Below are positions 1 through 64,000 of a stretch of DNA of 64,000 nt, in pieces. Position 1 is the first letter of the stretch. Each line of letters starts with the position of its first letter. The notes below the pieces were generated by a model. That model was not told the origin of the DNA, searched no databases, and saw only the letters and a program-made list of their open reading frames with translations. The translations under genes were made by a program, and so were the position numbers. Source of the stretch: Polyangium mundeleinium (GTDB taxonomy: Bacteria > Myxococcota_A > Polyangia > Polyangiales > Polyangiaceae); contig NZ_JAQNDO010000001.1 in the NCBI RefSeq assembly GCF_028369105.1, positions 11,936,501-12,000,500 of the forward strand, written 5' to 3'.

Positions 1-159
1 CGCCTTCACGGCGATCTCTTTGATCACGCGGCGCGGATCCTCGCCCGGCGCGCTCGTAGCGCCCGTCCCGCCCGCTTGTTGTTCGGATTTGCCGCCGCCC
101 GGATCCCGCGAGCACGCGGCGAGGGCGAGCGCGCACGCGACGAAGAGGAATCGACGCAT
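1..159 (-). CDS. putative lipoprotein, 3' end outside window
   Basis: N-terminal 53 codons of a gene read leftwards out of the window. It begins MRRFLFVACALALAAC, a short signal peptide ending in a lipobox (LAAC), so the product is probably lipid-anchored with the mature chain starting at Cys16. The following residues are Gly/Ser/Gln-rich, a typical tether, and then start to look folded (VIKEIAVKA). It begins 12 bases after the ffh stop on the same strand, so it is likely co-transcribed with ffh. No function can be assigned from this fragment. Confidence 0.7.
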   Translation of the reverse strand, partial: MRRFLFVACALALAACSRDPGGGKSEQQAGGTGATSAPGEDPRRVIKEIAVKA

Positions 160-171
160 GCGCGCTCCCTG

Positions 172-1845
<1,674 letters not shown>

Positions 1846-1926
1846 ACGGGGGCGCTCTTTAGCACGAGGCGCGCGCGTCCGTACCCCCTCGCGCGCGTTT
1901 TCCCTTGCCTGGTTCCTCAGACTCCG

Positions 1927-2340
1927 TCAGCGGCGGCGAAGGCGCAGCTCGGTCGCCGCCTTTTCGCAGGCCGGCATGGCCTCTTCGCTGCTCTTGCGGA
2001 TCTTCTCTTCGGCCGCGGCGAGGTCGGCGAGCAGGGTCGTTGGCACCGGGCCCGCGCCGCCGAGCGCACGCTTGACGGCCTCGGTGCCCTCCTTGCCCTC
2101 GCCGAGGAGGCGGTAGGCCTCGACGCAACTGTCCCGGGCACGCCGGGCCTCGGGGCTCGGGGCCGGCTTCGTTTCGAGCGCCGAGAGCCGGTTCTTCCGT
2201 CCGGTCAGGTCGTCGGCCGGTGCGTCGCGGAGCGCCTCGATCGCCGCGAGGAGCGCGCGCTCCTCCTCGGCTTCGGCGGACATGCAGCCGAGGGCAGAAG
2301 GGAGGCCCAGGGCGAGGAGGAGCAGGCCTCGGCGGATCAA
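1927..2340 (-). CDS. small lipoprotein, function unknown
   Basis: A 137-residue protein beginning (M)IRRGLLLLALGLPSALGC, a signal peptide with lipobox ALGC, followed by a mostly helical, charged chain (EEERALLAAIEALRD, DLAAAEEKIRKS). The chosen start is a TTG whose bases overlap the TGA of the upstream membrane-protein gene (TTGA at 2337-2340), implying translational coupling; no ATG fits the signal peptide. Two later cysteines could form a disulfide. The family is not recognised. It is probably envelope-located and works with the zinc-ribbon membrane protein encoded just upstream. Confidence 0.7.
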   Translation of the reverse strand: MIRRGLLLLALGLPSALGCMSAEAEEERALLAAIEALRDAPADDLTGRKNRLSALETKPAPSPEARRARDSCVEAYRLLGEGKEGTEAVKRALGGAGPVPTTLLADLAAAEEKIRKSSEEAMPACEKAATELRLRRR

Positions 2341-2882
2341 TCCGCGCCCGCGCGCTTCGGCGCCGGGCCCATCTGGATGCGCTCGCCGATGTACGAGCCG
2401 ACCATCGTGAAGAGCACGCCGATCACCGCGAGGATGACGTACATGAAGAGCGGCAGCGTCCGGACGGTCTGCGACTTCATGAGCTGAAAGACCGTGGGGA
2501 TCGCGACGAGCAGCGTGGCGATGACCGGCTCGGCCACCGTCTTTCCCGGCGAGATCATGCCGAGCAGGATGCCCCCGACGAACCACACGGGCACCGCGAT
2601 CATCATCCCGTAGCGGCCCTCGAAGTCGAAGGCGCTGACGACCATCGGCAAACCGACGACGATCGCGGCCGTGAGCACGGCCTGGACGAGCAGCGCGATG
2701 CCGGCCCAGGCGACGCTGAAGCCGTCGCTGCCGCGCCGCCCATCGCCGCCTTCGTCGCGGCTCCGGCCGAGATCCATCGACGCGCCGCACGAGACGCACC
2801 GACCGCTCGGCGGAACAGGCGAGTTCGTCGCTCCGCAGGAGGGGCAGACGACGGAGGAAACCTTCTTCGCGGACGTTGCCAC
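2337..2882 (-). CDS. zinc-ribbon membrane protein
   Basis: The 181-residue product opens with a four-Cys zinc ribbon (CPSCGATN ... CVSCGASM, residues 13-33), a charged linker, and then about four hydrophobic segments from residue 55 to 165. The cytoplasmic zinc ribbon joined to a small multispan domain is a common layout among poorly characterised bacterial membrane proteins. Its stop overlaps the TTG start of the next lipoprotein gene, so the two probably form a unit. No catalytic motif is visible. Confidence 0.75.
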   Translation of the reverse strand: MATSAKKVSSVVCPSCGATNSPVPPSGRCVSCGASMDLGRSRDEGGDGRRGSDGFSVAWAGIALLVQAVLTAAIVVGLPMVVSAFDFEGRYGMMIAVPVWFVGGILLGMISPGKTVAEPVIATLLVAIPTVFQLMKSQTVRTLPLFMYVILAVIGVLFTMVGSYIGERIQMGPAPKRAGAD

Positions 2883-3021
2883 GGGCGTAGGCTAGAAAAG
2901 CGAGGGCACGAGGGCAAGAGATCCCCCGCCCGGCCCCGAGGAACCTGACGGGCAGGCGGCGGAAATCCGACGCGAGGAAGAAGGAACCCGGCCCGCCCGG
3001 CGATGTCCGTCGGTTATACTC

Positions 3022-3738
3022 GTGACCGGACACCGCTACGCCACCCCCAACGCCCTGCTCGTGCCCCGCGATCCGTCGCCCACCCTGACCGCGCCCCGCC
3101 CGCCGGCCCTCGACGCCGCGGGGTCGGATCCTGACCTCATCGCGCTGCCCGCGCCGCCCAAACGCGAGCGCACGGCGACGGTGGTGCTGATGGCGCTCAC
3201 GACGCTCGCGGCCGCCTGGATGGCGTTCGTGCTGTCTGGAGAAGCGCGCTACGCGCTCACGCCGGGCCAGCTCATGGAGGTGCCGGACCTCGCGACGCTC
3301 GCGCCGGGCGCGGATCTGGAGAACCGCTACGTGCGCGCGACGGGCCTGCTCGGCACGACGGGGGCGATCCGCTACGGGCGCGCGGCGGAGGGAGACTCGT
3401 TCCGGCTCGCGCCCATCGCGGGCAACGAGAAGATCTGGGTGGAGATCCGCGTGCCGGAGGGCTTCGAGGGTCCCCGCTTCGTGCCGCCGACGAGCTTCGC
3501 CGGCAGGCTCGTGCCGTTCCGCAAAGCAGGCCTGCGCCACGCGCGCCTGCCCGAAGCGGTGCACGAGCAGACGAACAAGGCCGTGCCCGAGGACGCCTGG
3601 GTGCTCATCGACGGGAGCTCGCCGCGCGCGTCGCGCTGGGCCGTCGCGCTGGTCGCGCTCTTCCTGGGCTTCGCCGCGTGGAACCTCACGGGCATCGTGC
3701 GCGTGCTCGCGCGCGTGCGTGACGGCGAAGCGCGGTAG
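3022..3738 (+). CDS. membrane-anchored hypothetical protein
   Basis: A 238-residue protein with a Pro-rich, probably disordered cytosolic N-terminus (1-48), one membrane segment (about 50-70, VVLMALTTLAAAWMAFVL), a periplasmic domain of about 130 residues, and a second membrane segment near the C-terminus (about 207-225). The periplasmic part is mixed beta (RYVRATGLLGTT, FRLAPIAG, IWVEIRVPEGF) and reads like a small OB-like or barrel domain, but this is only an impression. The start is a GTG at 3022; an ATG at 3003 is out of frame. No neighbour suggests a pathway. Confidence 0.7.
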   Translation: MTGHRYATPNALLVPRDPSPTLTAPRPPALDAAGSDPDLIALPAPPKRERTATVVLMALTTLAAAWMAFVLSGEARYALTPGQLMEVPDLATLAPGADLENRYVRATGLLGTTGAIRYGRAAEGDSFRLAPIAGNEKIWVEIRVPEGFEGPRFVPPTSFAGRLVPFRKAGLRHARLPEAVHEQTNKAVPEDAWVLIDGSSPRASRWAVALVALFLGFAAWNLTGIVRVLARVRDGEAR

Positions 3739-3745
3739 ACGCGCG

Positions 3746-4624
3746 TCAGGGCGCGCCGAGGAAATCGAGCAGGACCGGGTTCACGACCTCGGGTCGTTCG
3801 AGGTGCACGAAGTGGCCCGCGCGCGGCACCATATGCACGCGGATGCCCGCGAGGAAATGTCGCTCATCCACGCCGCGCGCGAGCTCGGCGCCGATGCAGC
3901 CGTCGTCCTCGCCGTGGATGTGGATCGCGGGCACGGTCGTCTTCGCGAAGAGGAGGCGCCGTGACGCGCCGAGGAGCACGCGCGACGAGAAGAACGCGCG
4001 GTAGTAGCCGATGACCTCGGGCACGCGAGGGGCGATGCCTGCTTTGATCGGATCGAGGTCCTCGCGGGACGCGGTGTAGCCAGGGGACCAGTCGCGCCAG
4101 AGGCGATCGATGAGCGCGAAGTCGTCCTTCGCGAGGCCACGCTCGGCGACACCGCGGAGCTGGAAGTAGGCGGTGTACCAGGAGCGGCGGAGCTGCGCGG
4201 GTTGCGCGAGCCTCGGCAACGTGGCGCGGAGGTGCGGCACGGCGATCGTGACGAGGTGGGAGAAGCGCGCGGGCGCGAGCGCGGTCGCGGCGTAGGCGGC
4301 GACGGCGCCCCAGTCGTGGCCCACGAGGCGCACGGGCGAGCTGGGCGAGAGCCGATCCGCGAGCGTGCAGAGGTCGCGGCCGAGCGCTTCCGCATCGTAA
4401 CGACGGCTCTTCGGGATGCCGCTCGGCGCGTAGCCGCGCATCGTCGGGCACGCGACGCGGAAGCCTCGCGCGACGAGCGGATCGATCTGAGCACGAAACG
4501 AGCGCGCGTCGTCGGGGAAGCCGTGCGCGCAAAGGACGAGGGGCCCGTCGCCGTACACGGTGCACGAGAGTTCGACATCGCCGAGGTCGAGCGTCTCCGT
4601 CACGAGCGTCTTCGTCGCCGCCAT
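3746..4624 (-). CDS. alpha/beta hydrolase, epoxide hydrolase-like
   Basis: A 292-residue cytosolic alpha/beta-hydrolase. The oxyanion motif HGFPDD is at 34-39, and the nucleophile elbow is GHDWGA (102-107), placing Asp104 where serine hydrolases have Ser. This Asp nucleophile is characteristic of soluble epoxide hydrolases and haloalkane dehalogenases. The acid and base are the Asp of GEDDG and the His of AGHFVHLE near the C-terminus. Tyrosines in the cap region could serve as epoxide-ring tyrosines. Substrate cannot be read from sequence. It converges on the gene ending at 3738 and stands alone. Confidence 0.85.
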   Translation of the reverse strand: MAATKTLVTETLDLGDVELSCTVYGDGPLVLCAHGFPDDARSFRAQIDPLVARGFRVACPTMRGYAPSGIPKSRRYDAEALGRDLCTLADRLSPSSPVRLVGHDWGAVAAYAATALAPARFSHLVTIAVPHLRATLPRLAQPAQLRRSWYTAYFQLRGVAERGLAKDDFALIDRLWRDWSPGYTASREDLDPIKAGIAPRVPEVIGYYRAFFSSRVLLGASRRLLFAKTTVPAIHIHGEDDGCIGAELARGVDERHFLAGIRVHMVPRAGHFVHLERPEVVNPVLLDFLGAP

Positions 4625-4700
4625 GGCGAGAGGCTACACGAGGCGCGCGTGACGGGGGGCGAACCGCGCGACGTGCATCCGCGTGCTAGCGTCAGCAGGG

Positions 4701-4871
4701 ATGAAGCTCGAGCTCGGCATTCCGGTCTGGCTGCTCTGCGGCATCCTCGGCGCTTGGATCGCCACGACGAAGGGCCGCGGCGGCTGCTTCTGGTTCCTCA
4801 CGTGCGCGGTGCTCGGCCCGATTGGCCTCGTCTTCGCCGCTGTCGTTTCGAAGAGGACGCAGAAGGACTGA
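4701..4871 (+). CDS. 56-residue two-segment membrane protein
   Basis: A very small protein, MKLELGIPVWLLCGILGAWI... with two hydrophobic stretches separated by a short KGRGG loop and a basic/polar tail KRTQKD. The ATG at 4701 follows a purine-rich GCAGGG with almost no spacing; a GTG at 4683 would add six residues. Small two-helix proteins of this kind are widespread in bacteria and usually uncharacterised. Composition and codon use fit a real gene. Confidence 0.6.
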   Translation: MKLELGIPVWLLCGILGAWIATTKGRGGCFWFLTCAVLGPIGLVFAAVVSKRTQKD

Positions 4872-5260
4872 CGACGGACGCGTACGTCCCGCTCGGCTCG
4901 CGTCGACGTGTCCGGACGCGCGTGCACACGCTCGGGTCGTGGGCAGATAGACGGGGGCAAAATCGACGCACGCACGGACGCGCAGGACGAACGCGCGCGA
5001 ACCGCCGAAGACGGCATCGAGCGTCTCGGGGCGGACACGGCTCCAAAGCGAGACGATTCGTGGAGAACACGCGCCGCGTGGTCCGAGAATTCCCCGCATG
5101 TGCTGGATGCGCGAGGCCCGAAAGGCCCACGGCCGCCGCCTTGCATTGCGACGTGAGCGAGCGCTTCGACGACGAGCGGACAGCTCGTCGCGAGGCATCT
5201 TCCCCCGCGCGCGGCGCGAGCCGAGCGAGGGCGTCACGCGACACAAGGAGAGGTATCTCG
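4872..5260 (+). other. 389-base stretch without a recognised gene
   Basis: Reading frames here are low-complexity, Arg-rich translations with no domain-like segments, start choice or ribosome-binding site that would support a gene. The right end carries an AAGGAG-type ribosome-binding site (about 5244-5250) for the following secreted repeat protein. No convincing promoter or terminator was found. Confidence 0.5.
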
Positions 5261-6259
5261 ATGAAGAACTCGATCAAGCTCCTCATGGCGGCGACGATCG
5301 CCACGAGCGCACCCTTCCTGAGCATCGACGAGGCTTCGGCGGACGGCGGCCGCTACGACTACAACCCGCGCTTCGGCAACGTCGACGCCAAGCTCCTCGA
5401 CAACGGCGATCTGCGGTTCGGCTTCGAGCAGTCGAACATCCGCCGGCAGAACATCCGTTACTCGCTCGACGCCGATCTCCAGGCGACGTACCGATGCAAG
5501 GATCGGCGCGGGCAGTACGCGGGCGAGCCGATCGTCATGCGCGACTCGTGGAAGGACGCGAAGAGCTTCCAGGCGAACCGGCAGGGCCGCGTCTACGGGG
5601 AGTTCATCATGCCGCGTGATCGGTTCCGCGGCGCCGGCGCTTGCCGCGGCGGCGACTACCAGCCGGAGCTCACGCAGGTGACGCTCGTCAACGCGCGTCT
5701 GCTCGACGAGACGAACAACGTACCCTACTTGCGCGAGCGCGTGACCTGCGACGCGCACGGCGCCAAGGACCGCGGCGACTACGGGACGCAGTACGGCGGC
5801 AAGGGCGACGTCCAGTACGGCGGCAAGGGCGACGTCCAGTACGGCGGTCGCGGAGACGTTCCGTACGGCAGCGACACCCAGTACGGCGGTCGCGGAGACG
5901 TTCCGTACGGCAGCGACACCCAGTACGGCGGTCGCGGCGACGTCCCGTACGGCGGCGACACCCAGTACGGCGGTCGCGACGACGTCCCGTACGGCGGCGA
6001 CACCCAGTACGGCGGTCGCGACGACGTCCCGTACGGCGGCGACACCCAGTACGGCGGTCGCGACGACGTCCCGTACGGCGGCGACACCCAGTACGGCGGT
6101 CGCGGCGACACCCAGTACGGCGTGGACAACAACGTCGGTCAGGGCGACAGCCAGTTCGTACCCAGCAAGGGCGGAAGCCAGTTCGTCCCCAGCAAGGGCG
6201 GAAGCCAGTTCGTCCCCAGCAAGGGCGGAAGCCAGTTCATCCCCAGCAAGGGCAACTGA
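5261..6259 (+). CDS. secreted protein with 14-residue tandem repeats
   Basis: A 332-residue exported protein. A Sec signal peptide (MKNSIKLLMAATIATSAP, cleavage near ASA-D around 27) is followed by a folded domain of about 140 residues with an apparent Cys pair, then a long low-complexity tail: three GDVQYGGK-like octapeptides, six copies of a 14-residue unit GDVPYGGDTQYGGR and four copies of SQFVPSKGG. The tail is Tyr/Gly/Asp-rich and likely flexible, surface-exposed and possibly adhesive. The ATG at 5261 is preceded by an AAGGAG site. A hairpin terminator follows the stop. No family is recognised. Confidence 0.85.
   Translation: MKNSIKLLMAATIATSAPFLSIDEASADGGRYDYNPRFGNVDAKLLDNGDLRFGFEQSNIRRQNIRYSLDADLQATYRCKDRRGQYAGEPIVMRDSWKDAKSFQANRQGRVYGEFIMPRDRFRGAGACRGGDYQPELTQVTLVNARLLDETNNVPYLRERVTCDAHGAKDRGDYGTQYGGKGDVQYGGKGDVQYGGRGDVPYGSDTQYGGRGDVPYGSDTQYGGRGDVPYGGDTQYGGRDDVPYGGDTQYGGRDDVPYGGDTQYGGRDDVPYGGDTQYGGRGDTQYGVDNNVGQGDSQFVPSKGGSQFVPSKGGSQFVPSKGGSQFIPSKGN
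5843..6094 (+). repeat. six in-frame 42-base tandem repeats
   Basis: Six consecutive 42-base units (5843-5884 through 6053-6094), each encoding a GGRGDVPYGSDTQY-type 14-mer with only G/D and S/G variation. A shorter partial unit follows. Nearly identical codons across units point to recent expansion by slippage or unequal recombination, so copy number may vary between strains. Confidence 0.92.
6149..6256 (+). repeat. four in-frame 27-base tandem repeats
   Basis: Four units of 27 bases (6149-6175, 6176-6202, 6203-6229, 6230-6256) encode SQFVPSKGG three times and SQFIPSKGN last, immediately before the stop codon. They form the extreme C-terminus of the secreted repeat protein and are distinct in sequence from the preceding 14-mer array. 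Confidence 0.92.
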
Positions 6260-6283
6260 GCAGCGCGGTCGTCGGCTCCTCCT

Positions 6284-6326
6284 CCCGATCCCGGGTTTCG
6301 GTTCCCCGGGATCGGGGTTTTCTTTT
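6284..6326 (+). terminator. rho-independent terminator
   Basis: A 12-bp perfect inverted repeat, CCCGATCCCGGG (6284-6295) and CCCGGGATCGGG (6305-6316), separated by a 9-base loop and followed by a T-rich run (6318-6326). It lies 25 bases after the stop of the secreted repeat protein and separates it from the convergent gene at 6339. Confidence 0.88.
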
Positions 6327-6338
6327 CGAAGCGCGTGA

Positions 6339-7514
6339 TCACCAGGAGCCGTCGCGGAGAGGCTCTGCGCCGAAGAGCTCGGCGAGCACCTTGCGGTACT
6401 GATCGGCGAGCCGCACGAGGTCGTGGAAGACCGCGGCGACGTCGTGCTCGCTCGCGAACGCGCTCACGGGCTCAGAGAAGGAGAGGACGACGACGTCCCC
6501 CGCGAGCGACAGGCGACACACGCCCGAGGTCTGATCGTTCGCCGTGAGAAGGAGCCGGTAAAACGGCTCGTGGTTCGCCGAGGGCAACCGCACGAGCGGC
6601 ACGCGCAGGATCACCTGCAAGCCCACGCTGTCGAGGCGCACCGTGACCTCGGAGGGCGTCGCGTCTCCGCCGAGCGCGCGGTGCTGGATGCGCCACGCCC
6701 GCGGCCCCACGCGCGCCTTGTTCGCGACGAGCCCCAGCGCGACGAGCGCATCACGCACCACACGCTCGGCCCCGGGGGATTCCGTTTCGTAGGCATGCGG
6801 CAGGAGGATCCCGCACGACTCGCAACGATCGTTGTCCGCAGAGAACGCCTCGGTGCAGCCAGGACAGCGGTGGATGAGCGTGCGCTCGCCGAGCCCTTCC
6901 GCCGGCACGTCGAGCGCGCGGAGGTCACGCGAGAGGAGCCCGACGGGCAGGACACATCGCGATCGATCGAGCGGATCCCGGCCGCTCCGCCGCGCCGTCG
7001 TGATCACGCCGATCACGCGCCCCACCGCGTCGATCACGGGCGAGCCGCCGCGACCTGCACGCACGCCGAGATCCGGATCGAGCGCCGCGAGCTCGCCGCC
7101 ACGACCTTCGGCGCACACGACGGCCATCGCCGTCACGAGCGTATCGCCGGGCGTCGCGATCAGCGTCATGACGGCCTCGCCGAGCCGCGGCAACGGATCG
7201 GCGCGGAGCGGCAGCGGCGCGGAGCCGATCGCTTCGAGCGGGAGCACGAACGCGAGATCCCGCTCGGCATCCACGGCGACGACGCGCCCCGCCGCGCGCC
7301 TGCCCTCCTCCGTGGAGAGCGTCACCTCGGCCTGGAACCCGACCGTACGCCAGCTCGTCACGATCACGCCGTTGCCGAGCGCGACCCAGCCCGTGCCGCT
7401 CGACATCCCCGAGGTCACCGTCACGACACCACGACGCGCGACGCCGAGCACGCTCTCCTCCGCGCCGCCGTGCTGCATGAGATCCTCGAGCGCCGAGGCG
7501 ATACGCGAGCTCAT
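6339..7514 (-). CDS. degenerate trypsin-like protease with zinc ribbon and YbjN-like domain
   Basis: A 391-residue cytosolic-looking protein. Residues about 25-200 have the chymotrypsin/HtrA layout (VARRGVVTV ... GTGWV ... DLAFV ... GRGGSPV), but the expected catalytic His is Arg56, and the nucleophile Ser of GNSGGP aligns with Gly156; Asp86 is kept. It is therefore probably a pseudoprotease. A four-Cys zinc ribbon follows (Cys217, 220, 231, 234), then a C-terminal domain of about 140 residues resembling YbjN/secretion-chaperone folds. Its ATG overlaps the stop of the upstream gene by four bases (ATGA), so the two are coupled and likely act together. Role unknown. Confidence 0.75.
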   Translation of the reverse strand: MSSRIASALEDLMQHGGAEESVLGVARRGVVTVTSGMSSGTGWVALGNGVIVTSWRTVGFQAEVTLSTEEGRRAAGRVVAVDAERDLAFVLPLEAIGSAPLPLRADPLPRLGEAVMTLIATPGDTLVTAMAVVCAEGRGGELAALDPDLGVRAGRGGSPVIDAVGRVIGVITTARRSGRDPLDRSRCVLPVGLLSRDLRALDVPAEGLGERTLIHRCPGCTEAFSADNDRCESCGILLPHAYETESPGAERVVRDALVALGLVANKARVGPRAWRIQHRALGGDATPSEVTVRLDSVGLQVILRVPLVRLPSANHEPFYRLLLTANDQTSGVCRLSLAGDVVVLSFSEPVSAFASEHDVAAVFHDLVRLADQYRKVLAELFGAEPLRDGSW

Positions 7515-9280
7515 CCGGACGCGATCCTCTTCAGCGCCGTCATCATCAGATCGAGCGCCGCCTGCTTGGGCACGTCGCGAAGCGCGTGCGCCACGATTTC
7601 CTTCAGCCGCTGCGACGTCTGCGCCGGCAAGCGCGTGCGCGAGAGCAGCTCCGTCAGCGCGCCGAGCGCGAGGAAGTGGCGGAGCGTCGCGTCCTGGGGC
7701 GCGAGTTCGATCTCCTCTGCGTACCGCGCAAGGTGCTCACGCGCCTGCGCCGCCGTCGCGAGCGGCTCGACGATGACCGCGCGCTCCTTCGGGAGCTGCG
7801 CGCGCGCCGCGACGATCCGCTCCATCGCGAGCAGCGCGGGCTCGGCCATCGGGATCGGCGACGAAGGACGTTTGCCGCCGGGCGACGCGCTCGGCCAGAT
7901 CGCCCGCGTCACGCCCGCCGCGTTCCGGTAGAGGTACGAGACCGCGTCGGGCACGGCCTCGCCGAACTCGTAGATCGCGCGGTACACCACGGCCCGCACG
8001 AGCAGGAGCATCGTCGCGGGCCGCTCCTCGTAGCTCAGCGCCGTCGCGAGCGCCTGCGCCTGATGCAAGAGCTCACAGAGTTTGTCCGCGGGCGTGAGCG
8101 CCCGGCGCGCGGCTGCATCGTCGAGGTCCGGCGAGCCGGGGCGCGTCACGCCTTCGACCGCGGGCATCCCCGGGACGGTGCGCCGACGCGCGACGGGCGC
8201 CGCGAACGGGAGCGGTGTCGTGAGCGACGGGATCGCCCCGAGGCGCGCGGTTTCCGGCGACGGCTCGCGGTCCGGCGCAGGCGGCGCGGCGAACGCGGAC
8301 GTCTGCGGAACCCCGAGCCGCGCGGTCTGCGGCACGTTCTCGGGAGGCGCGAGCACCGGCGGCACCCCGTCCTCGCCGCGCCACGTATCGGAGAGGCGGA
8401 ACGGCGCGAGCACCGGCGGCAGCTCCTCCTCGGCGGCAGGGCCGCGCGACGGCTCGTTCGCGAAGGCCGGCGCGAGGATCGGCGGCAGATCGTCGTCCGG
8501 CGGCGTCGTGTTGTCCGCGGGCCGGAGCGTCGAGGGCGGCGGCGGTACGACCGATCGTCGCTGCGGCGCCGGCTGCAGCGTCGACAGCGTTCGTTTCCTC
8601 CCGAGCGACTCCCACCCGCCGCCTCCGCGCGCGTCTCCGTGCGCCGCGGTGCGCGCGTCGAACGACGCCACGAAGATCTCCGCGTACCGCTCCGACGTCG
8701 CCATCATCTCGCGGATCACGTGCCGCACGAGCGGCGGCGACGCCGCGCCGAGCTGCGTGACGAAGCGCAGGAGGAGCAGATCGTCGCGCAGGCACACGCG
8801 CGACGTCATCGCCTCCGCGTCGCAGAGCTCGAGCGAGAGCCGCATCGCGGGGACACGCTGGCTGCGCGGCAGGCGCGCCACCGGCGACTCCACGATGAGG
8901 TGCATCGACTGCATGTCGAGCGACAGGAACACGCTCGACTCCTTGCCGATGAGCGCCCAGCCCGGCCCCTCGGGCAGGTTCACCGCGCGCGCCGTCAAAT
9001 TCGTTTCTGTACCAACGACAAGACCGAGCGCCCGCGCGTACTCGCCACGCCGGAACGACTCGGTCGCTCTCTCCAGCCCCGAAGGATCGAGCGACGCGTG
9101 CCCGCGCGGCACGAACCTGCGCATCGAGTCTTCGAGCGCCAGCGGAGCGCGGTACTCCCCGCAGGCGTCGCAGCGTGGCCCGTGGACGGGCCATCCGCAC
9201 ACCGTGCAGAACTCCCGGGCCGTTCGGCTCGCGGCTCCCACCGCGCAGAGGATAAAGCGAACGCGGCCCGCCGCGGGCAC
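7511..9280 (-). CDS. zinc-ribbon, YbjN-like, Pro-rich multidomain protein
   Basis: A 589-residue protein starting with a zinc-ribbon-like cluster (CTVCGWPVHGPRCDACG, about 25-41), then a domain of about 160 residues similar in pattern to the C-terminal domain of its partner (RLSLELCDAE, LLLLRFVTQL, IREMMATSERYAEIF), a long Pro/Ala-rich linker with repeated LPPVLAP and PPILAP motifs (about 230-390), and a helical C-terminal domain (about 400-589). The GTG at 9280 gives the longest form; a GTG at 9241 is also possible. Repeated short Pro motifs suggest a scaffold binding a partner several times. Family and role not recognised. Confidence 0.7.
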   Translation of the reverse strand: MPAAGRVRFILCAVGAASRTAREFCTVCGWPVHGPRCDACGEYRAPLALEDSMRRFVPRGHASLDPSGLERATESFRRGEYARALGLVVGTETNLTARAVNLPEGPGWALIGKESSVFLSLDMQSMHLIVESPVARLPRSQRVPAMRLSLELCDAEAMTSRVCLRDDLLLLRFVTQLGAASPPLVRHVIREMMATSERYAEIFVASFDARTAAHGDARGGGGWESLGRKRTLSTLQPAPQRRSVVPPPPSTLRPADNTTPPDDDLPPILAPAFANEPSRGPAAEEELPPVLAPFRLSDTWRGEDGVPPVLAPPENVPQTARLGVPQTSAFAAPPAPDREPSPETARLGAIPSLTTPLPFAAPVARRRTVPGMPAVEGVTRPGSPDLDDAAARRALTPADKLCELLHQAQALATALSYEERPATMLLLVRAVVYRAIYEFGEAVPDAVSYLYRNAAGVTRAIWPSASPGGKRPSSPIPMAEPALLAMERIVAARAQLPKERAVIVEPLATAAQAREHLARYAEEIELAPQDATLRHFLALGALTELLSRTRLPAQTSQRLKEIVAHALRDVPKQAALDLMMTALKRIASG

Positions 9281-9332
9281 AATGTGCGCGCGCCGTGATC
9301 CGCGCCGCCTTTTCCGGGGCTGTTCGCCCCGA

Positions 9333-11291
9333 TCAGATCAGGGGGTTCAGGTGCAGGGGGGACCGCGTTTCCCGCAGATCCACCTGAATCCGCCGCACGA
9401 AATGCGCCGCAAAGGCGGCCCAGGTCACGAACGTGACCACCCCGCTGACGAGCCCCGCGTTCCGGCCGAACCCGATCGTCGTCGTCGCGAGAGCGCCGAG
9501 CAGGACGAACGCCGAGGCCACGATCGCGAGCGGCAAGAACCACCGCAGCGCGATCCGCGACCGCTCCTCCGCGCAGAGCCGCGGCAGCGCCCAGCGCAGC
9601 CAAACCACCGTCAGCACGAGGCCCCAGCTCTTCAGCAAGAACAAGAGCGCGCCCACGATCTTCAGCGCGCCCGCGCTCTCCTGCGTCGCGCCCGCCACGC
9701 CCGGCAATTGCCAGCCGCCGAGGAAGATCGCGCTCGCGATCCCGCAGGCCACGAACACGTGCGCCCACTCCCCGAAGTAAAACAGAAGCTGCCGCGCGCC
9801 GATCTTCGCCGGCGGCGCGAGCTCGTCCCCGCTCGCCTCGGCCTCCCGCAGCGCGCCCGACACGCGCCCGTCGGCCGTGATCATCGACGTCACGTACGCG
9901 AGAAACAACACGAACGTCGCCGGGTTCCGGAACACGAACCAGTGCCAGGGCCACCCGCCCGCGTCGAACGGCGAGCCTCCCTGCCCGCCCTGCGCCGCCA
10001 CGATGTCTTCGAGCCGAAGCGATCCCGTGCTCGACACGACGCACACGATCGCCACCACGGCCGGCAGCTCCTGCAGCAGCACCCGCCCGGCGCCGCGCAG
10101 ACCTCGCAGCACGGACCACGCCTGCCCCGCGAGCGATCCCCCCGTCACGAACCCGAGCCCGAGCAGCGCCACGAGCGCGAGCAGGAAGAGCATCCCCACG
10201 TCGAGGTCCGCGCCCACGAGCCGCTGCGAGAACGGCATCACCACGAACGTCGCCGAGATCGCCGCGAACGCGAGCACCGGGGCGAGCTTCGACAGGATCG
10301 GATCGGCGTCCGGCGGCGCGATCGCCGAGGCCACCTCGCGATGCACCTCGGAGGCGAGCCGCGCGACCGGCGAACGCGCGAGCGCCTTCTTCCCGTTCCT
10401 CTGCGCGGCGAGCCGCGACGCCACGCGCCGCACGAGCCACGCCACGAGCGCGCCGAGCGGCGTCGCGAACACGAGCAGCGTCGCCGCGGACAAACCCAGC
10501 ACGATCGCCGCGCCGAGCAGGTCCGACGGCGCGCTCGCGTGGAAGCCCTCGATCGAGATCGACACGACCCGCGGATCCTCCGCGCCGCGCCGCACGGTCG
10601 CGAGCGGCGCGCGCTCTTCACCGCTCGGGATCACGTCGGCCACGCTCGTCACCTTCATGCCCTCGAAGCTCGTGATCACGTCGCCGCCCTCGATCCGCGC
10701 CGCGGCCGCGGGGCTGTCCGGACGAACCGCCGCCACCACGATCCCGTTCGACGTCGGTGCGTCTGGAGACACCGTGATCCCCAGAAAATCGAGCGCCCGT
10801 TGCCCGTCGCGCTCGCGGGCCAGCGCGATCGCGCGCCGCGGCGCCTTCGGCCGCACGTCGATCGTCACGTCCTTGACCGACCCCGTCACCGGCAGCGCGC
10901 CTTCGGCCTTCGTCTCCAGCGTCACGGTTACGTTTCCGTGGAACGTCGTGTGCGCCGCGTCATCGCCCTGCCCGCAAAACCGCGCCACGAGCGCCTCGCT
11001 CACGGCGGCGCTCACCTTGTCGGTCGAGATCCTCGCCTTGTCGACGATGATCGTCTGCCCTTCGATCGGCGCTTCTCCCGGCCGCTTCAGCGTCCCGCGG
11101 AACGTGATCGTCGCCTCGCGCGCCTCTCCCGTCGGCAGGTTCGTCCCGAGCACCTCCAGCCGATCGCCCGACTCGAGCTCACGCGGCGCCACGTCGACCA
11201 CCCGCAGGAGGTCGGGCGCGGTGTCGTTCACGTTACAGCCGATCGCCAAGAGGCAGGCGAGGGCGAGCGTGATCCTTCCATGTCCGGGCAT
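9333..11291 (-). CDS. lipoprotein-TIG-PDZ protein fused to NuoH-like membrane domain
   Basis: A 652-residue fusion. A signal peptide ends in lipobox AIGC (Cys19). Residues about 25-150 look like a beta-sandwich (IPT/TIG-like, ELESGDRLEVLGTNL), and 160-245 like a PDZ domain (FLGITVSPD ... VRPDSPAAAARIEGGDVI). From about 260 the chain is multispan and matches complex I subunit 1 (NuoH): ADPILSKLAPVLAF at 329-342, ADLDVGMLFLLA at 361-372, LLQELP at 405-410, FYFGEWAHVFV at 504-514, IFLGGW at 522-527, LLKSWGLVLTVVWLRWALPR at 552-571. The canonical amphipathic GPNRVGP region and the ETNR-PFD-LPEAE quinone-loop motif are absent or strongly altered. No other complex I gene is nearby. It lies 9 bases after the ABC ATPase gene. 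Confidence 0.7.
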   Translation of the reverse strand: MPGHGRITLALACLLAIGCNVNDTAPDLLRVVDVAPRELESGDRLEVLGTNLPTGEAREATITFRGTLKRPGEAPIEGQTIIVDKARISTDKVSAAVSEALVARFCGQGDDAAHTTFHGNVTVTLETKAEGALPVTGSVKDVTIDVRPKAPRRAIALARERDGQRALDFLGITVSPDAPTSNGIVVAAVRPDSPAAAARIEGGDVITSFEGMKVTSVADVIPSGEERAPLATVRRGAEDPRVVSISIEGFHASAPSDLLGAAIVLGLSAATLLVFATPLGALVAWLVRRVASRLAAQRNGKKALARSPVARLASEVHREVASAIAPPDADPILSKLAPVLAFAAISATFVVMPFSQRLVGADLDVGMLFLLALVALLGLGFVTGGSLAGQAWSVLRGLRGAGRVLLQELPAVVAIVCVVSSTGSLRLEDIVAAQGGQGGSPFDAGGWPWHWFVFRNPATFVLFLAYVTSMITADGRVSGALREAEASGDELAPPAKIGARQLLFYFGEWAHVFVACGIASAIFLGGWQLPGVAGATQESAGALKIVGALLFLLKSWGLVLTVVWLRWALPRLCAEERSRIALRWFLPLAIVASAFVLLGALATTTIGFGRNAGLVSGVVTFVTWAAFAAHFVRRIQVDLRETRSPLHLNPLI

Positions 11292-11300
11292 GGCCCGGGC

Positions 11301-12116
11301 TTATCCATCGCGCCGCGGCAGAGGGCCAAGTTGAGGGCGAACCGGCAGGAAATACCGGGCGTTGTCGAGCTCGTTCACGCCCACGTAGAGCTCCGCCTCG
11401 AACACCTCCTTGAGGCGCCGGTACGTCATCACCTCTTCGATCGTCCCGTGCGCCACGAGCCTCCCGGCCTTCAAGAGCGCGATCCGATCCGCGTACTGCG
11501 CCGCCGCGTTCAGATCGTGCAGCACCATCAGGCATGCGAGCCCTCGATCCCGCACCTCGCGCCACACGAGCTCCGACAGCGCGAGGAAGTGCCGCACATC
11601 GAGGTGCGCCGTCGCCTCATCGAGCAAGAGCACCGGCGCCTCCTGCGCGAGCGCCCGCGCGATCGCGACCCGTTGCTGCTCGCCGCCCGAGAGCTCCGAC
11701 ACGCGCCGATCGGCGAGCGTCTCGAGCTCGCACGCGGCGATCGCCCTCTCCACGGCCTCTTCATCGTGCTTCGACGCGCGCATCCACGCGCCCTGGTACG
11801 GCGCGCGGCCCATCCTCACGATCTCGCGCACCGCGAAGCCCACCGCCGGCTCCGACGACTGCGGCACGAGCGCGATCTTCTTCGCGATCTCCCGACGCTC
11901 CAGGCGCGCGAGTGGTTCGCCGAGAACGTGTACCTCTCCACGCTGGGGCCGAAGCGCGCCCGAGATCACCTTCACGAGCGTCGACTTCCCGGCCCCGTTC
12001 GGCCCGAGGACCGCGCAAATCTCGCCTTTTCGCACGGAAAGGTCGATGTCTTCGAGCGCCACGCCGCCTCCCGCTGCGTAGCGAACCGACACCCCGGTAA
12101 GTTCGATGGCATTCAT
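11301..12116 (-). CDS. ABC transporter ATP-binding protein, iron-siderophore/cobalamin type
   Basis: A 271-residue ATPase: Walker A GPNGAGKST at 38-46, signature LSGGEQQRVAIARAL, Walker B VLLLDEATAHLD and the switch His in LMVLHDLNAAAQYADR. Overall it resembles the FecE/BtuD/HmuV group that energises uptake of ferric siderophores, haem or B12. Neither a FecCD-like permease nor a binding protein lies beside it; its downstream neighbour is the NuoH-like fusion, 9 bases away. Substrate is therefore open. The start is the ATG giving MNAIELTGVSV. Confidence 0.88.
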   Translation of the reverse strand: MNAIELTGVSVRYAAGGGVALEDIDLSVRKGEICAVLGPNGAGKSTLVKVISGALRPQRGEVHVLGEPLARLERREIAKKIALVPQSSEPAVGFAVREIVRMGRAPYQGAWMRASKHDEEAVERAIAACELETLADRRVSELSGGEQQRVAIARALAQEAPVLLLDEATAHLDVRHFLALSELVWREVRDRGLACLMVLHDLNAAAQYADRIALLKAGRLVAHGTIEEVMTYRRLKEVFEAELYVGVNELDNARYFLPVRPQLGPLPRRDG

Positions 12117-12218
12117 GGCATCCGCGACATTTCCGGCCCTCGGACGATTCACGCTGTCATCAGCTTGCACATATGAGTTACAGGTGGTCCAATTCAGTCG
12201 AGGCGCGAAGGGGAGATC

Positions 12219-12935
12219 ATGGATACGGTGAAGGAGACCTCGGGGGCCAGTGCGACGCCGCGGCGCGTCATCAAGCGGTACTCCAACCGTAAGTTGTACG
12301 ATACGAAGGACAGCCGCTACGTGACCCTCCAGCAGATCGGGGAGATGGTCCGTGCGGGCGAAGAGGTCCAGATCATCGACAACGCGACCAAGGAGGACAA
12401 AACCGAGGTCACGCTGGCGCTCATCATCTCGGAAGACCTCAAGTCCCAGCCGCGCAGCGTGCCCCTCGGGACGCTGCGGGACCTGATCCAGGAGCGCGGC
12501 GAACGCCTGCTCAACACGCTCCGCGAGGGCCCGATCGGGCGGCTCATCCCGGGCGGCGGACCCGAAGACGCCCCCGCCGAGGCGGCCGCGCCGGCCACCA
12601 CCCCGGACAAACCGCCCACGCAGCCGCCCCCGCCTGCCGCGGCCCCCGCTCCGACCGAAGCGGACAAACCCGCCACCACCCATGGTGCGAAGGCACGTCT
12701 GTCCGAGATCGTCGAGAGCTCGAAGCAGACCCTCGACCAGTGGCAGCACGCCGTGGACGATCGGATCCGTCACATCCTGCCCGGCGTCGGCCTCTTCCGC
12801 GACCTTCAGGCCGACGTCCACCGCCTCTCGCAGCGCGTCGAGGAGCTCGAAGCCGTGGTGCGCAAGCTCGGTGGTGAGCCGACCGACACGCCCGAGACGC
12901 CCGCGCAGCCCGAAACCTCGACGACCGAGGAATAG
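12219..12935 (+). CDS. phaR: polyhydroxyalkanoate synthesis regulator-type DNA-binding protein
   Basis: A 238-residue protein whose first 70 residues match the PHB/PHA accumulation regulator DNA-binding domain: RVIKRYSNRKLYDTKDSRYV, followed by TLQQIGEMVRAGEEVQIID. The central region is Pro/Ala-rich, and the C-terminal part is a helical, probably coiled-coil segment (VHRLSQRVEELEAVVRKL). Known family members (PhaR) repress phasin and PHA genes and bind the polymer; in myxobacteria related proteins sit in varied contexts, so the PHA link is inferred from the domain. A GGGGAG site precedes the ATG. The sigma gene follows 30 bases later. Confidence 0.8.
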   Translation: MDTVKETSGASATPRRVIKRYSNRKLYDTKDSRYVTLQQIGEMVRAGEEVQIIDNATKEDKTEVTLALIISEDLKSQPRSVPLGTLRDLIQERGERLLNTLREGPIGRLIPGGGPEDAPAEAAAPATTPDKPPTQPPPPAAAPAPTEADKPATTHGAKARLSEIVESSKQTLDQWQHAVDDRIRHILPGVGLFRDLQADVHRLSQRVEELEAVVRKLGGEPTDTPETPAQPETSTTEE

Positions 12936-12965
12936 TCGGGGGGGTGCTCCTGTTGGGAGACCGCG

Positions 12966-13670
12966 ATGGCGTTTTTCTTCAGTAAAAAGCCAGCTTCGGT
13001 CGCCCAGGACCTGAGCTTCGCCGGCGCCGGGGACGGTGCGCCGGGGGTCGACAATTTCGAGGTGGAGCTGCTTGGTCACCTCGACACGTTGTATGCGGTG
13101 AGCTGCCGCATGACACGAAGCACGACCGAGGCCGAGGATCTCGTCCAGGACACGGTCGTGAAGGCCATGCGTGCCCGCGATCAGTTCGAGCCGGGCACGA
13201 ACCTCAAGGCCTGGCTGCTTCGTATCCTCACGAACACGTTCATCAACCGCTACCGCCGCGGCGGACTCGAGCGCGACATCCTCGAAGGTCCGGACGTCGA
13301 GTCGCTGACCGACGGATGGATCGGCGCGACGACGATGCGCGGCATGCGGGATCCCGAGACGGCGGCCCTCGCGCCGCTGGTCGAGGCCGAGGTGCAGCGC
13401 GCGCTCGACGATCTGCCGCCGGAGTTCCGCATCGCGGTCGTGCTCTCGGACATCGAGGAGCTCTCCTACAAGGAGATCGCCGAGGCGATGGGCACGCCGA
13501 TCGGCACGGTGATGTCGAGGCTGCACCGCGGCCGGAAGCTCTTGCAGAAGACGTTGCGCGACCATGCGGTCGCCATGGGCATCGTGAGCGAGGGGTCCTC
13601 GAACAAGGCCGACCAGGCCCCGACGGACCTCGCGGCGTACCGGAAGCGGAAGCGGAGTGCTGCGGTATGA
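12966..13670 (+). CDS. RNA polymerase ECF sigma factor
   Basis: A 234-residue sigma-70 family, group 4 protein. Region 2 has the core-binding and -10 signature (AEDLVQDTVVKAMRARDQFE, about 58-77); region 4 contains the helix-turn-helix LSYKEIAEAMGTPIGTVMSRLHRGRKLL. A short acidic/Gly N-terminal extension precedes region 2. Its stop overlaps the start of the anti-sigma gene (ATGA at 13667-13670), the usual coupling for such pairs. The signal is unknown; the partner's zinc-binding motif leaves redox or envelope stress possible. Confidence 0.93.
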   Translation: MAFFFSKKPASVAQDLSFAGAGDGAPGVDNFEVELLGHLDTLYAVSCRMTRSTTEAEDLVQDTVVKAMRARDQFEPGTNLKAWLLRILTNTFINRYRRGGLERDILEGPDVESLTDGWIGATTMRGMRDPETAALAPLVEAEVQRALDDLPPEFRIAVVLSDIEELSYKEIAEAMGTPIGTVMSRLHRGRKLLQKTLRDHAVAMGIVSEGSSNKADQAPTDLAAYRKRKRSAAV

Positions 13671-14533
13671 ATGGGCTCAAGGTGATGACCGACGAGTGCT
13701 CGATGTTCTCGCGTTGCATCTCTGCGTACGTGGACGGAGAGCTCGATCCAGGACACGCGGTCGACATGGAGGCGCACGTCCTTCATTGCGGCACGTGCTC
13801 CGAGCGCGTGACGTTCCTGCGGGTGATGCGCGCGAGCATGAAGCGCACGGCCGCGAAGCGTGTCCCCGACGCGATGCGCGCGCGCATCCATGCCGCGATG
13901 CTCGCCGAGAAGCGCCGCGTGAAGGAGGCCGATCGCGAGGTCCACTCCGCGAAGCTCGTGAGCTGGAAATACGCGGCGACGCTCGCGGCTGCGGCTGGTG
14001 TCGCGCTCACGGTGGCGGCCGCGAAAAACCAGAAGGACGTGGTGGTCACGCCGGAGCTCGCGCGGATCGGCGCGACGACGGAGATGGCTGCGGCTGGCAT
14101 GGACTCGCTGCTCGACGATCTCGTCGCGCTCCACGCGCATCCCTTGCCGCCCGAGACGACAAACCCCGAAGAGCTCGTCCGTTTCGACCCGCTCGTCGGC
14201 GTGCCCGTGCGTCGGCCTGCGTTCCAGCCGTTCGTGGCGAGCTTCAACGGCGCGCGTGTGCACGCGATGCGTGATCAACGTGCGGCGCTCCTGCAGTACA
14301 CGGTCGAGGGCAAACACCGCGTCACGGTGTACGTCTTCGATCCGCGCGCCGTGCCGATGATGCGCGTGACGCGGCTCGAACCACGCGTCGTGCGCGAGCG
14401 TCCGGTCTACGTGGGCAAACTCCGCGGCTACTCGGTCGCGGCCGTCGAGAAGAGCGGCGTTGGTTACGCGCTCGCGACGGACTTCGACGACGAACGCAGC
14501 GCGCAGCTCGTTCTCGCCGCCACGCAGCAGTAA
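13667..14533 (+). CDS. membrane-anchored zinc-finger anti-sigma factor
   Basis: A 288-residue partner of the preceding ECF sigma factor. The N-terminus carries the ZAS-type motif (CISAYVDGELD ... HVLHCGTC, His-x3-Cys-x2-Cys), expected to bind zinc and clamp the sigma factor. A membrane segment lies at about 100-120 (YAATLAAAAGVALTVAAA), followed by a periplasmic domain of about 165 residues containing beta-rich segments (HRVTVYVFDPRAVPMM, YSVAAVEKSGVGYALATD). The start is the ATG overlapping the sigma stop; an internal ATG six codons later is also possible. The layout implies cytosolic sequestration released by an envelope signal. Confidence 0.88.
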   Translation: MNGLKVMTDECSMFSRCISAYVDGELDPGHAVDMEAHVLHCGTCSERVTFLRVMRASMKRTAAKRVPDAMRARIHAAMLAEKRRVKEADREVHSAKLVSWKYAATLAAAAGVALTVAAAKNQKDVVVTPELARIGATTEMAAAGMDSLLDDLVALHAHPLPPETTNPEELVRFDPLVGVPVRRPAFQPFVASFNGARVHAMRDQRAALLQYTVEGKHRVTVYVFDPRAVPMMRVTRLEPRVVRERPVYVGKLRGYSVAAVEKSGVGYALATDFDDERSAQLVLAATQQ

Positions 14534-14548
14534 AACCGCTCGACGCTT

Positions 14549-14583
14549 GAGGGGTTCGCGGGGACAACCCCGACGAACCCCTC
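14549..14583. terminator. symmetric hairpin between convergent genes
   Basis: Inverted repeat GAGGGGTTCG-CGGGG / CCCCG-CGAACCCCTC with a short ACAA loop and one bulge, placed between the anti-sigma stop (14533) and the gamma-glutamyltranspeptidase stop (14605). There is no clear T-run, so it may act as a bidirectional terminator or RNA end-protecting hairpin. Confidence 0.65.
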
Positions 14584-14604
14584 CTCGTCCCCGACAAGCC
14601 CTCC

Positions 14605-16392
14605 CTACTGCACGAGCCCGGCGCCGCCCTTGCGCGGATCAGCGCCGACGGAGATCACGCGCGCGCCGTCCGGGCCCTCCTGGATCGACACGGCCTGCAC
14701 CGCGGAGAAGTTCGGCTTGCTCGTGTCCACGACCTCGCCGCGCTTCTCCAGGTCCTGCAGCACCTCCGTCCCGATCGCCGCGTCGATGAACAGCCCGCCC
14801 GTCGGCGGCGTCTCGAAGCGCGGCGCGGCCACGGCCTTGTCGACCGGCATTCCGAACACGAGATGCGACAGGAGCACCTGCGTCGTGCCCGTCGCGATGC
14901 GCGTCCCGCCCGACCCGCCGAGCGCGAGCACGGGCTTTCCATCCTTCGTCACGATCGTCGGCGTCATGCTCGACGTCGGCCGCGCCCCGCCGCGCGGATA
15001 GTTCGGCCCCTTCGACATGCCGAACAGCTTCTCCACGCGCTCGGCCGTGAAATCCGCGAGCTCGTCGTTCAGCAAGAACCCGCCTTCCGTCACGAGCTGC
15101 GAGCCGAACATGTTGTTCACCGTCGTCGTGATCGACGCGACGTTCCCCTCCGCGTCCACGGTCACGATGTGCGTCGTGCCCGCGTCGGTCACCGGGAAGT
15201 TCTCGGCCTTCGTCGTCGACGTCATCGAGATCCTCGCGCGCCGCGCCTTCATCCGCTCGGGGCTCACGAGCTTCGCCACGTCCATCTTCACGAACGCGGG
15301 GTCCCCGAGCAGCCGCACCCGATCCGCGACCGCGCCGCGCATCGTCTCGGCGAGCAGGTGCGTGTACGCCCCCGTGTTGTGCCCGAGCGCCGCGAGATCC
15401 GCCTTCGAGTGCATGTGGAGCGTCTCCAGCATCATCACGCCGCCGGCCGAGGGCGGCGGCATCGTGACGACCTCGTAGCCCTCCCACTTCGTACGCAGCG
15501 GCTCGCGATCGAGCACCTTGTAGTCCTCGAGATCCTTCTTCGTCATGCGGCACTTGCCGGCCCGCGCCGTGGCCAGGATGTCGGCCGCGATCGCCCCCTC
15601 GTAAAACGCCTTCTTCCCCTCGGCGCCGATCCTCCGCAGCGTCGCGGCGAGCGCCGGGTTCTTCACGATCTCGCCCGCCGGCACGATCGCGCCGGCCTTC
15701 GCGAAGAGCCCGTACCGCGGCGACGAGAGCAGCCACTTCTCGTTCCACTTCAGCGCGCGGATCATGTGCGCGCTCACGGGAAAACCTTTCTCCGCCATGT
15801 CCGCCGCGCCGCGCACGAGCTCGGCCATCGCGAGCTTGCCCCAGCGCGCGTGCATCTCCGCGATCCCCGCGACCTCGCCGGGCACGCCCGTCATCACGCC
15901 GCGTTGGTCCTCGGGCACTGGCCGCTTCGCGAGCTCCGTCGGCACGAGGTCCTTCGGCGCGGTCTCCCGGAAATCGAGGATCCGGATCTCCTTCGTCTTC
16001 GCGTCGTACACCGTCGCGAACCCGCCTCCGCCGAGCCCGCTCGACACCGGATGCACGACGCCGATCGCCAGCGCGCCCGCGATCGCCGCATCCACCGCAC
16101 TCCCGCCGCGTGCGAGCACATCCATCGCGATCGCCGACGCCGTCGCGTTCTCCGTCGCCACGGCGTACTTGTGCTTCGTCGGCGCGGCGGGCGCGGGCGC
16201 CTGCGCCGTTCCTTGGGGGATCAGGTTCGCGGGTGGCGCGGCGGGCGTGGGCGCGGCGGGCGGCGGGGCCTTTGCCGTGGTCTCGTCCGGCGAGCGCGCG
16301 GCCGGCGCGCTGCAGCCTGATCCGGGCAAGGCGACCAGCAGCGCGAGGGCGGCGGCAAACGATGCCGTCGAGAGGGCACGGAGAGTTCGCAT
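14605..16392 (-). CDS. ggt: gamma-glutamyltranspeptidase, lipoprotein
   Basis: A 595-residue enzyme that hydrolyses or transfers the gamma-glutamyl group of glutathione. The N-terminus is a signal peptide with lipobox SGC (LLVALPGSGC), then a Pro/Ala tether. The fold is complete: HPVSSGLGGGGFATVYD, the autoprocessing/nucleophile region GTTHIVTVDAEGNVAS (Thr of TTH), TTVNNMFGSQLV and the C-terminal GGSGGTRI glycine loop. Precursor cleavage before the Thr should give large and small chains. It is transcribed divergently from gshB, so glutathione synthesis and outer-envelope breakdown genes are adjacent. Confidence 0.93.
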   Translation of the reverse strand: MRTLRALSTASFAAALALLVALPGSGCSAPAARSPDETTAKAPPPAAPTPAAPPANLIPQGTAQAPAPAAPTKHKYAVATENATASAIAMDVLARGGSAVDAAIAGALAIGVVHPVSSGLGGGGFATVYDAKTKEIRILDFRETAPKDLVPTELAKRPVPEDQRGVMTGVPGEVAGIAEMHARWGKLAMAELVRGAADMAEKGFPVSAHMIRALKWNEKWLLSSPRYGLFAKAGAIVPAGEIVKNPALAATLRRIGAEGKKAFYEGAIAADILATARAGKCRMTKKDLEDYKVLDREPLRTKWEGYEVVTMPPPSAGGVMMLETLHMHSKADLAALGHNTGAYTHLLAETMRGAVADRVRLLGDPAFVKMDVAKLVSPERMKARRARISMTSTTKAENFPVTDAGTTHIVTVDAEGNVASITTTVNNMFGSQLVTEGGFLLNDELADFTAERVEKLFGMSKGPNYPRGGARPTSSMTPTIVTKDGKPVLALGGSGGTRIATGTTQVLLSHLVFGMPVDKAVAAPRFETPPTGGLFIDAAIGTEVLQDLEKRGEVVDTSKPNFSAVQAVSIQEGPDGARVISVGADPRKGGAGLVQ

Positions 16393-16506
16393 GGCACAGC
16401 TCCATCTGCGCGGGTGCCCCGCGCGTGCGCTAGGATGCCCCGGCCGCGCCGCGGGGATCAACCGTGGCCGGAGAAAGCACTCGATCCCCGCCGGGAGAGC
16501 CAAACC

Positions 16507-17457
16507 ATGCGCTTCGTGTTCGTGATGGACCCCCTGACCCGCGTGACGCACGACAAGGACACCACCTTCGCGTTCATCCGCGCGGCGCAGGCGCGTGGTC
16601 ATCAGAGCTTCCACTGCTTGCCGCAGGACCTCTACGTCTCGCAGGGTTTTCCGTTCGTCACGGCGCACCGTGTCGAGATTCTCCCCGATCCGCCTTACAT
16701 CACGCTCCGTCGGGACGAAGGCGCGCAACGCCTGCCGCTGCACGACGTCGAGGCCATCTTCATCCGCAAGGATCCGCCCTTCGACCAGGCCTACCTCTAC
16801 GCGACGCTCATGCTCGAGCCCGCGCGCGGCAAGACGCTCATCATCAACGACCCGCGTGGCCTGCGTGACGCCAACGAAAAGCTCTACGCGCTCGGCTTCT
16901 CCGAGTGGACGCCGAAGACGCTCGTCACGGCCGATCGCGACATGATCCACGACTTCGTCCGTGATGTCGGCGGAAAAGCCGTCATCAAGCCGCTCGACGG
17001 CGCCGGCGGCTGGGGCGTCATGATGCTCCGCTCGGACGACAAGAACGCCCGCGCCATCGCCGACATGCTCACGGGCGAGGGCCGGCAGCTCGCCATGGTG
17101 CAGGAGTTCCTCCCGGCTGTGTCCCAGGGCGACAAACGTATCCTCCTGCTCGACGGCGAGCCCCTCGGCGCGATCCTCCGCGTCCCGCGCGGCGACGAGA
17201 TCCGATCGAACATCCACGTCGGCGGCAGCGTCGTCCCGACCGACCTCACGCCGCGCGAGCGTGAGCTCGTCCGCTCGGTCGGCGCGCGCCTCAAGGCCGA
17301 CGGCCTCTACTTCGTGGGCCTCGATGTCATCGGCGAACACCTCACCGAGGTGAACGTCACGAGCCCGACCGGCATCCAGGAGCTCAGCCGCTTCACCGGC
17401 CAGGATCAGTCGGCCCGTGTCATCGAGTGGGCCGAAAAAAACGCCCATTCGCGCTGA
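16507..17457 (+). CDS. gshB: glutathione synthetase
   Basis: A 316-residue ATP-grasp ligase that joins glycine to gamma-glutamylcysteine. It starts MRFVFVMDPLTRV, as in GshB, and contains the substrate-site RKDPPFDQAYLY, KPLDGAGGWGV (glycine-rich ATP loop), VQEFLPAVSQGDKRILLLDG and the C-terminal metal-binding GLDVIGEHLTEVNVTSPTG. Length and motif order match the family. gshA is not in the window. A small zinc-finger-like gene and folK follow on the same strand. Confidence 0.95.
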   Translation: MRFVFVMDPLTRVTHDKDTTFAFIRAAQARGHQSFHCLPQDLYVSQGFPFVTAHRVEILPDPPYITLRRDEGAQRLPLHDVEAIFIRKDPPFDQAYLYATLMLEPARGKTLIINDPRGLRDANEKLYALGFSEWTPKTLVTADRDMIHDFVRDVGGKAVIKPLDGAGGWGVMMLRSDDKNARAIADMLTGEGRQLAMVQEFLPAVSQGDKRILLLDGEPLGAILRVPRGDEIRSNIHVGGSVVPTDLTPRERELVRSVGARLKADGLYFVGLDVIGEHLTEVNVTSPTGIQELSRFTGQDQSARVIEWAEKNAHSR

Positions 17458-17508
17458 ACGTTCCTCCAAAATTTGGCCCGCGCGACGCCTCTCGACCAGG
17501 GTTCGCGC

Positions 17509-17823
17509 ATGGCCCCGCCCGCCCACGCATGCGCCGTCTGCGCCGCCGAGGCCTCGGCAACGACCTCGCTCGTCCGCGTCTACATCGAGGGACGCACGCT
17601 CCACCTCTGCCGCAACCACGCGGCCACCGTCGTCGCTGCGCGCCCGGAGACCTTCGAAGAGCTCCGCGCGCTCTTCGTCGGCGTCACCATCCGCACCGGC
17701 AGCGGCGTCGAACGCAGGTCGCCGATTCCGCGCCGCTGGGGCGAGGATCGGCGCGCCTTCCCGCCGCGCCCCGAAGGCCGCCGCGCCTCGAATGGCCGCC
17801 GCGCCACCGATCCTCACGACTGA
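17509..17823 (+). CDS. small Cys/His protein, unknown
   Basis: A 104-residue protein with a possible metal site made of CAVC near the N-terminus and LCRNH about 30 residues later, and a basic, Arg/Pro-rich tail. Start choice is uncertain: the ATG at 17509 (MAPPAHACAVC) is preferred, but a TTG at 17473 lies closer to the gshB stop. It sits between gshB and folK on the same strand. No family recognised. Confidence 0.55.
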   Translation: MAPPAHACAVCAAEASATTSLVRVYIEGRTLHLCRNHAATVVAARPETFEELRALFVGVTIRTGSGVERRSPIPRRWGEDRRAFPPRPEGRRASNGRRATDPHD

Positions 17824-17845
17824 GCCCGCGCCTTACACGACACGC

Positions 17846-18334
17846 ATGCAGCACGCCCGGCGCATCGCCCTCGCCCTCGGCTCGAACCTCGGCGACCGTG
17901 CCGCCACGATCGAACGCGCCATCGCCGACCTGCGCGACACGCCGGGGTTTGTCGTGGTCGACTGCTCGCCGCTTTACGTCACACCACCGGCAGGCGGACC
18001 ACCCCAGGGGGATTATTTGAATGGCGCCGTCCTCGTCGCGACGGCCTTGCCTGCGCGTGACGTCCTCATGCGGACGCAGGCCATCGAGCGCTCGCTCGGC
18101 CGCGTCCGACCGGATCCCGTCCGCTGGGGGCCTCGCACGATCGACATCGACATCCTCTGGATCGAGGGGGAATGCATCGACGAGCCTGGCCTCGAAGTCC
18201 CGCATCCGCGCCTCGAAGGCCGCGTCTTCGCGCTCCGCCCGCTCCTCGACGTCGCCCCCGACGCGGCGCACCCGCGCACGGGCAAACGTTACGACGAGCT
18301 CTCCGCGGCGCGCTTGCCGATCACACGGGCATAA
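17846..18334 (+). CDS. folK: 6-hydroxymethyl-7,8-dihydropterin pyrophosphokinase
   Basis: A 162-residue HPPK, which transfers pyrophosphate from ATP to the pterin in folate synthesis. The family N-terminus ALGSNLGDR is present, together with VRWGPRTIDIDILW (Mg-binding DxD region) and VPHPRLEGRVFALRPL. The ATG at 17846 puts the first strand at the usual distance; an upstream ATG at 17792 would add a non-homologous 18-residue stretch overlapping the previous gene. Other folate genes are not adjacent. Confidence 0.93.
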   Translation: MQHARRIALALGSNLGDRAATIERAIADLRDTPGFVVVDCSPLYVTPPAGGPPQGDYLNGAVLVATALPARDVLMRTQAIERSLGRVRPDPVRWGPRTIDIDILWIEGECIDEPGLEVPHPRLEGRVFALRPLLDVAPDAAHPRTGKRYDELSAARLPITRA

Positions 18335-18353
18335 GGACGCACGGAAGCGTCCT
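18334..18353 (+). terminator. short hairpin after folK
   Basis: A 7-bp perfect stem AGGACGC/GCGTCCT with a six-base loop begins at the last base of the folK stop codon. No T-run follows, so it is only a possible terminator. Confidence 0.45.
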
Positions 18354-18387
18354 CGACATAGCCGCGTGGAGCGGGTATGGTCGCGTC

Positions 18388-19032
18388 ATGCATATGCTTC
18401 GTGTTTCCTTGGTTGGGCTTTTTCTTTTGGGTGCCGCGCCGATCCTCGTCGCGTGCGGCAGTGACGTCACGAATAACGGGCAAGGCGGCTCGGGCGCAGG
18501 CGGCGCCGGGGGCAGCGGCGGCTCGGGCGGCAGCGGTGGCACATCGCCGGGCGACGCCAGGCAGGCGTGCCTGGATTTCTGCCACATCGGCGAGGTCAAT
18601 AACTGCGGCATGCAGACCGGCAATTGCAACGAGTTCTGCGACGAGGTATTCGCCGACATGCCCTCCGAATGCGAGGACGAATTCGGCTCGCTCTTCGCGT
18701 GTTACATCCCCGCCGCGAAGGATTGCCCGAACGACCCCCCGCCCGAGTGCAACGACGAGATGGAGGCCGCGGAGACGTGCCAGATGGCGAACGGTTGCGT
18801 CGACGACGCAGAATGCTTCGCCGGCGCCGGTCCGAACGGCGAATCGAGCTGCGGCTGCACCTCCACCTGCAAGGGCGTGGCCTATTCGACGAACTGCGAG
18901 ACCCCCGGCAACGGCGGGATGACGACGTGTACGTGCACCCAGGGCGACACGGTCGTCGGCACCTGCACGAACCCCGACCCCGAGACATGCGGCCCGAAGA
19001 CGAGCTGTTGCGCCGAGCTCTTCAACCTCTGA
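18388..19032 (+). CDS. Cys-rich lipoprotein with Gly/Ser linker
   Basis: A 214-residue lipoprotein: signal peptide ending VAC (lipobox ILVAC), a GGSGAGGAGGSGGSGG tether, and a secreted domain with about 23 cysteines (ACLDFCHIGEVNNCG, CNEFCDEVF, CGCTSTCKG, CTCTQGDTV). The pattern of paired cysteines suggests a small disulfide-stabilised fold. The Gly/Ser tether plus Cys-rich domain is typical of large polyangial lipoprotein families. Start may be ATG 18388 or 18394. Function unknown. Confidence 0.8.
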   Translation: MHMLRVSLVGLFLLGAAPILVACGSDVTNNGQGGSGAGGAGGSGGSGGSGGTSPGDARQACLDFCHIGEVNNCGMQTGNCNEFCDEVFADMPSECEDEFGSLFACYIPAAKDCPNDPPPECNDEMEAAETCQMANGCVDDAECFAGAGPNGESSCGCTSTCKGVAYSTNCETPGNGGMTTCTCTQGDTVVGTCTNPDPETCGPKTSCCAELFNL

Positions 19033-19035
19033 GCA

Positions 19036-19440
19036 TCAGCCCACTTCGGGCTCGGGCGGCATCACCTTTTCCACGAAATATCTGAGCACGTCGAGCGGGG
19101 TGATGATCCCGACGAGCCGTCCGCTCCGCACCACCGGCAAATGGTGGATCTGACCGGTTCGGAGGATGGCCATCACCTCGTCTGTCGTGGCGAACTCGTC
19201 CACGACGATCGGCGGATGGCTCATCACGTCGCGCGCCGCGGCCCCGGGCGTCTGCCCTTGCAGGAGCGTCGCCATCAGATCCGTCTCGCTCACGAATCCG
19301 ACCACGCGCTCGTGCTCGTCGACGACCGGGACGCCGCCGATCCGCGCGTCCACGAGCAGCCGTGCGATCTCCTCGAGCGGCGTCCCGAGCGAGACGGCCT
19401 CGGCGTGATGCGTCATGATGTGGCGCGCGTGTCCCTTCAT
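19036..19440 (-). CDS. CBS-domain pair protein
   Basis: A 134-residue protein consisting almost only of two CBS domains: IMTHHAEAVSLGTPLEEIARL ... GGVPVVDEHERVVGFVSETDLM, and DVMSHPPIVVDEFATTDEV ... LPVVRSGRLVGIITPLDVLR. Such stand-alone pairs bind adenine nucleotides and often modulate partner enzymes or channels. The ATG at 19440 (MKGHARHIM) is favoured because the longer frame upstream is Arg/Gly-rich without structure. Converges with the Cys-rich lipoprotein, 3 bases between stops. Confidence 0.88.
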   Translation of the reverse strand: MKGHARHIMTHHAEAVSLGTPLEEIARLLVDARIGGVPVVDEHERVVGFVSETDLMATLLQGQTPGAAARDVMSHPPIVVDEFATTDEVMAILRTGQIHHLPVVRSGRLVGIITPLDVLRYFVEKVMPPEPEVG

Positions 19441-19511
19441 GGCCGGGGGAAGAATGGAGCCTCGCGCCCGCCCTGTCCACCCCTCGCGAGCGTCCGTCCC
19501 CACAGGCCCTA

Positions 19512-20609
19512 TCAAACGAGGCGGGTTCGGCCGCGCGACTTGAGCGCCGCCACGACCTCTTTTACATCCTGCGCCCGCGCCCGCGGCACCACGAGCAATG
19601 CGTCGTCGGTCTCCACCACCACGAGATCCTCCACGCCGACGAGCGCAATCACGCGTTTGCCCTCCTCCGCCCCCGTGCGCAGATCGAGCACCAGATTTCG
19701 CCGCGCATCGACGAACAACGCGCTATGGGGCGCCGCATTCTGCTGCGCGTCCTTCTCGGCGAGATCGAACGCGGTCTGAAAACTCCCCACGTCGCTCCAG
19801 CCGAAATCGCCAGGCACGACCGCGAAATGGTCGATGTGGTCCATCACGCCGTGATCGATGCTGATCGACGGCAACGTCGGGAAAATCTTTTCGAGCGCGG
19901 CTTGCTTCTCCCCCTCCTCGGCGGCGCGGTCGATCGCGTCGAGCCCCTCGGCGAGGGCGGGCATGTGCGCGCGGATGGCATCCACCATGTCGCGCACCCG
20001 GAAAAAGAACATGCCCGCATTCCAGAGGTGTTTGCCCCCGGCCACGAAGGCTTCCGCACGCGCCGCGTCCGGCTTCTCCACGAATCGCTTCGCCGGCAGC
20101 GCCTCGATGCCGCGCGCCTCGCCTTCGAGCTCGATGTACCCATAGCCCGTCTCCGCGTGCGTGGGCTTGATTCCGATCGTCGTGATCGTCCCGCTCGCGG
20201 CCGAGGCCACGGCGCGCTCCAGCGCGAACCGGAAGCCCGCGACGTCGCGCACGTGGTGGTCACTCGGCAGCACCATCAGCACCGCGTCCGGGTTCGTCCG
20301 GGCAATGTGAAAGCTCGCCCAACCAATACAAGGCGCCGTGTTCCGCGCGGCGGGCTCGACGAGCGTATTCTCGGCGTAGAGCTCCGGCAGCGCCTCGGCC
20401 GTCTGCTCCACGAGGTGCTTGCCTGTCGCGACGAAGAGCCGCTCCCAGTCGACGAGCGGCGTGATTCGCTCTGCCGTCTGCCGGATGAGCGGGGATTTCC
20501 CGACCAGGGGCAAAAGCTGCTTCGGCCGCGCGGCGCGCGAGGCCGGCCAGAAACGCGTGCCGGCACCGCCGGCGAGGATCAGGGCGTAGACGGAAGGAGC
20601 GGTTTGCAT
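19512..20609 (-). CDS. manC: mannose-1-phosphate guanylyltransferase
   Basis: A 365-residue nucleotidyltransferase making GDP-mannose for polysaccharide or glycan synthesis. The signature LAGGAGTRFWPASRAARPKQ opens the protein; VLPSDHHV (nucleotide/metal site), ETGYGYIE and the FVEKPD region follow, with GDFGWSDVGSF near the C-terminus. It lacks the extra C-terminal isomerase domain found in bifunctional forms. Its start lies inside the 3' end of the upstream UppP-like gene (31-base overlap), implying coupling with a lipid-carrier function. Confidence 0.94.
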   Translation of the reverse strand: MQTAPSVYALILAGGAGTRFWPASRAARPKQLLPLVGKSPLIRQTAERITPLVDWERLFVATGKHLVEQTAEALPELYAENTLVEPAARNTAPCIGWASFHIARTNPDAVLMVLPSDHHVRDVAGFRFALERAVASAASGTITTIGIKPTHAETGYGYIELEGEARGIEALPAKRFVEKPDAARAEAFVAGGKHLWNAGMFFFRVRDMVDAIRAHMPALAEGLDAIDRAAEEGEKQAALEKIFPTLPSISIDHGVMDHIDHFAVVPGDFGWSDVGSFQTAFDLAEKDAQQNAAPHSALFVDARRNLVLDLRTGAEEGKRVIALVGVEDLVVVETDDALLVVPRARAQDVKEVVAALKSRGRTRLV

Positions 20610-21481
20610 GGTATGTCATCCTCGGACATAACGACCATCATCACGTGCGCCGGCGCCTCCCGCATCGAAGCTTCGCCGAAGGAACGGCCGTACGAGACCG
20701 TGGCGAAACCCAAGGGGAGGACCCAGAACGCGAGCCGCGCGAGGGCGTGTTTTTCGAGCAAGCTGCGCGCGAGGCCGATCGCGACCGTCGCGCCGAGGAA
20801 AGCCGTCACGAGGCCGAAGCCGATCGCCGGCGCGCCGAGCTCCGTGACCTCGGACCGCGCGCCGAGGCCCGCGACGAACGACGCGAGCAGCGTGATCCCC
20901 GTGAGCGCGAAGGCCAGATCGAGCGCCCGATCGGCCTTCGTGCCCATCCACATGGCGATCACGAGCGCCGCGCCCACGTCCGAGCCGCCGGGCAACACGC
21001 CCGTCCCATGCACGAGGCCGAGCAGCGCGGCGAGCGAGAGCGACGGCGCCTCCACGCGCCCGGCCGGCGCGAGGCTCATCGTGCCGACGAGGAGCCCCGT
21101 CCAGACGAGGCCGAAGCCGATGGCGATCGGCGCGCCGCTCCAGAGCTCCACGAACGGCGCCGCGAGCGCGCGCGAGAGCAGGCTCGTGGCCGCCGCGACC
21201 ACGAGCACGGCCGCGTCGTGCGCGCCTGGCGACGAGCGCAAGAGCGAGGGACGCGCGACGGCCCTGAGCCCCTCGGAGACCGCGGCGACGAGGTGACGCC
21301 GGGCGCCGACGAGGAGCGCGGAGGCCGTCGCGACGTGCAGGATCGACTCGAGCGCCGCGGCGCTGCGGCCCGGATCGAGCCACAAGCGGGCGACCGCGTC
21401 GTGCCCCGAGCGCGAGATCGGCAGCGCCTCCGCGAGGCCCTGAATCCCGGCCAAGAGCACGACCTCCGCGAGCGGCAGCAC
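20579..21481 (-). CDS. UppP/BacA-family membrane protein, atypical
   Basis: A 300-residue, roughly eight-span protein with the undecaprenyl-diphosphatase layout. Motif 1 is intact (QGLAEALPISRSGHDA, 14-29, with the catalytic-region Glu18 and His27). Motif 2, normally PGxSRSG, reads PGGSDVG (164-170), so the conserved Arg is Asp168. The family recycles undecaprenyl diphosphate; loss of this Arg suggests altered substrate or inactivity. The GTG at 21481 starts directly at the first helix. It overlaps manC by 31 bases, consistent with a role in glycan or lipid-linked sugar metabolism. Confidence 0.8.
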   Translation of the reverse strand: MLPLAEVVLLAGIQGLAEALPISRSGHDAVARLWLDPGRSAAALESILHVATASALLVGARRHLVAAVSEGLRAVARPSLLRSSPGAHDAAVLVVAAATSLLSRALAAPFVELWSGAPIAIGFGLVWTGLLVGTMSLAPAGRVEAPSLSLAALLGLVHGTGVLPGGSDVGAALVIAMWMGTKADRALDLAFALTGITLLASFVAGLGARSEVTELGAPAIGFGLVTAFLGATVAIGLARSLLEKHALARLAFWVLPLGFATVSYGRSFGEASMREAPAHVMMVVMSEDDIPCKPLLPSTP

Positions 21482-21526
21482 GCGGCCAGTGATAGCAGCG
21501 CCGCGGCGCCCTTGTAAATCGGGCTG

Positions 21527-22285
21527 CTAGGCCGCCTTCTCCCGTGAGCCGCCCTGCGTCATGCCCTGTTCACTGCCTCCCGCGCCCGTCGTGGCCTGCG
21601 AGGTCCCGTGCGTCCCGGCCGCACCCCCGCCGGCCGCGGAAGGTTGTCCTGCGGTCGTGCTCGCGCCCGTGCCCGACGCGCCGCTCGCCGAGGTTTGTGG
21701 ACGCACGCTCGATTGCGCGCCTTGCTCCTCGGCGCGGGCTTCTCCGCGCCTCACGCTGATGCGCTTCGGCTCCTCGGCCTTCGATTTCGGGATGAGCACC
21801 TCGAGCACGCCGTTCGAAAGATTTGCGTCGATCCGCTCCGGATCGATCCCTTCGGGCAGCGTGAACGACCGGGTAAAACTCCCGTACGAACGCTCGTAGG
21901 CCCAGTACCGCTCGTTCTCGTCGCGCTGCTCCTCCTCGCGCCGGCCGCTGATCGTGAGCCGCCGGCCGGAGACGTCGATTGAAATGTCGTCCTCCTTCAA
22001 GCCCGGCAGATCCGCGCGGATCGCGTATCCATCCTTCGTCTCGCGCACCTCCATGTCGGGCATGAAGGCCCGGCCTTGCGGCAGAAAGGATTCCATTTCG
22101 GCGAACGGGTCCCACGCGAGCATCTCGCGCATGCGTCGGAATGGATCTCCATACCCGAGCGAGCGGAACGGATCCGCCGTCGCGAGCCTTTGCTCGCGCC
22201 TCGGCTCCCGGGCGCCCGCCTGTGTCATCTCCCGCGATGGGCCCTGCCCTTCTCGACCTTCTCGTTTGCGCATGAATCCAGCCAT
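21527..22285 (-). CDS. small heat-shock protein Hsp20 with long low-complexity tail
   Basis: A 252-residue chaperone of the alpha-crystallin family. After a charged N-terminal arm comes the alpha-crystallin domain (about 92-185: VRETKDGYAIRADLPGLKED, ISGRREEEQ, SFTLPEGIDPERIDANLSNG, VLEVLIPKS). The last 65 residues are Gly/Ser/Thr/Ala-rich and lack a clear IXI motif other than the region around the end of the domain. The ATG at 22285 is preceded by a strong GAGGAGGGGG site. Divergent from the lipoprotein at 22465. Holds unfolding proteins without ATP. Confidence 0.93.
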   Translation of the reverse strand: MAGFMRKREGREGQGPSREMTQAGAREPRREQRLATADPFRSLGYGDPFRRMREMLAWDPFAEMESFLPQGRAFMPDMEVRETKDGYAIRADLPGLKEDDISIDVSGRRLTISGRREEEQRDENERYWAYERSYGSFTRSFTLPEGIDPERIDANLSNGVLEVLIPKSKAEEPKRISVRRGEARAEEQGAQSSVRPQTSASGASGTGASTTAGQPSAAGGGAAGTHGTSQATTGAGGSEQGMTQGGSREKAA

Positions 22286-22464
22286 GACGACCCCCTCCTC
22301 ATTCGAACAGATTCGCGCGCGCTTCATGCACGATTCGTGCGCAGGCCGGGCACGGTGACGATTGCACAGTGCCACGGAGGAGCTTGCCTCGGAGGGTCAC
22401 GAGCGGGCGTCCTGGAAGGAGGATCGCGCTCCCTCGCGCATGAAGGTTGCACGGATCGAAGGAC

Positions 22465-23142
22465 ATGCGCCGTTTGCTCCTCGCCCTCGCGCTCGCCGTG
22501 ACCGGATGCGGCGGCTCGTATTATTACCAGCCTGCCGAGCAAGCCAACGCGACGGTATCGGGGTATCCCGCGGCGCGGTACGACATCCCGCCGGGCACGG
22601 GCCAAGGAGACGTGCGGGTGAGCTCGTTTGGCGTGACGGACGTGCGCCTCTCCGAGGACGAAGAGCCGGTCCGCGCGCTCCACGTCCGGTTCGTCGTGGC
22701 AAACGAGGACGGCGCCGAGCCCTGGACCGTCGATACACGCGAGCTCCGCGTGCAGTTCGCCGACATGGCGGGCGAGACCGCGCCCGTGCTCGCGAATGCG
22801 ACCCACGCGAGCATGCCCGTCGTCGTGATCCCGCGCGGCGAATCGACGACGATCGACGCCTACTTTCCGCTCCCGGAGTCGCTCCGGGGTGCCCGCGACC
22901 TACCGCAATTCGACATCGTCTGGCGGGTGCACACCGACGATCGTATCGTCACCCAGCGGACCCCATTCGAGCGGCGTAGCATCGAGCCTCCCCCGTCCAC
23001 GGTGACGTACGGGTTTGGCTACGGCTGGGGCGGCGGGGCGTATCCGTACTGGTGGTACGATCCGTTCTTTTATCCGCGCTCGGTGGTCGTTCCGCGAGGT
23101 CCGGCGCAGCCGCGCGTCTATTATTACGGGTATCCGCGCTGA
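22465..23142 (+). CDS. lipoprotein of unknown function, Tyr/Gly-rich C-terminus
   Basis: A 225-residue lipoprotein (MRRLLLALALAVTGC). The mature part contains a beta-rich, immunoglobulin-like stretch (VRALHVRFVVANEDG, TVDTRELRVQF, SMPVVVIPRGESTTIDAYFPLP, FDIVWRVHT) and ends in an aromatic Tyr/Gly/Pro tail (YGFGYGWGGGAYPYWWYDPF). It starts at the ATG following GAAGGA. It precedes the sdhCAB cluster by only 35 bases, but there is no evident functional link. Confidence 0.78.
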   Translation: MRRLLLALALAVTGCGGSYYYQPAEQANATVSGYPAARYDIPPGTGQGDVRVSSFGVTDVRLSEDEEPVRALHVRFVVANEDGAEPWTVDTRELRVQFADMAGETAPVLANATHASMPVVVIPRGESTTIDAYFPLPESLRGARDLPQFDIVWRVHTDDRIVTQRTPFERRSIEPPPSTVTYGFGYGWGGGAYPYWWYDPFFYPRSVVVPRGPAQPRVYYYGYPR

Positions 23143-23177
23143 GGCATCCGGATCGTCGTGCAGGGAGGGGGCCCGGG

Positions 23178-23846
23178 ATGGCGGCGACCGTGAAACTCGG
23201 GGCGACGAGCGTCGCGAAAAAAGCGCTCATGGCAGCGAGCGGAGTCGTGCTCACGGGGTACGTCGTCCTGCACCTCGCGGGCAACCTGCTCTATTTCGCG
23301 GGCCCCGAGGCGCTCGACGCGTATGGCGCGCTCCTCCACAAAAACCCCGCCCTGCTCTGGTCGGCCCGAACCGTCCTCTTCGCGTCGTTTTGCGTCCATG
23401 TGTTCGTCGCACTCGACCTCTACATGCGCCGCCAGGTCGCGCGCCCGATCTCGTACGGCCGCTACGAGCGCGCCGCGAGCAGCCTCGGCGCGCGCACGAT
23501 GCTCTGGACCGGCCTCATTTTGCTCGGGTTCGTCGTCTACCACGTCCTCCATTTGACCCTGGGCTTCTTCCTCCCCGCGTATTCCCCGGGCCGCGTCCAT
23601 TCGAATGTCTCGGCCGCTTTTTCGTCGATCATGCCCACTGTGATCTACGTGCTCAGCATGATCGCGCTCGGCTTGCACGTCTCGCACGGCACGCTCGCGA
23701 TGACGCAATCGCTCGGCCTCACCCTGCGGCGTGACCGGCTGCGTGGGCTCCGGCGGTTCGCCGCCGCCCTCGCGTGGATCGTCGCCGTGGGCCTCGCCGC
23801 CATTCCGATCACCGCGCTCACGCTCTCGCTGCTGCGGGGGCGGTAG
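23178..23846 (+). CDS. sdhC: succinate dehydrogenase cytochrome b subunit
   Basis: A 222-residue membrane subunit of succinate:quinone oxidoreductase with five hydrophobic segments. Histidines in VVLHLAGNL, CVHVFVALD, YHVLHLTLG and LHVSHGTLAM are placed to ligate two haem b groups, as in the single-subunit diheme (type B) enzymes. The start is the ATG after GGGAGGGGG. It is followed 12 bases later by sdhA and then sdhB, and no separate sdhD is present, supporting the type B assignment. Confidence 0.9.
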   Translation: MAATVKLGATSVAKKALMAASGVVLTGYVVLHLAGNLLYFAGPEALDAYGALLHKNPALLWSARTVLFASFCVHVFVALDLYMRRQVARPISYGRYERAASSLGARTMLWTGLILLGFVVYHVLHLTLGFFLPAYSPGRVHSNVSAAFSSIMPTVIYVLSMIALGLHVSHGTLAMTQSLGLTLRRDRLRGLRRFAAALAWIVAVGLAAIPITALTLSLLRGR

Positions 23847-23858
23847 GGGGAGGCATTC

Positions 23859-25768
<1,910 letters not shown>

Positions 25769-25769
<1 letters not shown>

Positions 25770-26566
25770 TGCGGATCGCGCTCGAGGTCTGGCGGCAGCG
25801 GAGCCCTGAGGCGCCTGGACAGTTCGTCCGGTACGAGACCACCGAGGCCTCGCCCGACATGTCGCTCCTCGAGCTGCTCGACGTCGTCAACGAGGGCCTC
25901 GTGCAAAAAGGCGAAGAGCCGATCGCCTTCGACAGCGATTGCCGCGAGGGCATCTGCGGCACCTGTGGATTCATGGTCAACGGCCTCGCGCACGGCCCGC
26001 TCCAGGGCGCGGCCGCGTGCCAGGTCTACCTGCGGAACTTCCGCGACGGAGAGACGCTCTGGATCGAACCGTTTCGCGCCAAGGCATTTCCCCTCCTCAA
26101 GGACCTCGTCATCAACCGGAGCGCGCTCGATCGGATCATCGCCGCGGGCGGCTACGTCACCGTCAACACGGGCAATGCGCCGGAGGCGAACACCTCGACG
26201 ATCCACAAGGACGACGCCGAGCAGGCCATGGACGCGGCCGCGTGTATCGCGTGCGGGGCCTGCATTGCTGCTTGCCCGAATGCCTCGGCCGCGCTCTTCA
26301 CGGGCGCGAAGATCACGCACCTCGGAAAACTCCCGCAGGGCCAGCCCGAGCAAGGGCGGCGCGCGCTCCGGATGGTCCGGGCCGCGGCGGCGGAGGGATT
26401 CGGCCATTGCACGTTCGCCGGTGAATGCGAGACCGCATGCCCGAAGAGCATCCCCCTCCAGGTCATCACACAAATGAACCACGACTACCTCGCGGCCCGG
26501 CTCTCCGGCGAGGGACACGTGCAGCCAAGGCACATCGAGCCCGGCACGCCGAAGCGCCGCCGCTGA
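25769..26566 (+). CDS. sdhB: succinate dehydrogenase iron-sulfur subunit
   Basis: A 265-residue subunit carrying electrons from FAD to the membrane subunit. The [2Fe-2S] ligands are Cys58, Cys63, Cys66 and Cys84 (DCREGICGTCG ... AAACQ); the second domain has CIACGACIAACP and CTFAGECETACPKS for the [4Fe-4S] and [3Fe-4S] centres. The ATG overlaps the sdhA stop (TGATG). It completes a three-gene type B sdh operon. Confidence 0.96.
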
Positions 26567-26618
26567 CGCGCTCGGACTACGACATCCGCTGCCGCCGTGG
26601 TATCCTCGGCGCCGCGCC

Positions 26619-27638
26619 ATGCTACCGACCTTCCTCGCGCGGCTCGCCGACCCTTCGATCAAAACCGTCCTCCTCTGCGGCTGCGGCGGAGGCTTCGATT
26701 TCCTGCAAGGCGCGACGCTCTTGCCCGAGCTCGAGCGCCTCGGTAAGCGCGTGATCCTCGGCAGTTATTCGTTCGGGCAGCCCGAGCGCATCGACGACGC
26801 GGCCGTCGTGTACACGGCCGAGACGGGCGCCGTCGTCAAGCAGGTCCTCGCGCATTCGAGCCCCCCGCCCGATTACGGCCCGGAGGTCCACCTCGCGAGC
26901 TTCCTCGACCAGGAGCGCCCCAAGAGCGCGCCGCATTTCGTGTACGCCTATTACGCGCGGTCCTTCACCGTGCCCGCGCTCCGCGCCTTTTATGCCGAGC
27001 TCGTCCAGCGCCACGCCGTCGACGCCGTGATCCTCGTCGACGGGGGCTCGGATTCGCTCATGCGCGGCGACGAGGAGGGGCTCGGCGATCCGATCGAAGA
27101 CGCGGTCTCGGTGGGCGCCGTGGCCTCGCTCGAAGGCGTGAAACTCAAGCTGCTCTGCTCGGTCGGCCTCGGCGCCGACCGCTTCAATGGTGTCTCGGAC
27201 GCGGCCAGCCTGCGGGCCATCGCCGAGCTCACCGACGCCGGCGGCTTCCTCGGCGCCGTGAGCCTCGAACCGACGAGCCCTGGATTCGACTTTTACAAAC
27301 GCTGCATCGAGCACGTCTATGCAAACCAGACGTTCCGCTCGGCGCTCACCGGCTTCATCCTCTCGGCGGCCGAGGGCCATTTCGGCGGCGAGCACGTCCC
27401 GCCGGCCTTGCGCAGCCGGGTGAGCCCGGGTCGGTTCTTCGTCTGGCCGCTCATGGCCATGATATGGGCCTTCGACGTCGAGGTCGTGGCGCGCCGCTCC
27501 AAAATCGTCGGCTGGATCCGCGATTGCACAACGGTACGAGATTGCCACCTCGCGCTCGGCCGCGGGCGCGCCTTGCTCGCGGAGGGCCCGCGCGAAGTGG
27601 AAAACCTGCCGCGGCAGGAAGACATGGTCGGTTATTGA
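26619..27638 (+). CDS. DUF1152-like protein
   Basis: A 339-residue protein with a Rossmann-like N-terminus (KTVLLCGCGGGFDFLQGATLL) and a recurring VILVDGGSDSLMRGDEEGLG segment typical of the DUF1152 family, whose biochemical function is not established. The conserved acidic DGGSD-type loop and the GLGADRFNGVS segment suggest a nucleotide or metal site. It starts 52 bases after sdhB, possibly as a trailing member of that transcript, and its last bases overlap the end of the convergent RsbR-like gene. Confidence 0.72.
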   Translation: MLPTFLARLADPSIKTVLLCGCGGGFDFLQGATLLPELERLGKRVILGSYSFGQPERIDDAAVVYTAETGAVVKQVLAHSSPPPDYGPEVHLASFLDQERPKSAPHFVYAYYARSFTVPALRAFYAELVQRHAVDAVILVDGGSDSLMRGDEEGLGDPIEDAVSVGAVASLEGVKLKLLCSVGLGADRFNGVSDAASLRAIAELTDAGGFLGAVSLEPTSPGFDFYKRCIEHVYANQTFRSALTGFILSAAEGHFGGEHVPPALRSRVSPGRFFVWPLMAMIWAFDVEVVARRSKIVGWIRDCTTVRDCHLALGRGRALLAEGPREVENLPRQEDMVGY

Positions 27639-28801
27639 TCCATTTCGTTCCGACGGCCCCGATTCTCCTCCGCCATCCGGCGAATGCAGAGCCGGAGCCC
27701 CTCGCGCAAGTTCGCACACGTCGTCACGCTCGACAGATCGAGCCCGAGCGTCACCGCCGTCTGCGCCACCGTCGGCCGGATCCCCGTGACGATGCCCTCC
27801 GCGCCGAGGAGCCGAATCGCTCGAATCAGGCTGAAGAGGTGGCTCGCCGTGGCCGTGTCGACCATATCGACGCCTGTCAAATCGAGAATCGCGAACCGCG
27901 CCGACGTGCGCACCACGGCCGAGAGCACATCGTCCATCAGGCGCCCCACGCGCTGGCTGTCGACCATGCCCATCATCGGGAGCGTGAGCACCTTCTCCCA
28001 TACCTGGATCACCGGCGTCTCCAGGTTCCGAATGACCTCTTCTTGCCGCTCGATGAGCTCCATCTTCGTCCGAAGCTCGACCAAGGCTTTCCGCACGTCG
28101 CTCTTGGCGAGCGTCAGGCCGAGCATCCCCACGACCTCGCCGCTGTTCTCGCGCATCGGCACGAACCAGCTCTCCCACAGGACGTCGATGGCCTCGGCCG
28201 TCGCGTGGACGGGCTCGCCTGCGAGCGCGCGCTGGATATCGGTCATGGAGTCTTTATCGGCGCCGAAAATTTCGAAAAGGTTTCGCCCGATGAGCGTCCC
28301 GGGCTCGAAGCCGCCGGCTCTGCACCCTTTTCCGTCGTGCAGCAGGTACGTGCCCTGGTGGTCGATCACGTACACCGATAGATCCAGGCAATCGAGGATC
28401 TCCCGGAGCACGCGCTCGGGCGCGATGACGGGAAGCGACTTCAAGTCCTCGGCGGGGGGCACCGCGAGATGACCCGAGGAGAGCTGCGGCATGGCGACGA
28501 TCGTGACGTAGATCTCGGACCGACCCGACACGCGCCGCGCATGCAGAGAAAACGCACGATAGGAACCATCGGCGTCACGCATCTGGCAGAGGGAGTTCCA
28601 GGCTTCGCCCTCGCTCATCTTCGCCCACGCCGACGCGACCGCGTCCCTGTGATCGGGATGAACGGACTCGAACAAGGAGCCGCCTCGCACGCGCTCGGCT
28701 CCGAGGACACGCTCGGCCTCGGGATTGAAGCCTGAAATCGCGCCCTCCTGGCTCGTGGCCACGAGGATACCCGGGCAATGCTGGAACCAAGCCGAATCCA
28801 T
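27632..28801 (-). CDS. PAS-PAS-STAS regulator, RsbR-like
   Basis: A 389-residue signalling protein. It has an N-terminal PAS-like domain (about 5-110, FNPEAERVLGAERVRGG), a second PAS domain (about 125-235, LDLSVYVIDHQGTYLLHDG), a linker helix (ALVELRTKMELIERQEEVIRN) and a C-terminal STAS domain (about 250-375, TPVIQVWEKVLTLPMMGM ... FAILDLTGVDMVDTATASHL). This is the RsbR-type stressosome layout; the Thr in VDTATA is at the phosphorylation loop. The ATG at 28801 follows GGAG; a GTG four codons upstream is an alternative. No switch kinase gene is adjacent. Confidence 0.87.
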   Translation of the reverse strand: MDSAWFQHCPGILVATSQEGAISGFNPEAERVLGAERVRGGSLFESVHPDHRDAVASAWAKMSEGEAWNSLCQMRDADGSYRAFSLHARRVSGRSEIYVTIVAMPQLSSGHLAVPPAEDLKSLPVIAPERVLREILDCLDLSVYVIDHQGTYLLHDGKGCRAGGFEPGTLIGRNLFEIFGADKDSMTDIQRALAGEPVHATAEAIDVLWESWFVPMRENSGEVVGMLGLTLAKSDVRKALVELRTKMELIERQEEVIRNLETPVIQVWEKVLTLPMMGMVDSQRVGRLMDDVLSAVVRTSARFAILDLTGVDMVDTATASHLFSLIRAIRLLGAEGIVTGIRPTVAQTAVTLGLDLSSVTTCANLREGLRLCIRRMAEENRGRRNEMDQ

Positions 28802-28953
28802 TACAGTCTCCACGAACCTACGGGTTCAAACGGAGGGACTATCACGCCGCTCGTGGCATCGTCGAGCAGGAAATATGCAAAATTGATTACACCCCGAAAG
28901 GAATAATCAAGGATCTACCAACGGCGTGACGTGACGTAAGGAGGTGGTGCGGC

Positions 28954-29448
28954 TCAGTCGTCTACACGCGCGGCAAGGGTCTTCGGGGCGATCATCTTGT
29001 AGCTGCCCGTGACGAGCGCCCGCACCTCGTTCCAGTCGACCGGGCCGTCGTTCGGCTCGTCGATCCGCACGTTGACCCATCCGTGTTTGCCGACGTATTT
29101 CGCAATCGTGAATCGCGGGTCGGTCGCCACGAGCCCGGCCTGCATCTCGAACGTGGTCTTCACGCCGAACGACCATACGCCGTTTTCCCTGCCAATCGCG
29201 GCGAAGATCTTGTCCCGCACGCGGAACGTCGGGTGCCCCCAGGCCTCGACCTCGCTCGCCTCGGGAAAACCCATGCAAATGGCGCGGAACCGTTCGAGCG
29301 TTCCGCCGGACCCCTCCATTTTGCTCGCTCGTCCGGCTGCCTTTTTCGCCGGGGGAGCCGCCTTCTTCGTGGGGGCCTTGGCCTTCTTCGTGGCCGTCTT
29401 CTTGGTGGTCTTCGTCGATTTCGTCGTGCCGGCTTTCGTGCTCACCAT
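28954..29448 (-). CDS. MmcQ/YjbR-family protein with basic N-terminal tail
   Basis: A 164-residue protein. The first 42 residues are a Lys/Ala/Thr/Pro tail (TKKTATKKAKAPTKKAAPPA) resembling histone H1-type tails, likely to bind nucleic acid. The rest (about 48-164) is the compact YjbR fold: CMGFPEASEVEAWGHPTFRV, KIFAAIGRENG, YVGKHGWVNVRI, GSYKMIAPKTLAARV. YjbR proteins are described as CyaY-like-fold and possibly DNA-binding; the basic tail strengthens that idea here. Confidence 0.83.
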   Translation of the reverse strand: MVSTKAGTTKSTKTTKKTATKKAKAPTKKAAPPAKKAAGRASKMEGSGGTLERFRAICMGFPEASEVEAWGHPTFRVRDKIFAAIGRENGVWSFGVKTTFEMQAGLVATDPRFTIAKYVGKHGWVNVRIDEPNDGPVDWNEVRALVTGSYKMIAPKTLAARVDD

Positions 29449-29454
29449 GGTCTC

Positions 29455-29826
29455 TCAATACCCGAGGTCACGCGTCTTCTTCGTCGTCGCGGAAGGCAGT
29501 GGTTTGACAGTCTTTGCTTCACTCGCAGGCAGGGGGCCCGGCGCGGCCGAAGCCGAAGCGGCGGGCGCGCCCTCCTCATCGAGCACGACCTCCTTCATCC
29601 CGAGCGCGAGGGGGTTGTCGTCGACCGTCGCCTTCACCTCCTCGGTCGCGGCGCCCGTGACCCCGACGAGCAGCGACGGCCCCCACGCGCGCAGCGCTCG
29701 CTCCCGCTGGCTGCGCGCTTCGCGCGCCTTCGAGACATTCTCCGGCTCGCCCGCGTGCGCGCGCGGGCCCTCGGCGAGGCCGAGGACGAGCGCGGCGCGA
29801 GCGACCCATCGAGACATGGGCGCCAT
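29455..29826 (-). CDS. small exported protein, unknown
   Basis: A 123-residue protein beginning MAPMSRWVARAALVLGLAEG and a likely signal-peptide cleavage at AHA-G, then a charged helix (ENVSKAREARSQRERALRAW) and an Ala/Pro-rich end (ASASAAPGPLPASEA). It lies 6 bases upstream of the YjbR-like gene on the same strand. Two ATG starts (29826, 29817) are possible. No family recognised. Confidence 0.6.
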   Translation of the reverse strand: MAPMSRWVARAALVLGLAEGPRAHAGEPENVSKAREARSQRERALRAWGPSLLVGVTGAATEEVKATVDDNPLALGMKEVVLDEEGAPAASASAAPGPLPASEAKTVKPLPSATTKKTRDLGY

Positions 29827-29965
29827 TGTGCCGCCCGATCGCGCCGGATGTCGAGGGGAAGAATTGCCCGCCCGATCCGGCCCTGGCGACGCAGCCCTCC
29901 ACCGCCCGCGCCTCGCGCGCCCCGTCGCCCTTGACTTCGCCGGGCGAAGGAGCGAGGTGTTCTTG

Positions 29966-30409
29966 ATGCACGCCCCCATTTCCCAGGACAAACCCTCCCT
30001 CCTGCGTCGCCTTTCCGGCGTCTTCCTCGCGATCGCCGCGCTCGTCGGCCCCGCCTCCGCGGCGGCGGACGAGGTCGGGCCGCTGGAAGAGAGCTGTTAC
30101 AACAAGGCCGCCGGGGATGCGTGCGCCGATCCCGCCGGCGCGGCCGGCACGTGCACCGGCGTGAAGGACCTCCGGGGCCGAGAGTTGCTCCGCTGCGTGG
30201 CGGGCGCAAAAGCACCGGCTCCGCAGACGAACGAAGCAAAGACGGCCGGCCCGCAGCCGTCCGCCGCGACCGTGACCGTGGCCGAGAAAAAGGGCTGCTC
30301 CGTCTCGGCGGCGGGAAGCTCGAACGAAGGGGCCCCGCTCGGGATCACCGTCGCCCTGGCCGCGCTCGCGCTCTGCCGGGCGAAACGCCGCGCGCGTCCG
30401 GCGGGTTGA
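29966..30409 (+). CDS. secreted protein with MYXO-CTERM-like sorting tail
   Basis: A 147-residue protein with a signal peptide (LSGVFLAIAALVGPASA), a small Cys-containing domain (SCYNKAAGDACADPAGAAG, CTGVKDLRGRELLRC) and a C-terminal tripartite tail: a lone Cys in KKGCSVSA, a hydrophobic stretch GITVALAALALC and a basic end RAKRRARPAG. This Cys-hydrophobic-Arg layout is the MYXO-CTERM signal of Myxococcota surface proteins, thought to be processed by a dedicated rhomboid/exosortase-like enzyme. The next gene starts 3 bases after its stop. Confidence 0.8.
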   Translation: MHAPISQDKPSLLRRLSGVFLAIAALVGPASAAADEVGPLEESCYNKAAGDACADPAGAAGTCTGVKDLRGRELLRCVAGAKAPAPQTNEAKTAGPQPSAATVTVAEKKGCSVSAAGSSNEGAPLGITVALAALALCRAKRRARPAG

Positions 30410-30412
30410 GGG

Positions 30413-30781
30413 GTGGACTGGTTCTGGGCATTCGTCTTCACGCAGGTCGTCGAGATCCCGATTTACGTCTACGGGCTCCGCGTCCGCGTGTACGAGGCGT
30501 TCGGCGCGAGCGCGCTGACGCACCCGATCGTTTGGTTCGTCATTCCGAACCTGTGGGAGCGCTTCTACCTCGCCGTGCTCGCGCCCCATCCCTCGTTATG
30601 GATATCGCAGACGCCGCGGTACTGGATCATGGTGGTCATCGCCGAGACGTTCGCCGTGACCGCGGAGGCCGGATATTTCCGGTTCATTGGTAAGAAAAAG
30701 ACGCTCGGGTGGGCGTTTGCCGCGAACATGGCGAGCGTCACCCTGGGATTTGTGAGCCGCGCGCTCTTCGATTGGCCGTGA
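30413..30781 (+). CDS. small multispan membrane protein
   Basis: A 122-residue protein with three or four hydrophobic helices (FWAFVFTQVVEIPIYVYGL, IVWFVIPNLWERFYLAVL, YWIMVVIAETFAVTAEAGYF, WAFAANMASVTLGFVSRAL). GTG start at 30413, after TTGAGGGG. It overlaps the kinase gene by four bases (GTGA), so it is translationally coupled to a receptor-like kinase and might be its membrane partner; this is inference from position only. Confidence 0.7.
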   Translation: MDWFWAFVFTQVVEIPIYVYGLRVRVYEAFGASALTHPIVWFVIPNLWERFYLAVLAPHPSLWISQTPRYWIMVVIAETFAVTAEAGYFRFIGKKKTLGWAFAANMASVTLGFVSRALFDWP

Positions 30782-33700
30782 CCGCCGGACGCACGCTCCC
30801 CTCCACGCTCGAAGCCGCGACGCTCGATCCCGCGGAGGGGAGACATGTCCGGCCCGGCACGCTCGGCGAGACGCTGCCCGTGCCCCCGATGGAGACGCTC
30901 ATCGCGCGCACCGGGAGGGACGAGGCCGAGGACGAAGAGGCCCCGGAGAGCGCCGCCACGCGGCGAATGCGCGTCGTCGATCCAGAGACGTACGCGGTGG
31001 AATCGGAGGTCGCGAAGGGCGGCATTGGCCGGATTCTGCGGGCGTATGACACGCACCTCGATCGCCCCGTCGCGCTGAAGGAGCTCATCACGCGGGATCC
31101 GCAGACCGAGGAGCGCTTCATTCGCGAGGCGCGGATCACGGCGCGCCTGCAGCACCCCTCGATCGTGCCGCTCTACGAGGCGGGCATCTGGCCCTCGGGC
31201 GAGCCGTTTTTCGCGATGAAGCTCGTCTCCGGGCGCTCGCTCGACCATTTCATCGAGGAGGCGAGCACGCTCGATCAGCGCCTCGTCCTGCTCCCCCACG
31301 TGCTCGCGGTCGCCGAGGCGATGGCATATGCGCATAACGAGCGCATCATTCACCGCGACCTCAAGCCGCAGAACATCTTGCTCGGTCCGTTTGGCGAGAC
31401 CGTGGTCATCGATTGGGGGCTCGCGAAGGACCTCAACGAGGAATCCCCCGAGCTGTCGCGTTGCTCGTCGCTGCCGCCGCAGAGATTGTCGTCGCCGTCC
31501 TCGCCGGGATCGATGGCGCTCACCGTGCTTGGTGTCGTCATGGGCACGCCCGCGTATATGCCGCCCGAGCAGGCGGCGGGGCGCAGCGTGGACGAGCGCG
31601 CCGACGTGTATGCGATCGGGGCCATTCTGTATCATCTGCTCGCGGGAAAACCCTCGTACGAGGGCCAATACCCGATGGAGATCGTCCGGCGCGTGCTGCG
31701 TGAGCCACCGGTGCCCATCGAAAAGCTGCAGCCGGGCGTGCCGCGCGACCTCGTGACGATCGTGCAAAAGGCCATGGCACGTGCGAAGGCCGAGCGATAT
31801 CGAACGGCCGGAGAGCTCGCCGCGGACCTGCGTCGGTTCCAGACAGGGCAGATTGTCCAGGCGCATCACTATTCGGCCCGCGAGCGGCTCCTTCGGTTCG
31901 CCCGTCGCCATCGCGCGACGCTTCTCATGGCATTCGCCGCGCTTGCCGCGCTCGCGGTCACGGGCGCGCTCGCCGTGGGAAGGGTGCTCGACGCGCGCGA
32001 CGAGGCGCGGCGCGAGCGCGACAGGGCCGCGGAAGCCGAGCGGCGAGAATCGGAGCGCGCCGATACGCTCACGCTCGTCGAGGCGCGCGCGGCGGCCTCG
32101 CGAGATCCCCTCGAAGCGCTCGCCTGGCTGAAGACGTTGTCGGCTTCGTTCCGGGGGCACCGGCGCAAGCGGCTCGTGGCGGCGGATGCCCTTGCAAAGG
32201 GCGTCCCGATGCTTTTGCGTGGGCATGCGGCGGGTATCAATCGCGCGTCGTTTTCGCCGGAGGGCCGGTTCGTGGCCTCGTCGAGCGACGACCGGACGCT
32301 CCGTCTATGGGACCTTTCGACAGCCCAGGCACGCGTCCTCGAAGGGCACACCGACGAAGTATGGGAAGCGGCATTCTCTCCGGACGGCGCCTGGCTCGCG
32401 AGCCGAAGCAAGGACACCACGGTCCGGCTCTGGAGCGTGAAGACGAACGAAACCAAGGTCCTCGCGGGACACGCGGCGCCGCTCGGCGCGATTCAGTTTT
32501 TCCGGGACGGGCGTCGCCTCGCCTCCCGGGGCCGCGATGGCTCGGTCTGCTTGTGGGACATCACCGCGGGGCAATGCAAACCCGTGTGGCCTGTGGGTGG
32601 CGCCGAGCGAAAACTCGCCATCTCCCCGGACGAACGCACCCTCGCCTTCGTATCGGCAGGTTCGCTCGTTCTTTTTGATGTCGACGCCGGGACCGAGCGC
32701 CGCTTCGAGGGCGAGGCGCACGAGACGGAGGCGCTCACGTTCTCCCCTGACGGTGCCCTCGTGGCCACGGGCGATCAAAAAGGCATTGTTCGGTTGTGGG
32801 ACGTCGCGGCGGGTGTTTCGAGGCGCCTCGAAGGTCATACCGGGAAGGTGCGATCCGTCGTGTTTCTCCCGGATTCTTCCCGCCTCGTGTCATCGGGAAT
32901 CGACCGCACCGTACGAATATGGGACGTCCACACGGGCGAGGCGCGCGTACTCAGGGGACACGAAGGATCGGTCTATACCGTCGCCGTGTCTCCGGATGGA
33001 AAGACCTTGATGTCGGGCGCCGCCGACCAGACGGCGCGGGTGTGGGACGTGGCCTCCAGCATGTCGCGCATCCTGCGGGGCCCGAACGACTCGATCTCGG
33101 ATGTCGAGTTTTCCCGCGACGGCAAGCGCGCGCTCGTCGCGAGTTACGACAACAGCCTGCGCGTCTATTCGCTCGAAGCCTTGCGCGACCGCGTCATGGC
33201 TGTACACGAGCGCGCGGCGCACGTGATCGCCGTCTCACCCCAGGGAGCGTGTGTCGCCTCGGGCGGCGCCGACGGGACGGTTGTTTGGACAAACCTCACA
33301 GACGGCACCCCGCGGACGCTCGGCCAGCACGCGGGCGAAGTGCATGACGTCGCGTTTTCCCCCGACGGCACCGCCATCGCCTCGGCCGGCGCGGACGGCC
33401 GCGTGCGTATCTTCAGCACACAGGGCGCGGCAATCTCGTTCGACGCGCACGATGGCGCGGCGAGCCACCTGCTATTTTCGCCCGACGGCGCGCGCGTCGT
33501 CTCGGCCGGCGCGGACGGGGTCCTTCGGAGTTTTCCCGCAAAGGGCGGCGAGGGCCAGATCCTCGCGCGGCATTCGGTCGCGGCCACAGCGCTCGCGTTT
33601 TCTCCGGACGGCGCGCGCCTCGCGTATTCCTTCGCCGATGGCCGGGTCCTTCTGCGCGAACTGACGACGGGCCGGGAGACCGTCCTCGCCGGCCACCACG

Positions 33701-34257
33701 ACGCGGTCCACGTGCTCGTGTTTTCCCCGGACGGCGGCCTGCTCGTGTCCGGCGGAATGGACCATTCCGTTCGCCTTTGGGACGTGCCCCAGGGCGCTCT
33801 GCGCCACGTGATCGACGCCGCGGGGACAGGGCTCACGCGGCTCGTATTTTTCCCGGACGGCAAGCGATTCGCGACGCTGGGCGGCGAGGCGAACGTAAAA
33901 CTCTGGAGCGCGGTGGACGGCCGGCTGCTCGACGTCTTGCGCGGCTATCGAGGCGTCGTCGAAGGGATCGACGTCTCGCCCGAGGGCAGCCGGCTCGCGA
34001 CGGCGGGCGCGGACGGCATCGTGCGGTTATGGGACCTCGAAGCGGGCGAGAGCCGGCTCCTCGAAGGGCACGAGGGCAACGTCCTCGCCGTCCGGTTCGC
34101 CGAGGGAGGCCGCTCCCTCGTGACGGCCGGAAAAGACCGGACCGTGCGGCGCTGGATGGACGATCTCCCCATGGACGCGGCGAGCCTGCGCGCCTTCGTC
34201 GAGGCCGCGACGCCGGAGACGGTCACGTCGCTCGGCATTCACCCGGACAAACGCTGA
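30778..34257 (+). CDS. Ser/Thr protein kinase fused to a long WD40-repeat region
   Basis: A 1159-residue protein. An N-terminal linker is followed by a Hanks-type kinase domain (about 72-345): Gly loop AKGGIGRIL, Lys101 in VALKEL, HRDLKPQN at 192-199, GTPAYMPPEQ. The Mg-binding motif is DWG (212-214) rather than DFG. A membrane helix (about 387-407) and a charged coiled coil (ARDEARRERDRAAEAERRE) precede about 16 WD40-type repeats (about 480-1135; FSPDG ... RLWDV pattern). The repeats probably form two propellers placed outside the cytosol. The GTG at 30778 overlaps the previous stop; the ATG at 30892 is a shorter option. Confidence 0.92.
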   Translation: MTAGRTLPSTLEAATLDPAEGRHVRPGTLGETLPVPPMETLIARTGRDEAEDEEAPESAATRRMRVVDPETYAVESEVAKGGIGRILRAYDTHLDRPVALKELITRDPQTEERFIREARITARLQHPSIVPLYEAGIWPSGEPFFAMKLVSGRSLDHFIEEASTLDQRLVLLPHVLAVAEAMAYAHNERIIHRDLKPQNILLGPFGETVVIDWGLAKDLNEESPELSRCSSLPPQRLSSPSSPGSMALTVLGVVMGTPAYMPPEQAAGRSVDERADVYAIGAILYHLLAGKPSYEGQYPMEIVRRVLREPPVPIEKLQPGVPRDLVTIVQKAMARAKAERYRTAGELAADLRRFQTGQIVQAHHYSARERLLRFARRHRATLLMAFAALAALAVTGALAVGRVLDARDEARRERDRAAEAERRESERADTLTLVEARAAASRDPLEALAWLKTLSASFRGHRRKRLVAADALAKGVPMLLRGHAAGINRASFSPEGRFVASSSDDRTLRLWDLSTAQARVLEGHTDEVWEAAFSPDGAWLASRSKDTTVRLWSVKTNETKVLAGHAAPLGAIQFFRDGRRLASRGRDGSVCLWDITAGQCKPVWPVGGAERKLAISPDERTLAFVSAGSLVLFDVDAGTERRFEGEAHETEALTFSPDGALVATGDQKGIVRLWDVAAGVSRRLEGHTGKVRSVVFLPDSSRLVSSGIDRTVRIWDVHTGEARVLRGHEGSVYTVAVSPDGKTLMSGAADQTARVWDVASSMSRILRGPNDSISDVEFSRDGKRALVASYDNSLRVYSLEALRDRVMAVHERAAHVIAVSPQGACVASGGADGTVVWTNLTDGTPRTLGQHAGEVHDVAFSPDGTAIASAGADGRVRIFSTQGAAISFDAHDGAASHLLFSPDGARVVSAGADGVLRSFPAKGGEGQILARHSVAATALAFSPDGARLAYSFADGRVLLRELTTGRETVLAGHHDAVHVLVFSPDGGLLVSGGMDHSVRLWDVPQGALRHVIDAAGTGLTRLVFFPDGKRFATLGGEANVKLWSAVDGRLLDVLRGYRGVVEGIDVSPEGSRLATAGADGIVRLWDLEAGESRLLEGHEGNVLAVRFAEGGRSLVTAGKDRTVRRWMDDLPMDAASLRAFVEAATPETVTSLGIHPDKR

Positions 34258-34263
34258 GCCCTC

Positions 34264-34977
34264 TCAAGCGTCGTGTTGCCCACGCGGGCGTTTTCGGGGC
34301 GGGGGACCGCCGCCGCCGAACGACGCCTCGGCGCCCGGCTCGGCCGGCGCCTCGTGGCCCGTGCCGTAGGCGCGCAGGAAGGCCTCGATATGCTCGTCGG
34401 CGAATTTGTCCCAATCGAGCGGGCGCGCCTTCGTCCCGCCGAGCGGGTGTTGATGCAAAAAGACGAGCAGGGGCGGCGAGACCAGCGCGAGCGCCATGTG
34501 CCGCACGTCGCCCGCGCGCAGCTCGCCCCGCGCCACGTGCCGGGCGAGCCGCGCCTCCACGGATTCGAGCGTCGGATCGAGCACCTCGGAGAGGTATTTC
34601 GGGCCGAGCGTGGGCTCGCGCAGGCCGCAGGCGATGCCGATCGCGTGCACCTCCCCGACGCCAGCCCGGAAGCCGAGGTCCAGATAAAACAAAAACCCTC
34701 GGAGCGACGCACGTACGGGCAAGAGCGGACCCGTCGCGACCTCCAGCATGTACCTCTGCCCGCGTTCGTGCCAATGCGAGAGCACCGCCGACACCACGCC
34801 CTCGCGCGAGCCGAAATAGTGCCGGAGCGTCGCCACGCTCACCCCCGCGGCCGCCGCCATTTCGCGGAAGCTCGCCCGCGGGCCGTCCGGCTCCGAGAGC
34901 CGCTTCTGCACGGACGCGACGAGCGACGCGCGCGTCGCCTCGAAGTCCGGGTTGCGTGATCCTGCGGGCCTGCCCAT
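34264..34977 (-). CDS. TetR-family transcriptional regulator
   Basis: A 237-residue repressor-type protein. The N-terminal helix-turn-helix (FREMAAAAGVSVATLRHYFG, about 37-56) matches TetR/AcrR; the rest is a helical ligand-binding domain (YLDLGFRAGVGEVHAIGIACGL, VSPPLLVFLHQHPL) with a Pro/Arg tail. It is divergent from the two Rieske-family genes and is their likely regulator. Its ligand is unknown. The kinase gene converges with only 6 bases between stops. Confidence 0.9.
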   Translation of the reverse strand: MGRPAGSRNPDFEATRASLVASVQKRLSEPDGPRASFREMAAAAGVSVATLRHYFGSREGVVSAVLSHWHERGQRYMLEVATGPLLPVRASLRGFLFYLDLGFRAGVGEVHAIGIACGLREPTLGPKYLSEVLDPTLESVEARLARHVARGELRAGDVRHMALALVSPPLLVFLHQHPLGGTKARPLDWDKFADEHIEAFLRAYGTGHEAPAEPGAEASFGGGGPPPRKRPRGQHDA

Positions 34978-34990
34978 CTCGTCGTCCGGA

Positions 34991-35018
34991 ACTCTAGATC
35001 ATCCATCTTGCAGTTCAA
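34991..35018 (-). promoter_or_regulatory. putative promoter of the TetR gene
   Basis: On the minus strand, TTGAAC (35018-35013) and TAGAGT (34996-34991) are separated by 16 bases, close to the sigma-70 consensus. The expected transcript start would leave a leader of fewer than 10 bases before the ATG at 34977. The TCTAGA core may also be part of an operator. Confidence 0.45.
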
Positions 35019-35059
35019 GACTCGGGCGCGGCCGCCGTCGCAAGCCCGGCCTGGCCCGC

Positions 35060-35087
35060 TTGACGAACGGCGGATTTTTCTTAGACT
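35060..35087 (+). promoter_or_regulatory. putative promoter of the iron-free Rieske paralogue
   Basis: TTGACG (35060-35065) and TAGACT (35082-35087), 16-base spacer. The element and the following leader closely resemble those ahead of the true Rieske gene (35761-35788), as if the promoter region was duplicated together with the gene. Confidence 0.5.
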
Positions 35088-35113
35088 CACCGTTCTACAA
35101 AATGGAGGCTTCC

Positions 35114-35764
35114 ATGTTCGAGGGCTTCGCGAACGTATGGACGCCGGTCTTGCCTGCGCGGGATCTGCGGGACGAAGCTCGGCGCGTACGGGTCGCCGGG
35201 GAGCCGATCTTGCTCTTTCGCGACGAGCACGGGGAGCCCGGGGCGTGCGTCGATCACGCGTCCTCGGCTCTGCCCGAGGTGGTCACGCTGCCGGCTCGTC
35301 TGCCCGTGCCCGCGCGTGAGGCCCTCGGGCTCGTCTGGATCTTCACGGGCCGCGAGGCCCCGGCCGAGGGCCCGGTGTTGCCTTTGCTCGATCCGGTGCG
35401 GCCTCTCGTGGTCCACGCCGAGACCTGGTCTGCGCCGTTCGGGCGCGTGATCGAGGCCTTGCTCGATCCGGCGAACCTGCCCTTCACATGGGCCCTCGGC
35501 GACACGCCCGAGGAGCCCGTGCTCGTGTTTCGCGCGCCCGGCTGCGTCGAGTTGTTTCTCCCGCCGCGCACGCCCGAAAAGCGCACGCTGCTCTACTGTT
35601 TCCCCGAGGCCGAAGCGACGACGCGTGTCCTCTTCTGCACCACACACGCGCCGGGCGAGGGCGACGTTCCCTCCTGGATCACCGAGTATTTCGCCGCCAC
35701 GGATCTCGCCCGCGAGCGTGCCTCCGCAGCCGTGGCCCCGCGAACTCTCCGAGCGAGGGCTTGA
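35114..35764 (+). CDS. Rieske oxygenase paralogue lacking all iron ligands
   Basis: A 216-residue relative of the next gene: both begin MFE-FANVWTPV and share VRVAGEPILLFRD / LGLVWIFTG and a LLDPANLPF segment. The section that holds the [2Fe-2S] ligands (Cys-x-His, Cys-x2-His) is replaced or deleted, leaving no Cys/His pairs. In the mononuclear iron site, only Asp118 remains; the two His align with Asn121 and Trp126. It cannot be a Rieske oxygenase as usually understood. The frame is intact with normal codon use, so it is not simply decayed. ATG at 35114 after GGAGG; 53 bases ahead of the functional paralogue. Confidence 0.8.
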   Translation: MFEGFANVWTPVLPARDLRDEARRVRVAGEPILLFRDEHGEPGACVDHASSALPEVVTLPARLPVPAREALGLVWIFTGREAPAEGPVLPLLDPVRPLVVHAETWSAPFGRVIEALLDPANLPFTWALGDTPEEPVLVFRAPGCVELFLPPRTPEKRTLLYCFPEAEATTRVLFCTTHAPGEGDVPSWITEYFAATDLARERASAAVAPRTLRARA

Positions 35765-35788
35765 CAACCGCTTCCTGTTTTCTAGAAC
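35761..35788 (+). promoter_or_regulatory. putative promoter of the Rieske oxygenase gene
   Basis: TTGACA (35761-35766) overlaps the stop codon of the upstream gene; TAGAAC (35783-35788) follows after 16 bases. Near-consensus -35 for a high-GC genome. It allows separate expression of the downstream gene from its paralogue. TTCTAGAA forms an 8-base palindrome over the -10. Confidence 0.55.
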
Positions 35789-35816
35789 ATTTGGTGTAAC
35801 AAAACAGGAGGCAAAC

Positions 35817-36869
35817 GTGTTCGAGAGCTTCGCCAACGTGTGGACTCCGGTCATCACGGCCAAAGAGCTCAGGAAGAAGCCGCTTTCGGTGAAGGTCGCC
35901 GGTGAGACGATCGCCCTCTTCCGGGATGGAAAGGGCGGCGTGGGCGCGCTCCTCGATCGATGTCCGCACCGCGGCGTCGCGCTCTCGCTGGGTCAGGTCG
36001 ATGCGGCCGGCTGCCTCACCTGTCCTTTTCACGGCTGGTCCTTCCAGAAGGACGGCGCCTGCGCGAAGATCCCCCTGAACACCGTTTCCCCGGAGAAACG
36101 CGCGCGTTATGGCGCGACGGCCGTCCCCGTGCGGGAAATCGGCGGGCTCGTCTGGATCTTCACGGGCCCGGATCCTGCCGGCACGGAGCCCGAGCCGCCG
36201 CCCGCGCTGGTCGAGCCGGGGTGGCACGTCGGGTATACCCAGGAGATCTGGAAGACGCACTGGACGCGGGCCATGGAGAACATGCTCGACACGCCGCATC
36301 TGCCTTACATCCACCGCAAGAGCATCGGCAAGGACGTCAGGAAAAAGCTCCGGCCGGACACGACCCTCGAGATGCGCATCGAGCCCGCTCCCTTCGGCGG
36401 CCTCGTTTACGCAAAATGGGATTACGAGGCGGAGGAGAAGCAGATTTTGAAGTGGCGCAGGCCGAACGCGATGGAGCTCCACATCATGGACGAGCCAAAG
36501 CGCCGGATGTGCATCCAGGTCTATTGCATTCCGGTCGACGAGGCGCACACGAAGATGTTGCTCATCTCGGCGCGGACGTTCCTCGGCGCGGAGCTCATCA
36601 CCTGGTTCGCCACGAAGTTCAACAACATCCTCGGTGAGGATCGCGAGGTGCTCGAAACCTCGAACCCGCCCGAGGTGCCGCCGCCGGGCGAGGAGCCGTC
36701 CGTCGCGACCGACGCGCCGACGCTGTTTTTCCGAAAGTATTACTTCCGCGAGCTGCGCGACTCCACGACGACGCTCGTGCCCACGGGCCGGCTCGTCCGC
36801 AGGCCCGACGCACCCCAGGCCGAAGCCGAGGAAGCGGGCATGCCCGACGGCGCCGCCGTCGTCCACTGA
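35817..36869 (+). CDS. Rieske [2Fe-2S] ring-hydroxylating oxygenase alpha subunit
   Basis: A 350-residue oxygenase. Rieske ligands are Cys49-Pro-His51 and Cys69-x2-His72 (CPHRG, CPFHGW); the mononuclear iron ligands are His161 and His166 with Asp158 in the LDTPHLPYIH segment. The catalytic domain is complete, ending in a Glu/Ala-rich tail. Such enzymes hydroxylate or demethylate aromatic or steroid-like substrates using electrons from a separate reductase, which is not encoded nearby. GTG start at 35817, after AGGAGG. Likely under the divergent TetR repressor. Substrate not predictable. Confidence 0.92.
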   Translation: MFESFANVWTPVITAKELRKKPLSVKVAGETIALFRDGKGGVGALLDRCPHRGVALSLGQVDAAGCLTCPFHGWSFQKDGACAKIPLNTVSPEKRARYGATAVPVREIGGLVWIFTGPDPAGTEPEPPPALVEPGWHVGYTQEIWKTHWTRAMENMLDTPHLPYIHRKSIGKDVRKKLRPDTTLEMRIEPAPFGGLVYAKWDYEAEEKQILKWRRPNAMELHIMDEPKRRMCIQVYCIPVDEAHTKMLLISARTFLGAELITWFATKFNNILGEDREVLETSNPPEVPPPGEEPSVATDAPTLFFRKYYFRELRDSTTTLVPTGRLVRRPDAPQAEAEEAGMPDGAAVVH

Positions 36870-36930
36870 CCTTCACCCGCACATTCTTCATGTCCGGGGC
36901 GCCCGGAATGCGCTATCTCCCGGGCTGCCC

Positions 36931-38814
36931 GTGAGCCCGCCTGCCCTCGAACAACCCCCTAATCCGCTCCGCCGCGCCACCATCCCGCATTTGCCCGCGC
37001 TCGACGGCCTCCGGGGCCTCGCCGTGCTCGGCGTGCTCCTGTTCCACGATGGCAGGCTCGACGGCGGGTATCTCGGCGTCGACCTGTTCTTCGTCCTGTC
37101 CGGATACCTCATCCACTCGCTGCTGCTCGCGGAGTGGGCCAAGGCCGGGACGATCGATCTCAAGGCTTTCTGGGTTCGCCGCGCGCGCCGCCTCTTCCCG
37201 GCGCTCCTCGCGCTCCTGCCCGTGGTCGCGGCGTATGCACAAAAGCTCGCGAAGCCCGAAGAGCTCGATCGGATCCGCAAGGACGGGCTCGCGACGCTGG
37301 CCTACGTGGCGAACTGGCGCGCGATTTTCTCGGGGCGGAGCTACTGGGACATGTTCCAGGTGCCCTCGCCGCTCGAGCACACCTGGAGCCTCGCGATCGA
37401 GGAACAGTTTTACGTCGTCTGGCCGCTGCTCGCATTCGGCGTGCTCTACCTGTCGCGGGGCTCGCGGCGCGTGATGCTCGCCGTGTCCCTCGGGCTCGCG
37501 GTGATCTCGGGCGCGGTGATGGTTTGGCTGGGCAACCGGACGGACACGTCGCGGGCCTATATGGGCACGGATACACGCGGCGTGGCCATCCTGCTCGGCG
37601 CCTCGCTCGCGTGCCTGATGGCCGAGCGCGGGACATCGAAAAACAAGCAGGTGGTGCGGGCGCTCGATGGGCTCGGCCTGCTCGCGGCGATCGGGCTCGC
37701 GTGGGCCTGGGTGAAGCTCGACGGGCAGAACCCGCTGCTCTACCGCGGGGGATTTTTCGGGACGGAGCTCTGCGTGCTCGTGCTCATCGTCTGCGCGGCG
37801 CACGGCGAGCAGAGCCTCGTGGCGCGGGCGCTCGCGTTCCGCCCGGTGGCGTGGGTGGGGCTCGTGAGTTACGGGCTTTACCTCTGGCACTGGCCCATCT
37901 ACGTGGTGCTGCGGCCGGAGCGGATTGGTTTGTCCGGGCTCGGGCTCTCGGCGCTGCGGTATACGGCGACGTTCGCGGTGGCGCTGATCTCCTACCATTT
38001 CCTAGAGCAGCCGATCCGCAAGCGCGGCGCGCCGTTCGGGCGGCCGGCGGTGATGCTCTCGTCGTCGGTGGCGCTCTGCATCGGCGCGCTGCTCGTCGGC
38101 ACGCAGAGCCGGAGGGTGATGCAGATCGGGCTCCAGCTCCTGCCTTGGCCGGAGACCGTGCCGCCGGGCACGGTGAAGATCCTGATCGTCGGCGATTCCG
38201 TGGCGCAGGCGCTCGGCGAGCGAATGAAGGCGGTGCAGACGGGCACGGGCGCATTCGTGATCGAGCGGGGGACGCCCGATTGCAGCATCATGGAGGGGAC
38301 GCTGCCGGCGCGCTCCTTGACGAACGTGCCGCACGACGGCGGCGATTGCGACGCGCGCTGGGGGAGCGACGTGGACGAGCTGCACCCGGACGCGACGCTG
38401 GTGGTGCTCGGCGGCGGGTATTTCGCGCGGGTGGAGGTCGAGGGGCGCTGGCAGCACATCTGCGAGCCGGGCTGGGACGCGGCGTATGCGAAGGAGCTCG
38501 GGGGCAAGCTCGCGATGCTCGCGGACAAGGGCGGCCGGGTCTACGTGGCGCGCGTGCCGTATCCGGTGGGCGGATGGCAAAAGCCGGCGCTGAACGCACA
38601 GGTCGATTGCTTCAACACGCTGATCGAAAAGGCGGCGCAAGGGGAACCGCGAATCCACCTGCTCGACCTCGCGGCGCATCTCTGCCCCGGCGGGCAATGC
38701 GCGCTCATGAGCGAAGGCGAGCCGATCCGGCCGGATGGAATGCATTTCGGGGGCCCAGGGGCGAAGGAGATCGCGCGATGGGTGATCGAACAGGTCAAAG
38801 AGCCGCGGCGTTAG
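36931..38814 (+). CDS. OafA/YrhL-type acyltransferase with SGNH domain
   Basis: A 627-residue membrane acyltransferase. The N-terminal acyltransferase-3 domain (about 22-375, ten or so spans) begins LPALDGLRGLAVLGVLLFHD, contains the GVDLFFVLSGYLI signature and a WSLAIEEQFYVVWP motif. A periplasmic SGNH domain follows (about 410-620) with IVGDSVAQALG and the catalytic DGMHF near the end. Family members O-acetylate surface polysaccharides or peptidoglycan. GTG start at 36931. The last 37 bases overlap the start of the metalloprotease lipoprotein gene. Confidence 0.92.
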   Translation: MSPPALEQPPNPLRRATIPHLPALDGLRGLAVLGVLLFHDGRLDGGYLGVDLFFVLSGYLIHSLLLAEWAKAGTIDLKAFWVRRARRLFPALLALLPVVAAYAQKLAKPEELDRIRKDGLATLAYVANWRAIFSGRSYWDMFQVPSPLEHTWSLAIEEQFYVVWPLLAFGVLYLSRGSRRVMLAVSLGLAVISGAVMVWLGNRTDTSRAYMGTDTRGVAILLGASLACLMAERGTSKNKQVVRALDGLGLLAAIGLAWAWVKLDGQNPLLYRGGFFGTELCVLVLIVCAAHGEQSLVARALAFRPVAWVGLVSYGLYLWHWPIYVVLRPERIGLSGLGLSALRYTATFAVALISYHFLEQPIRKRGAPFGRPAVMLSSSVALCIGALLVGTQSRRVMQIGLQLLPWPETVPPGTVKILIVGDSVAQALGERMKAVQTGTGAFVIERGTPDCSIMEGTLPARSLTNVPHDGGDCDARWGSDVDELHPDATLVVLGGGYFARVEVEGRWQHICEPGWDAAYAKELGGKLAMLADKGGRVYVARVPYPVGGWQKPALNAQVDCFNTLIEKAAQGEPRIHLLDLAAHLCPGGQCALMSEGEPIRPDGMHFGGPGAKEIARWVIEQVKEPRR

Positions 38815-40637
38815 GTCTTTGCCTCGCCCTCGCTGGTTGCGCCGGGTCGCCGCCGCCTGCGTCGGAACACCCCGCTGCGGCCGCTCCCCCGGCGCCACTC
38901 ACGCAGGAGCGCATTCAGGCGCTCGTCGCCGAGGTCGCGCATCTGCGCGGTTTGCCCCAGCGCGCGCCCGTGCCGGTGTATTTGCTCGACGAGCCGGCGT
39001 TCCTCGCAGCGTTGCGCGCGCGGGCCGAGCGGAAGGCGGCGGCGGCCGAGACCGAGGCGCGCACGGCATTTCACCTCGCGTTTGATCTCCTGCCCGACGG
39101 AAAGCCGGGCGCCGCGCCGCCGAGCAGCACGCGCGAGGTGCTCGAAGAGCAGGTGCGCGGTTTTTACGATCACGAACAGCGGATCATCGTGGTGCGCGCG
39201 TCGCGGCCGCGCACCGAGGCCGAGGCCGAAAAGGAACGAGCGATCCTGGCGCACGAGATCGAGCACGCCTTGCAGGACCAGAGCTTCGGTCGGCCGGACA
39301 AGCAAAAGCAGGCGACGATGGACGCGGACGAGGTCCTCGCGTACGGGTCGCTGCTCGAAGGCGACGCGATGCTCACGATGTTCGCATATCTCGCGTCGGA
39401 GCGCGGCGTGCCGTTCCAGCGAATGGTGCGGAGGGCCGCCGATGTGATGCGCGACGTGCCGGCCGAGCGGTTTGTCGCGGGCGACGGCGATGCGGCGCTG
39501 TTTCGCGCGTTGCCCATCGTGCGCGAGCGCCTCCTGTTCCGGTATCACGCCGGCACCGCCATGGTCGCGGAGCTTTATCGCGCGGGTGGGCTCGATCTCG
39601 TCAATCGCATGTTCGTGTCGCCGCCCGTTTCGACCGAACAGGTGATCCACCCCGAAAAGTACCTCGCGGGGGAGCGGCCTGTCGTGCTGGCCGCGCCGCG
39701 GGCGCCCGAGGGATACCGGACGCTCGACGAAGGGACGCTCGGCGAGCTGGAGACGCGGGTCGTGCTCGATCGATGTTCGCCGCTCTCCGCAGCGGCGGCC
39801 GCGGGCTGGGGCGGCGATCGGTACACGCTGGTCGCGTCGCCGAAGGGCGGCGTGGGGCTGCTCTGGAGCACGGCGTGGGATTCGGAGAGCGACGCGGCCG
39901 AGTTCGTCGCGGCCCTTCAATCGAGGCCCGGCTGCCTGCGCGCGCTGTCGCTCGGAGGCACGTCGATCGAGGACGGGATCGTGGTGCGCGCGGAGAAAAA
40001 CCGCGTGGCCGTGGTCCGTGGTTTGTCAGGGGCGCTCGCCGAGGCGGCCGCGACGCAGATGCTCGATGCGCCGATCGCCGCGCCCGCGGGCCCGCCGGTG
40101 GCTCTCCCCTATCAGCTCCCGCCGCGCGTGCCCTTGCCGCAGCGCGAGCGCGGGTGGCTCGTCGGTCACGATTATTTCAGCCGGTGGCTCGGCGTCGCCG
40201 GGCGCATCCCGTTCGGGGTGAATGCCGTCCTCGGATACGAGGGGCTCGAGCTCCGGATCAGCCGCCCCGACGTGCTCGTCAGCGGGGCCCTGTTCGTCTC
40301 GGACCTCGTGACGACGCCGCGATTCCAGGAAAAACTGTTCGCCGACGTCGCGGGCGGGCTCGCCAAGGGCGCGGAGGGAAAACCCGTGGTGCCCGCGAGG
40401 ACTGGGCCCGTGGCGACGCCGCTCGGGGCTGGCATCGAGCGATGGTGGACGATCGGCGATACGTCGGTCTCGGTGCGCGCCGTGATGGTCCCGATCTGCG
40501 GCGGGACGGGGTCGCTCGTGTTCCTGCAATCGTTCAAGGAGCCGATGGCGCAGCGGACGCTCGACGCGTGGCTTCAATCGTTCCGCTGGAACACGGACGT
40601 GAAGCCCCCCGTCTGCGAGGCGCTCGATCCGCGCTGA
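38778..40637 (+). CDS. lipoprotein zinc metalloprotease (HExxH)
   Basis: A 619-residue lipoprotein (lipobox LALAGC, Cys21). A gluzincin-like active site is present: HEIEH at 159-163 within LAHEIEHALQDQ, and a downstream Glu in LLEGDAM (Glu194) suited to be the third zinc ligand. The HE-HALQDQ form is known from poorly studied bacterial metallopeptidases. Residues about 260-619 form a separate mixed region without recognised motifs. The ATG lies inside the acyltransferase gene (37-base overlap), so expression is coupled to a surface-modifying enzyme. Confidence 0.8.
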   Translation: MGDRTGQRAAALGLCLALAGCAGSPPPASEHPAAAAPPAPLTQERIQALVAEVAHLRGLPQRAPVPVYLLDEPAFLAALRARAERKAAAAETEARTAFHLAFDLLPDGKPGAAPPSSTREVLEEQVRGFYDHEQRIIVVRASRPRTEAEAEKERAILAHEIEHALQDQSFGRPDKQKQATMDADEVLAYGSLLEGDAMLTMFAYLASERGVPFQRMVRRAADVMRDVPAERFVAGDGDAALFRALPIVRERLLFRYHAGTAMVAELYRAGGLDLVNRMFVSPPVSTEQVIHPEKYLAGERPVVLAAPRAPEGYRTLDEGTLGELETRVVLDRCSPLSAAAAAGWGGDRYTLVASPKGGVGLLWSTAWDSESDAAEFVAALQSRPGCLRALSLGGTSIEDGIVVRAEKNRVAVVRGLSGALAEAAATQMLDAPIAAPAGPPVALPYQLPPRVPLPQRERGWLVGHDYFSRWLGVAGRIPFGVNAVLGYEGLELRISRPDVLVSGALFVSDLVTTPRFQEKLFADVAGGLAKGAEGKPVVPARTGPVATPLGAGIERWWTIGDTSVSVRAVMVPICGGTGSLVFLQSFKEPMAQRTLDAWLQSFRWNTDVKPPVCEALDPR

Positions 40638-40642
40638 GGCGG

Positions 40643-41836
40643 CTATTTCTTTTTCGATTCTTCGTGGAACGCGCGGAGCAGCTCGGCCTCGCGCTCGGGC
40701 GAGAGACCCGCGCGGCGTTTGGCTTGGCGCTCCGCGGGCAAGGCGTTGAACCAGGCGAGGAGGTCCGTCATCGTCGTGTCGAGCGGGCGGAACGTGAGGC
40801 CTGCTTTCTGCGCACGATCGACGCTGACGCGGTGGAAGCCCGCCGTTTCGCCCTCGGCCGGCGCCCAGATCGGCAGATCGATCGGCTCGCCGCCGCCCGA
40901 TTCTTTCGTCTTCAACCACGAGGCCGGGACCCACGTGAGCTTGACGTCGCTCTTCGGCGAGGCCTTTTTGCTGGCCTCGATCACGCCGCCCATCGTGAGG
41001 GGCGTGCCGGGGCCCGTGGCGTTGAAGACGCCGTTCGTGCCGTCGGCGACGAGCTTGACGAGCCATTCGGCGAGGTCGCGGACGTCGATCACCTGAATGG
41101 GATCGTTCGCCGAGCCGGGGACGAGCATTTCGCCGCCCTTCGCGACGCGGAGCGGCCAGTACGTGAATCGATCCGTTCCGTCGCCCGGGCCGACGATGTA
41201 CCCGGGCCGCACATTGGCGACGCGGCCAGGCATGGCCTTTTCGGCGACCTGCTCGCAGAGAGCCTTCAAGGGGCCGTAATTCTCGAACTCCTTGCCCATG
41301 GTCTCGACGGTGGGATCGGCCATGGTCCCGACCGCCGCGGTCTCGTCCATGTTCGGCGTCGAGGTGTCCTTGTAGACCGAGATGCTGGAGATGAAGATGT
41401 ATTGCTTGACGTTTTTCGAAAGCAGCTCGGCCGAGGCGCGGACGATACGCGGGACGTAGCCCGAGGTGTCGATGACCGCGTCGAAGCTCCGGCCTTCGAG
41501 GGCCTTGAGGCCCTCGTCCTTGTTGGGGTCGCGGTTGCCGCGGAGCTTTTCGATGTCGGGGAAGAGCTCGGGGCGGGTCTTGCCGCGATTGAAGAGGGTA
41601 ATGGCGAACCCGCGCGCCCGCGCCGCCTCGACGACGGCGGGCCCGACGAACCCCGTGCCGCCGAGGATCAGCAGGCTCTTTTTCTGGTTCGTCGGGGGCG
41701 GAGGCGCCGCGCCCGCGCCCGCGCCCGCAGCCCCCGCAGGATCGGCGGGAGGCGGGGGCGGCTGGGACGCGCAGCCGAAGGTCGTGGACGCGGCCGCGGC
41801 GAGCGAACCGACGAGGAACGAGCGACGTTTGATCAT
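40643..41836 (-). CDS. exported NAD-dependent epimerase/dehydratase
   Basis: A 397-residue extended SDR with an export signal: MIKRRSFLVGSLAAAAST is a twin-arginine type leader, with a possible lipobox FGC (Cys22) and a Pro/Ala/Gly tether. The dinucleotide loop is LILGGTGFVG (56-65), and a SSISVY strand and YGPLKALCE (YxxxK) give the catalytic pair. Tat export fits a protein that folds around NAD(P) before transport. Substrate unknown. It converges on the metalloprotease gene, 5 bases apart. Confidence 0.85.
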   Translation of the reverse strand: MIKRRSFLVGSLAAAASTTFGCASQPPPPPADPAGAAGAGAGAAPPPPTNQKKSLLILGGTGFVGPAVVEAARARGFAITLFNRGKTRPELFPDIEKLRGNRDPNKDEGLKALEGRSFDAVIDTSGYVPRIVRASAELLSKNVKQYIFISSISVYKDTSTPNMDETAAVGTMADPTVETMGKEFENYGPLKALCEQVAEKAMPGRVANVRPGYIVGPGDGTDRFTYWPLRVAKGGEMLVPGSANDPIQVIDVRDLAEWLVKLVADGTNGVFNATGPGTPLTMGGVIEASKKASPKSDVKLTWVPASWLKTKESGGGEPIDLPIWAPAEGETAGFHRVSVDRAQKAGLTFRPLDTTMTDLLAWFNALPAERQAKRRAGLSPEREAELLRAFHEESKKK

Positions 41837-41893
41837 GGCGAGGGATGGACGACGGCGCTGGAGGGTTGTGAACGACGATCGCCCGAGGGGCGA

Positions 41894-42820
41894 TCAGCCA
41901 TCGGCGTTGATGCGGGCGATGAGGGTCTTCAGCACCTCGTCGGCCTTGTCATTGTCGATCTGGCAGGTGCCGGCCGCCTCGTGGCCGCCGCCGCCGTATT
42001 CAAGCATGAACGCGCCGACGTTCGTCTTGCTGCTCCGGTCGAGGATCGATTTGCCGGTGGCGAAGACGGTGTTCTGCTTCTTGAGGCCCCACATGACGTG
42101 GATCGAGATGTTCGTCTCGGGATGGAGCGCGTAGATCATGAAACGGTTGCCCGCCCAGATCGTCTCCTCGTTCCGGAGGTCGAGCACGACGAGGTTTTTG
42201 TGCACCGTGGAGCAGCGTTGGATCTGCTCCTTGAAGCGCTCTTCGTGCTCGAAATACATATCGACGCGCTCCTTGACGTCGGGCATCTGGAGGATCTCGT
42301 CGACCGAGGACGTGAGACACGCGTCGATGAGGCGCATCATGAGGTCGTAGTTCGAGATGCGGAACTGCCGGAATCGGCCGAGGCCGGTGCGCGCATCCAT
42401 GAGGTAGTTGAGGAGGACCCAGCCCTTCGGCGAGAGGATCTCGTCGCGGGAGAACTGCGCGGCGTCGGCCTTGTCGACGGCCTCCATCATCTCGTCGGGG
42501 ATGTCGGCGAACTTGTCCTTGCCGCCATAATGGCGCCAGACGACACGCGCGGCGGAGGGGGCATGGGGGTCGATGATGTGGTTGTCGCGCTTGCCGACCC
42601 GCTGCGTCTCGCTCGCGTGGTGATCAAACGCGAGGTGAACCCCCTCGACGTACGGAAGGTTCGTCGTGATGTCCCGCTCGGTGACGGGGACCTTGCCGTC
42701 CTGCATGTCCTTCGGGTGGACGAACTTGATTTCGTCGAGGATGCCGAGCTTCTTCAAGAGAACGGCGCACACGAGGCCGTCGAAGTCGCTCCGCGTCACC
42801 AGCCGGTACTTTTCCGCCAT
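41894..42820 (-). CDS. DHH/DHHA1-family phosphoesterase
   Basis: A 308-residue metal-dependent phosphoesterase. Motifs are DFDGLVCAVLL near the N-terminus, FDHHASET (the DHH motif), KADAAQF, and the C-terminal DHHA1 element GGGGHEAAGTCQI. Relatives include nano-RNases, cyclic-dinucleotide phosphodiesterases and exopolyphosphatase-like proteins; the substrate cannot be chosen from sequence. Stand-alone gene downstream of nothing related. Confidence 0.87.
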   Translation of the reverse strand: MAEKYRLVTRSDFDGLVCAVLLKKLGILDEIKFVHPKDMQDGKVPVTERDITTNLPYVEGVHLAFDHHASETQRVGKRDNHIIDPHAPSAARVVWRHYGGKDKFADIPDEMMEAVDKADAAQFSRDEILSPKGWVLLNYLMDARTGLGRFRQFRISNYDLMMRLIDACLTSSVDEILQMPDVKERVDMYFEHEERFKEQIQRCSTVHKNLVVLDLRNEETIWAGNRFMIYALHPETNISIHVMWGLKKQNTVFATGKSILDRSSKTNVGAFMLEYGGGGHEAAGTCQIDNDKADEVLKTLIARINADG

Positions 42821-42890
42821 GATCTGTCCTCCGGACCGCTTTTCGCGCCGAAGGATAACCGAGGCCGCGCGCGCGGGGAAGCCCCGAGGA

Positions 42891-43487
42891 TCAGGGTTCC
42901 TTGTTGCTGCACCAGGGCTCGGCGCTCGCCGTGGAGATCACGACCTCGCCCGAGCCGGCCGTGAGGTCGACGGTGCCCTCCCATACGAGCGTGACGGGCG
43001 GCTTCTGGTCCGTCACGTTGCGCATGATGCGCATCGATATGGTGGAGCTCTCGACGGGCGCGACGTCGGCCGCATAATCGAAGACGCACATGCAGCCGCA
43101 ACGTGCCTCGTCGCCGTTTTCGAGTTTTTCCGGGGCGTCGGTCTGCGTGACGACGTGGACGCCGTCCTCGACGGCGACGTCGATGGAGTGCCGGCCGCAG
43201 CAATTGAGCTGGATGCGCGCGTCGAGCAGGCCGAGCGTGCGCGTGGCGGCGTCGTAATTCCAGAGGAGGCGCTCGGCCTCGCAATACGTGGCCGGATCGG
43301 GGGAGGGCGGGATCTTCGCGCCCTCCGATGCGCCGAGGAAGCCGCCACACGCGCTGATCGAGGGCGTGACGTCGAGCGAAGATGCGGGAGGCGTGTTTTC
43401 GCTCCCGCTCGATCCTTCGCCGCTGCTACACGCGAGGAAGGAGGTCGCCGAAAGGATCAGAATTCCAAGGATACCAAGCATTTTCAT
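42891..43487 (-). CDS. Cys-containing lipoprotein, unknown
   Basis: A 198-residue lipoprotein beginning MKMLGILGILILSATSFLAC. The mature protein has a Ser/Gly tether, then a beta-rich domain with clustered cysteines (LNCCGRHSIDVAVEDG, ARCGCMCVFDYAADV) and a closing PWCSNKEP. Alternating strands (VTLVWEGTVDLTAG, GEVVISTAS) suggest a beta-sandwich stabilised by disulfides. The ATG at 43487 is preceded by GGAG. No family recognised. Confidence 0.75.
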   Translation of the reverse strand: MKMLGILGILILSATSFLACSSGEGSSGSENTPPASSLDVTPSISACGGFLGASEGAKIPPSPDPATYCEAERLLWNYDAATRTLGLLDARIQLNCCGRHSIDVAVEDGVHVVTQTDAPEKLENGDEARCGCMCVFDYAADVAPVESSTISMRIMRNVTDQKPPVTLVWEGTVDLTAGSGEVVISTASAEPWCSNKEP

Positions 43488-43636
43488 CGTGCGTCTCCAG
43501 ATCAAGCGGGCGCCGGGGTGCGACGCCCATAACGAATGGAGGCACGAGCGGGAGCGACACGTCAAGGCAGTCGCACGGGCTCCGCGGCGAAAAGCGCGCT
43601 TGACGCGAAGGCGGGGGCTGAGTACCGCGAGAGATC

Positions 43637-44776
43637 GTGCACGCCGAAGATCCGATCTACCTCGACTACAACGCGTCGACGCCGCTCCTGCCCGAGGTGG
43701 TCGACGCCATGCTGCCCTGGCTGCGAGGTGGATTCGGCAATCCGTCGAGCAGCCACGTGTACGGAAGGCGCGCGCGGGCCGCGATCGAGGCGGGGCGCGC
43801 AGAGGTGGCGGCGCTGATCGGTTGCACGCCGGAAGAGCTCGTCTTCACGTCGGGCGGGACCGAGGCGAACAACCTGGCGATCCGAGGCGTGGCCGAGGCG
43901 CTGCCCGATCGAACGCACCTGATCACGTCGTCGATCGAGCATCCGGCGACGTCGAAGCTCTGCGCGTGGCTCGCGCGGCACGGGCATCGCGTCGATGTGG
44001 TGGGCGTCGACGCGGAGGGGCGGGTGCGCGCGGAGGAGGTCGCCGCAAAGCTCGGGGACGAGACGGGCGTGATCACGGTGATGCACGCGAACAACGAGAC
44101 GGGCGTGCTCCAGCCGATCGAGGAGATCACGCGGGCCGCGTGGCGCGCGGGCGCGGTCGTGCACACGGACGCGGCGCAATCGGTGGGCAAGGTGCCGATC
44201 GACGTGGGCGAGCTCGGCGCGGATCTCCTGTCGATCGCAGGGCACAAGCTGTATGCGCCGAAGGGCGTGGGCGCGCTGTTCATCCGGAAAGACATGCCGA
44301 TCGCGCCGTTCATGCTGGGCGCGGGGCACGAGCGGGGGATCCGGCCCGGGACGGAGAACGTGCCGTCGATCGTGGGGCTCGGGGTCGCGGCGAAGGCGGC
44401 GAGGCGGGACCTCGCGGCGGAGAGCGCGCGGGTGCGGGTTTTACGGGACAAGCTGTTTGTCCTGCTGCGCGAGCGGGTGCCGGGGCTCGCGCTGAATGGG
44501 CATCCCGAGAAGCGATTGCCGAACACGCTGAACGTGCGGTTCCCGCGGGTGAGCGGGACGGCGCTGCTCGCGCAGGCGGAGGAGGTGGCGGCGTCGACGG
44601 GTTCGGCTTGCCACGACGGCCACGAGTCGGCGTCGAGCGTGATCCTCGCGATGGGCGTGAAGCCGGAGGAGGCGATCGGCTCGGTGCGATTGACGCTCGG
44701 GCGAGGGACGACGGAGGCGGAGATCACGCGGGCGGCCGAGGTGCTGGCGGCAGCATGGGTGAAGCTTTCGCGGTAA
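43637..44776 (+). CDS. cysteine desulfurase (NifS/IscS family)
   Basis: A 379-residue PLP enzyme that releases sulfur from cysteine for Fe-S cluster or thiolation pathways. It has YLDYNASTPL, TSGGTEANNLAI, NNETGVLQPIEEI, the PLP lysine Lys204 in AGHKLYAPKG, RPGTENVP and the active-site Cys in STGSACHDGHE. The loop (SACHDGH rather than SACTS) differs from housekeeping IscS, so it is probably a specialised paralogue. No iscU or nif gene is adjacent. GTG start at 43637. Confidence 0.93.
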   Translation: MHAEDPIYLDYNASTPLLPEVVDAMLPWLRGGFGNPSSSHVYGRRARAAIEAGRAEVAALIGCTPEELVFTSGGTEANNLAIRGVAEALPDRTHLITSSIEHPATSKLCAWLARHGHRVDVVGVDAEGRVRAEEVAAKLGDETGVITVMHANNETGVLQPIEEITRAAWRAGAVVHTDAAQSVGKVPIDVGELGADLLSIAGHKLYAPKGVGALFIRKDMPIAPFMLGAGHERGIRPGTENVPSIVGLGVAAKAARRDLAAESARVRVLRDKLFVLLRERVPGLALNGHPEKRLPNTLNVRFPRVSGTALLAQAEEVAASTGSACHDGHESASSVILAMGVKPEEAIGSVRLTLGRGTTEAEITRAAEVLAAAWVKLSR

Positions 44777-44782
44777 AATGTC

Positions 44783-45745
44783 TCACCGCGCGACGCAATG
44801 GAGCGAATGCGCGCGGGCGAGCTCGTCCCGGCGCGTCGCCGTGAGCGAGGGCCCGAGCTTCGTGACGAGCTGGCCCTCCCGCCGGCAATATGCCGCGTCG
44901 TAAAACCTCGCATTCACGGTGAGCAGCGCCGTCGCTGCGTCGTCGTGTTTCTGCTGCTGGACGTAGAGCTCTGCGAGCGAGGCGACCATCGCGATGGCAT
45001 TCGTGCGTTCGTCTCCCTTGTCGCCGCTCGCCGTCTTGAAGAAATCGAACGCGGCGCTCGGCCGGCCCGCGTCGGCATACACGGCGACGAGGCGCGCGCG
45101 TCCGGGGGCGGCGAGCGAGGCCGCGCATGGCGCGCCCGGCTCTTTCGCCGCGGCTTCGGCGACCTTCTTCAGCGAGGAAAGCGCCTGCGGGTGTTCGCCT
45201 TTTTGCCGGTAGACCTCGGCGAGCCGGAAGTTCGCCGCGATCCAGGCGGTGTTGTTCGGCATGGGAAAATTGAGCACTTCGACGTACGACTGCTCCGCGA
45301 AATCGAGCTTGATGGGGTCCTTTTGGCCGTCCTTGAAAAAGAGCTCGCCGAACGCGAAAAAGACGAGCGGCATGTAGAGCGATTCCGGATATTGCTGGAC
45401 GAGCTTCAGGTACCCTTTCTTCGCATCGTCCAGCTTGCCCGCCCGCTCGGCGGCGTGGGTCTGGGCATATTGCGAGGCTTCGGGCGAGCCCTTCGCGCGC
45501 TCGGGCAAACCCCGGCCGTCCCGCATGTGCTCGATACAGGTGTCGAGGGCCTCGGCGTCGTTCGCGGCGCGCGGCTCGGCGTCCCCGTCGTCCTCGGGTC
45601 CCTGCGCAGACAAGGGCGGCGCGTCGGAACCCGCGCCCATCTCGACGACAGGCGCCTTCGCCGGCTCCTGCTGCGCGGAGGGCCCTCCGCCACACGCGGA
45701 AAGAAGGGCGAAAAGCGAGAAGAGGGGCGAGACGACGGCGCGCAT
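44783..45745 (-). CDS. TPR-like lipoprotein
   Basis: A 320-residue lipoprotein (MRAVVSPLFSLFALLSAC) with a disordered acidic stretch and then helical repeat segments reminiscent of tetratricopeptide repeats (KLDDAKKGYLKLVQQYP, TAWIAANFRLAEVYRQKGEH, LAELYVQQQKHDDAATALL). It resembles outer-membrane scaffold proteins of Myxococcota in layout. The stop is 6 bases from the convergent desulfurase. Function unknown. Confidence 0.75.
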   Translation of the reverse strand: MRAVVSPLFSLFALLSACGGGPSAQQEPAKAPVVEMGAGSDAPPLSAQGPEDDGDAEPRAANDAEALDTCIEHMRDGRGLPERAKGSPEASQYAQTHAAERAGKLDDAKKGYLKLVQQYPESLYMPLVFFAFGELFFKDGQKDPIKLDFAEQSYVEVLNFPMPNNTAWIAANFRLAEVYRQKGEHPQALSSLKKVAEAAAKEPGAPCAASLAAPGRARLVAVYADAGRPSAAFDFFKTASGDKGDERTNAIAMVASLAELYVQQQKHDDAATALLTVNARFYDAAYCRREGQLVTKLGPSLTATRRDELARAHSLHCVAR

Positions 45746-45755
45746 GGATTCGAGC

Positions 45756-45908
45756 CTACGGCATCTCGAAGGGCGTAGGGGGCTCGTGATTGCCACGCAC
45801 CGCGACGCCCGGGTGCTCGCATAACCGCTCGATCACGCGCTCGAGGTCGCCCTTGCCGTCGACGATGTCCCCGACGCACGCCACACGACAGGGAGACCCG
45901 CGAGGCAT
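45756..45908 (-). pseudogene. relic of a calcineurin-like metallophosphoesterase
   Basis: A 50-codon open stretch encodes CVGDIVDGKGDLERVIERL and, after a few residues, VAVRGNHEPP. GDxVD followed by GNHE at this spacing is the metallophosphoesterase core, but the preceding SDIHGN block and the later GHTH/metal-binding histidines are missing: the frame stops at 45756, just before the next gene, and sequence upstream is unrelated. It therefore appears to be a fragment left by deletion on both sides, though a functional 50-residue protein cannot be excluded. Confidence 0.6.
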
Positions 45909-45971
45909 TTGGTCCGTCCTGGGTGAAACGTGGACGTTGCGCGCTGCGGCATGCCCTGTCATTCTGAGGCG

Positions 45972-46805
45972 ATGCAGCAGCCGAGCCGAACGGCGAGGAT
46001 GGTGGCGGCGCTCCGAGCACGAGCGACGGAGCGGGAAACGCCGCTCTGCGACGATCCGTTCGCCCGCACGCTCGCCGGGACCCGCGGGTTCGAGGACGCG
46101 GCGCGTTACGAGCAGGGGTACCCGCATATCGAGCTCTTCGTGGCGCTGCGCACGGCGCTGTTCGACCGGGAGACGCGGCGCTGGCTCGCGCGAGGGTGTA
46201 CCCAGGTGGTGCTGCTCGGCGCCGGGCTCGATACCCGCGCGGCGCGGCTCGGGCAGAAGGGCGTGCGGTTCTTCGAGGTGGATCACCCGACGACGCAGGC
46301 GGACAAACTCGCGCGTCTCTCCGCGCTGCCCGGGTATCCGTTCGAGAATGCGACGTACGTGCCCTGCGATTTCGCGGTGAACGATTTCGTGGAGCGGCTC
46401 GATTCGAGCGGGTTTCGCGCGGAACTCCCAGCGCTCCTGATCTGGGAAGGCGTGACGTATTACCTGGAAGAACCAGCCGTACGGGCGACGCTGCGGCGCA
46501 TCGCCGAAAAGCTCCACCCGAGCTCGGTGATCCTCTTCGACCACGTGGGCAAACGCATGGGCGAAGGGAACGTGCGCGACGCGTCGTCGATCGCGGCGCG
46601 CGACAACGTCGCGGAGATGGGCGAGCCCGTGGTCTTCGGCGTCGATCACGTGCTGCCGATGCTCTACGAGGAAGGGTTTCGGCGCGCGCGATGCGCGTCG
46701 TTCGACGAGATCGCGCTGAACCTGACGGGGACGTACGACCGGGCGCGGACGTTCCGGTTCCAGCACGCGGTCGTGGCGAGCGTGGCCGAAGACGTGTGGG
46801 CGTGA
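45972..46805 (+). CDS. class I SAM-dependent methyltransferase, LCMT/TIGR00027 type
   Basis: A 277-residue methyltransferase of the leucine-carboxyl-methyltransferase-like group. It has SRTARMVAALRARATER, CDDPFARTLAG, the SAM loop VVLLGAGLDTRAARL, the acidic partner FFEVDHPTTQADK, and LLIWEGVTYYLEEPAV. The group is expanded in actinobacteria and myxobacteria, where many members methylate carboxyl groups of metabolites; target unknown. The ATG at 45972 follows TGAGGCG. Confidence 0.88.
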   Translation: MQQPSRTARMVAALRARATERETPLCDDPFARTLAGTRGFEDAARYEQGYPHIELFVALRTALFDRETRRWLARGCTQVVLLGAGLDTRAARLGQKGVRFFEVDHPTTQADKLARLSALPGYPFENATYVPCDFAVNDFVERLDSSGFRAELPALLIWEGVTYYLEEPAVRATLRRIAEKLHPSSVILFDHVGKRMGEGNVRDASSIAARDNVAEMGEPVVFGVDHVLPMLYEEGFRRARCASFDEIALNLTGTYDRARTFRFQHAVVASVAEDVWA

Positions 46806-46808
46806 TGG

Positions 46809-47294
46809 TCAGCCGCTGTTCTCGAGCGCGGCTTTGAGCTGCTCGATGCAGCGAACGATCTCGGGCTCGCGCGTGGCGGAGACGTCGAGCCAGGCGAGCG
46901 CGTGGCGGAGATCATTCCGCGCGAACATGCGATACACGCGGGACGACGCGGGCCCGTGGCTGTCGCCGAACCGCCCCAAGATGTTGTCATCACGCGCGTG
47001 CGCCATCGCGCTCAAGGCGTTCGTGACGACACGCGCGAAGAGCGATTCGCTGAGGATCGCGGCACGCGCGGTGTCGGACCCGAACCGACGGACGCGCTCG
47101 TCGAGGCCGTGGCGCTGGGCCGCAGTCGGCGCGCCGCCCTCGGTGCAGACGAGCAAGCGAGAGCGGCCATGCGTCGCGTGGTGGGCCTCCCAGGCCTCGA
47201 CGTAGGCATTCCACTCGGGATCGGTCGGCGGTGAATCGGCGTGCGCGAGCACGAGCACCTCGCCGATCGTCCCGAACGCGATCCTCTTCTTCAT
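46809..47294 (-). CDS. hypothetical protein, possible STAS/SpoIIAA-like fold
   Basis: A 161-residue cytosolic protein, MKKRIAFGTIGEVLVLAHAD... with alternating strand-helix segments (SRLLVCTEGGAPTAAQRHGL, RVVTNALSAMAHARDD, SSRVYRMFARNDLRHALAWL). The N-terminal half has the look of SpoIIAA-like proteins, and the DSPPTDPEWNAY segment recurs in such myxobacterial proteins, but this is memory-based and unverified. Convergent with the methyltransferase gene, 3 bases between stops. Confidence 0.65.
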   Translation of the reverse strand: MKKRIAFGTIGEVLVLAHADSPPTDPEWNAYVEAWEAHHATHGRSRLLVCTEGGAPTAAQRHGLDERVRRFGSDTARAAILSESLFARVVTNALSAMAHARDDNILGRFGDSHGPASSRVYRMFARNDLRHALAWLDVSATREPEIVRCIEQLKAALENSG

Positions 47295-47396
47295 CGCAGC
47301 GCAAGATACCACGCAGGGCCGTGCTCGCCCGACGGCGCATTTCATGCCGCCTCGGCGCGGGACAACACCACGCGCCTCGGTTATTTTCCACGCGAC

Positions 47397-48740
47397 GTGC
47401 CCCTGCCCTTCCTGCTTCCCTCGCCGGTGCTCTTCCTGATGGCCGCAGCCGTCGGGGCGATGTTCACGCTCAACGCGCTTCGGCCCGCCCGGAAGTTCTG
47501 GCCGCTGGTCGGCGCGGGGTTTTTCGCGTCGTGGCTGACGGGCGAGCTCGCGGCGCACCACCTGTTCTGGCAGGTCGTCGCGACGGCGCTCTTCGTGTGG
47601 GCCGGCGGGCTCGACGGCTGGCCCGGCTGGGTCGCGCTGCTCATCGTGTCGATGTCGTGGATCGGGCTCGTGCGGATCGTGATCGACGCACGCAAGGCGC
47701 GCGACGTGACGGAGTCGGCGCTGCGCGAGGGGCTCGGGACAACGTATCGAAGCGTGATCCCCGAGGAGATCAGCGCGCACGTCGACGATCACTTCTCGCT
47801 GCGGCAACGCCTCTTCCCGCTGCCCGTGCTCGACGGCCGCGTGGAGGTCGTGCGCAACATCGTCTTCTCGCGCGCAGGCGGCGTGGAGCTGCGGCTCGAC
47901 GTCTACCGGCCGCGCGGCAACACGAAACCACGCCCGACGGTGCTGTTCGTGCACGGCGGAGCGTGGGTGATCGGGAGCAAGGACGACCAGGGCAAACCCC
48001 TCGCGTACCGGCTCGCCGCGCACGGGTGGGTCGTGGTGTCGGCGAACTACCGGCTCTCGCCGCGCTTCACGTTCCCGGATCATCTGATCGACGTGAAGAG
48101 CGCGATCCGCTGGATCCGCGAGCACGGCAAGGAGTACGGGGCGGACCCGAGCTTCCTCGTGATCACGGGCGGCTCGGCGGGCGGTCACCTCGCGGCGCTC
48201 GCCACGCTCACGCCAAACGATCCGCGCTACCAGCCGGGCTTCGAAGACGTGGACACGCGCGTGCAAGCCTGCGTGCCGTTCTACGGGGTCTACGACTTCA
48301 CGGACCGGCGCGGGATCTGGCGGGGTACGCTCCTGCGGACGATCCTCGAAAAGAGCGTGATGAAGAAGCGGCTCGACGAGGATCACGCGGCGTTCGAGGC
48401 GGCCTCGCCGATGAGCCTGGTGCGCAAGGACGCGCCGCCGTTCTTCGTGGTCCACGGCGATCGCGATTCGCTCGTGCCCGTGCAGGAGGCGCGGCTCTTC
48501 GTGGAGCTCTTGCGCGCCGAGAGCCGCGCGCCGGTGCTCTACGCGGAGCTGCCGGGCGCGCAGCACGCCTTCGAGGTGTTCCCCTCGGAGCGCACGGGGC
48601 ACGCGCTCGCCGCGGTCGAGCGGTTCCTTGCGTACCAGTGGTCGCAACATCGCCGCGAGGTCGCGGGCGCCGAGAGCGCTGAGGAGAAGCGCCCGGCGCG
48701 CGTGCTCGGCGAGGCCGAGGGCGCGACGTCGGCCGCCTAG
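47397..48740 (+). CDS. membrane-anchored alpha/beta hydrolase, hormone-sensitive lipase-like
   Basis: A 447-residue esterase. Three hydrophobic helices (residues 1-90) precede a catalytic domain with the oxyanion motif HGGAW, the nucleophile loop GGSAGG (GDSAGG class), an acid region HGDRDSLVPV and the His of QHAFEVF. The helix-anchored form resembles carboxylesterases that act on lipid or ester substrates at the membrane. GTG start at 47397, directly before the first helix. Its stop abuts the TlpA stop with no gap. Confidence 0.85.
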   Translation: MPLPFLLPSPVLFLMAAAVGAMFTLNALRPARKFWPLVGAGFFASWLTGELAAHHLFWQVVATALFVWAGGLDGWPGWVALLIVSMSWIGLVRIVIDARKARDVTESALREGLGTTYRSVIPEEISAHVDDHFSLRQRLFPLPVLDGRVEVVRNIVFSRAGGVELRLDVYRPRGNTKPRPTVLFVHGGAWVIGSKDDQGKPLAYRLAAHGWVVVSANYRLSPRFTFPDHLIDVKSAIRWIREHGKEYGADPSFLVITGGSAGGHLAALATLTPNDPRYQPGFEDVDTRVQACVPFYGVYDFTDRRGIWRGTLLRTILEKSVMKKRLDEDHAAFEAASPMSLVRKDAPPFFVVHGDRDSLVPVQEARLFVELLRAESRAPVLYAELPGAQHAFEVFPSERTGHALAAVERFLAYQWSQHRREVAGAESAEEKRPARVLGEAEGATSAA

Positions 48741-49292
48741 CTACAGCGTCGCCGCCACGATCTCGTCGAGCGAGGCCTCGTCCACGAGGCCCGTCATGTA
48801 CCGAACGACGCGGCCCTCGCGATCGATCACCACGAGGCTCGGCAGGTTCTGCACGTCGTACGCCTGCGCCGCCTCCTGGCCCGCGTCGATCACGATGGGG
48901 TACGAAAGTCCCTTCTTTTCCGCATAACTCTTCGCCTTCGCGGGCGGGTCGTGCGCGTTCACGCCGAGCACGATGAGGCCTTGTTTTTCGTACCTTCGCG
49001 CGATGCGGTCGAGGATCGGGGCCTGCGCGGCGCACGGGCCACACCAGGTCGCCCAGAAGTCCAGGACCACCGGGTGACCCTTGAGGCTCTCGAGCTGCAT
49101 GCGCGCCCCGGGATCGCCGTTCGCCGCGACCGCGAAGACCGCGTCAGGCGCCGGCTTGCCCTCGAACGGGCTCCCCCCGCCGACGACGCGCGGCAGCAGA
49201 GAAAGCACCACGAGCGCGCCCAGGCCGAGAAGGCCCGCGAACACCCAGGAGCGAACTTTGCCGTCGGAGGGAGCGGAGGCGGGCGTCGGCAC
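48741..49292 (-). CDS. TlpA-like membrane-anchored thioredoxin
   Basis: A 183-residue thiol-disulfide oxidoreductase. An N-terminal membrane segment (about 15-36) tethers a thioredoxin-fold domain with the WCGPC active site (83-87 region: DFWATWCGPCAAQAP) and a cis-Pro loop NLPSLVVID. Such proteins reduce disulfides in periplasmic partners, often for cytochrome c or copper-protein maturation, but no such gene is adjacent. GTG start. Confidence 0.9.
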   Translation of the reverse strand: MPTPASAPSDGKVRSWVFAGLLGLGALVVLSLLPRVVGGGSPFEGKPAPDAVFAVAANGDPGARMQLESLKGHPVVLDFWATWCGPCAAQAPILDRIARRYEKQGLIVLGVNAHDPPAKAKSYAEKKGLSYPIVIDAGQEAAQAYDVQNLPSLVVIDREGRVVRYMTGLVDEASLDEIVAATL

Positions 49293-49411
49293 CCGTTCTC
49301 CTTAGCAAGTTCTTTGCGGCTGCGCCCGAAAGGCGTCCCCTGGTATGTTCGCTCCCCGCAAAGCGGCGCCGCCGCTCCGCCGGTCGCACGAGAGCGACGC
49401 GGGGAGGAACC

Positions 49412-52180
49412 ATGCTCGATCGTCCGAATCCACAGCCCGAACCGTCTCCTCTTCCCAACGGACATAAGCCTCCTCCCCAGGGGCTCGGGGGCACAGCGAA
49501 ACCCATCAAGCGAAGGCTCCGAACGCCCGATCGGCTCGACCTCGCCAAGTGGCCGCCGGACGACGCCGACCTTCCCGGCGGCGCGCCCGACGGCGGCGCC
49601 GTGCCCCCCGCGCCCGCAGGCGGCGGCGGCGGTGGTGCCGACTTCGGCGACGGCGACTTCAAGAAGGGTCGCTTCAACCCCGTCACGATCATCGTGGCGC
49701 TGCTCATCGTCGCCGGCGGCGCAGCCGCGCTCTTCTTCGGCATCAAGCAGGGCCAGGAGAAGATGACGGTCGAGCAGGTCGTCAAGGAGAAGAAGAACAT
49801 CTTCGTCCTGCCCGTGAAGGACCAGATTCCGCGCTGGCGCACGTGGGCCGCGAACCCGAACGAGTGGTCCCTCCAGCAAGAGGCGCTGATCCAGCTCGCC
49901 TACGCCGAGGATCCCGAGGGCGTGACGCACGCGATCAAGGCGCTCGAGCAGCCCGATCACCGCGTGAAGGGCGTCTCCGCGCAGGTGCTCGCCTACTACG
50001 GATCGCCGAAGGGCGACGCCGGCAAGGCGGCGCTGCTCAAGGCGCTGCAGGAGGCCGACGACAGCGACAAGCCGCAGATCGTGTGGGCCCTCGTCATGCT
50101 GAAGGAGCCGCAGGTCTTCAAGGACGCGATGGACCAGTACAGGAAGGGCTTCCTGTCGAAGGTCGAGCGCCTCGGCGGCGGCACCGCGTTCGATCCGGAG
50201 CGGCTCGCGAGCCTCGTGCCGCTCGACGAGTTCGCCAAGCTCGCGAGCGATCAGAGCCCGTCGGTGCGCCAGCTCGTGGCCACGCTGCTCTCGCGCGACG
50301 CGTCCCCGAAGTGGACGCAGACGCTCATCACGCTCGTGAAGGATCCCGACTCCGAGGTCGGCCGCGAGGCCGCCACGGGCCTCGGCAAGATCGGCGACGA
50401 GACCGCGCGCGCCCCCTTGCTCTCGGCGCTCAGCAGCTCGAGCAAGGAGAACCGGCAGAAGTTCCTGGAGGCGCTGCGCGACGGCATCGGCGGCGAGGGC
50501 CTCGTGCTCGCGCTCGACAGCGTGAAGAAGGATCCGCCCGAGAGCGAGTGGTTCCAGACGAAGCAGCTCTTCGAGATGATGAAGGACATCGCCGATCCGC
50601 GCGTCGGTGACTCGCTCGTGAAGTGGCTCGACGGCTCGAAGCCCACGCTGCACTGGCAGGGCGAGGCCGGGACGCGGCTCGCCGAGGTCGGCGACGTCCG
50701 CGCGGCGAAGTACCTCGGCGAGCGCATGCGCATCGATCCCGGGAAGCTCTACGCGCAAGAGCGGTTCTGGGAGGCCGACGAGGGCGGCCATCTCTCGCGC
50801 ACGGATCTGCCGCGCGTGGTCGCGACCCGCATGCTCGCGGACCTCGCGATGATCCACCCCGACAAGAAGGTCGAGCTCAAGGCCGCGGCCGAGGACGGCG
50901 TGCTCTTCTGGATCAAGGACCGCCCGCAGCCGCACGCGAACGGCCTGCGTTTCCTCGCCGCCGTGCAGAGCGAGAAGGTCAAGAACGACCTGCGCGACTG
51001 GGCGTTCCCGAAGGACCCGCTGCCGAAGGAGGGCGCGCAGCCTCCCTTCCCCACGGCCTTCGAGACGGCGCAGAGCGCGCTCCGCTACGTCGGCCTGATG
51101 AAGGACGAGTCGGCGTTCCCGAAGCTGCTCGAGCAGTTCAAGCGCAAGCCCGACAAGAAGATGGACATCACGCAGGAGGCGCTGAACGGCGCGGGCCTGG
51201 CGATGCTCGGCATGGCGCTCCGCGCGGTGGGCTACGGCGCGGCGCAGGGCCTCGGGCAGTGGGGCGACAACCGCGCCTCGAAGCCGCTCATGGAGCTCAT
51301 CGAGGACGAGTCGTGGCACGAGGAGGCGCGCGCCGCCGCCTGTGACGCGCTCGCGTGGTGCGCCGACGACAAGACGATGAGCGAGGTCGCGAAGAAGGCG
51401 AAGGAGTACGGGGCGAAGAAGGAGCCGCGCAAGCAGCTCATCGGCGCCTGCTACGCCTCGACGCTCTCGCTCAAGCCCGTGCCGACGATCGCGTCGGAGC
51501 TCGCGGACCTGCTCACGCCCGAGCTCGACATCGGCCTGCGCATGGCCTACGCCCGCGCGATCGGCATCGGCGGCTTTGATCAGGCGACGGAGGCGAAGCT
51601 CTTCGAGAAGCTGCAGAACCCGGAGATCCGCAACGCCGCGGCGCTCGCGCTGATCCTCGGCGGCTCGACGGATACGGCGGCCCGCACGGTCGCGATGTAC
51701 GGCGACTTCGGCCCCGACGCGCTGAACGACCTCAAGGACCACTACTTCCGGGCGTTCGGCTACTGGTCGGACGAGGACTTCAAGCGCGGCAACATCTACC
51801 GCTGGGTGACGAACGCCGAGGCGATCGCGCGCATCAAGGTGGCGGACACGCCGCAGGAGTGGTCGCGTCAGCGCCTGCAGTCGCAGTTCGACAACCTCAA
51901 GTTCGACAACGGCCCGCACTCCGAGACGCGCGTCGTCCTGCGTTACCGGCTCTGGCAGGACGCGAAGACGGGCGACGCGACCCGGAAGAAGGGCGCGATC
52001 CAGACGCTCAAGTTCATGAAGGAGCGCGGCGTCCTGATGGCGCTCCGTCAGGAGCAGGGCGAGACGGGCGAGATGGCGAAGAAGGCCTTCTTCGAGATCA
52101 TGAACCCGAAGGCGATCGTCGCCGAAGACCTCTCGGCGCTGCAGCCGAAGGGCAAGGGCGACAAGGGCGACAAGCAGTAA
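49412..52180 (+). CDS. membrane-anchored HEAT-type repeat protein
   Basis: A 922-residue protein. An N-terminal cytosolic arm with a Gly-rich stretch (about 70-82) is followed by one membrane helix (about 91-110, VTIIVALLIVAGGAAALFFG). The remaining 800 residues are helical repeats of HEAT/armadillo type (VREAAT-like GREAATGLGKIGDETARAPL, VRQLVATLLSR, AARAAACDALAWC) and a Lys/Gly end (GKGDKGDKQ). These repeats usually bind proteins, so the protein may be a periplasmic scaffold. ATG after GGGGAGGAACC. A terminator follows. Confidence 0.8.
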   Translation: MLDRPNPQPEPSPLPNGHKPPPQGLGGTAKPIKRRLRTPDRLDLAKWPPDDADLPGGAPDGGAVPPAPAGGGGGGADFGDGDFKKGRFNPVTIIVALLIVAGGAAALFFGIKQGQEKMTVEQVVKEKKNIFVLPVKDQIPRWRTWAANPNEWSLQQEALIQLAYAEDPEGVTHAIKALEQPDHRVKGVSAQVLAYYGSPKGDAGKAALLKALQEADDSDKPQIVWALVMLKEPQVFKDAMDQYRKGFLSKVERLGGGTAFDPERLASLVPLDEFAKLASDQSPSVRQLVATLLSRDASPKWTQTLITLVKDPDSEVGREAATGLGKIGDETARAPLLSALSSSSKENRQKFLEALRDGIGGEGLVLALDSVKKDPPESEWFQTKQLFEMMKDIADPRVGDSLVKWLDGSKPTLHWQGEAGTRLAEVGDVRAAKYLGERMRIDPGKLYAQERFWEADEGGHLSRTDLPRVVATRMLADLAMIHPDKKVELKAAAEDGVLFWIKDRPQPHANGLRFLAAVQSEKVKNDLRDWAFPKDPLPKEGAQPPFPTAFETAQSALRYVGLMKDESAFPKLLEQFKRKPDKKMDITQEALNGAGLAMLGMALRAVGYGAAQGLGQWGDNRASKPLMELIEDESWHEEARAAACDALAWCADDKTMSEVAKKAKEYGAKKEPRKQLIGACYASTLSLKPVPTIASELADLLTPELDIGLRMAYARAIGIGGFDQATEAKLFEKLQNPEIRNAAALALILGGSTDTAARTVAMYGDFGPDALNDLKDHYFRAFGYWSDEDFKRGNIYRWVTNAEAIARIKVADTPQEWSRQRLQSQFDNLKFDNGPHSETRVVLRYRLWQDAKTGDATRKKGAIQTLKFMKERGVLMALRQEQGETGEMAKKAFFEIMNPKAIVAEDLSALQPKGKGDKGDKQ

Positions 52181-52202
52181 CACGCGCCCGCTCGTACGCC
52201 CC

Positions 52203-52239
52203 GAAGCCCCCTCTCATCCGCGTGATGGGAGGGGGTTTC
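52203..52239 (+). terminator. rho-independent terminator, possibly bidirectional
   Basis: GAAGCCCCCTCTCATC (52203-52218) and GATGGGAGGGGGTTTC (52224-52239) form a long GC-rich stem with G-T wobbles around a CGCGT loop, followed by GTGTTT. It lies between the HEAT-repeat gene and the convergent P450 gene and could serve both. Confidence 0.82.
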
Positions 52240-52252
52240 GTGTTTCCAGGGG

Positions 52253-53464
52253 CTAGAACGCGACGGGGAGCGCTTCGAGCCCGCGCACGATGTACGTGGG
52301 GCGCCAGCGCAGCGTGTGCGGGGCCGCGTCGAGGCGGAGATCGGGCAGCGTGCGCAGGAGCGTGGCGAGCGCGATCTGGCCTTCGAGCCGCGCGAGCGGC
52401 GCGCCGAGGCAATAATGGATGCCCTGGCCGAAGGCGACGTGGCGGTTCGGGTCGCGCGTGAGGTCGAGTTGGTCCGGGTCCACGAACTGGGAGGCGTCGC
52501 GGTTCGCGGACGCGAGGACCACGAGCACGAGCTCGCCGCGGGGAATCGTGACGCCGGCAAGCTCGACGTCCTCGCGGGCATACCGCTCGGTCGCCATCTC
52601 GACGGGACTCGTGAACCGGAGCAACTCCTCGATCGCCGATTTGAGCAGCGTGGGATCTTGCCGGAGGCGCTCGAGCTCGCGCGGGTGCTGGAGCAACGCG
52701 AGCGTGCCGGAGGCAATGAGGTTCACCGTGGTCTCGTGCCCGGCGACGGTCAAAAGGATGATCATCGCGAGCAGCTCGTTCTCGCTGAGGTGGCTGCCCT
52801 CCTCCTCGGCTCGCGCGAGGGCGCTCAGGAGATCGTCCCGGGGCCGCGCGCGTTTCTCGGCGATGAGCCCGCGGAGATACCGCAGCATGAAGTAGAAGTG
52901 CGGGAGCGAGAGCAGCATCTTCACGTTCGAGGTCGTCTCCATCAGCGCCTTCGAGAAGCGATGGAACCTCGGCCGGGCCTCGGGGGGGATGCCGAGGAGC
53001 TCGGCGATCACGGTGAGCGGGAGCGGGAGCGCATAATCACGCACGAGGTCCATGCGGCCGCGCGACGCGACCTTCGAGAGGAGATCGTCGGCGATTTGCT
53101 GCACGCGCGCGCGCATGTCCTCGACCATGCGCGGGGTGAATACCTGGTGAACGAGGTTGCGCAGGCGACGGTGATCGGGCTCGTCGACGTCGAGCATGTT
53201 GCGCTCGAGGGGCTTCACGAAGTCCGGGACCCACGGCTGCTTCGCCTGTTGCTCCGGCGTGAGGACGGCCGTGCGATCCTTGGCGAAGCGCGGATCTTTC
53301 AGGACGGACACGACATCGTCGTACCGGGTGATGAAGTAGGCCGTGCGCCGGTCTTCGAGCTTCGTGCGAAAGACGGGCGCCTCGGCCCGGAGGCGGGCGT
53401 AAAAGGGAAATGGATCCGCCTTGAATGCGGGGGCGAGGATGTCGACCGGCGCGAGGGGAGGCAT
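52253..53464 (-). CDS. cytochrome P450
   Basis: A 403-residue bacterial P450. The I-helix oxygen-binding motif is AGHETT (241-246), the ExxR motif is Glu280-Arg283 in EELLRF, and the haem-binding loop is FGQGIHYCLG with the axial ligand Cys352. No redox partner genes are nearby, so substrate and pathway are unassigned; soluble P450s of this type act in secondary metabolism or lipid hydroxylation. The ATG at 53464 gives the usual N-terminus; an ATG 18 bases upstream is possible. Confidence 0.94.
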   Translation of the reverse strand: MPPLAPVDILAPAFKADPFPFYARLRAEAPVFRTKLEDRRTAYFITRYDDVVSVLKDPRFAKDRTAVLTPEQQAKQPWVPDFVKPLERNMLDVDEPDHRRLRNLVHQVFTPRMVEDMRARVQQIADDLLSKVASRGRMDLVRDYALPLPLTVIAELLGIPPEARPRFHRFSKALMETTSNVKMLLSLPHFYFMLRYLRGLIAEKRARPRDDLLSALARAEEEGSHLSENELLAMIILLTVAGHETTVNLIASGTLALLQHPRELERLRQDPTLLKSAIEELLRFTSPVEMATERYAREDVELAGVTIPRGELVLVVLASANRDASQFVDPDQLDLTRDPNRHVAFGQGIHYCLGAPLARLEGQIALATLLRTLPDLRLDAAPHTLRWRPTYIVRGLEALPVAF

Positions 53465-53593
53465 CGTTCCCGAGCATACCATGCACGCAGGGAGCGAGGG
53501 CGTGGAGGCCGGAGCGAATGACAGGGGCGGACGAGCCGCATTTCGGGCTCGCCGCACAGGATGGACGCACGCGTCGAGGGACGCTCACGGGGC

Positions 53594-54178
53594 TCAGTCT
53601 TCATCCGGGGCGCTGATGCGCGCCTCGTCGATCCGACGCGTCCTCTTCCCCGGGATTTGCTCGCCCCTTTGTTGGGCCAGGAGCTCGTCACGGAGTTTCA
53701 GCAGAGGTTCGAGGTGATATTCGTAGAACTCCGTGTCGCTCTGCGTCGCCCTCGCTTCTTCGAGCCCTCGCTCGAGCTCGGCGATGAGCGGCCAAAGCAC
53801 GGCGAGCCCCTCCTCGGGGTTCTCGTCGTACCGACAGCACTCCGCGAAAAACCACGTCATCACGTATTCTCGGTCCTTGGCCGAGAAGCCGAGGCGAACC
53901 AACTCGTTCCACGCCTGGCGGCAAACCTCGAAGGGGGGGTGCTTCACTTCCGCGAGCGTGAGGATCGTCTCGGCGATGCGTCGCCTCGTCTCGAGCACGT
54001 GAAAGTCACTGTCGCATCCGCGCACCACGAACTCCTCCTCGAGCCGACGGAAATCATCCACGGCCTCGGCGAAGCTTCGCTCCTTATCCAGAGACTTGAC
54101 CAAAAGGCGGTCGCTGGCGTTGCAGAAGGCCAGCTCCTCCCCCTCCATCTCTTCGCCGGATTCCCGCTCATCGCTCAT
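53594..54178 (-). CDS. acidic cytosolic protein, putative partner of the upstream lipoprotein
   Basis: A 194-residue soluble, Glu-rich protein with no signal peptide. It is mostly helical (SFAEAVDDFRRLEEEFVV, RRRIAETILTLAEVK, EYVMTWFFAECCRYDENPEE, EFYEYHLEPLLKLRDELL). The ATG overlaps the stop of the lipoprotein gene (ATGA), so the two are translationally coupled. By position and by analogy with toxin-immunity pairs, it could neutralise or bind the exported lipoprotein, but no family is recognised and this is inference. Confidence 0.7.
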   Translation of the reverse strand: MSDERESGEEMEGEELAFCNASDRLLVKSLDKERSFAEAVDDFRRLEEEFVVRGCDSDFHVLETRRRIAETILTLAEVKHPPFEVCRQAWNELVRLGFSAKDREYVMTWFFAECCRYDENPEEGLAVLWPLIAELERGLEEARATQSDTEFYEYHLEPLLKLRDELLAQQRGEQIPGKRTRRIDEARISAPDED

Positions 54179-54888
54179 TTACACGTCTCCCATTTGGACA
54201 TCATGATTTTGTCGGGCCATTTGCCCTCCCCACGACATTTTTCAAAGCACGTCTTACATCTCGAATGGTTCCATACGCTCCCCTTTTTGCTTTGTACAGC
54301 CGAGTCAAGGCAGTCGTTCAGGGGCTCTTGACACGGGTCATCGTCTTTCTTCCGAGCCGTCTTCGCAATATCCGACTTGCCAAGCTCCACCGACGCGGCG
54401 ACCACGATGACAACGGGGGCCGCCTCGATGATGAGGTCGGCCAGCGTGATCGCCACGGCCACGAGCACCGCGGGGTTTCCGACAAGCCCACGCTCGGCCG
54501 GCCTCTGCACATTCGCAGGCGCGGGCGACGCGGACAGGCGCAGCTTGCGCAGCCTGAGCAGCTCCTCCGGGATGGTCATGCTTCGCAACGCGATCCGCAT
54601 GCATATCGCGAGCTCTTCATGGGGCACGCCTTTGCTCTTGACATCCACGACATGTCCGCCTTCGTCGACCGACAACACGACGTCGAACGTGAATTTCCCT
54701 CGGGGGAGGTCACCACCGAACGCATCCACGCATTCTCGCAGGCGCTCCGCAGTTGCATCCGGTACGCGCGGGCCCTCGCTCGCTTCCGGGTACGTGATCT
54801 TCGCCCCGCAGCCGAGCGGTATGAGCGCTGCCGTCGCCCAGCCGAGGAGCCCGAGGGACAGAAAGGTACGCACACGCGGGACCGTCAT
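54175..54888 (-). CDS. lipoprotein with TonB-like domain, hydrophobic segment and Cys-rich tail
   Basis: A 237-residue lipoprotein (lipobox PLGC). Residues about 50-125 follow the pattern of the AgmX/PglI or TonB-like C-terminal domain (FTFDVVLSVDEGGHVVDVKS, LAICMRIALRSMTIPEE). A hydrophobic stretch (AVLVAVAITLADLIIEAAPV, about 150-175) and a Cys-rich C-terminus (CQEPLNDCLDS, SRCKTCFEKCRGEGKWP) follow. The protein at 55982-56650 shares this order. The ATG at 54888 is chosen; TTGACA (54924-54919) upstream could be its -35. Secreted-effector-like architecture; the role is unproven. Confidence 0.72.
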   Translation of the reverse strand: MTVPRVRTFLSLGLLGWATAALIPLGCGAKITYPEASEGPRVPDATAERLRECVDAFGGDLPRGKFTFDVVLSVDEGGHVVDVKSKGVPHEELAICMRIALRSMTIPEELLRLRKLRLSASPAPANVQRPAERGLVGNPAVLVAVAITLADLIIEAAPVVIVVAASVELGKSDIAKTARKKDDDPCQEPLNDCLDSAVQSKKGSVWNHSRCKTCFEKCRGEGKWPDKIMMSKWETCK

Positions 54889-54997
54889 TGCCAGGATGCG
54901 ATCAGGAACACCGGTTTCTGTCAACGCAGGCCGTGTCTACCCCCACAGTGCGTCCACACCTTTCTCCTCTTGCGCGCGCTTCTCCTCCTGTGGTCCC

Positions 54998-55810
54998 ATG
55001 CCGCGCATGAGCAGCCCCTCATTCGATCCCATCCAGGGTAAGCAAGCCTTCGACACACTCCTCCCTCGCTACAAGGCGATGCCGGTGGAATCCCTCTCCG
55101 TCGTGAATGCCGACGCGGGCCTCGTCGCCGTCGCGGCGCTCGGATTGTCCGCACGGGCGAGCGAGCCGAAGCTCCTCGCCCGCTACAAGAGCCTCCCCGC
55201 GAGCGAATTCGACGCGAGCCTCGTCGCTCTGCTCCCCACGGCCGCCTGGGCGTGCTGGTACGCCGCGACCGAGGATCAAAAGGCGCGCGCTCTCTCCACA
55301 GAGGCGAAACTCCCGGTCGAACTCGTGCAGAAGGCCCTCGCCATCGAGGCGCGCATGCAGGCCTGCTGCGAGTACCATTTGAATGATCACCCCGAGGTCG
55401 GCCCCTACCTCGCCATGCTGCGCGGGGGCACGGGCCACCGTGACCTCGCGGCGGATCTGCTCGGTTATGCCAGTGTGTATCGAGACCATTATGACGCGCT
55501 CTCCATCGATAAAAAGCACTTCCGTTCGACCGACGCCGACGACGCCGTGAAGGTCGCGGAGGAGATCCTCGCCACGCTGGGCGCGCGGCTTGGCCCGGAG
55601 GCGCGTGCGGCCGCCGATGACCTCGCTCGCGCGTTCACGCTCTTGCTCGATACCTACGAGGAAATCGCCTCCGCCGGCCGGTGGCTCTTGCGTCACGAGC
55701 CCGCGCCGGAAAAGACCTTCCCCTCGCTCTTCAGCGTCGTTCGCTCCCGGGCAGGCGGCCGAGGCAAGAAAAAGCCCGAGCCCGCCCCGGCAGGACCCAC
55801 CGGAGGCTGA
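54998..55810 (+). CDS. helical protein of unknown family
   Basis: A 270-residue protein rich in Ala/Leu helices (FDTLLPRYKAMPVESLSVV, LLPTAAWACWYAATEDQKA, DLLGYASVYRDHYDALSID) and ending in a Lys/Pro-rich tail. No signal peptide or membrane helix. Two near starts (54998, 55007) exist. It lies divergent from one lipoprotein module and upstream of the next, in an accessory-looking block; no motif indicates function. Confidence 0.68.
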   Translation: MPRMSSPSFDPIQGKQAFDTLLPRYKAMPVESLSVVNADAGLVAVAALGLSARASEPKLLARYKSLPASEFDASLVALLPTAAWACWYAATEDQKARALSTEAKLPVELVQKALAIEARMQACCEYHLNDHPEVGPYLAMLRGGTGHRDLAADLLGYASVYRDHYDALSIDKKHFRSTDADDAVKVAEEILATLGARLGPEARAAADDLARAFTLLLDTYEEIASAGRWLLRHEPAPEKTFPSLFSVVRSRAGGRGKKKPEPAPAGPTGG

Positions 55811-55812
55811 AA

Positions 55813-55918
55813 AACCCCTCCTGGAGGACGCTGACAGGCGCGCCGGGGCTCCCAAACCCCCCTCCCCGGGTCGTCGACAGGCGCCGGAGGGCTCCGAAAC
55901 CCCCCGCCCGGCGCCGGG
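55813..55918 (+). repeat. 43-base imperfect direct repeat with terminal palindrome
   Basis: Two and a half copies of a 43-base unit, recognisable by the block GACAGGCGC...GGGCTCC.AAACCCC, at 55833-55862 and 55876-55905. The array ends in the perfect palindrome CCCGGCGCCGGG (55907-55918) followed by TTCCGCTTTT, which could terminate transcription of the gene ending at 55810. The repeats are outside coding sequence. Confidence 0.6.
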
Positions 55919-55981
55919 TTCCGCTTTTCCAACTCAGCCCAACGGCCGTATCCTCTCGTCCGCAGGCAGGGGGGTGAGCTC

Positions 55982-56650
55982 ATGGGGAAGGGGCGGCTTG
56001 CCGGGGCAACGTTGTTCGCTACGTGCATGGCGGTGTGTTTGGCGCCCATGGGATGCGGGGCGAGCGATGAATACGCCGCCATGCCTGTGCCCCCGACCGA
56101 GGGGTCGCTCCCCGCGAGCACGGTCCGGGCGCTTCAAGCATGCGCGGAGAAGCACGCGGGGCGGCTCGGGCGCCATGCGTACGAGATCGACTTCCAGGTC
56201 GAGTTGACCGACAACCAGGTCTCCAAGGTGAGGCCCAAGGGTCCGCGGCTCGACGACGCCGGCCTCGAACGGTGCATGCTCGATGCGCTGCGGACGATGG
56301 CGGACGCGGGCTACACGCCAAACCCCGACGAGCTGATCTCGCGCGGCGGCCTCTTGCCTGCGCGGGGCCTCTTGGCGAACGTGTCGGTGATCTCCCAGTT
56401 GATCCGACTCGCCCCGCTGATCGTCTCGGCATCCGGCGTGACGATCGTCGTGGGCGTCGCGGTCCTCGTCGTGGCCGCGGCCGTTTCCTTGAAGGATGCC
56501 GCCGACGAGGACGCCGAGAAGGAACGGTGCAAGAAGGTCAAGCAAGGCTGTATCGAATTCTGTGCCGATACGACACTGCACCAAGGGATGCACGAACCGC
56601 ACTTCACCCGTTGCCTACGAGCGTGCATGGAGAAGGCCAACTGCCCGTAA
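55982..56650 (+). CDS. lipoprotein with TonB-like domain, hydrophobic segment and Cys-rich tail (second copy)
   Basis: A 222-residue lipoprotein (lipobox APMGC) sharing the layout of the protein at 54175-54888: a TonB/AgmX-like domain (about 50-110; YEIDFQVELTDNQVSKVRPK, LERCMLDALRTMADAGY), hydrophobic segment (GVTIVVGVAVLVVAAAVSL) and a Cys-rich C-terminus (ERCKKVKQGCIEFCAD, FTRCLRACMEKANCP). The two are divergent paralogues, not identical copies. A small gene with a strong ribosome-binding site starts 10 bases after its stop, completing a second two-gene module. Confidence 0.74.
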   Translation: MGKGRLAGATLFATCMAVCLAPMGCGASDEYAAMPVPPTEGSLPASTVRALQACAEKHAGRLGRHAYEIDFQVELTDNQVSKVRPKGPRLDDAGLERCMLDALRTMADAGYTPNPDELISRGGLLPARGLLANVSVISQLIRLAPLIVSASGVTIVVGVAVLVVAAAVSLKDAADEDAEKERCKKVKQGCIEFCADTTLHQGMHEPHFTRCLRACMEKANCP

Positions 56651-56660
56651 GGAGGAGACA

Positions 56661-56876
56661 ATGGACCGAGACACGGCCGAAAAGTTGAACAAGATAACCC
56701 TCGAAGCCTATTTCAAGCTCCACGACGCCGTCGCCCTCGTGCACGCGAGCTGCTCGTCACCCGAAAGAAAAGAATACATCATGGGATTCGGGAGAGCGCT
56801 CGGGTATCTTTACACGGACGTTCTGAGTCCACTCTACAAAGAGTATCCGGATCTCAAGCCCGACAACATCGCGTGA
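56661..56876 (+). CDS. 71-residue cytosolic protein coupled to the lipoprotein
   Basis: A small helical protein (AEKLNKITLEAYFKLHDAVA, CSSPERKEYIMGFGRALGYL, VLSPLYKEYPDLKPD) without export signal. ATG at 56661 with an AAGGAGGA site just ahead. Codon use is less GC-extreme than the neighbours, which can indicate transfer. Position makes it a candidate immunity or chaperone partner of the lipoprotein; this is inference. Confidence 0.7.
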   Translation: MDRDTAEKLNKITLEAYFKLHDAVALVHASCSSPERKEYIMGFGRALGYLYTDVLSPLYKEYPDLKPDNIA

Positions 56877-56900
56877 CCGGGGGCGCGAGGGGAACCCTGC

Positions 56901-57317
56901 TCATGGCAGAAGTCGAACAGGGGTCCCGCCGCGCCCGAGCGCACGCCATTCGATCAGCGCGAGGCTGACCACCTCGGAGGCTATCTTGTGGATTTCCTCG
57001 ATGAGCAGCGCTGCCAGCTCTTCGCTGGCCGGGCTTCCGTGGAAGACGCGCCGACGATGCAGATGGGTGAGCTTGTCCCCGGGGACATAGATGCGGTGAT
57101 CGCTGCCGACGAGGTAAAGCCCGCCCCGTAGCCGCTCTGCAAGATCTTCGAGGAATCGCTCCGATTCGCGGTAGGTCAGCGCATACCAGGCGCTCGCCGC
57201 CTCGCGGCTCTCCGGCTCGCGAAGATAAAAGCTTTCGACGTAGAGCCTGCCATCGCTCCGGTGCGCGTACGCCGTCCTGAATCTGGGGTCCAGCCGGGCA
57301 AAGCTTTGGGGAATCAT
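56901..57317 (-). CDS. hypothetical protein, predicted target of the anchored ECF sigma factor
   Basis: A 138-residue soluble protein (FARLDPRFRTAYAHRSDGRL, SAWYALTYRESERFLEDLAE, SEELAALLIEEIHKIASEVV). No family recognised. Its 5' region, from 57360 to 57333, contains the same two 10-base blocks with 8-base spacing found ahead of the membrane-anchored sigma gene, so it probably belongs to that regulon. The ATG at 57317 is preceded by GAGG. It converges with the small gene ending at 56876. Confidence 0.68.
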   Translation of the reverse strand: MIPQSFARLDPRFRTAYAHRSDGRLYVESFYLREPESREAASAWYALTYRESERFLEDLAERLRGGLYLVGSDHRIYVPGDKLTHLHRRRVFHGSPASEELAALLIEEIHKIASEVVSLALIEWRALGRGGTPVRLLP

Positions 57318-57332
57318 GGCCTCGTTCCCCTA

Positions 57333-57360
57333 TATTCACCGGAGAGAGAATTTCGTGAGG
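57333..57360 (-). promoter_or_regulatory. ECF-type promoter, copy 2 (gene at 57317)
   Basis: Reading the minus strand, CCTCACGAAA (57360-57351), 8 unrelated bases, CCGGTGAATA (57342-57333). Both blocks are identical to those at 60898-60871 and the spacing is identical. Expected start of transcription is about 10 bases ahead of a GAGG site and the ATG at 57317. Confidence 0.78.
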
Positions 57361-57407
57361 CGCATCGGGTCGATTTTCCCCGGCGGTCGGGAGAGCCGGG
57401 CCAGCGG

Positions 57408-58622
57408 CTACTTGGGCGGCTGGGGCTCGTCGTCGAACGGCGACCGGCAGCAAAACGTCACGGCCTGCGCGGGGTCGCGCTCGGCCGAGCCTGTCGACTC
57501 GCCGCCCGTGGAGAGGCAGATGCCGGGCATGTACCCGAGGTCCGTGATGGCTTTGCCGCCGAGGGCACGGCCGACGGGGTACACGTTGACGCACTGTTCG
57601 CCGTAGCTGGAAAGGCCGACGTTGTCCGCAGGCACTGCGCAGGCGCCATCGCTGTAGAGCCGCAACGTGCCCAAACACGCGCTCCCCACCGGCGCCCCGC
57701 CGCATTCACACGTCGTGCAGTCGCGCGTGTCGATCGGCTGCTCGCCGTAGAGCTCGTACCGCGCGAACGTGTAGTTGCCGGGGCACGTCTCGTGGATGCC
57801 GTCGAGCGCGACGCACTGGAGCCACGGCAGCGGCGCGTTGTGCATGCAGCGGTACGTCGTCGGGTCGCAGGGCTCGTCGAGCTCCTTCGCCTCGCACGCG
57901 ACGCCTGCTGTCTCCCAGTCCGTCGTCTTCACGAACGCGGGCGGCGTCGAGCTGATCGGGCAAGCCTCGCTCGAAGGGCCGGGGAGCGGCGAGGCGTAGA
58001 CGGACTGCGCGCACGGCTCGCCGTTGCACTGCGCGCCCGAAGGCAGCGCGTTCGCGCTCGTGCACGCGCCCTCCCAGCCGTCGGGCCCGCCGAACGGGAG
58101 CGACGACGCGTCGCTCTCCGCGCACGTGCCCGCGCGGACCTCCAGGCTCCCGGGCAGCCCGGTGCATGTGCCTTCCGACATGGCGCACGTGCAGGCCTCG
58201 CACGCTGCGGGTGGGGCGACGAGGCCCGTGAAGCGGCGGTACTTCTCGAAGAAGACGACGTCCTCGGGGAGGCCTGCGGCCTTGCGCGCCTCGTCGCAGC
58301 TCGTCGGCGCGAGGGCGCGAGGACCGACCCACAGGAGAAAGGGCGTGCGGGGCCAGCTCCCCGCGAAGTCGTCGCTCGGCTCGGGGAGGCAGCGGCCGGA
58401 GCAGGAGGATTGCGGCGCTGGGGTGCCGGGATCGATGAGGGAGTCGGCGTCGCTTCCGGCGTCGGCGGCGTCGGGGCCGGCGTCGGCGGGGAGGCACCAC
58501 GGATCGGGGAAGGGAGCATCGGGATCGCACTCAGCCACGCCCACGTGGGGCGAGCTCGAACAACCGCCCGTCCAGATGCCCAGACCCACGATCAACCCGA
58601 AGGACAAACCTCGGCGCAACAT
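57408..58622 (-). CDS. large Cys-rich lipoprotein
   Basis: A 404-residue lipoprotein (LIVGLGIWTGGC lipobox TGGC), an Asp/Pro/Ala-rich linker (ADAGPDAADAGSDADS) and a long domain with about 30 cysteines (CEACTCAMSEGTCTG, CTTCECGGAPVGSACLG, CCRSPF). The ATG at 58622 overlaps the stop of the upstream gene by one base (TGATG) and has GGAG in front; the start four codons upstream is less likely. It is the last gene of the operon headed by the anchored sigma factor, so it is likely an envelope product of that stress response. Confidence 0.8.
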   Translation of the reverse strand: MLRRGLSFGLIVGLGIWTGGCSSSPHVGVAECDPDAPFPDPWCLPADAGPDAADAGSDADSLIDPGTPAPQSSCSGRCLPEPSDDFAGSWPRTPFLLWVGPRALAPTSCDEARKAAGLPEDVVFFEKYRRFTGLVAPPAACEACTCAMSEGTCTGLPGSLEVRAGTCAESDASSLPFGGPDGWEGACTSANALPSGAQCNGEPCAQSVYASPLPGPSSEACPISSTPPAFVKTTDWETAGVACEAKELDEPCDPTTYRCMHNAPLPWLQCVALDGIHETCPGNYTFARYELYGEQPIDTRDCTTCECGGAPVGSACLGTLRLYSDGACAVPADNVGLSSYGEQCVNVYPVGRALGGKAITDLGYMPGICLSTGGESTGSAERDPAQAVTFCCRSPFDDEPQPPK

Positions 58623-59851
58623 CAGAAGCTCCATTCCGCGAGTAGCTGAGACGTGATCATCATCGGCGGCTGGTCCACGAAGATGGCTTGACCAGCAACC
58701 AGTTTTGTGCCGCGGGCGAGCCCCAGCGCCTCCGCTGCCGCTTGCACGGAGAAGGAGGAACCGAAGCTGAGCCTTGCTCCGATCCGGCCCCCCACACCGG
58801 GCTTCACGAAGGAGAGCGACCGCTCCTTGTAGCTGGTCCCTTCAAACTCGATGTTGATCACACCGAGGTGCCCGACCAGGCAACCGTAGAACCAGCGGTA
58901 GTGTCCACAAGCGTTGAGCAGGGCGCCTCCGGTCATCGCGTTGATCTGCCCGCCTTGCACGCCCGACGTGAGCCACGCGGCACGTCCTTCCACGCCGATC
59001 GACACGTACTCGTTCGTCCTCAAACTACCCGCGAGGACGCCGCCCACCGCCGGGCTCCACGACGCGACGCCGAACACGACGACGGGGCCCGCGCCGATCG
59101 TCCCTCGCAAGCCCGGCTTCTTCTCCTGCCCGGCCACACCGCCGACGATCGGCTCACGCCGCGCGCGCTCGTCCTCCGGCGGTTCCTCCACGGTGTAGAC
59201 CCGATCGACGTCTCGCCGACGCAAGAGCCGCTCCGACGGCGGCAGCGGCTTCTTCCGCTCGCGCAGCGTCAGCGTGATCGTCCTCTGCTCCCCCTTGCGC
59301 GCCGTGAAGCTCTCCACCGCTGGCTCGTACCCGTCCAGCGTCGCGCGGAGCTCGTGCTCGCCCGGCATGACGAACATCGACAGCGCGGAAAAGCCGTTCT
59401 TGTTTCGGGGCTCGCTGTCGAGCGTGAGCTTGGCCCCGACATGCGAGATCGTGACGTCGATCCACGCGACCTCGGCGCGCGCCGCGTCGTACGCCTTCAA
59501 GAACCCCTGTCGTTCCTCGGAGCTCGCGCTCGATGCGCGCTGGATCGCGTCGAGCAAGAGGTCGGCCGCATCGACGGGGCGACCAAGCTCGACGAGCAGC
59601 ACCCCGAGCCGGCCTGCGATCAACGGGTCATGACGGACCGCGAGCGCTGCGGCGTAAGACCTCGCGGCTGCCGTCTTGCGGCCGGCCGCACGCGCGTTGT
59701 CTCCGTCGATGACGTGGGCCGTGAACGTCGCGTTCTTCGCCGCGTCCGCGAGAGCGTCCGGCGGAACGGGAGGCGCGGCGCGTGGCTCGTCGGCAGCCGC
59801 AGGGGATGCAATGCCGACAAGCGCGATGGCCACGACGACGAGGGGCCGCAT
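58622..59851 (-). CDS. TPR-PEGA protein with outer-membrane-like C-terminus
   Basis: A 409-residue exported protein (MRPLVVVAIALVGIASPAAA-D). Residues about 25-125 form TPR-like helices (GDNARAAGRKTAAARSYAAA, LLVELGRPVDAADLLLDAIQ), about 130-205 a PEGA-type beta domain (VTISHVGAKLTLDSE, MPGEHELRATLDGYEP), and about 250-409 a beta-rich segment that looks like a small outer-membrane barrel or surface domain (GVASWSPAVGGVLAGSLRT, GGRIGARLSFGSSFSVQAAA). Middle gene of a three-gene operon; begins 63 bases after the sigma gene. Confidence 0.8.
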   Translation of the reverse strand: MRPLVVVAIALVGIASPAAADEPRAAPPVPPDALADAAKNATFTAHVIDGDNARAAGRKTAAARSYAAALAVRHDPLIAGRLGVLLVELGRPVDAADLLLDAIQRASSASSEERQGFLKAYDAARAEVAWIDVTISHVGAKLTLDSEPRNKNGFSALSMFVMPGEHELRATLDGYEPAVESFTARKGEQRTITLTLRERKKPLPPSERLLRRRDVDRVYTVEEPPEDERARREPIVGGVAGQEKKPGLRGTIGAGPVVVFGVASWSPAVGGVLAGSLRTNEYVSIGVEGRAAWLTSGVQGGQINAMTGGALLNACGHYRWFYGCLVGHLGVINIEFEGTSYKERSLSFVKPGVGGRIGARLSFGSSFSVQAAAEALGLARGTKLVAGQAIFVDQPPMMITSQLLAEWSF

Positions 59852-59913
59852 CCCGCTCCACAATACTCCATGCGCGCGGCGCCGAGGAGCCCAAGCGGTC
59901 ACGCGACGAACCC

Positions 59914-60864
59914 CTAACGCCGCCGGAATTCGAGGTCCGCGACGTTGTCGAGGAAGGGCTCATCCGTCGTCGCGGCTGCGGCGCCGCGTGCAGTCTCGAC
60001 CGGCTCAGCGGGCTTCGGGCGAGCCGCGGGCAGCTTTGCGCTCACCTTCGCGGAGGAGGGCGCGGGCGCGGGGACATCGACACGCGGCGCAGGCGCGATC
60101 TCGATCACGGCGGAAGCGCTCTCGGCCGTCGCCCCATGGACCGCGGGCACGGAGAGCCCCGCACGCGCGGTGTGCACCGACGGCGAAGGCCACGAAAGCG
60201 CCGCGATGATCCACACCGTCAGGAAGTCCCCGCCGCGCCGAAAGAAGGAGAACAGCCTGGCCAGTATCCCGGTGCCCTCCCGTTGTTCCTCTTCGCTCTC
60301 GACGCAGAACGGATACACGACGCGCAGCTCGTCGCGGCTGATCCCGCTCTCCCTCTCGATGTACGCGCGCGCGTCCTGGAGGCGCTTGCGGGAGGCTTCT
60401 TCGGTGATCCCGAGCAGCTCGGCCGCCTCCTGGTGTGAGTTTTCCTCGATGCAAACGAGGTAGAGCACGATGAACAGCGGCTCCGGCATCGCCTGGAGCA
60501 CGAGCCCGACCTTTCGTCGCAGCTCATGCATCCGGGCGATGCGCTCCGGGGAAGCGTGCGGCGAGAGCACCGAAACGGCGCCGTCCTCCGTCGCGAGGCA
60601 CGCGTCCCGCTGCCGCGTCCGCTCCGCGCGCTTCGCGATGTTTGCGGCGATGCCGAGGACCCATGACTTCAGATCACCCTCGTCTTCGCGGTAATTCGGC
60701 AGGCTCGCGACGGCCTCCGTCATCACGACTTGCACCTCGTCTTCGAGGCTGTCGCCGTCCTCGCGGCCCTTCCGGCGGCTGGCGAGGAAGCGCTCGACGT
60801 CGGGACGGAGGTCTGCGACGCGAGCCAAGAGGTCGGAATGGCGGGGGGCAGAACCAGCACTCAT
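59914..60864 (-). CDS. membrane-anchored ECF-type sigma factor
   Basis: A 316-residue protein whose first 175 residues are a sigma-70-like ECF domain: region 2 (about 20-88, DLKSWVLGIAANIAKRA) and region 4 (about 115-172, SHQEAAELLGITEEASRKRL). A hydrophobic helix (about 213-228, FLTVWIIAALSWPS) and an Ala/Pro-rich, probably periplasmic tail of about 85 residues follow, with no zinc-finger anti-sigma gene beside it. The sigma factor would thus be self-tethered, the tail acting like an anti-sigma sensor. Its ATG lies 7 bases from the -10-like block, implying a nearly leaderless transcript and self-activation. Confidence 0.82.
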   Translation of the reverse strand: MSAGSAPRHSDLLARVADLRPDVERFLASRRKGREDGDSLEDEVQVVMTEAVASLPNYREDEGDLKSWVLGIAANIAKRAERTRQRDACLATEDGAVSVLSPHASPERIARMHELRRKVGLVLQAMPEPLFIVLYLVCIEENSHQEAAELLGITEEASRKRLQDARAYIERESGISRDELRVVYPFCVESEEEQREGTGILARLFSFFRRGGDFLTVWIIAALSWPSPSVHTARAGLSVPAVHGATAESASAVIEIAPAPRVDVPAPAPSSAKVSAKLPAARPKPAEPVETARGAAAATTDEPFLDNVADLEFRRR

Positions 60865-60870
60865 GGCCTG

Positions 60871-60898
60871 TATTCACCGGAGGCGAGGTTTCGTGAGG
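60871..60898 (-). promoter_or_regulatory. ECF-type promoter, copy 1 (anchored sigma gene)
   Basis: Minus strand: CCTCACGAAA (60898-60889), 8-base spacer, CCGGTGAATA (60880-60871). The -10-like block ends 6 bases before the ATG at 60864, so transcription should start at or near the first codon. Identity of both blocks with copy 2 points to one sigma factor recognising both, most simply the product encoded here. Confidence 0.8.
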
Positions 60899-61432
60899 CA
60901 AAAACTTCACCCGACATGTCGATTTCAACGGTGGGTCCCTGGATCGTGGGACCACGAGAGCGAGTCACGGAAAAAGGCGTGGAGGAGAGGTCCCCGCGAG
61001 GTCCGGCTTTGATTTTTCCTCGGTCCCGTCTCCCGGTGCTGCCGGGTGGGTGCTCGCGAGGCGTTTGCGCACGGAGCGAGAGGACGTCCTCCACTGCGAA
61101 TACCGTCCCCAAATCGAGGCGCCGCGTCAAGCGACAAACGCAGAAAGTTACAGATTTCCAAACCGGTGGGGTTTTACCCGGGGCCCTGGGACGAACGCCG
61201 GGGGGGGTCCCGTGCGTTCGATCGGTCCGCCGCGCGAGCCGGGTGCATGTGTTCAGAGGCGGTCGGGCTTCTTGCCCAAGCCCAGGTGGACGAAGGCCTC
61301 GGCGCGCAGGAAGTGGAGCGGCTCGCGCAAACGTGGGGCAGAAGAGGGGAAACCCATACGCTCCTGTGGATGCCAGACGTCCCCTTCGAGACGAGCGTGG
61401 CAGGGGGAAACGAGCCGCGATAGGCTCCCCCA
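60899..61432 (+). other. 534-base intergenic stretch without a convincing gene
   Basis: Frames here are short and Arg/Gly-rich, with no domain-like pattern. Notable elements: a perfect palindrome TCGTGG-GA-CCACGA (60944-60957), a possible operator, and a stretch (61130-61220) that is locally less GC-rich and then G-run rich (61201-61208), with CGAACGC ... GCGTTCG arms that could fold. The GH31 gene begins at 61433 with no clear promoter or ribosome-binding site. Confidence 0.4.
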
Positions 61433-63268
61433 ATGAAGCTGGCTTCGTTCCCGTTGCATTTGTTACCATTGCCTCTCGTCGTTCTCGCGCTCGCTGGTTG
61501 CTCGGACGATCCCAAACCGACCCCCCCGGACCCGGCGGATCCTTGTCTCCGGCCCGCCGAGAACCTGCCCGAGCCCACGCGCCACACGCCGCGCTGGGCC
61601 TTCGAGCCCTGGATCTCGAAGGACATCTCGGACGGCCCGGACACGTATGCCTTCGTGTCCGGCTTCCGCGAGCGCGACATCCCCGTCGGCGCCGTGGTCC
61701 TCGATAGCCCGTGGGAAACCCATTACAACACGTTCATCCCGAATCCCTCGCGGTACCCCGATTTCGGCAAGATGGTGGCGGACATGCACGCGGACGGCGT
61801 GCGCGTCGTCCTGTGGATCACGAACCTCGTGAACGCGGTCTCGTACGACCTCGAAGAAGGGGGCGACGGCTACGTGGGCGCCTCGCCGAACCTCGCGGAG
61901 GGCGAGACGTGTGGGTATTTCGTCGAGGATTCGGCGCGGTTCGCATGGTGGAAAGGCACGGGCGCCGCGGTCGACTTCATGAACCCGTCGGCGCGGTCGT
62001 GGTGGCACGAGCAGCAGAACGGCGTGCTCGACATGGGGATCGACGGCTGGAAGATCGATTTCGGCGACAGCTACGTCCGGCTCGATACGGTCACGACGGC
62101 CGCGGGGCCCGTCCCGCACCAGGAATACTCGGAGGCCTATTACCAGGACTTCCTGGCCTATGGCGTGGCGCGGCGCGGGCCCGAGTTCGTCACGATGGTC
62201 CGGGCCTGGGACGAGTCGTACGATTTCAAGGGCCGCTTCTTCGCCCGCAAGGAGCACGCGCCCGTCGCGTGGATGGGCGACAACCGCCGCGATTGGGTGG
62301 GCCTCGAGGACTCGCTCGATCACATGTTCCGCTCGGCGGCCGCGGGGTACGTGGTGCTCGGCTCCGACATCGGCGGGTATCTCGATCGGGACGACAAGGA
62401 CCTGCTCGGCGAGCAGATCCCGCTCGACCCCGTGAATTTCGCGCGCTGGACCGCGATCGGCGCGCTCTCGCCGTTCATGCAGCTCCACGGCCGCGCGAAC
62501 ATCACGCCCTGGACCGTGCCGCAGAATGGGACCGAGATCGCCGACATCTATCGATTCTGGTCGAAGCTCCACCACGAGCTCGTCCCCTTCTGGTACAGCC
62601 TCTCCGAGGAAGCGTATGCCGGGGCCGCGGTCCCCGTGCGGCCCGAGGGCGCGGAGGCGAGCTGGCCCAAGGATTATCGGTATGCGATCGGCGACGCCCT
62701 CTTCGTCGCGCCGCTGCTCGATGGCACGGGGAAGCGGGACGTCACGCTCCCGGCAGGAGCGCGTTATTATGATTTCTGGACGCCGTCGGCGGCGCCGATC
62801 GAGGGCGGGACGACGGTCGCCGCCGATTTCTCGGCCGATCTGCAGAAGGTGCCGCTGTATTTCCGGTCCGGCGCGATCGTGCCGATGCACGTCGCGGACG
62901 AGGTCACGGGGCTCGGCAATGCGGCGTCCGCGGGCAAACTGACGGTGCTCGTGTTCCCGGACGCGACGTCGTCGAGCTTTTCCCTGCACGACACGGATGA
63001 CGTGGTCACCGTCGTGAAGGCGTCCGCGACCGCGAATGCGGCGTCCGTGTCGATCTCGCGCACGCTCGTGGAGACGCTCCTCCGCGTCCGCGTGGAGGAG
63101 GAGCCGGGCAGCGTCACGATCTCCGGCAGCGCGACGACGAAACACGCCACGCGGGCCGCGCTGGATGCGGCCCCCTCGGGCTTTTATTACGAAGCGGAGA
63201 CGCGCTCGGCGTGGGTCAAGGTCCCGGCGGGCGCCGGGGAGAGCGCGATCGAGCTCCAGAAACCCTGA
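61433..63268 (+). CDS. glycoside hydrolase family 31 lipoprotein
   Basis: A 611-residue secreted, lipid-anchored glycosidase (lipobox ALAGC, Cys23). The catalytic barrel (about 55-440) includes GAVVLDSPWETHYNTF, the nucleophile Asp209 in WKIDFGD (206-212), and the acid/base Asp283 in WMGDNRRDW (280-288), as in GH31 alpha-glucosidases and relatives. The usual N-terminal beta-sandwich is almost absent (only about 30 residues before the barrel), while C-terminal beta domains (about 450-611) are present. Specificity cannot be assigned. Stop lies 3 bases from the convergent VOC gene. Confidence 0.88.
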   Translation: MKLASFPLHLLPLPLVVLALAGCSDDPKPTPPDPADPCLRPAENLPEPTRHTPRWAFEPWISKDISDGPDTYAFVSGFRERDIPVGAVVLDSPWETHYNTFIPNPSRYPDFGKMVADMHADGVRVVLWITNLVNAVSYDLEEGGDGYVGASPNLAEGETCGYFVEDSARFAWWKGTGAAVDFMNPSARSWWHEQQNGVLDMGIDGWKIDFGDSYVRLDTVTTAAGPVPHQEYSEAYYQDFLAYGVARRGPEFVTMVRAWDESYDFKGRFFARKEHAPVAWMGDNRRDWVGLEDSLDHMFRSAAAGYVVLGSDIGGYLDRDDKDLLGEQIPLDPVNFARWTAIGALSPFMQLHGRANITPWTVPQNGTEIADIYRFWSKLHHELVPFWYSLSEEAYAGAAVPVRPEGAEASWPKDYRYAIGDALFVAPLLDGTGKRDVTLPAGARYYDFWTPSAAPIEGGTTVAADFSADLQKVPLYFRSGAIVPMHVADEVTGLGNAASAGKLTVLVFPDATSSSFSLHDTDDVVTVVKASATANAASVSISRTLVETLLRVRVEEEPGSVTISGSATTKHATRAALDAAPSGFYYEAETRSAWVKVPAGAGESAIELQKP

Positions 63269-63271
63269 CGA

Positions 63272-63733
63272 TCAGCTCGTCTTCGGATCGCGGAGCCGCT
63301 GGTAAAACCACCAGTGGTGGCCGCCGATGTCGACACACTCGTATCCGCGATCCGACCAGTATTCCTCGCCGTAATCGACGGTCGCGGGCTCCTTGACGAT
63401 CCGCGCGCCCGCGTCCCGGGCCCGCGCGCAGTGCGCCTCCACGTCGTCGACGTACACCAGGATGTTCTGCGTGTTCGCGCCGCCGATCTGGCTCGGGGCC
63501 CTCATGTACGGGAACTTCTCCGGTTTGGGATGACCCACCATGATGAGCCCCTCGCCGTACCCGAGCTCCGAGTGCTCGACCGACCCGTTTTCCCCCTCGA
63601 CGAGCAGCCGCACCTGGAATCCGAAGGCGCGGCAGAGCCAGTCGATCGCGGCCCTCGAATCCTCGTAGTAGAGCGAGCACGAAATGCGGGGCCAGTTCGG
63701 CGGGGCCGGCTTCGACGGTTCTTGCGTGGTCAT
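63272..63733 (-). CDS. VOC-superfamily (glyoxalase-like) protein
   Basis: A 153-residue protein of one vicinal oxygen chelate domain pair: ISCSLYYEDSRAAIDWLCRAFGFQVRLLV, HSELGYGEGLIMVG, NILVYVDDVEAHCARARDAGARI, IGGHHWWFYQR. Conserved Glu/His positions for a metal are partly present. Functions in this superfamily range from glyoxalase and dioxygenases to antibiotic-binding proteins; none is chosen. ATG preceded by GGAGGAGGG. Confidence 0.87.
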   Translation of the reverse strand: MTTQEPSKPAPPNWPRISCSLYYEDSRAAIDWLCRAFGFQVRLLVEGENGSVEHSELGYGEGLIMVGHPKPEKFPYMRAPSQIGGANTQNILVYVDDVEAHCARARDAGARIVKEPATVDYGEEYWSDRGYECVDIGGHHWWFYQRLRDPKTS

Positions 63734-63882
63734 GTGGTTCCCTCCTCCTTCGGAGCGCGCGAGAGTTTTCCCAAGGCCCGGACATGCGTCAAGGCCTTCG
63801 GCTCGCAGAGGAGGTTTTTCCGGGAAATGGGCGGGACAGCGGGGAGCACGCGGGCACGCCGCGCGCTCCCCTCACCCTCGGA

Positions 63883-64000
63883 TCACTCGAGCGTGATCTC
63901 GAGGTTGTACAGCGCGCCGGAGTAGCCGTACGTCGAGTTCGTGACCTTGATGTAGTACTTCCCGGGCGCCGGGATCGGGTCGCTCGTGAAGTCCTCGTGG
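63883..64000 (-). CDS. C-terminus of a secreted protein with PPC-like domain, 5' end outside window
   Basis: The last 38 residues of a gene read from beyond the window: GKYYIKVTNSTYGYSGALYN, then LEITLE and a TGA. The YYIKVTN ... YNLEITL pattern is that of the bacterial pre-peptidase C-terminal (PPC) beta domain found at the ends of secreted proteases and adhesins. Nothing more can be said of the full protein. Confidence 0.65.
   Translation of the reverse strand, partial: HEDFTSDPIPAPGKYYIKVTNSTYGYSGALYNLEITLE

Follow-up and report, generated by a model that had tools for sequence, protein, structure and literature searches.

The cassette and its sigma factor

The window, a stretch of 64,000 nucleotides from Polyangium mundeleinium, contains a gene cassette headed by an ECF sigma factor with a C-terminal extension, whose genes and sequence elements are listed in Table 1.

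Table 1. Features of the cassette, with positions in the window.
Feature	Position	Strand	Basis
ECF sigma factor, 316 aa, with C-terminal extension	59914..60864	(-)	Pfam domains, family alignments A1/A5
Short hydrophobic segment of the sigma (residues 205-223), candidate membrane anchor, weak in the window member	60196..60252	(-)	Hydropathy
Pro/Ala-rich tail of the sigma (14% Pro, 24% Ala), ends LEFRRR	59917..60195	(-)	Composition
TPR/PEGA protein, signal-peptide-like N-terminus by eye	58622..59851	(-)	Pfam, alignment A9
Cys-rich lipoprotein-like protein, conserved cassette member	57408..58622	(-)	Lipobox by eye
138-aa protein (family named ASDG here), two SDGxxYV-type repeats	56901..57317	(-)	Position behind site 2
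Site 1, promoter-like CCTCACGAAA-N8-CCGGTGAATA of the sigma operon	60871..60898	(-)	Exact match
Site 2, second promoter copy, ahead of the 138-aa gene	57333..57360	(-)	Exact match
A-rich box GAAATCGAC, upstream of site 1	60918..60926	(-)	Sequence inspection
A-rich box GAAAATCGAC, upstream of site 2	57369..57378	(-)	Sequence inspection

As the initial annotation had proposed, the sigma gene encodes regions 2 and 4, the pair of regions by which ECF (group 4) sigma factors are defined: Pfam matches Sigma70_r2 at residues 18-86 and Sigma70_r4_2 at residues 118-167. Among its relatives, region 4 (PF08281) is present in 35/35 and region 2 (PF04542) in 34/35, and Pfam finds no region 3 domain between them in the window sigma or in the 35 members. 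Solved ECF sigmas match positions 10-173 of the sigma family profile. In an AlphaFold2 model calculated from seven sequences the sigma regions have good confidence and are joined by a low-confidence linker (residues 86-105); residues 190-316 have pLDDT values below 50 and include a low-confidence helix at residues 213-224. The cassette was also said to lack a separate anti-sigma gene, and Pfam indeed identifies no anti-sigma domain in the window sigma or in the five neighbours that were scanned. The extension itself contains no anti-sigma or FecR-like domain and no zinc finger in any of the 35 members (Pfam, E <= 0.01).

The highest 19-residue hydropathy in the C-terminal part of the window sigma is 1.05, which lies below the usual threshold of 1.6 for a membrane helix, and the sum on the biological insertion scale is +7.7. 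Across 38 sequences the C-terminal maximum ranges from 0.95 to 2.12, with 1.45 in the P. fumosum ortholog, 1.36-1.84 in the class-1 paralogs (see below for the classes) and 0.95 in L037, which is truncated. Several paralogs have values of 1.8-2.1 at the same place as the window segment; in others, L107 and L110 among them, the maximum falls inside the tail and not at the shared place. The syntenic sigma of P. fumosum is 87% identical to the window sigma (91% over residues 1-172, 69% over 173-203, 83% over 204-226, 88% over 227-299 and 76% over 300-316). Given this spread of hydropathy, and an AlphaFold2 confidence that stays low from residue 190, tethering to the membrane is plausible for the sigma family as a whole and only weakly supported for the window member.

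The operon had been described as holding two envelope-type genes, and these are the TPR/PEGA protein and the Cys-rich, lipoprotein-like protein, both with N-termini of export type when the alignments are inspected by eye. PEGA scores 21.7 bits in the former (cutoff 20.8) and is matched by 2/5 of its aligned relatives (Pfam, E <= 0.01); TPR_16 stays under its cutoff, and a comparison with solved structures gave no relative at E <= 0.1. The last residue is aromatic, which may hint at a C-terminal outer-membrane beta-barrel. The protein is a possible envelope partner of the sigma. The lipoprotein-like protein matches no Pfam family. For the 138-aa protein there is no Pfam family at E <= 0.05, and a structure model made from two sequences, with a mean pLDDT of 38.9, is of no use. 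At the sequence level its family profile is similar to designed beta-propeller repeats (best E 2.6e-13), and Hyd_WA, a propeller repeat of Pfam, has weak matches in 2/22 members; this likeness may reflect the short SDG repeat only. The closest homolog outside P. fumosum, 58% identical and from another Polyangium genome (G107), forms one open frame of 574 residues with the ECF sigma upstream of it; in the sigma part of this frame region 2 scores over the Pfam cutoff and region 4 under it.

Two promoter-like sites

The blocks CCTCACGAAA and CCGGTGAATA, which the initial annotation had placed exactly 8 bases apart at two positions, are found at sites 1 and 2 with that spacing and 0 mismatches. 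The two sites lie within 3.6 kb of one another, and their spacers (CCTCGCCT vs TTCTCTCT) are unlike although the blocks are identical. When 3 or fewer mismatches are allowed, the window holds sites 1 and 2 only, against 0.01 matches expected, and 0/100 shuffles contain two or more. The whole genome (13.25 Mb, 2 contigs, 97.5% complete) adds one further match with 3 mismatches, as does the reversed-pattern control (also 1). With the core TCACGAA/CGGTGAAT and a free spacer of 6-11 bases, one extra genomic match is obtained (7-base spacer; reversed control 0). On the window, shuffle, genome and spacer searches together, the site pair is therefore real and nearly unique. A chance motif is ruled out by the shuffles and the genome search, and a dispersed repeat by the presence of 2 exact copies in 13 Mb.

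The syntenic locus of P. fumosum has CGTCACGAAA-N8-CCGGTGAATA before the sigma gene (1 mismatch) and CCTCACGAAA-N8-CCTGCGAATA before the homolog of the 138-aa gene (2 mismatches); the N8 spacing is exact at both, with changed bases inside the spacers. In the window, 6 bases lie between site 1 and the sigma ATG, and 15 between site 2 and the ATG of the 138-aa open reading frame. If the first of these distances is set against the usual spacing of ECF promoters, the sigma mRNA is expected to have almost no leader. As far as sequence evidence goes, the window thus has what marks an autoregulated ECF factor, a sigma-specific two-block promoter before its own gene.

An A-rich box lies upstream of each site, and a pattern for it (AAAATC/AAATCG/AATCGAC), chosen after the sequences had been inspected, is present upstream of 20/37 sigma genes (background 2.1%) and of 18/25 second sites (background 0.9%). 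An inverted repeat searched for in the same regions was found in 0/37. The A-box may serve as an UP element or be bound by a second regulator; the shared box AAAATCGAC could likewise belong to another regulator.

Paralogous cassettes in Polyangium

The window cassette is one member of a family that, among the genomes searched, is confined to Polyangium. Its members consist of an ECF sigma that bears a hydrophobic segment and a tail rich in Pro and Ala, a TPR/PEGA protein and a Cys-rich lipoprotein, followed by a second copy of the sigma promoter before one or more output genes. Relatives of the sigma are present in 6/6 Polyangium genomes (46 matches at E <= 1e-25, 9 of them in the own genome), and the comparison covers 44 of these 46 loci, counting the window. 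The order sigma-PEGA-lipoprotein is kept in 37/44; the exceptions are L037; L046; L110, where one 803-aa frame carries both the PEGA and the lipoprotein part; and L112-L115, in which the lipoprotein precedes the sigma. The 138-aa family occurs in 16/44 loci, a family of ~240 aa that has no known assignment in 22/44, and either or both in 27/44. The gene behind site 2 had been called a separate hypothetical gene; it does lie behind that site and belongs to a recurrent cassette family.

In a sample of the order, the alignment profile A1 matched 2/105 genomes, both Polyangium (best 21 candidates per genome), and the window protein alone matched 4/115, all Polyangium (best 19 candidates at most), and with this sampling distant relatives may have gone unnoticed. 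Named genomes, scanned once, yielded six Polyangium loci and three weak matches in unrelated genera (E 2e-8 to 2e-4), which are taken as ordinary sigmas.

Starting from each sigma's own promoter, a first look located a second copy behind the lipoprotein gene in 9/14 other cassettes, one of the nine with 4 mismatches. With hand-picked strings, selected after earlier matches and very short for L093 and L098, second copies were located in 25/26 of the loci tried (44 compared), and in 8 further loci of two other promoter classes (7 and 8) the second sites are alike by eye. The promoter classes include GTCACC..GCGGCCAATA, GTTACC..CCTTGTT, GTTACC..GGGCAAGAG, GTTACCTC..CGCGCATTGTTTG, GCGAAC(C/A)AAAT..RGTCA, the window's own and others. 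The blocks, which are laid out like -35/-10 elements, differ between sigma classes and agree between both sites within a locus. By eye, the distance from the end of the blocks to the start codon of the sigma is 6-7 bases in the window class, in L045 and, L038 excepted, in class 1.

Scored by blocks, a procedure crude enough to miss sites of classes with other layouts, 16/38 loci had at most 1/100 shuffles as high. Local alignment of the sigma promoter with its own second region gave p <= 0.05 in 21/38 loci and p <= 0.01 in 16/38; the 17/38 that did not reach p <= 0.05 are L037, L040, L042, L044, L090, L093-L096, L098, L102, L104 and L106-L110. Own pairings sum to 1190 against 919 +/- 30 for random ones (20,000 permutations, maximum 1040.5), in a test that uses class-1 targets centred on previously found sites, which favours a match, class labels that we assigned, and loci that are related by duplication and not independent. 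The scores are 31.3 for own-locus, 31.4 for same-class and 23.0 for other-class pairings; own-locus and same-class scores being equal, the agreement of the sites is shown at the level of the class only.

Three other sigma classes of the own genome each have a matching promoter pair in their own cassette. Since the search patterns derive from sites already known, two matches per class are guaranteed, and the result lies in the scarcity of others. The L052 class has two exact matches, both in its own cassette, and one with 3 mismatches (reversed control 0); the L110 class likewise has two exact matches, both in its own cassette, and two with 1 mismatch (reversed control 1). For class 1 there are four exact matches: the L034 cassette has two, and the others precede the truncated sigma L037 and a remnant that begins like a sigma gene. 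Four more carry 2 mismatches, vs 6 matches in the reversed control. Each of the four sigmas checked appears to have only two intact promoters, within its own cassette.

In 25/44 loci there is a hairpin of ~86 nt (E <= 1e-6, with a model built from some of them), which in 11 of the 25 follows the located second promoter; the window has no match to the model. An alignment of 15 hairpin sequences contains 27 predicted pairs, of which 11 are changed on both sides vs 5.9 in shuffles (0/500 as high); the number of further pair types exceeds that in shuffles by little (29 vs 25.4, 23/500 as high). Sliding the partners lowers pairing from 92.8% to 46-63%, and five members have fold z values of -5.3 to -10.8. 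The model has matches in 6/6 Polyangium genomes and, under stricter filters, in 2/105 genomes of the order sample, both Polyangium. In the own genome 6 places were found, 4 of them in compared loci, among 150 scored of 13,116 first-look candidates, a count from which weak copies may be missing. Rfam gives no match at gathering scores in 8 loci and in 54000-64000 of the window. The hairpin is palindromic, and the model therefore matches both strands; it is possibly a palindrome at the level of DNA instead of an RNA, and an RNA of this kind may be a regulator, an attenuator or a terminator.

A proposed envelope-responsive circuit

The blocks are near-unique, conserved in P. fumosum and vary with the sigma class in paralogs, and their behaviour as the promoter of the window sigma is for these reasons well supported by sequence comparison. 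This part of the initial annotation stands; the membrane helix, which falls short of the hydropathy threshold, is its weak point and a candidate feature. The window sigma is the probable regulator of both sites, and we consider it likely that the cassette is a self-contained circuit under positive autoregulation, in which the sigma reads sites 1 and 2, is tethered and is activated by an envelope signal. Recognition of the sites by the sigma, and all expression from them, we infer from the uniqueness of the sites, their conservation and the agreement within classes. Site 1 would drive the sigma, the PEGA protein and the lipoprotein, and site 2 the 138-aa output gene. The hydrophobic segment would probably hold the sigma at the inner membrane, and its tail, rich in Pro and Ala, would extend into the periplasm to face two products of the sigma's own operon, the PEGA/TPR protein and the lipoprotein. 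A signal from the envelope would then release or activate the sigma domain, proteolysis being one possible means, and the circuit would feed back on itself.

The same two-site regulon could be served by a soluble sigma whose extension inhibits or senses in the cytoplasm, as in factors of the ECF41 or CorE type, and whose hydrophobic segment packs against the sigma domains or a partner. We hold this to be rather unlikely. The hydropathy and insertion sum of the window segment agree with it, as do the values of the class-1 paralogs and L037, and passages of PMC8999054 describe soluble regulatory extensions at the C-terminus in several ECF groups; against it, other paralogs reach 1.9-2.1, the tail is rich in Pro and Ala, the operon partners bear export-type N-termini and, a weak point, AlphaFold2 offers no confident placement of the extension. 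It is improbable that the blocks are bound by some other factor or another sigma while the cassette sigma acts elsewhere: a second shared element, the box AAAATCGAC, does lie upstream of many sites, but the blocks at each of the two sites vary with the class of the sigma, are laid out like -35/-10 elements and, in the cases given above, end shortly before the sigma start codon. It is very improbable that site 2 is left over from a local duplication, neutral and inactive as a promoter. The proximity of the two copies would fit such an origin, yet identical blocks enclose different spacers, both sites are kept in P. fumosum, and other cassettes show the same arrangement with sequences of their own.

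Sigma factors with membrane extensions are known, passages of PMC8999054 naming IutY and ECF48/ECF52/ECF53 as such. Among the systems closest to the tethered circuit proposed for the window sigma is IutY (ECF243), in which Pseudomonas putida has sigma and anti-sigma fused for cell-surface signalling and which is activated by proteolysis (PMC8999054): both are ECF factors with a C-terminal membrane or periplasmic part, a candidate one here, and an envelope partner. Unlike IutY, the window sigma has no FecR-type or anti-sigma Pfam domain, its neighbours are a TPR/PEGA protein and a lipoprotein in place of a TonB-dependent receptor, and both promoters are within the cassette. ECF48/ECF52/ECF53 of Actinobacteria (e.g. 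SCO4117), in which the sigma is fused to a zinc finger and membrane helices, share a C-terminal extension with a predicted membrane helix, a candidate one in the window sigma, but differ in the zinc finger (0/35 members here), the phylum and the gene neighbourhood. Several paralogous sigma systems per genome that answer different outside signals are described for SigI/RsgI of Clostridium thermocellum in passages of PMC6056542 and PMC12203970; those systems, unlike the window cassette, use separate RsgI anti-sigma proteins. Myxobacterial ECFs with extensions also occur in ECF220 and ECF276, for which a table of PMC8999054 gives Sorangium cellulosum examples under the mechanism 'others'. According to a passage of PMC8103513, ~55% of ECFs with predicted targets are autoregulated. 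Judging by these passages, neither a self-regulated nor a tethered sigma is a new kind; the apparent novelty is a cassette that has been duplicated and whose two promoters change with its sigma. The literature searched, with most subscription papers outside its scope, held no account of the Polyangium cassette.

A wider reading, offered tentatively and perhaps a little short of an even chance, is that one self-contained sigma circuit spanning the envelope has multiplied in Polyangium into a set of paralogs insulated from one another, in which every sigma reads its own two promoters only and diverges together with them. In many cassettes a new family of structured RNA with an invariant UGGGC loop, the hairpin ahead of the output genes, would be made from the second promoter; the window cassette would be a variant without the RNA, in which site 2 drives the output protein directly. 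The cassette would join envelope proteins (PEGA/TPR and lipoprotein) to sigma control without a recognizable anti-sigma gene. If the sigmas do read their own two promoters only, one genome would hold several naturally insulated sigma-promoter pairs that arose by duplication, which would open a direct route to studying how sigma and promoter change jointly without cross-talk, and would supply insulated parts to those who build circuits.

Conserved elements around the sigma loci

An 86-nt hairpin with an invariant TGGGC loop is conserved in 25 of the 44 Polyangium sigma loci and shows compensatory changes; no copy was found in the window, and Rfam gave no match for it among the loci searched. 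The A-rich box GAAA(A)TCGAC lies upstream of both promoter-like copies in the window (sites 1 and 2), and many of the paralogous sites also have this box upstream, at a distance that varies. Outside the cassettes, the window's own genome holds isolated weak or oddly spaced matches to two of the promoter patterns.

Positions of the features discussed
Feature	Location	Remark
86-nt hairpin	L102:5752-5837; L042:4981-5061; L039:4762-4841	examples; further loci too
A-rich box	window 60918-60926; 57369-57378	upstream of site 1; site 2
Off-cassette promoter-pattern matches	C1:3970604; C1:9291721; C1:7373323	L004; L003; L172
Lipoprotein-like gene and adjoining 194-aa gene	window 53594-54888	
Relatives of this pair	L038:7633-9009	between sigma and PEGA genes
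Sigma/138-aa open frame	L047:7786-9303	genome G107
Class-1 sigma promoter	own genome 12324427	L165

Rearranged, possibly fused and apparently decayed cassettes

Four loci (L112-L115) carry related sigma genes in a changed order, with the lipoprotein 5′ of sigma, and the 240-aa and 138-aa families follow in two of them (L114 and L115); this is a second architecture of the same sigma system. In another Polyangium genome a single open frame spans an ECF sigma factor and the closest homolog of the 138-aa protein outside P. fumosum, a possible fusion. The promoter at L165 matches the class-1 sigma promoter exactly and is followed by codons resembling the start of a sigma gene and then by unrelated sequence; judged by eye, this is a decayed cassette.

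Genes associated with the cassettes

Cassette L038 contains relatives of the window's lipoprotein-like gene (59% identity) and of the adjoining 194-aa gene (83% identity), and the pair possibly represents genes moving with or into sigma cassettes.
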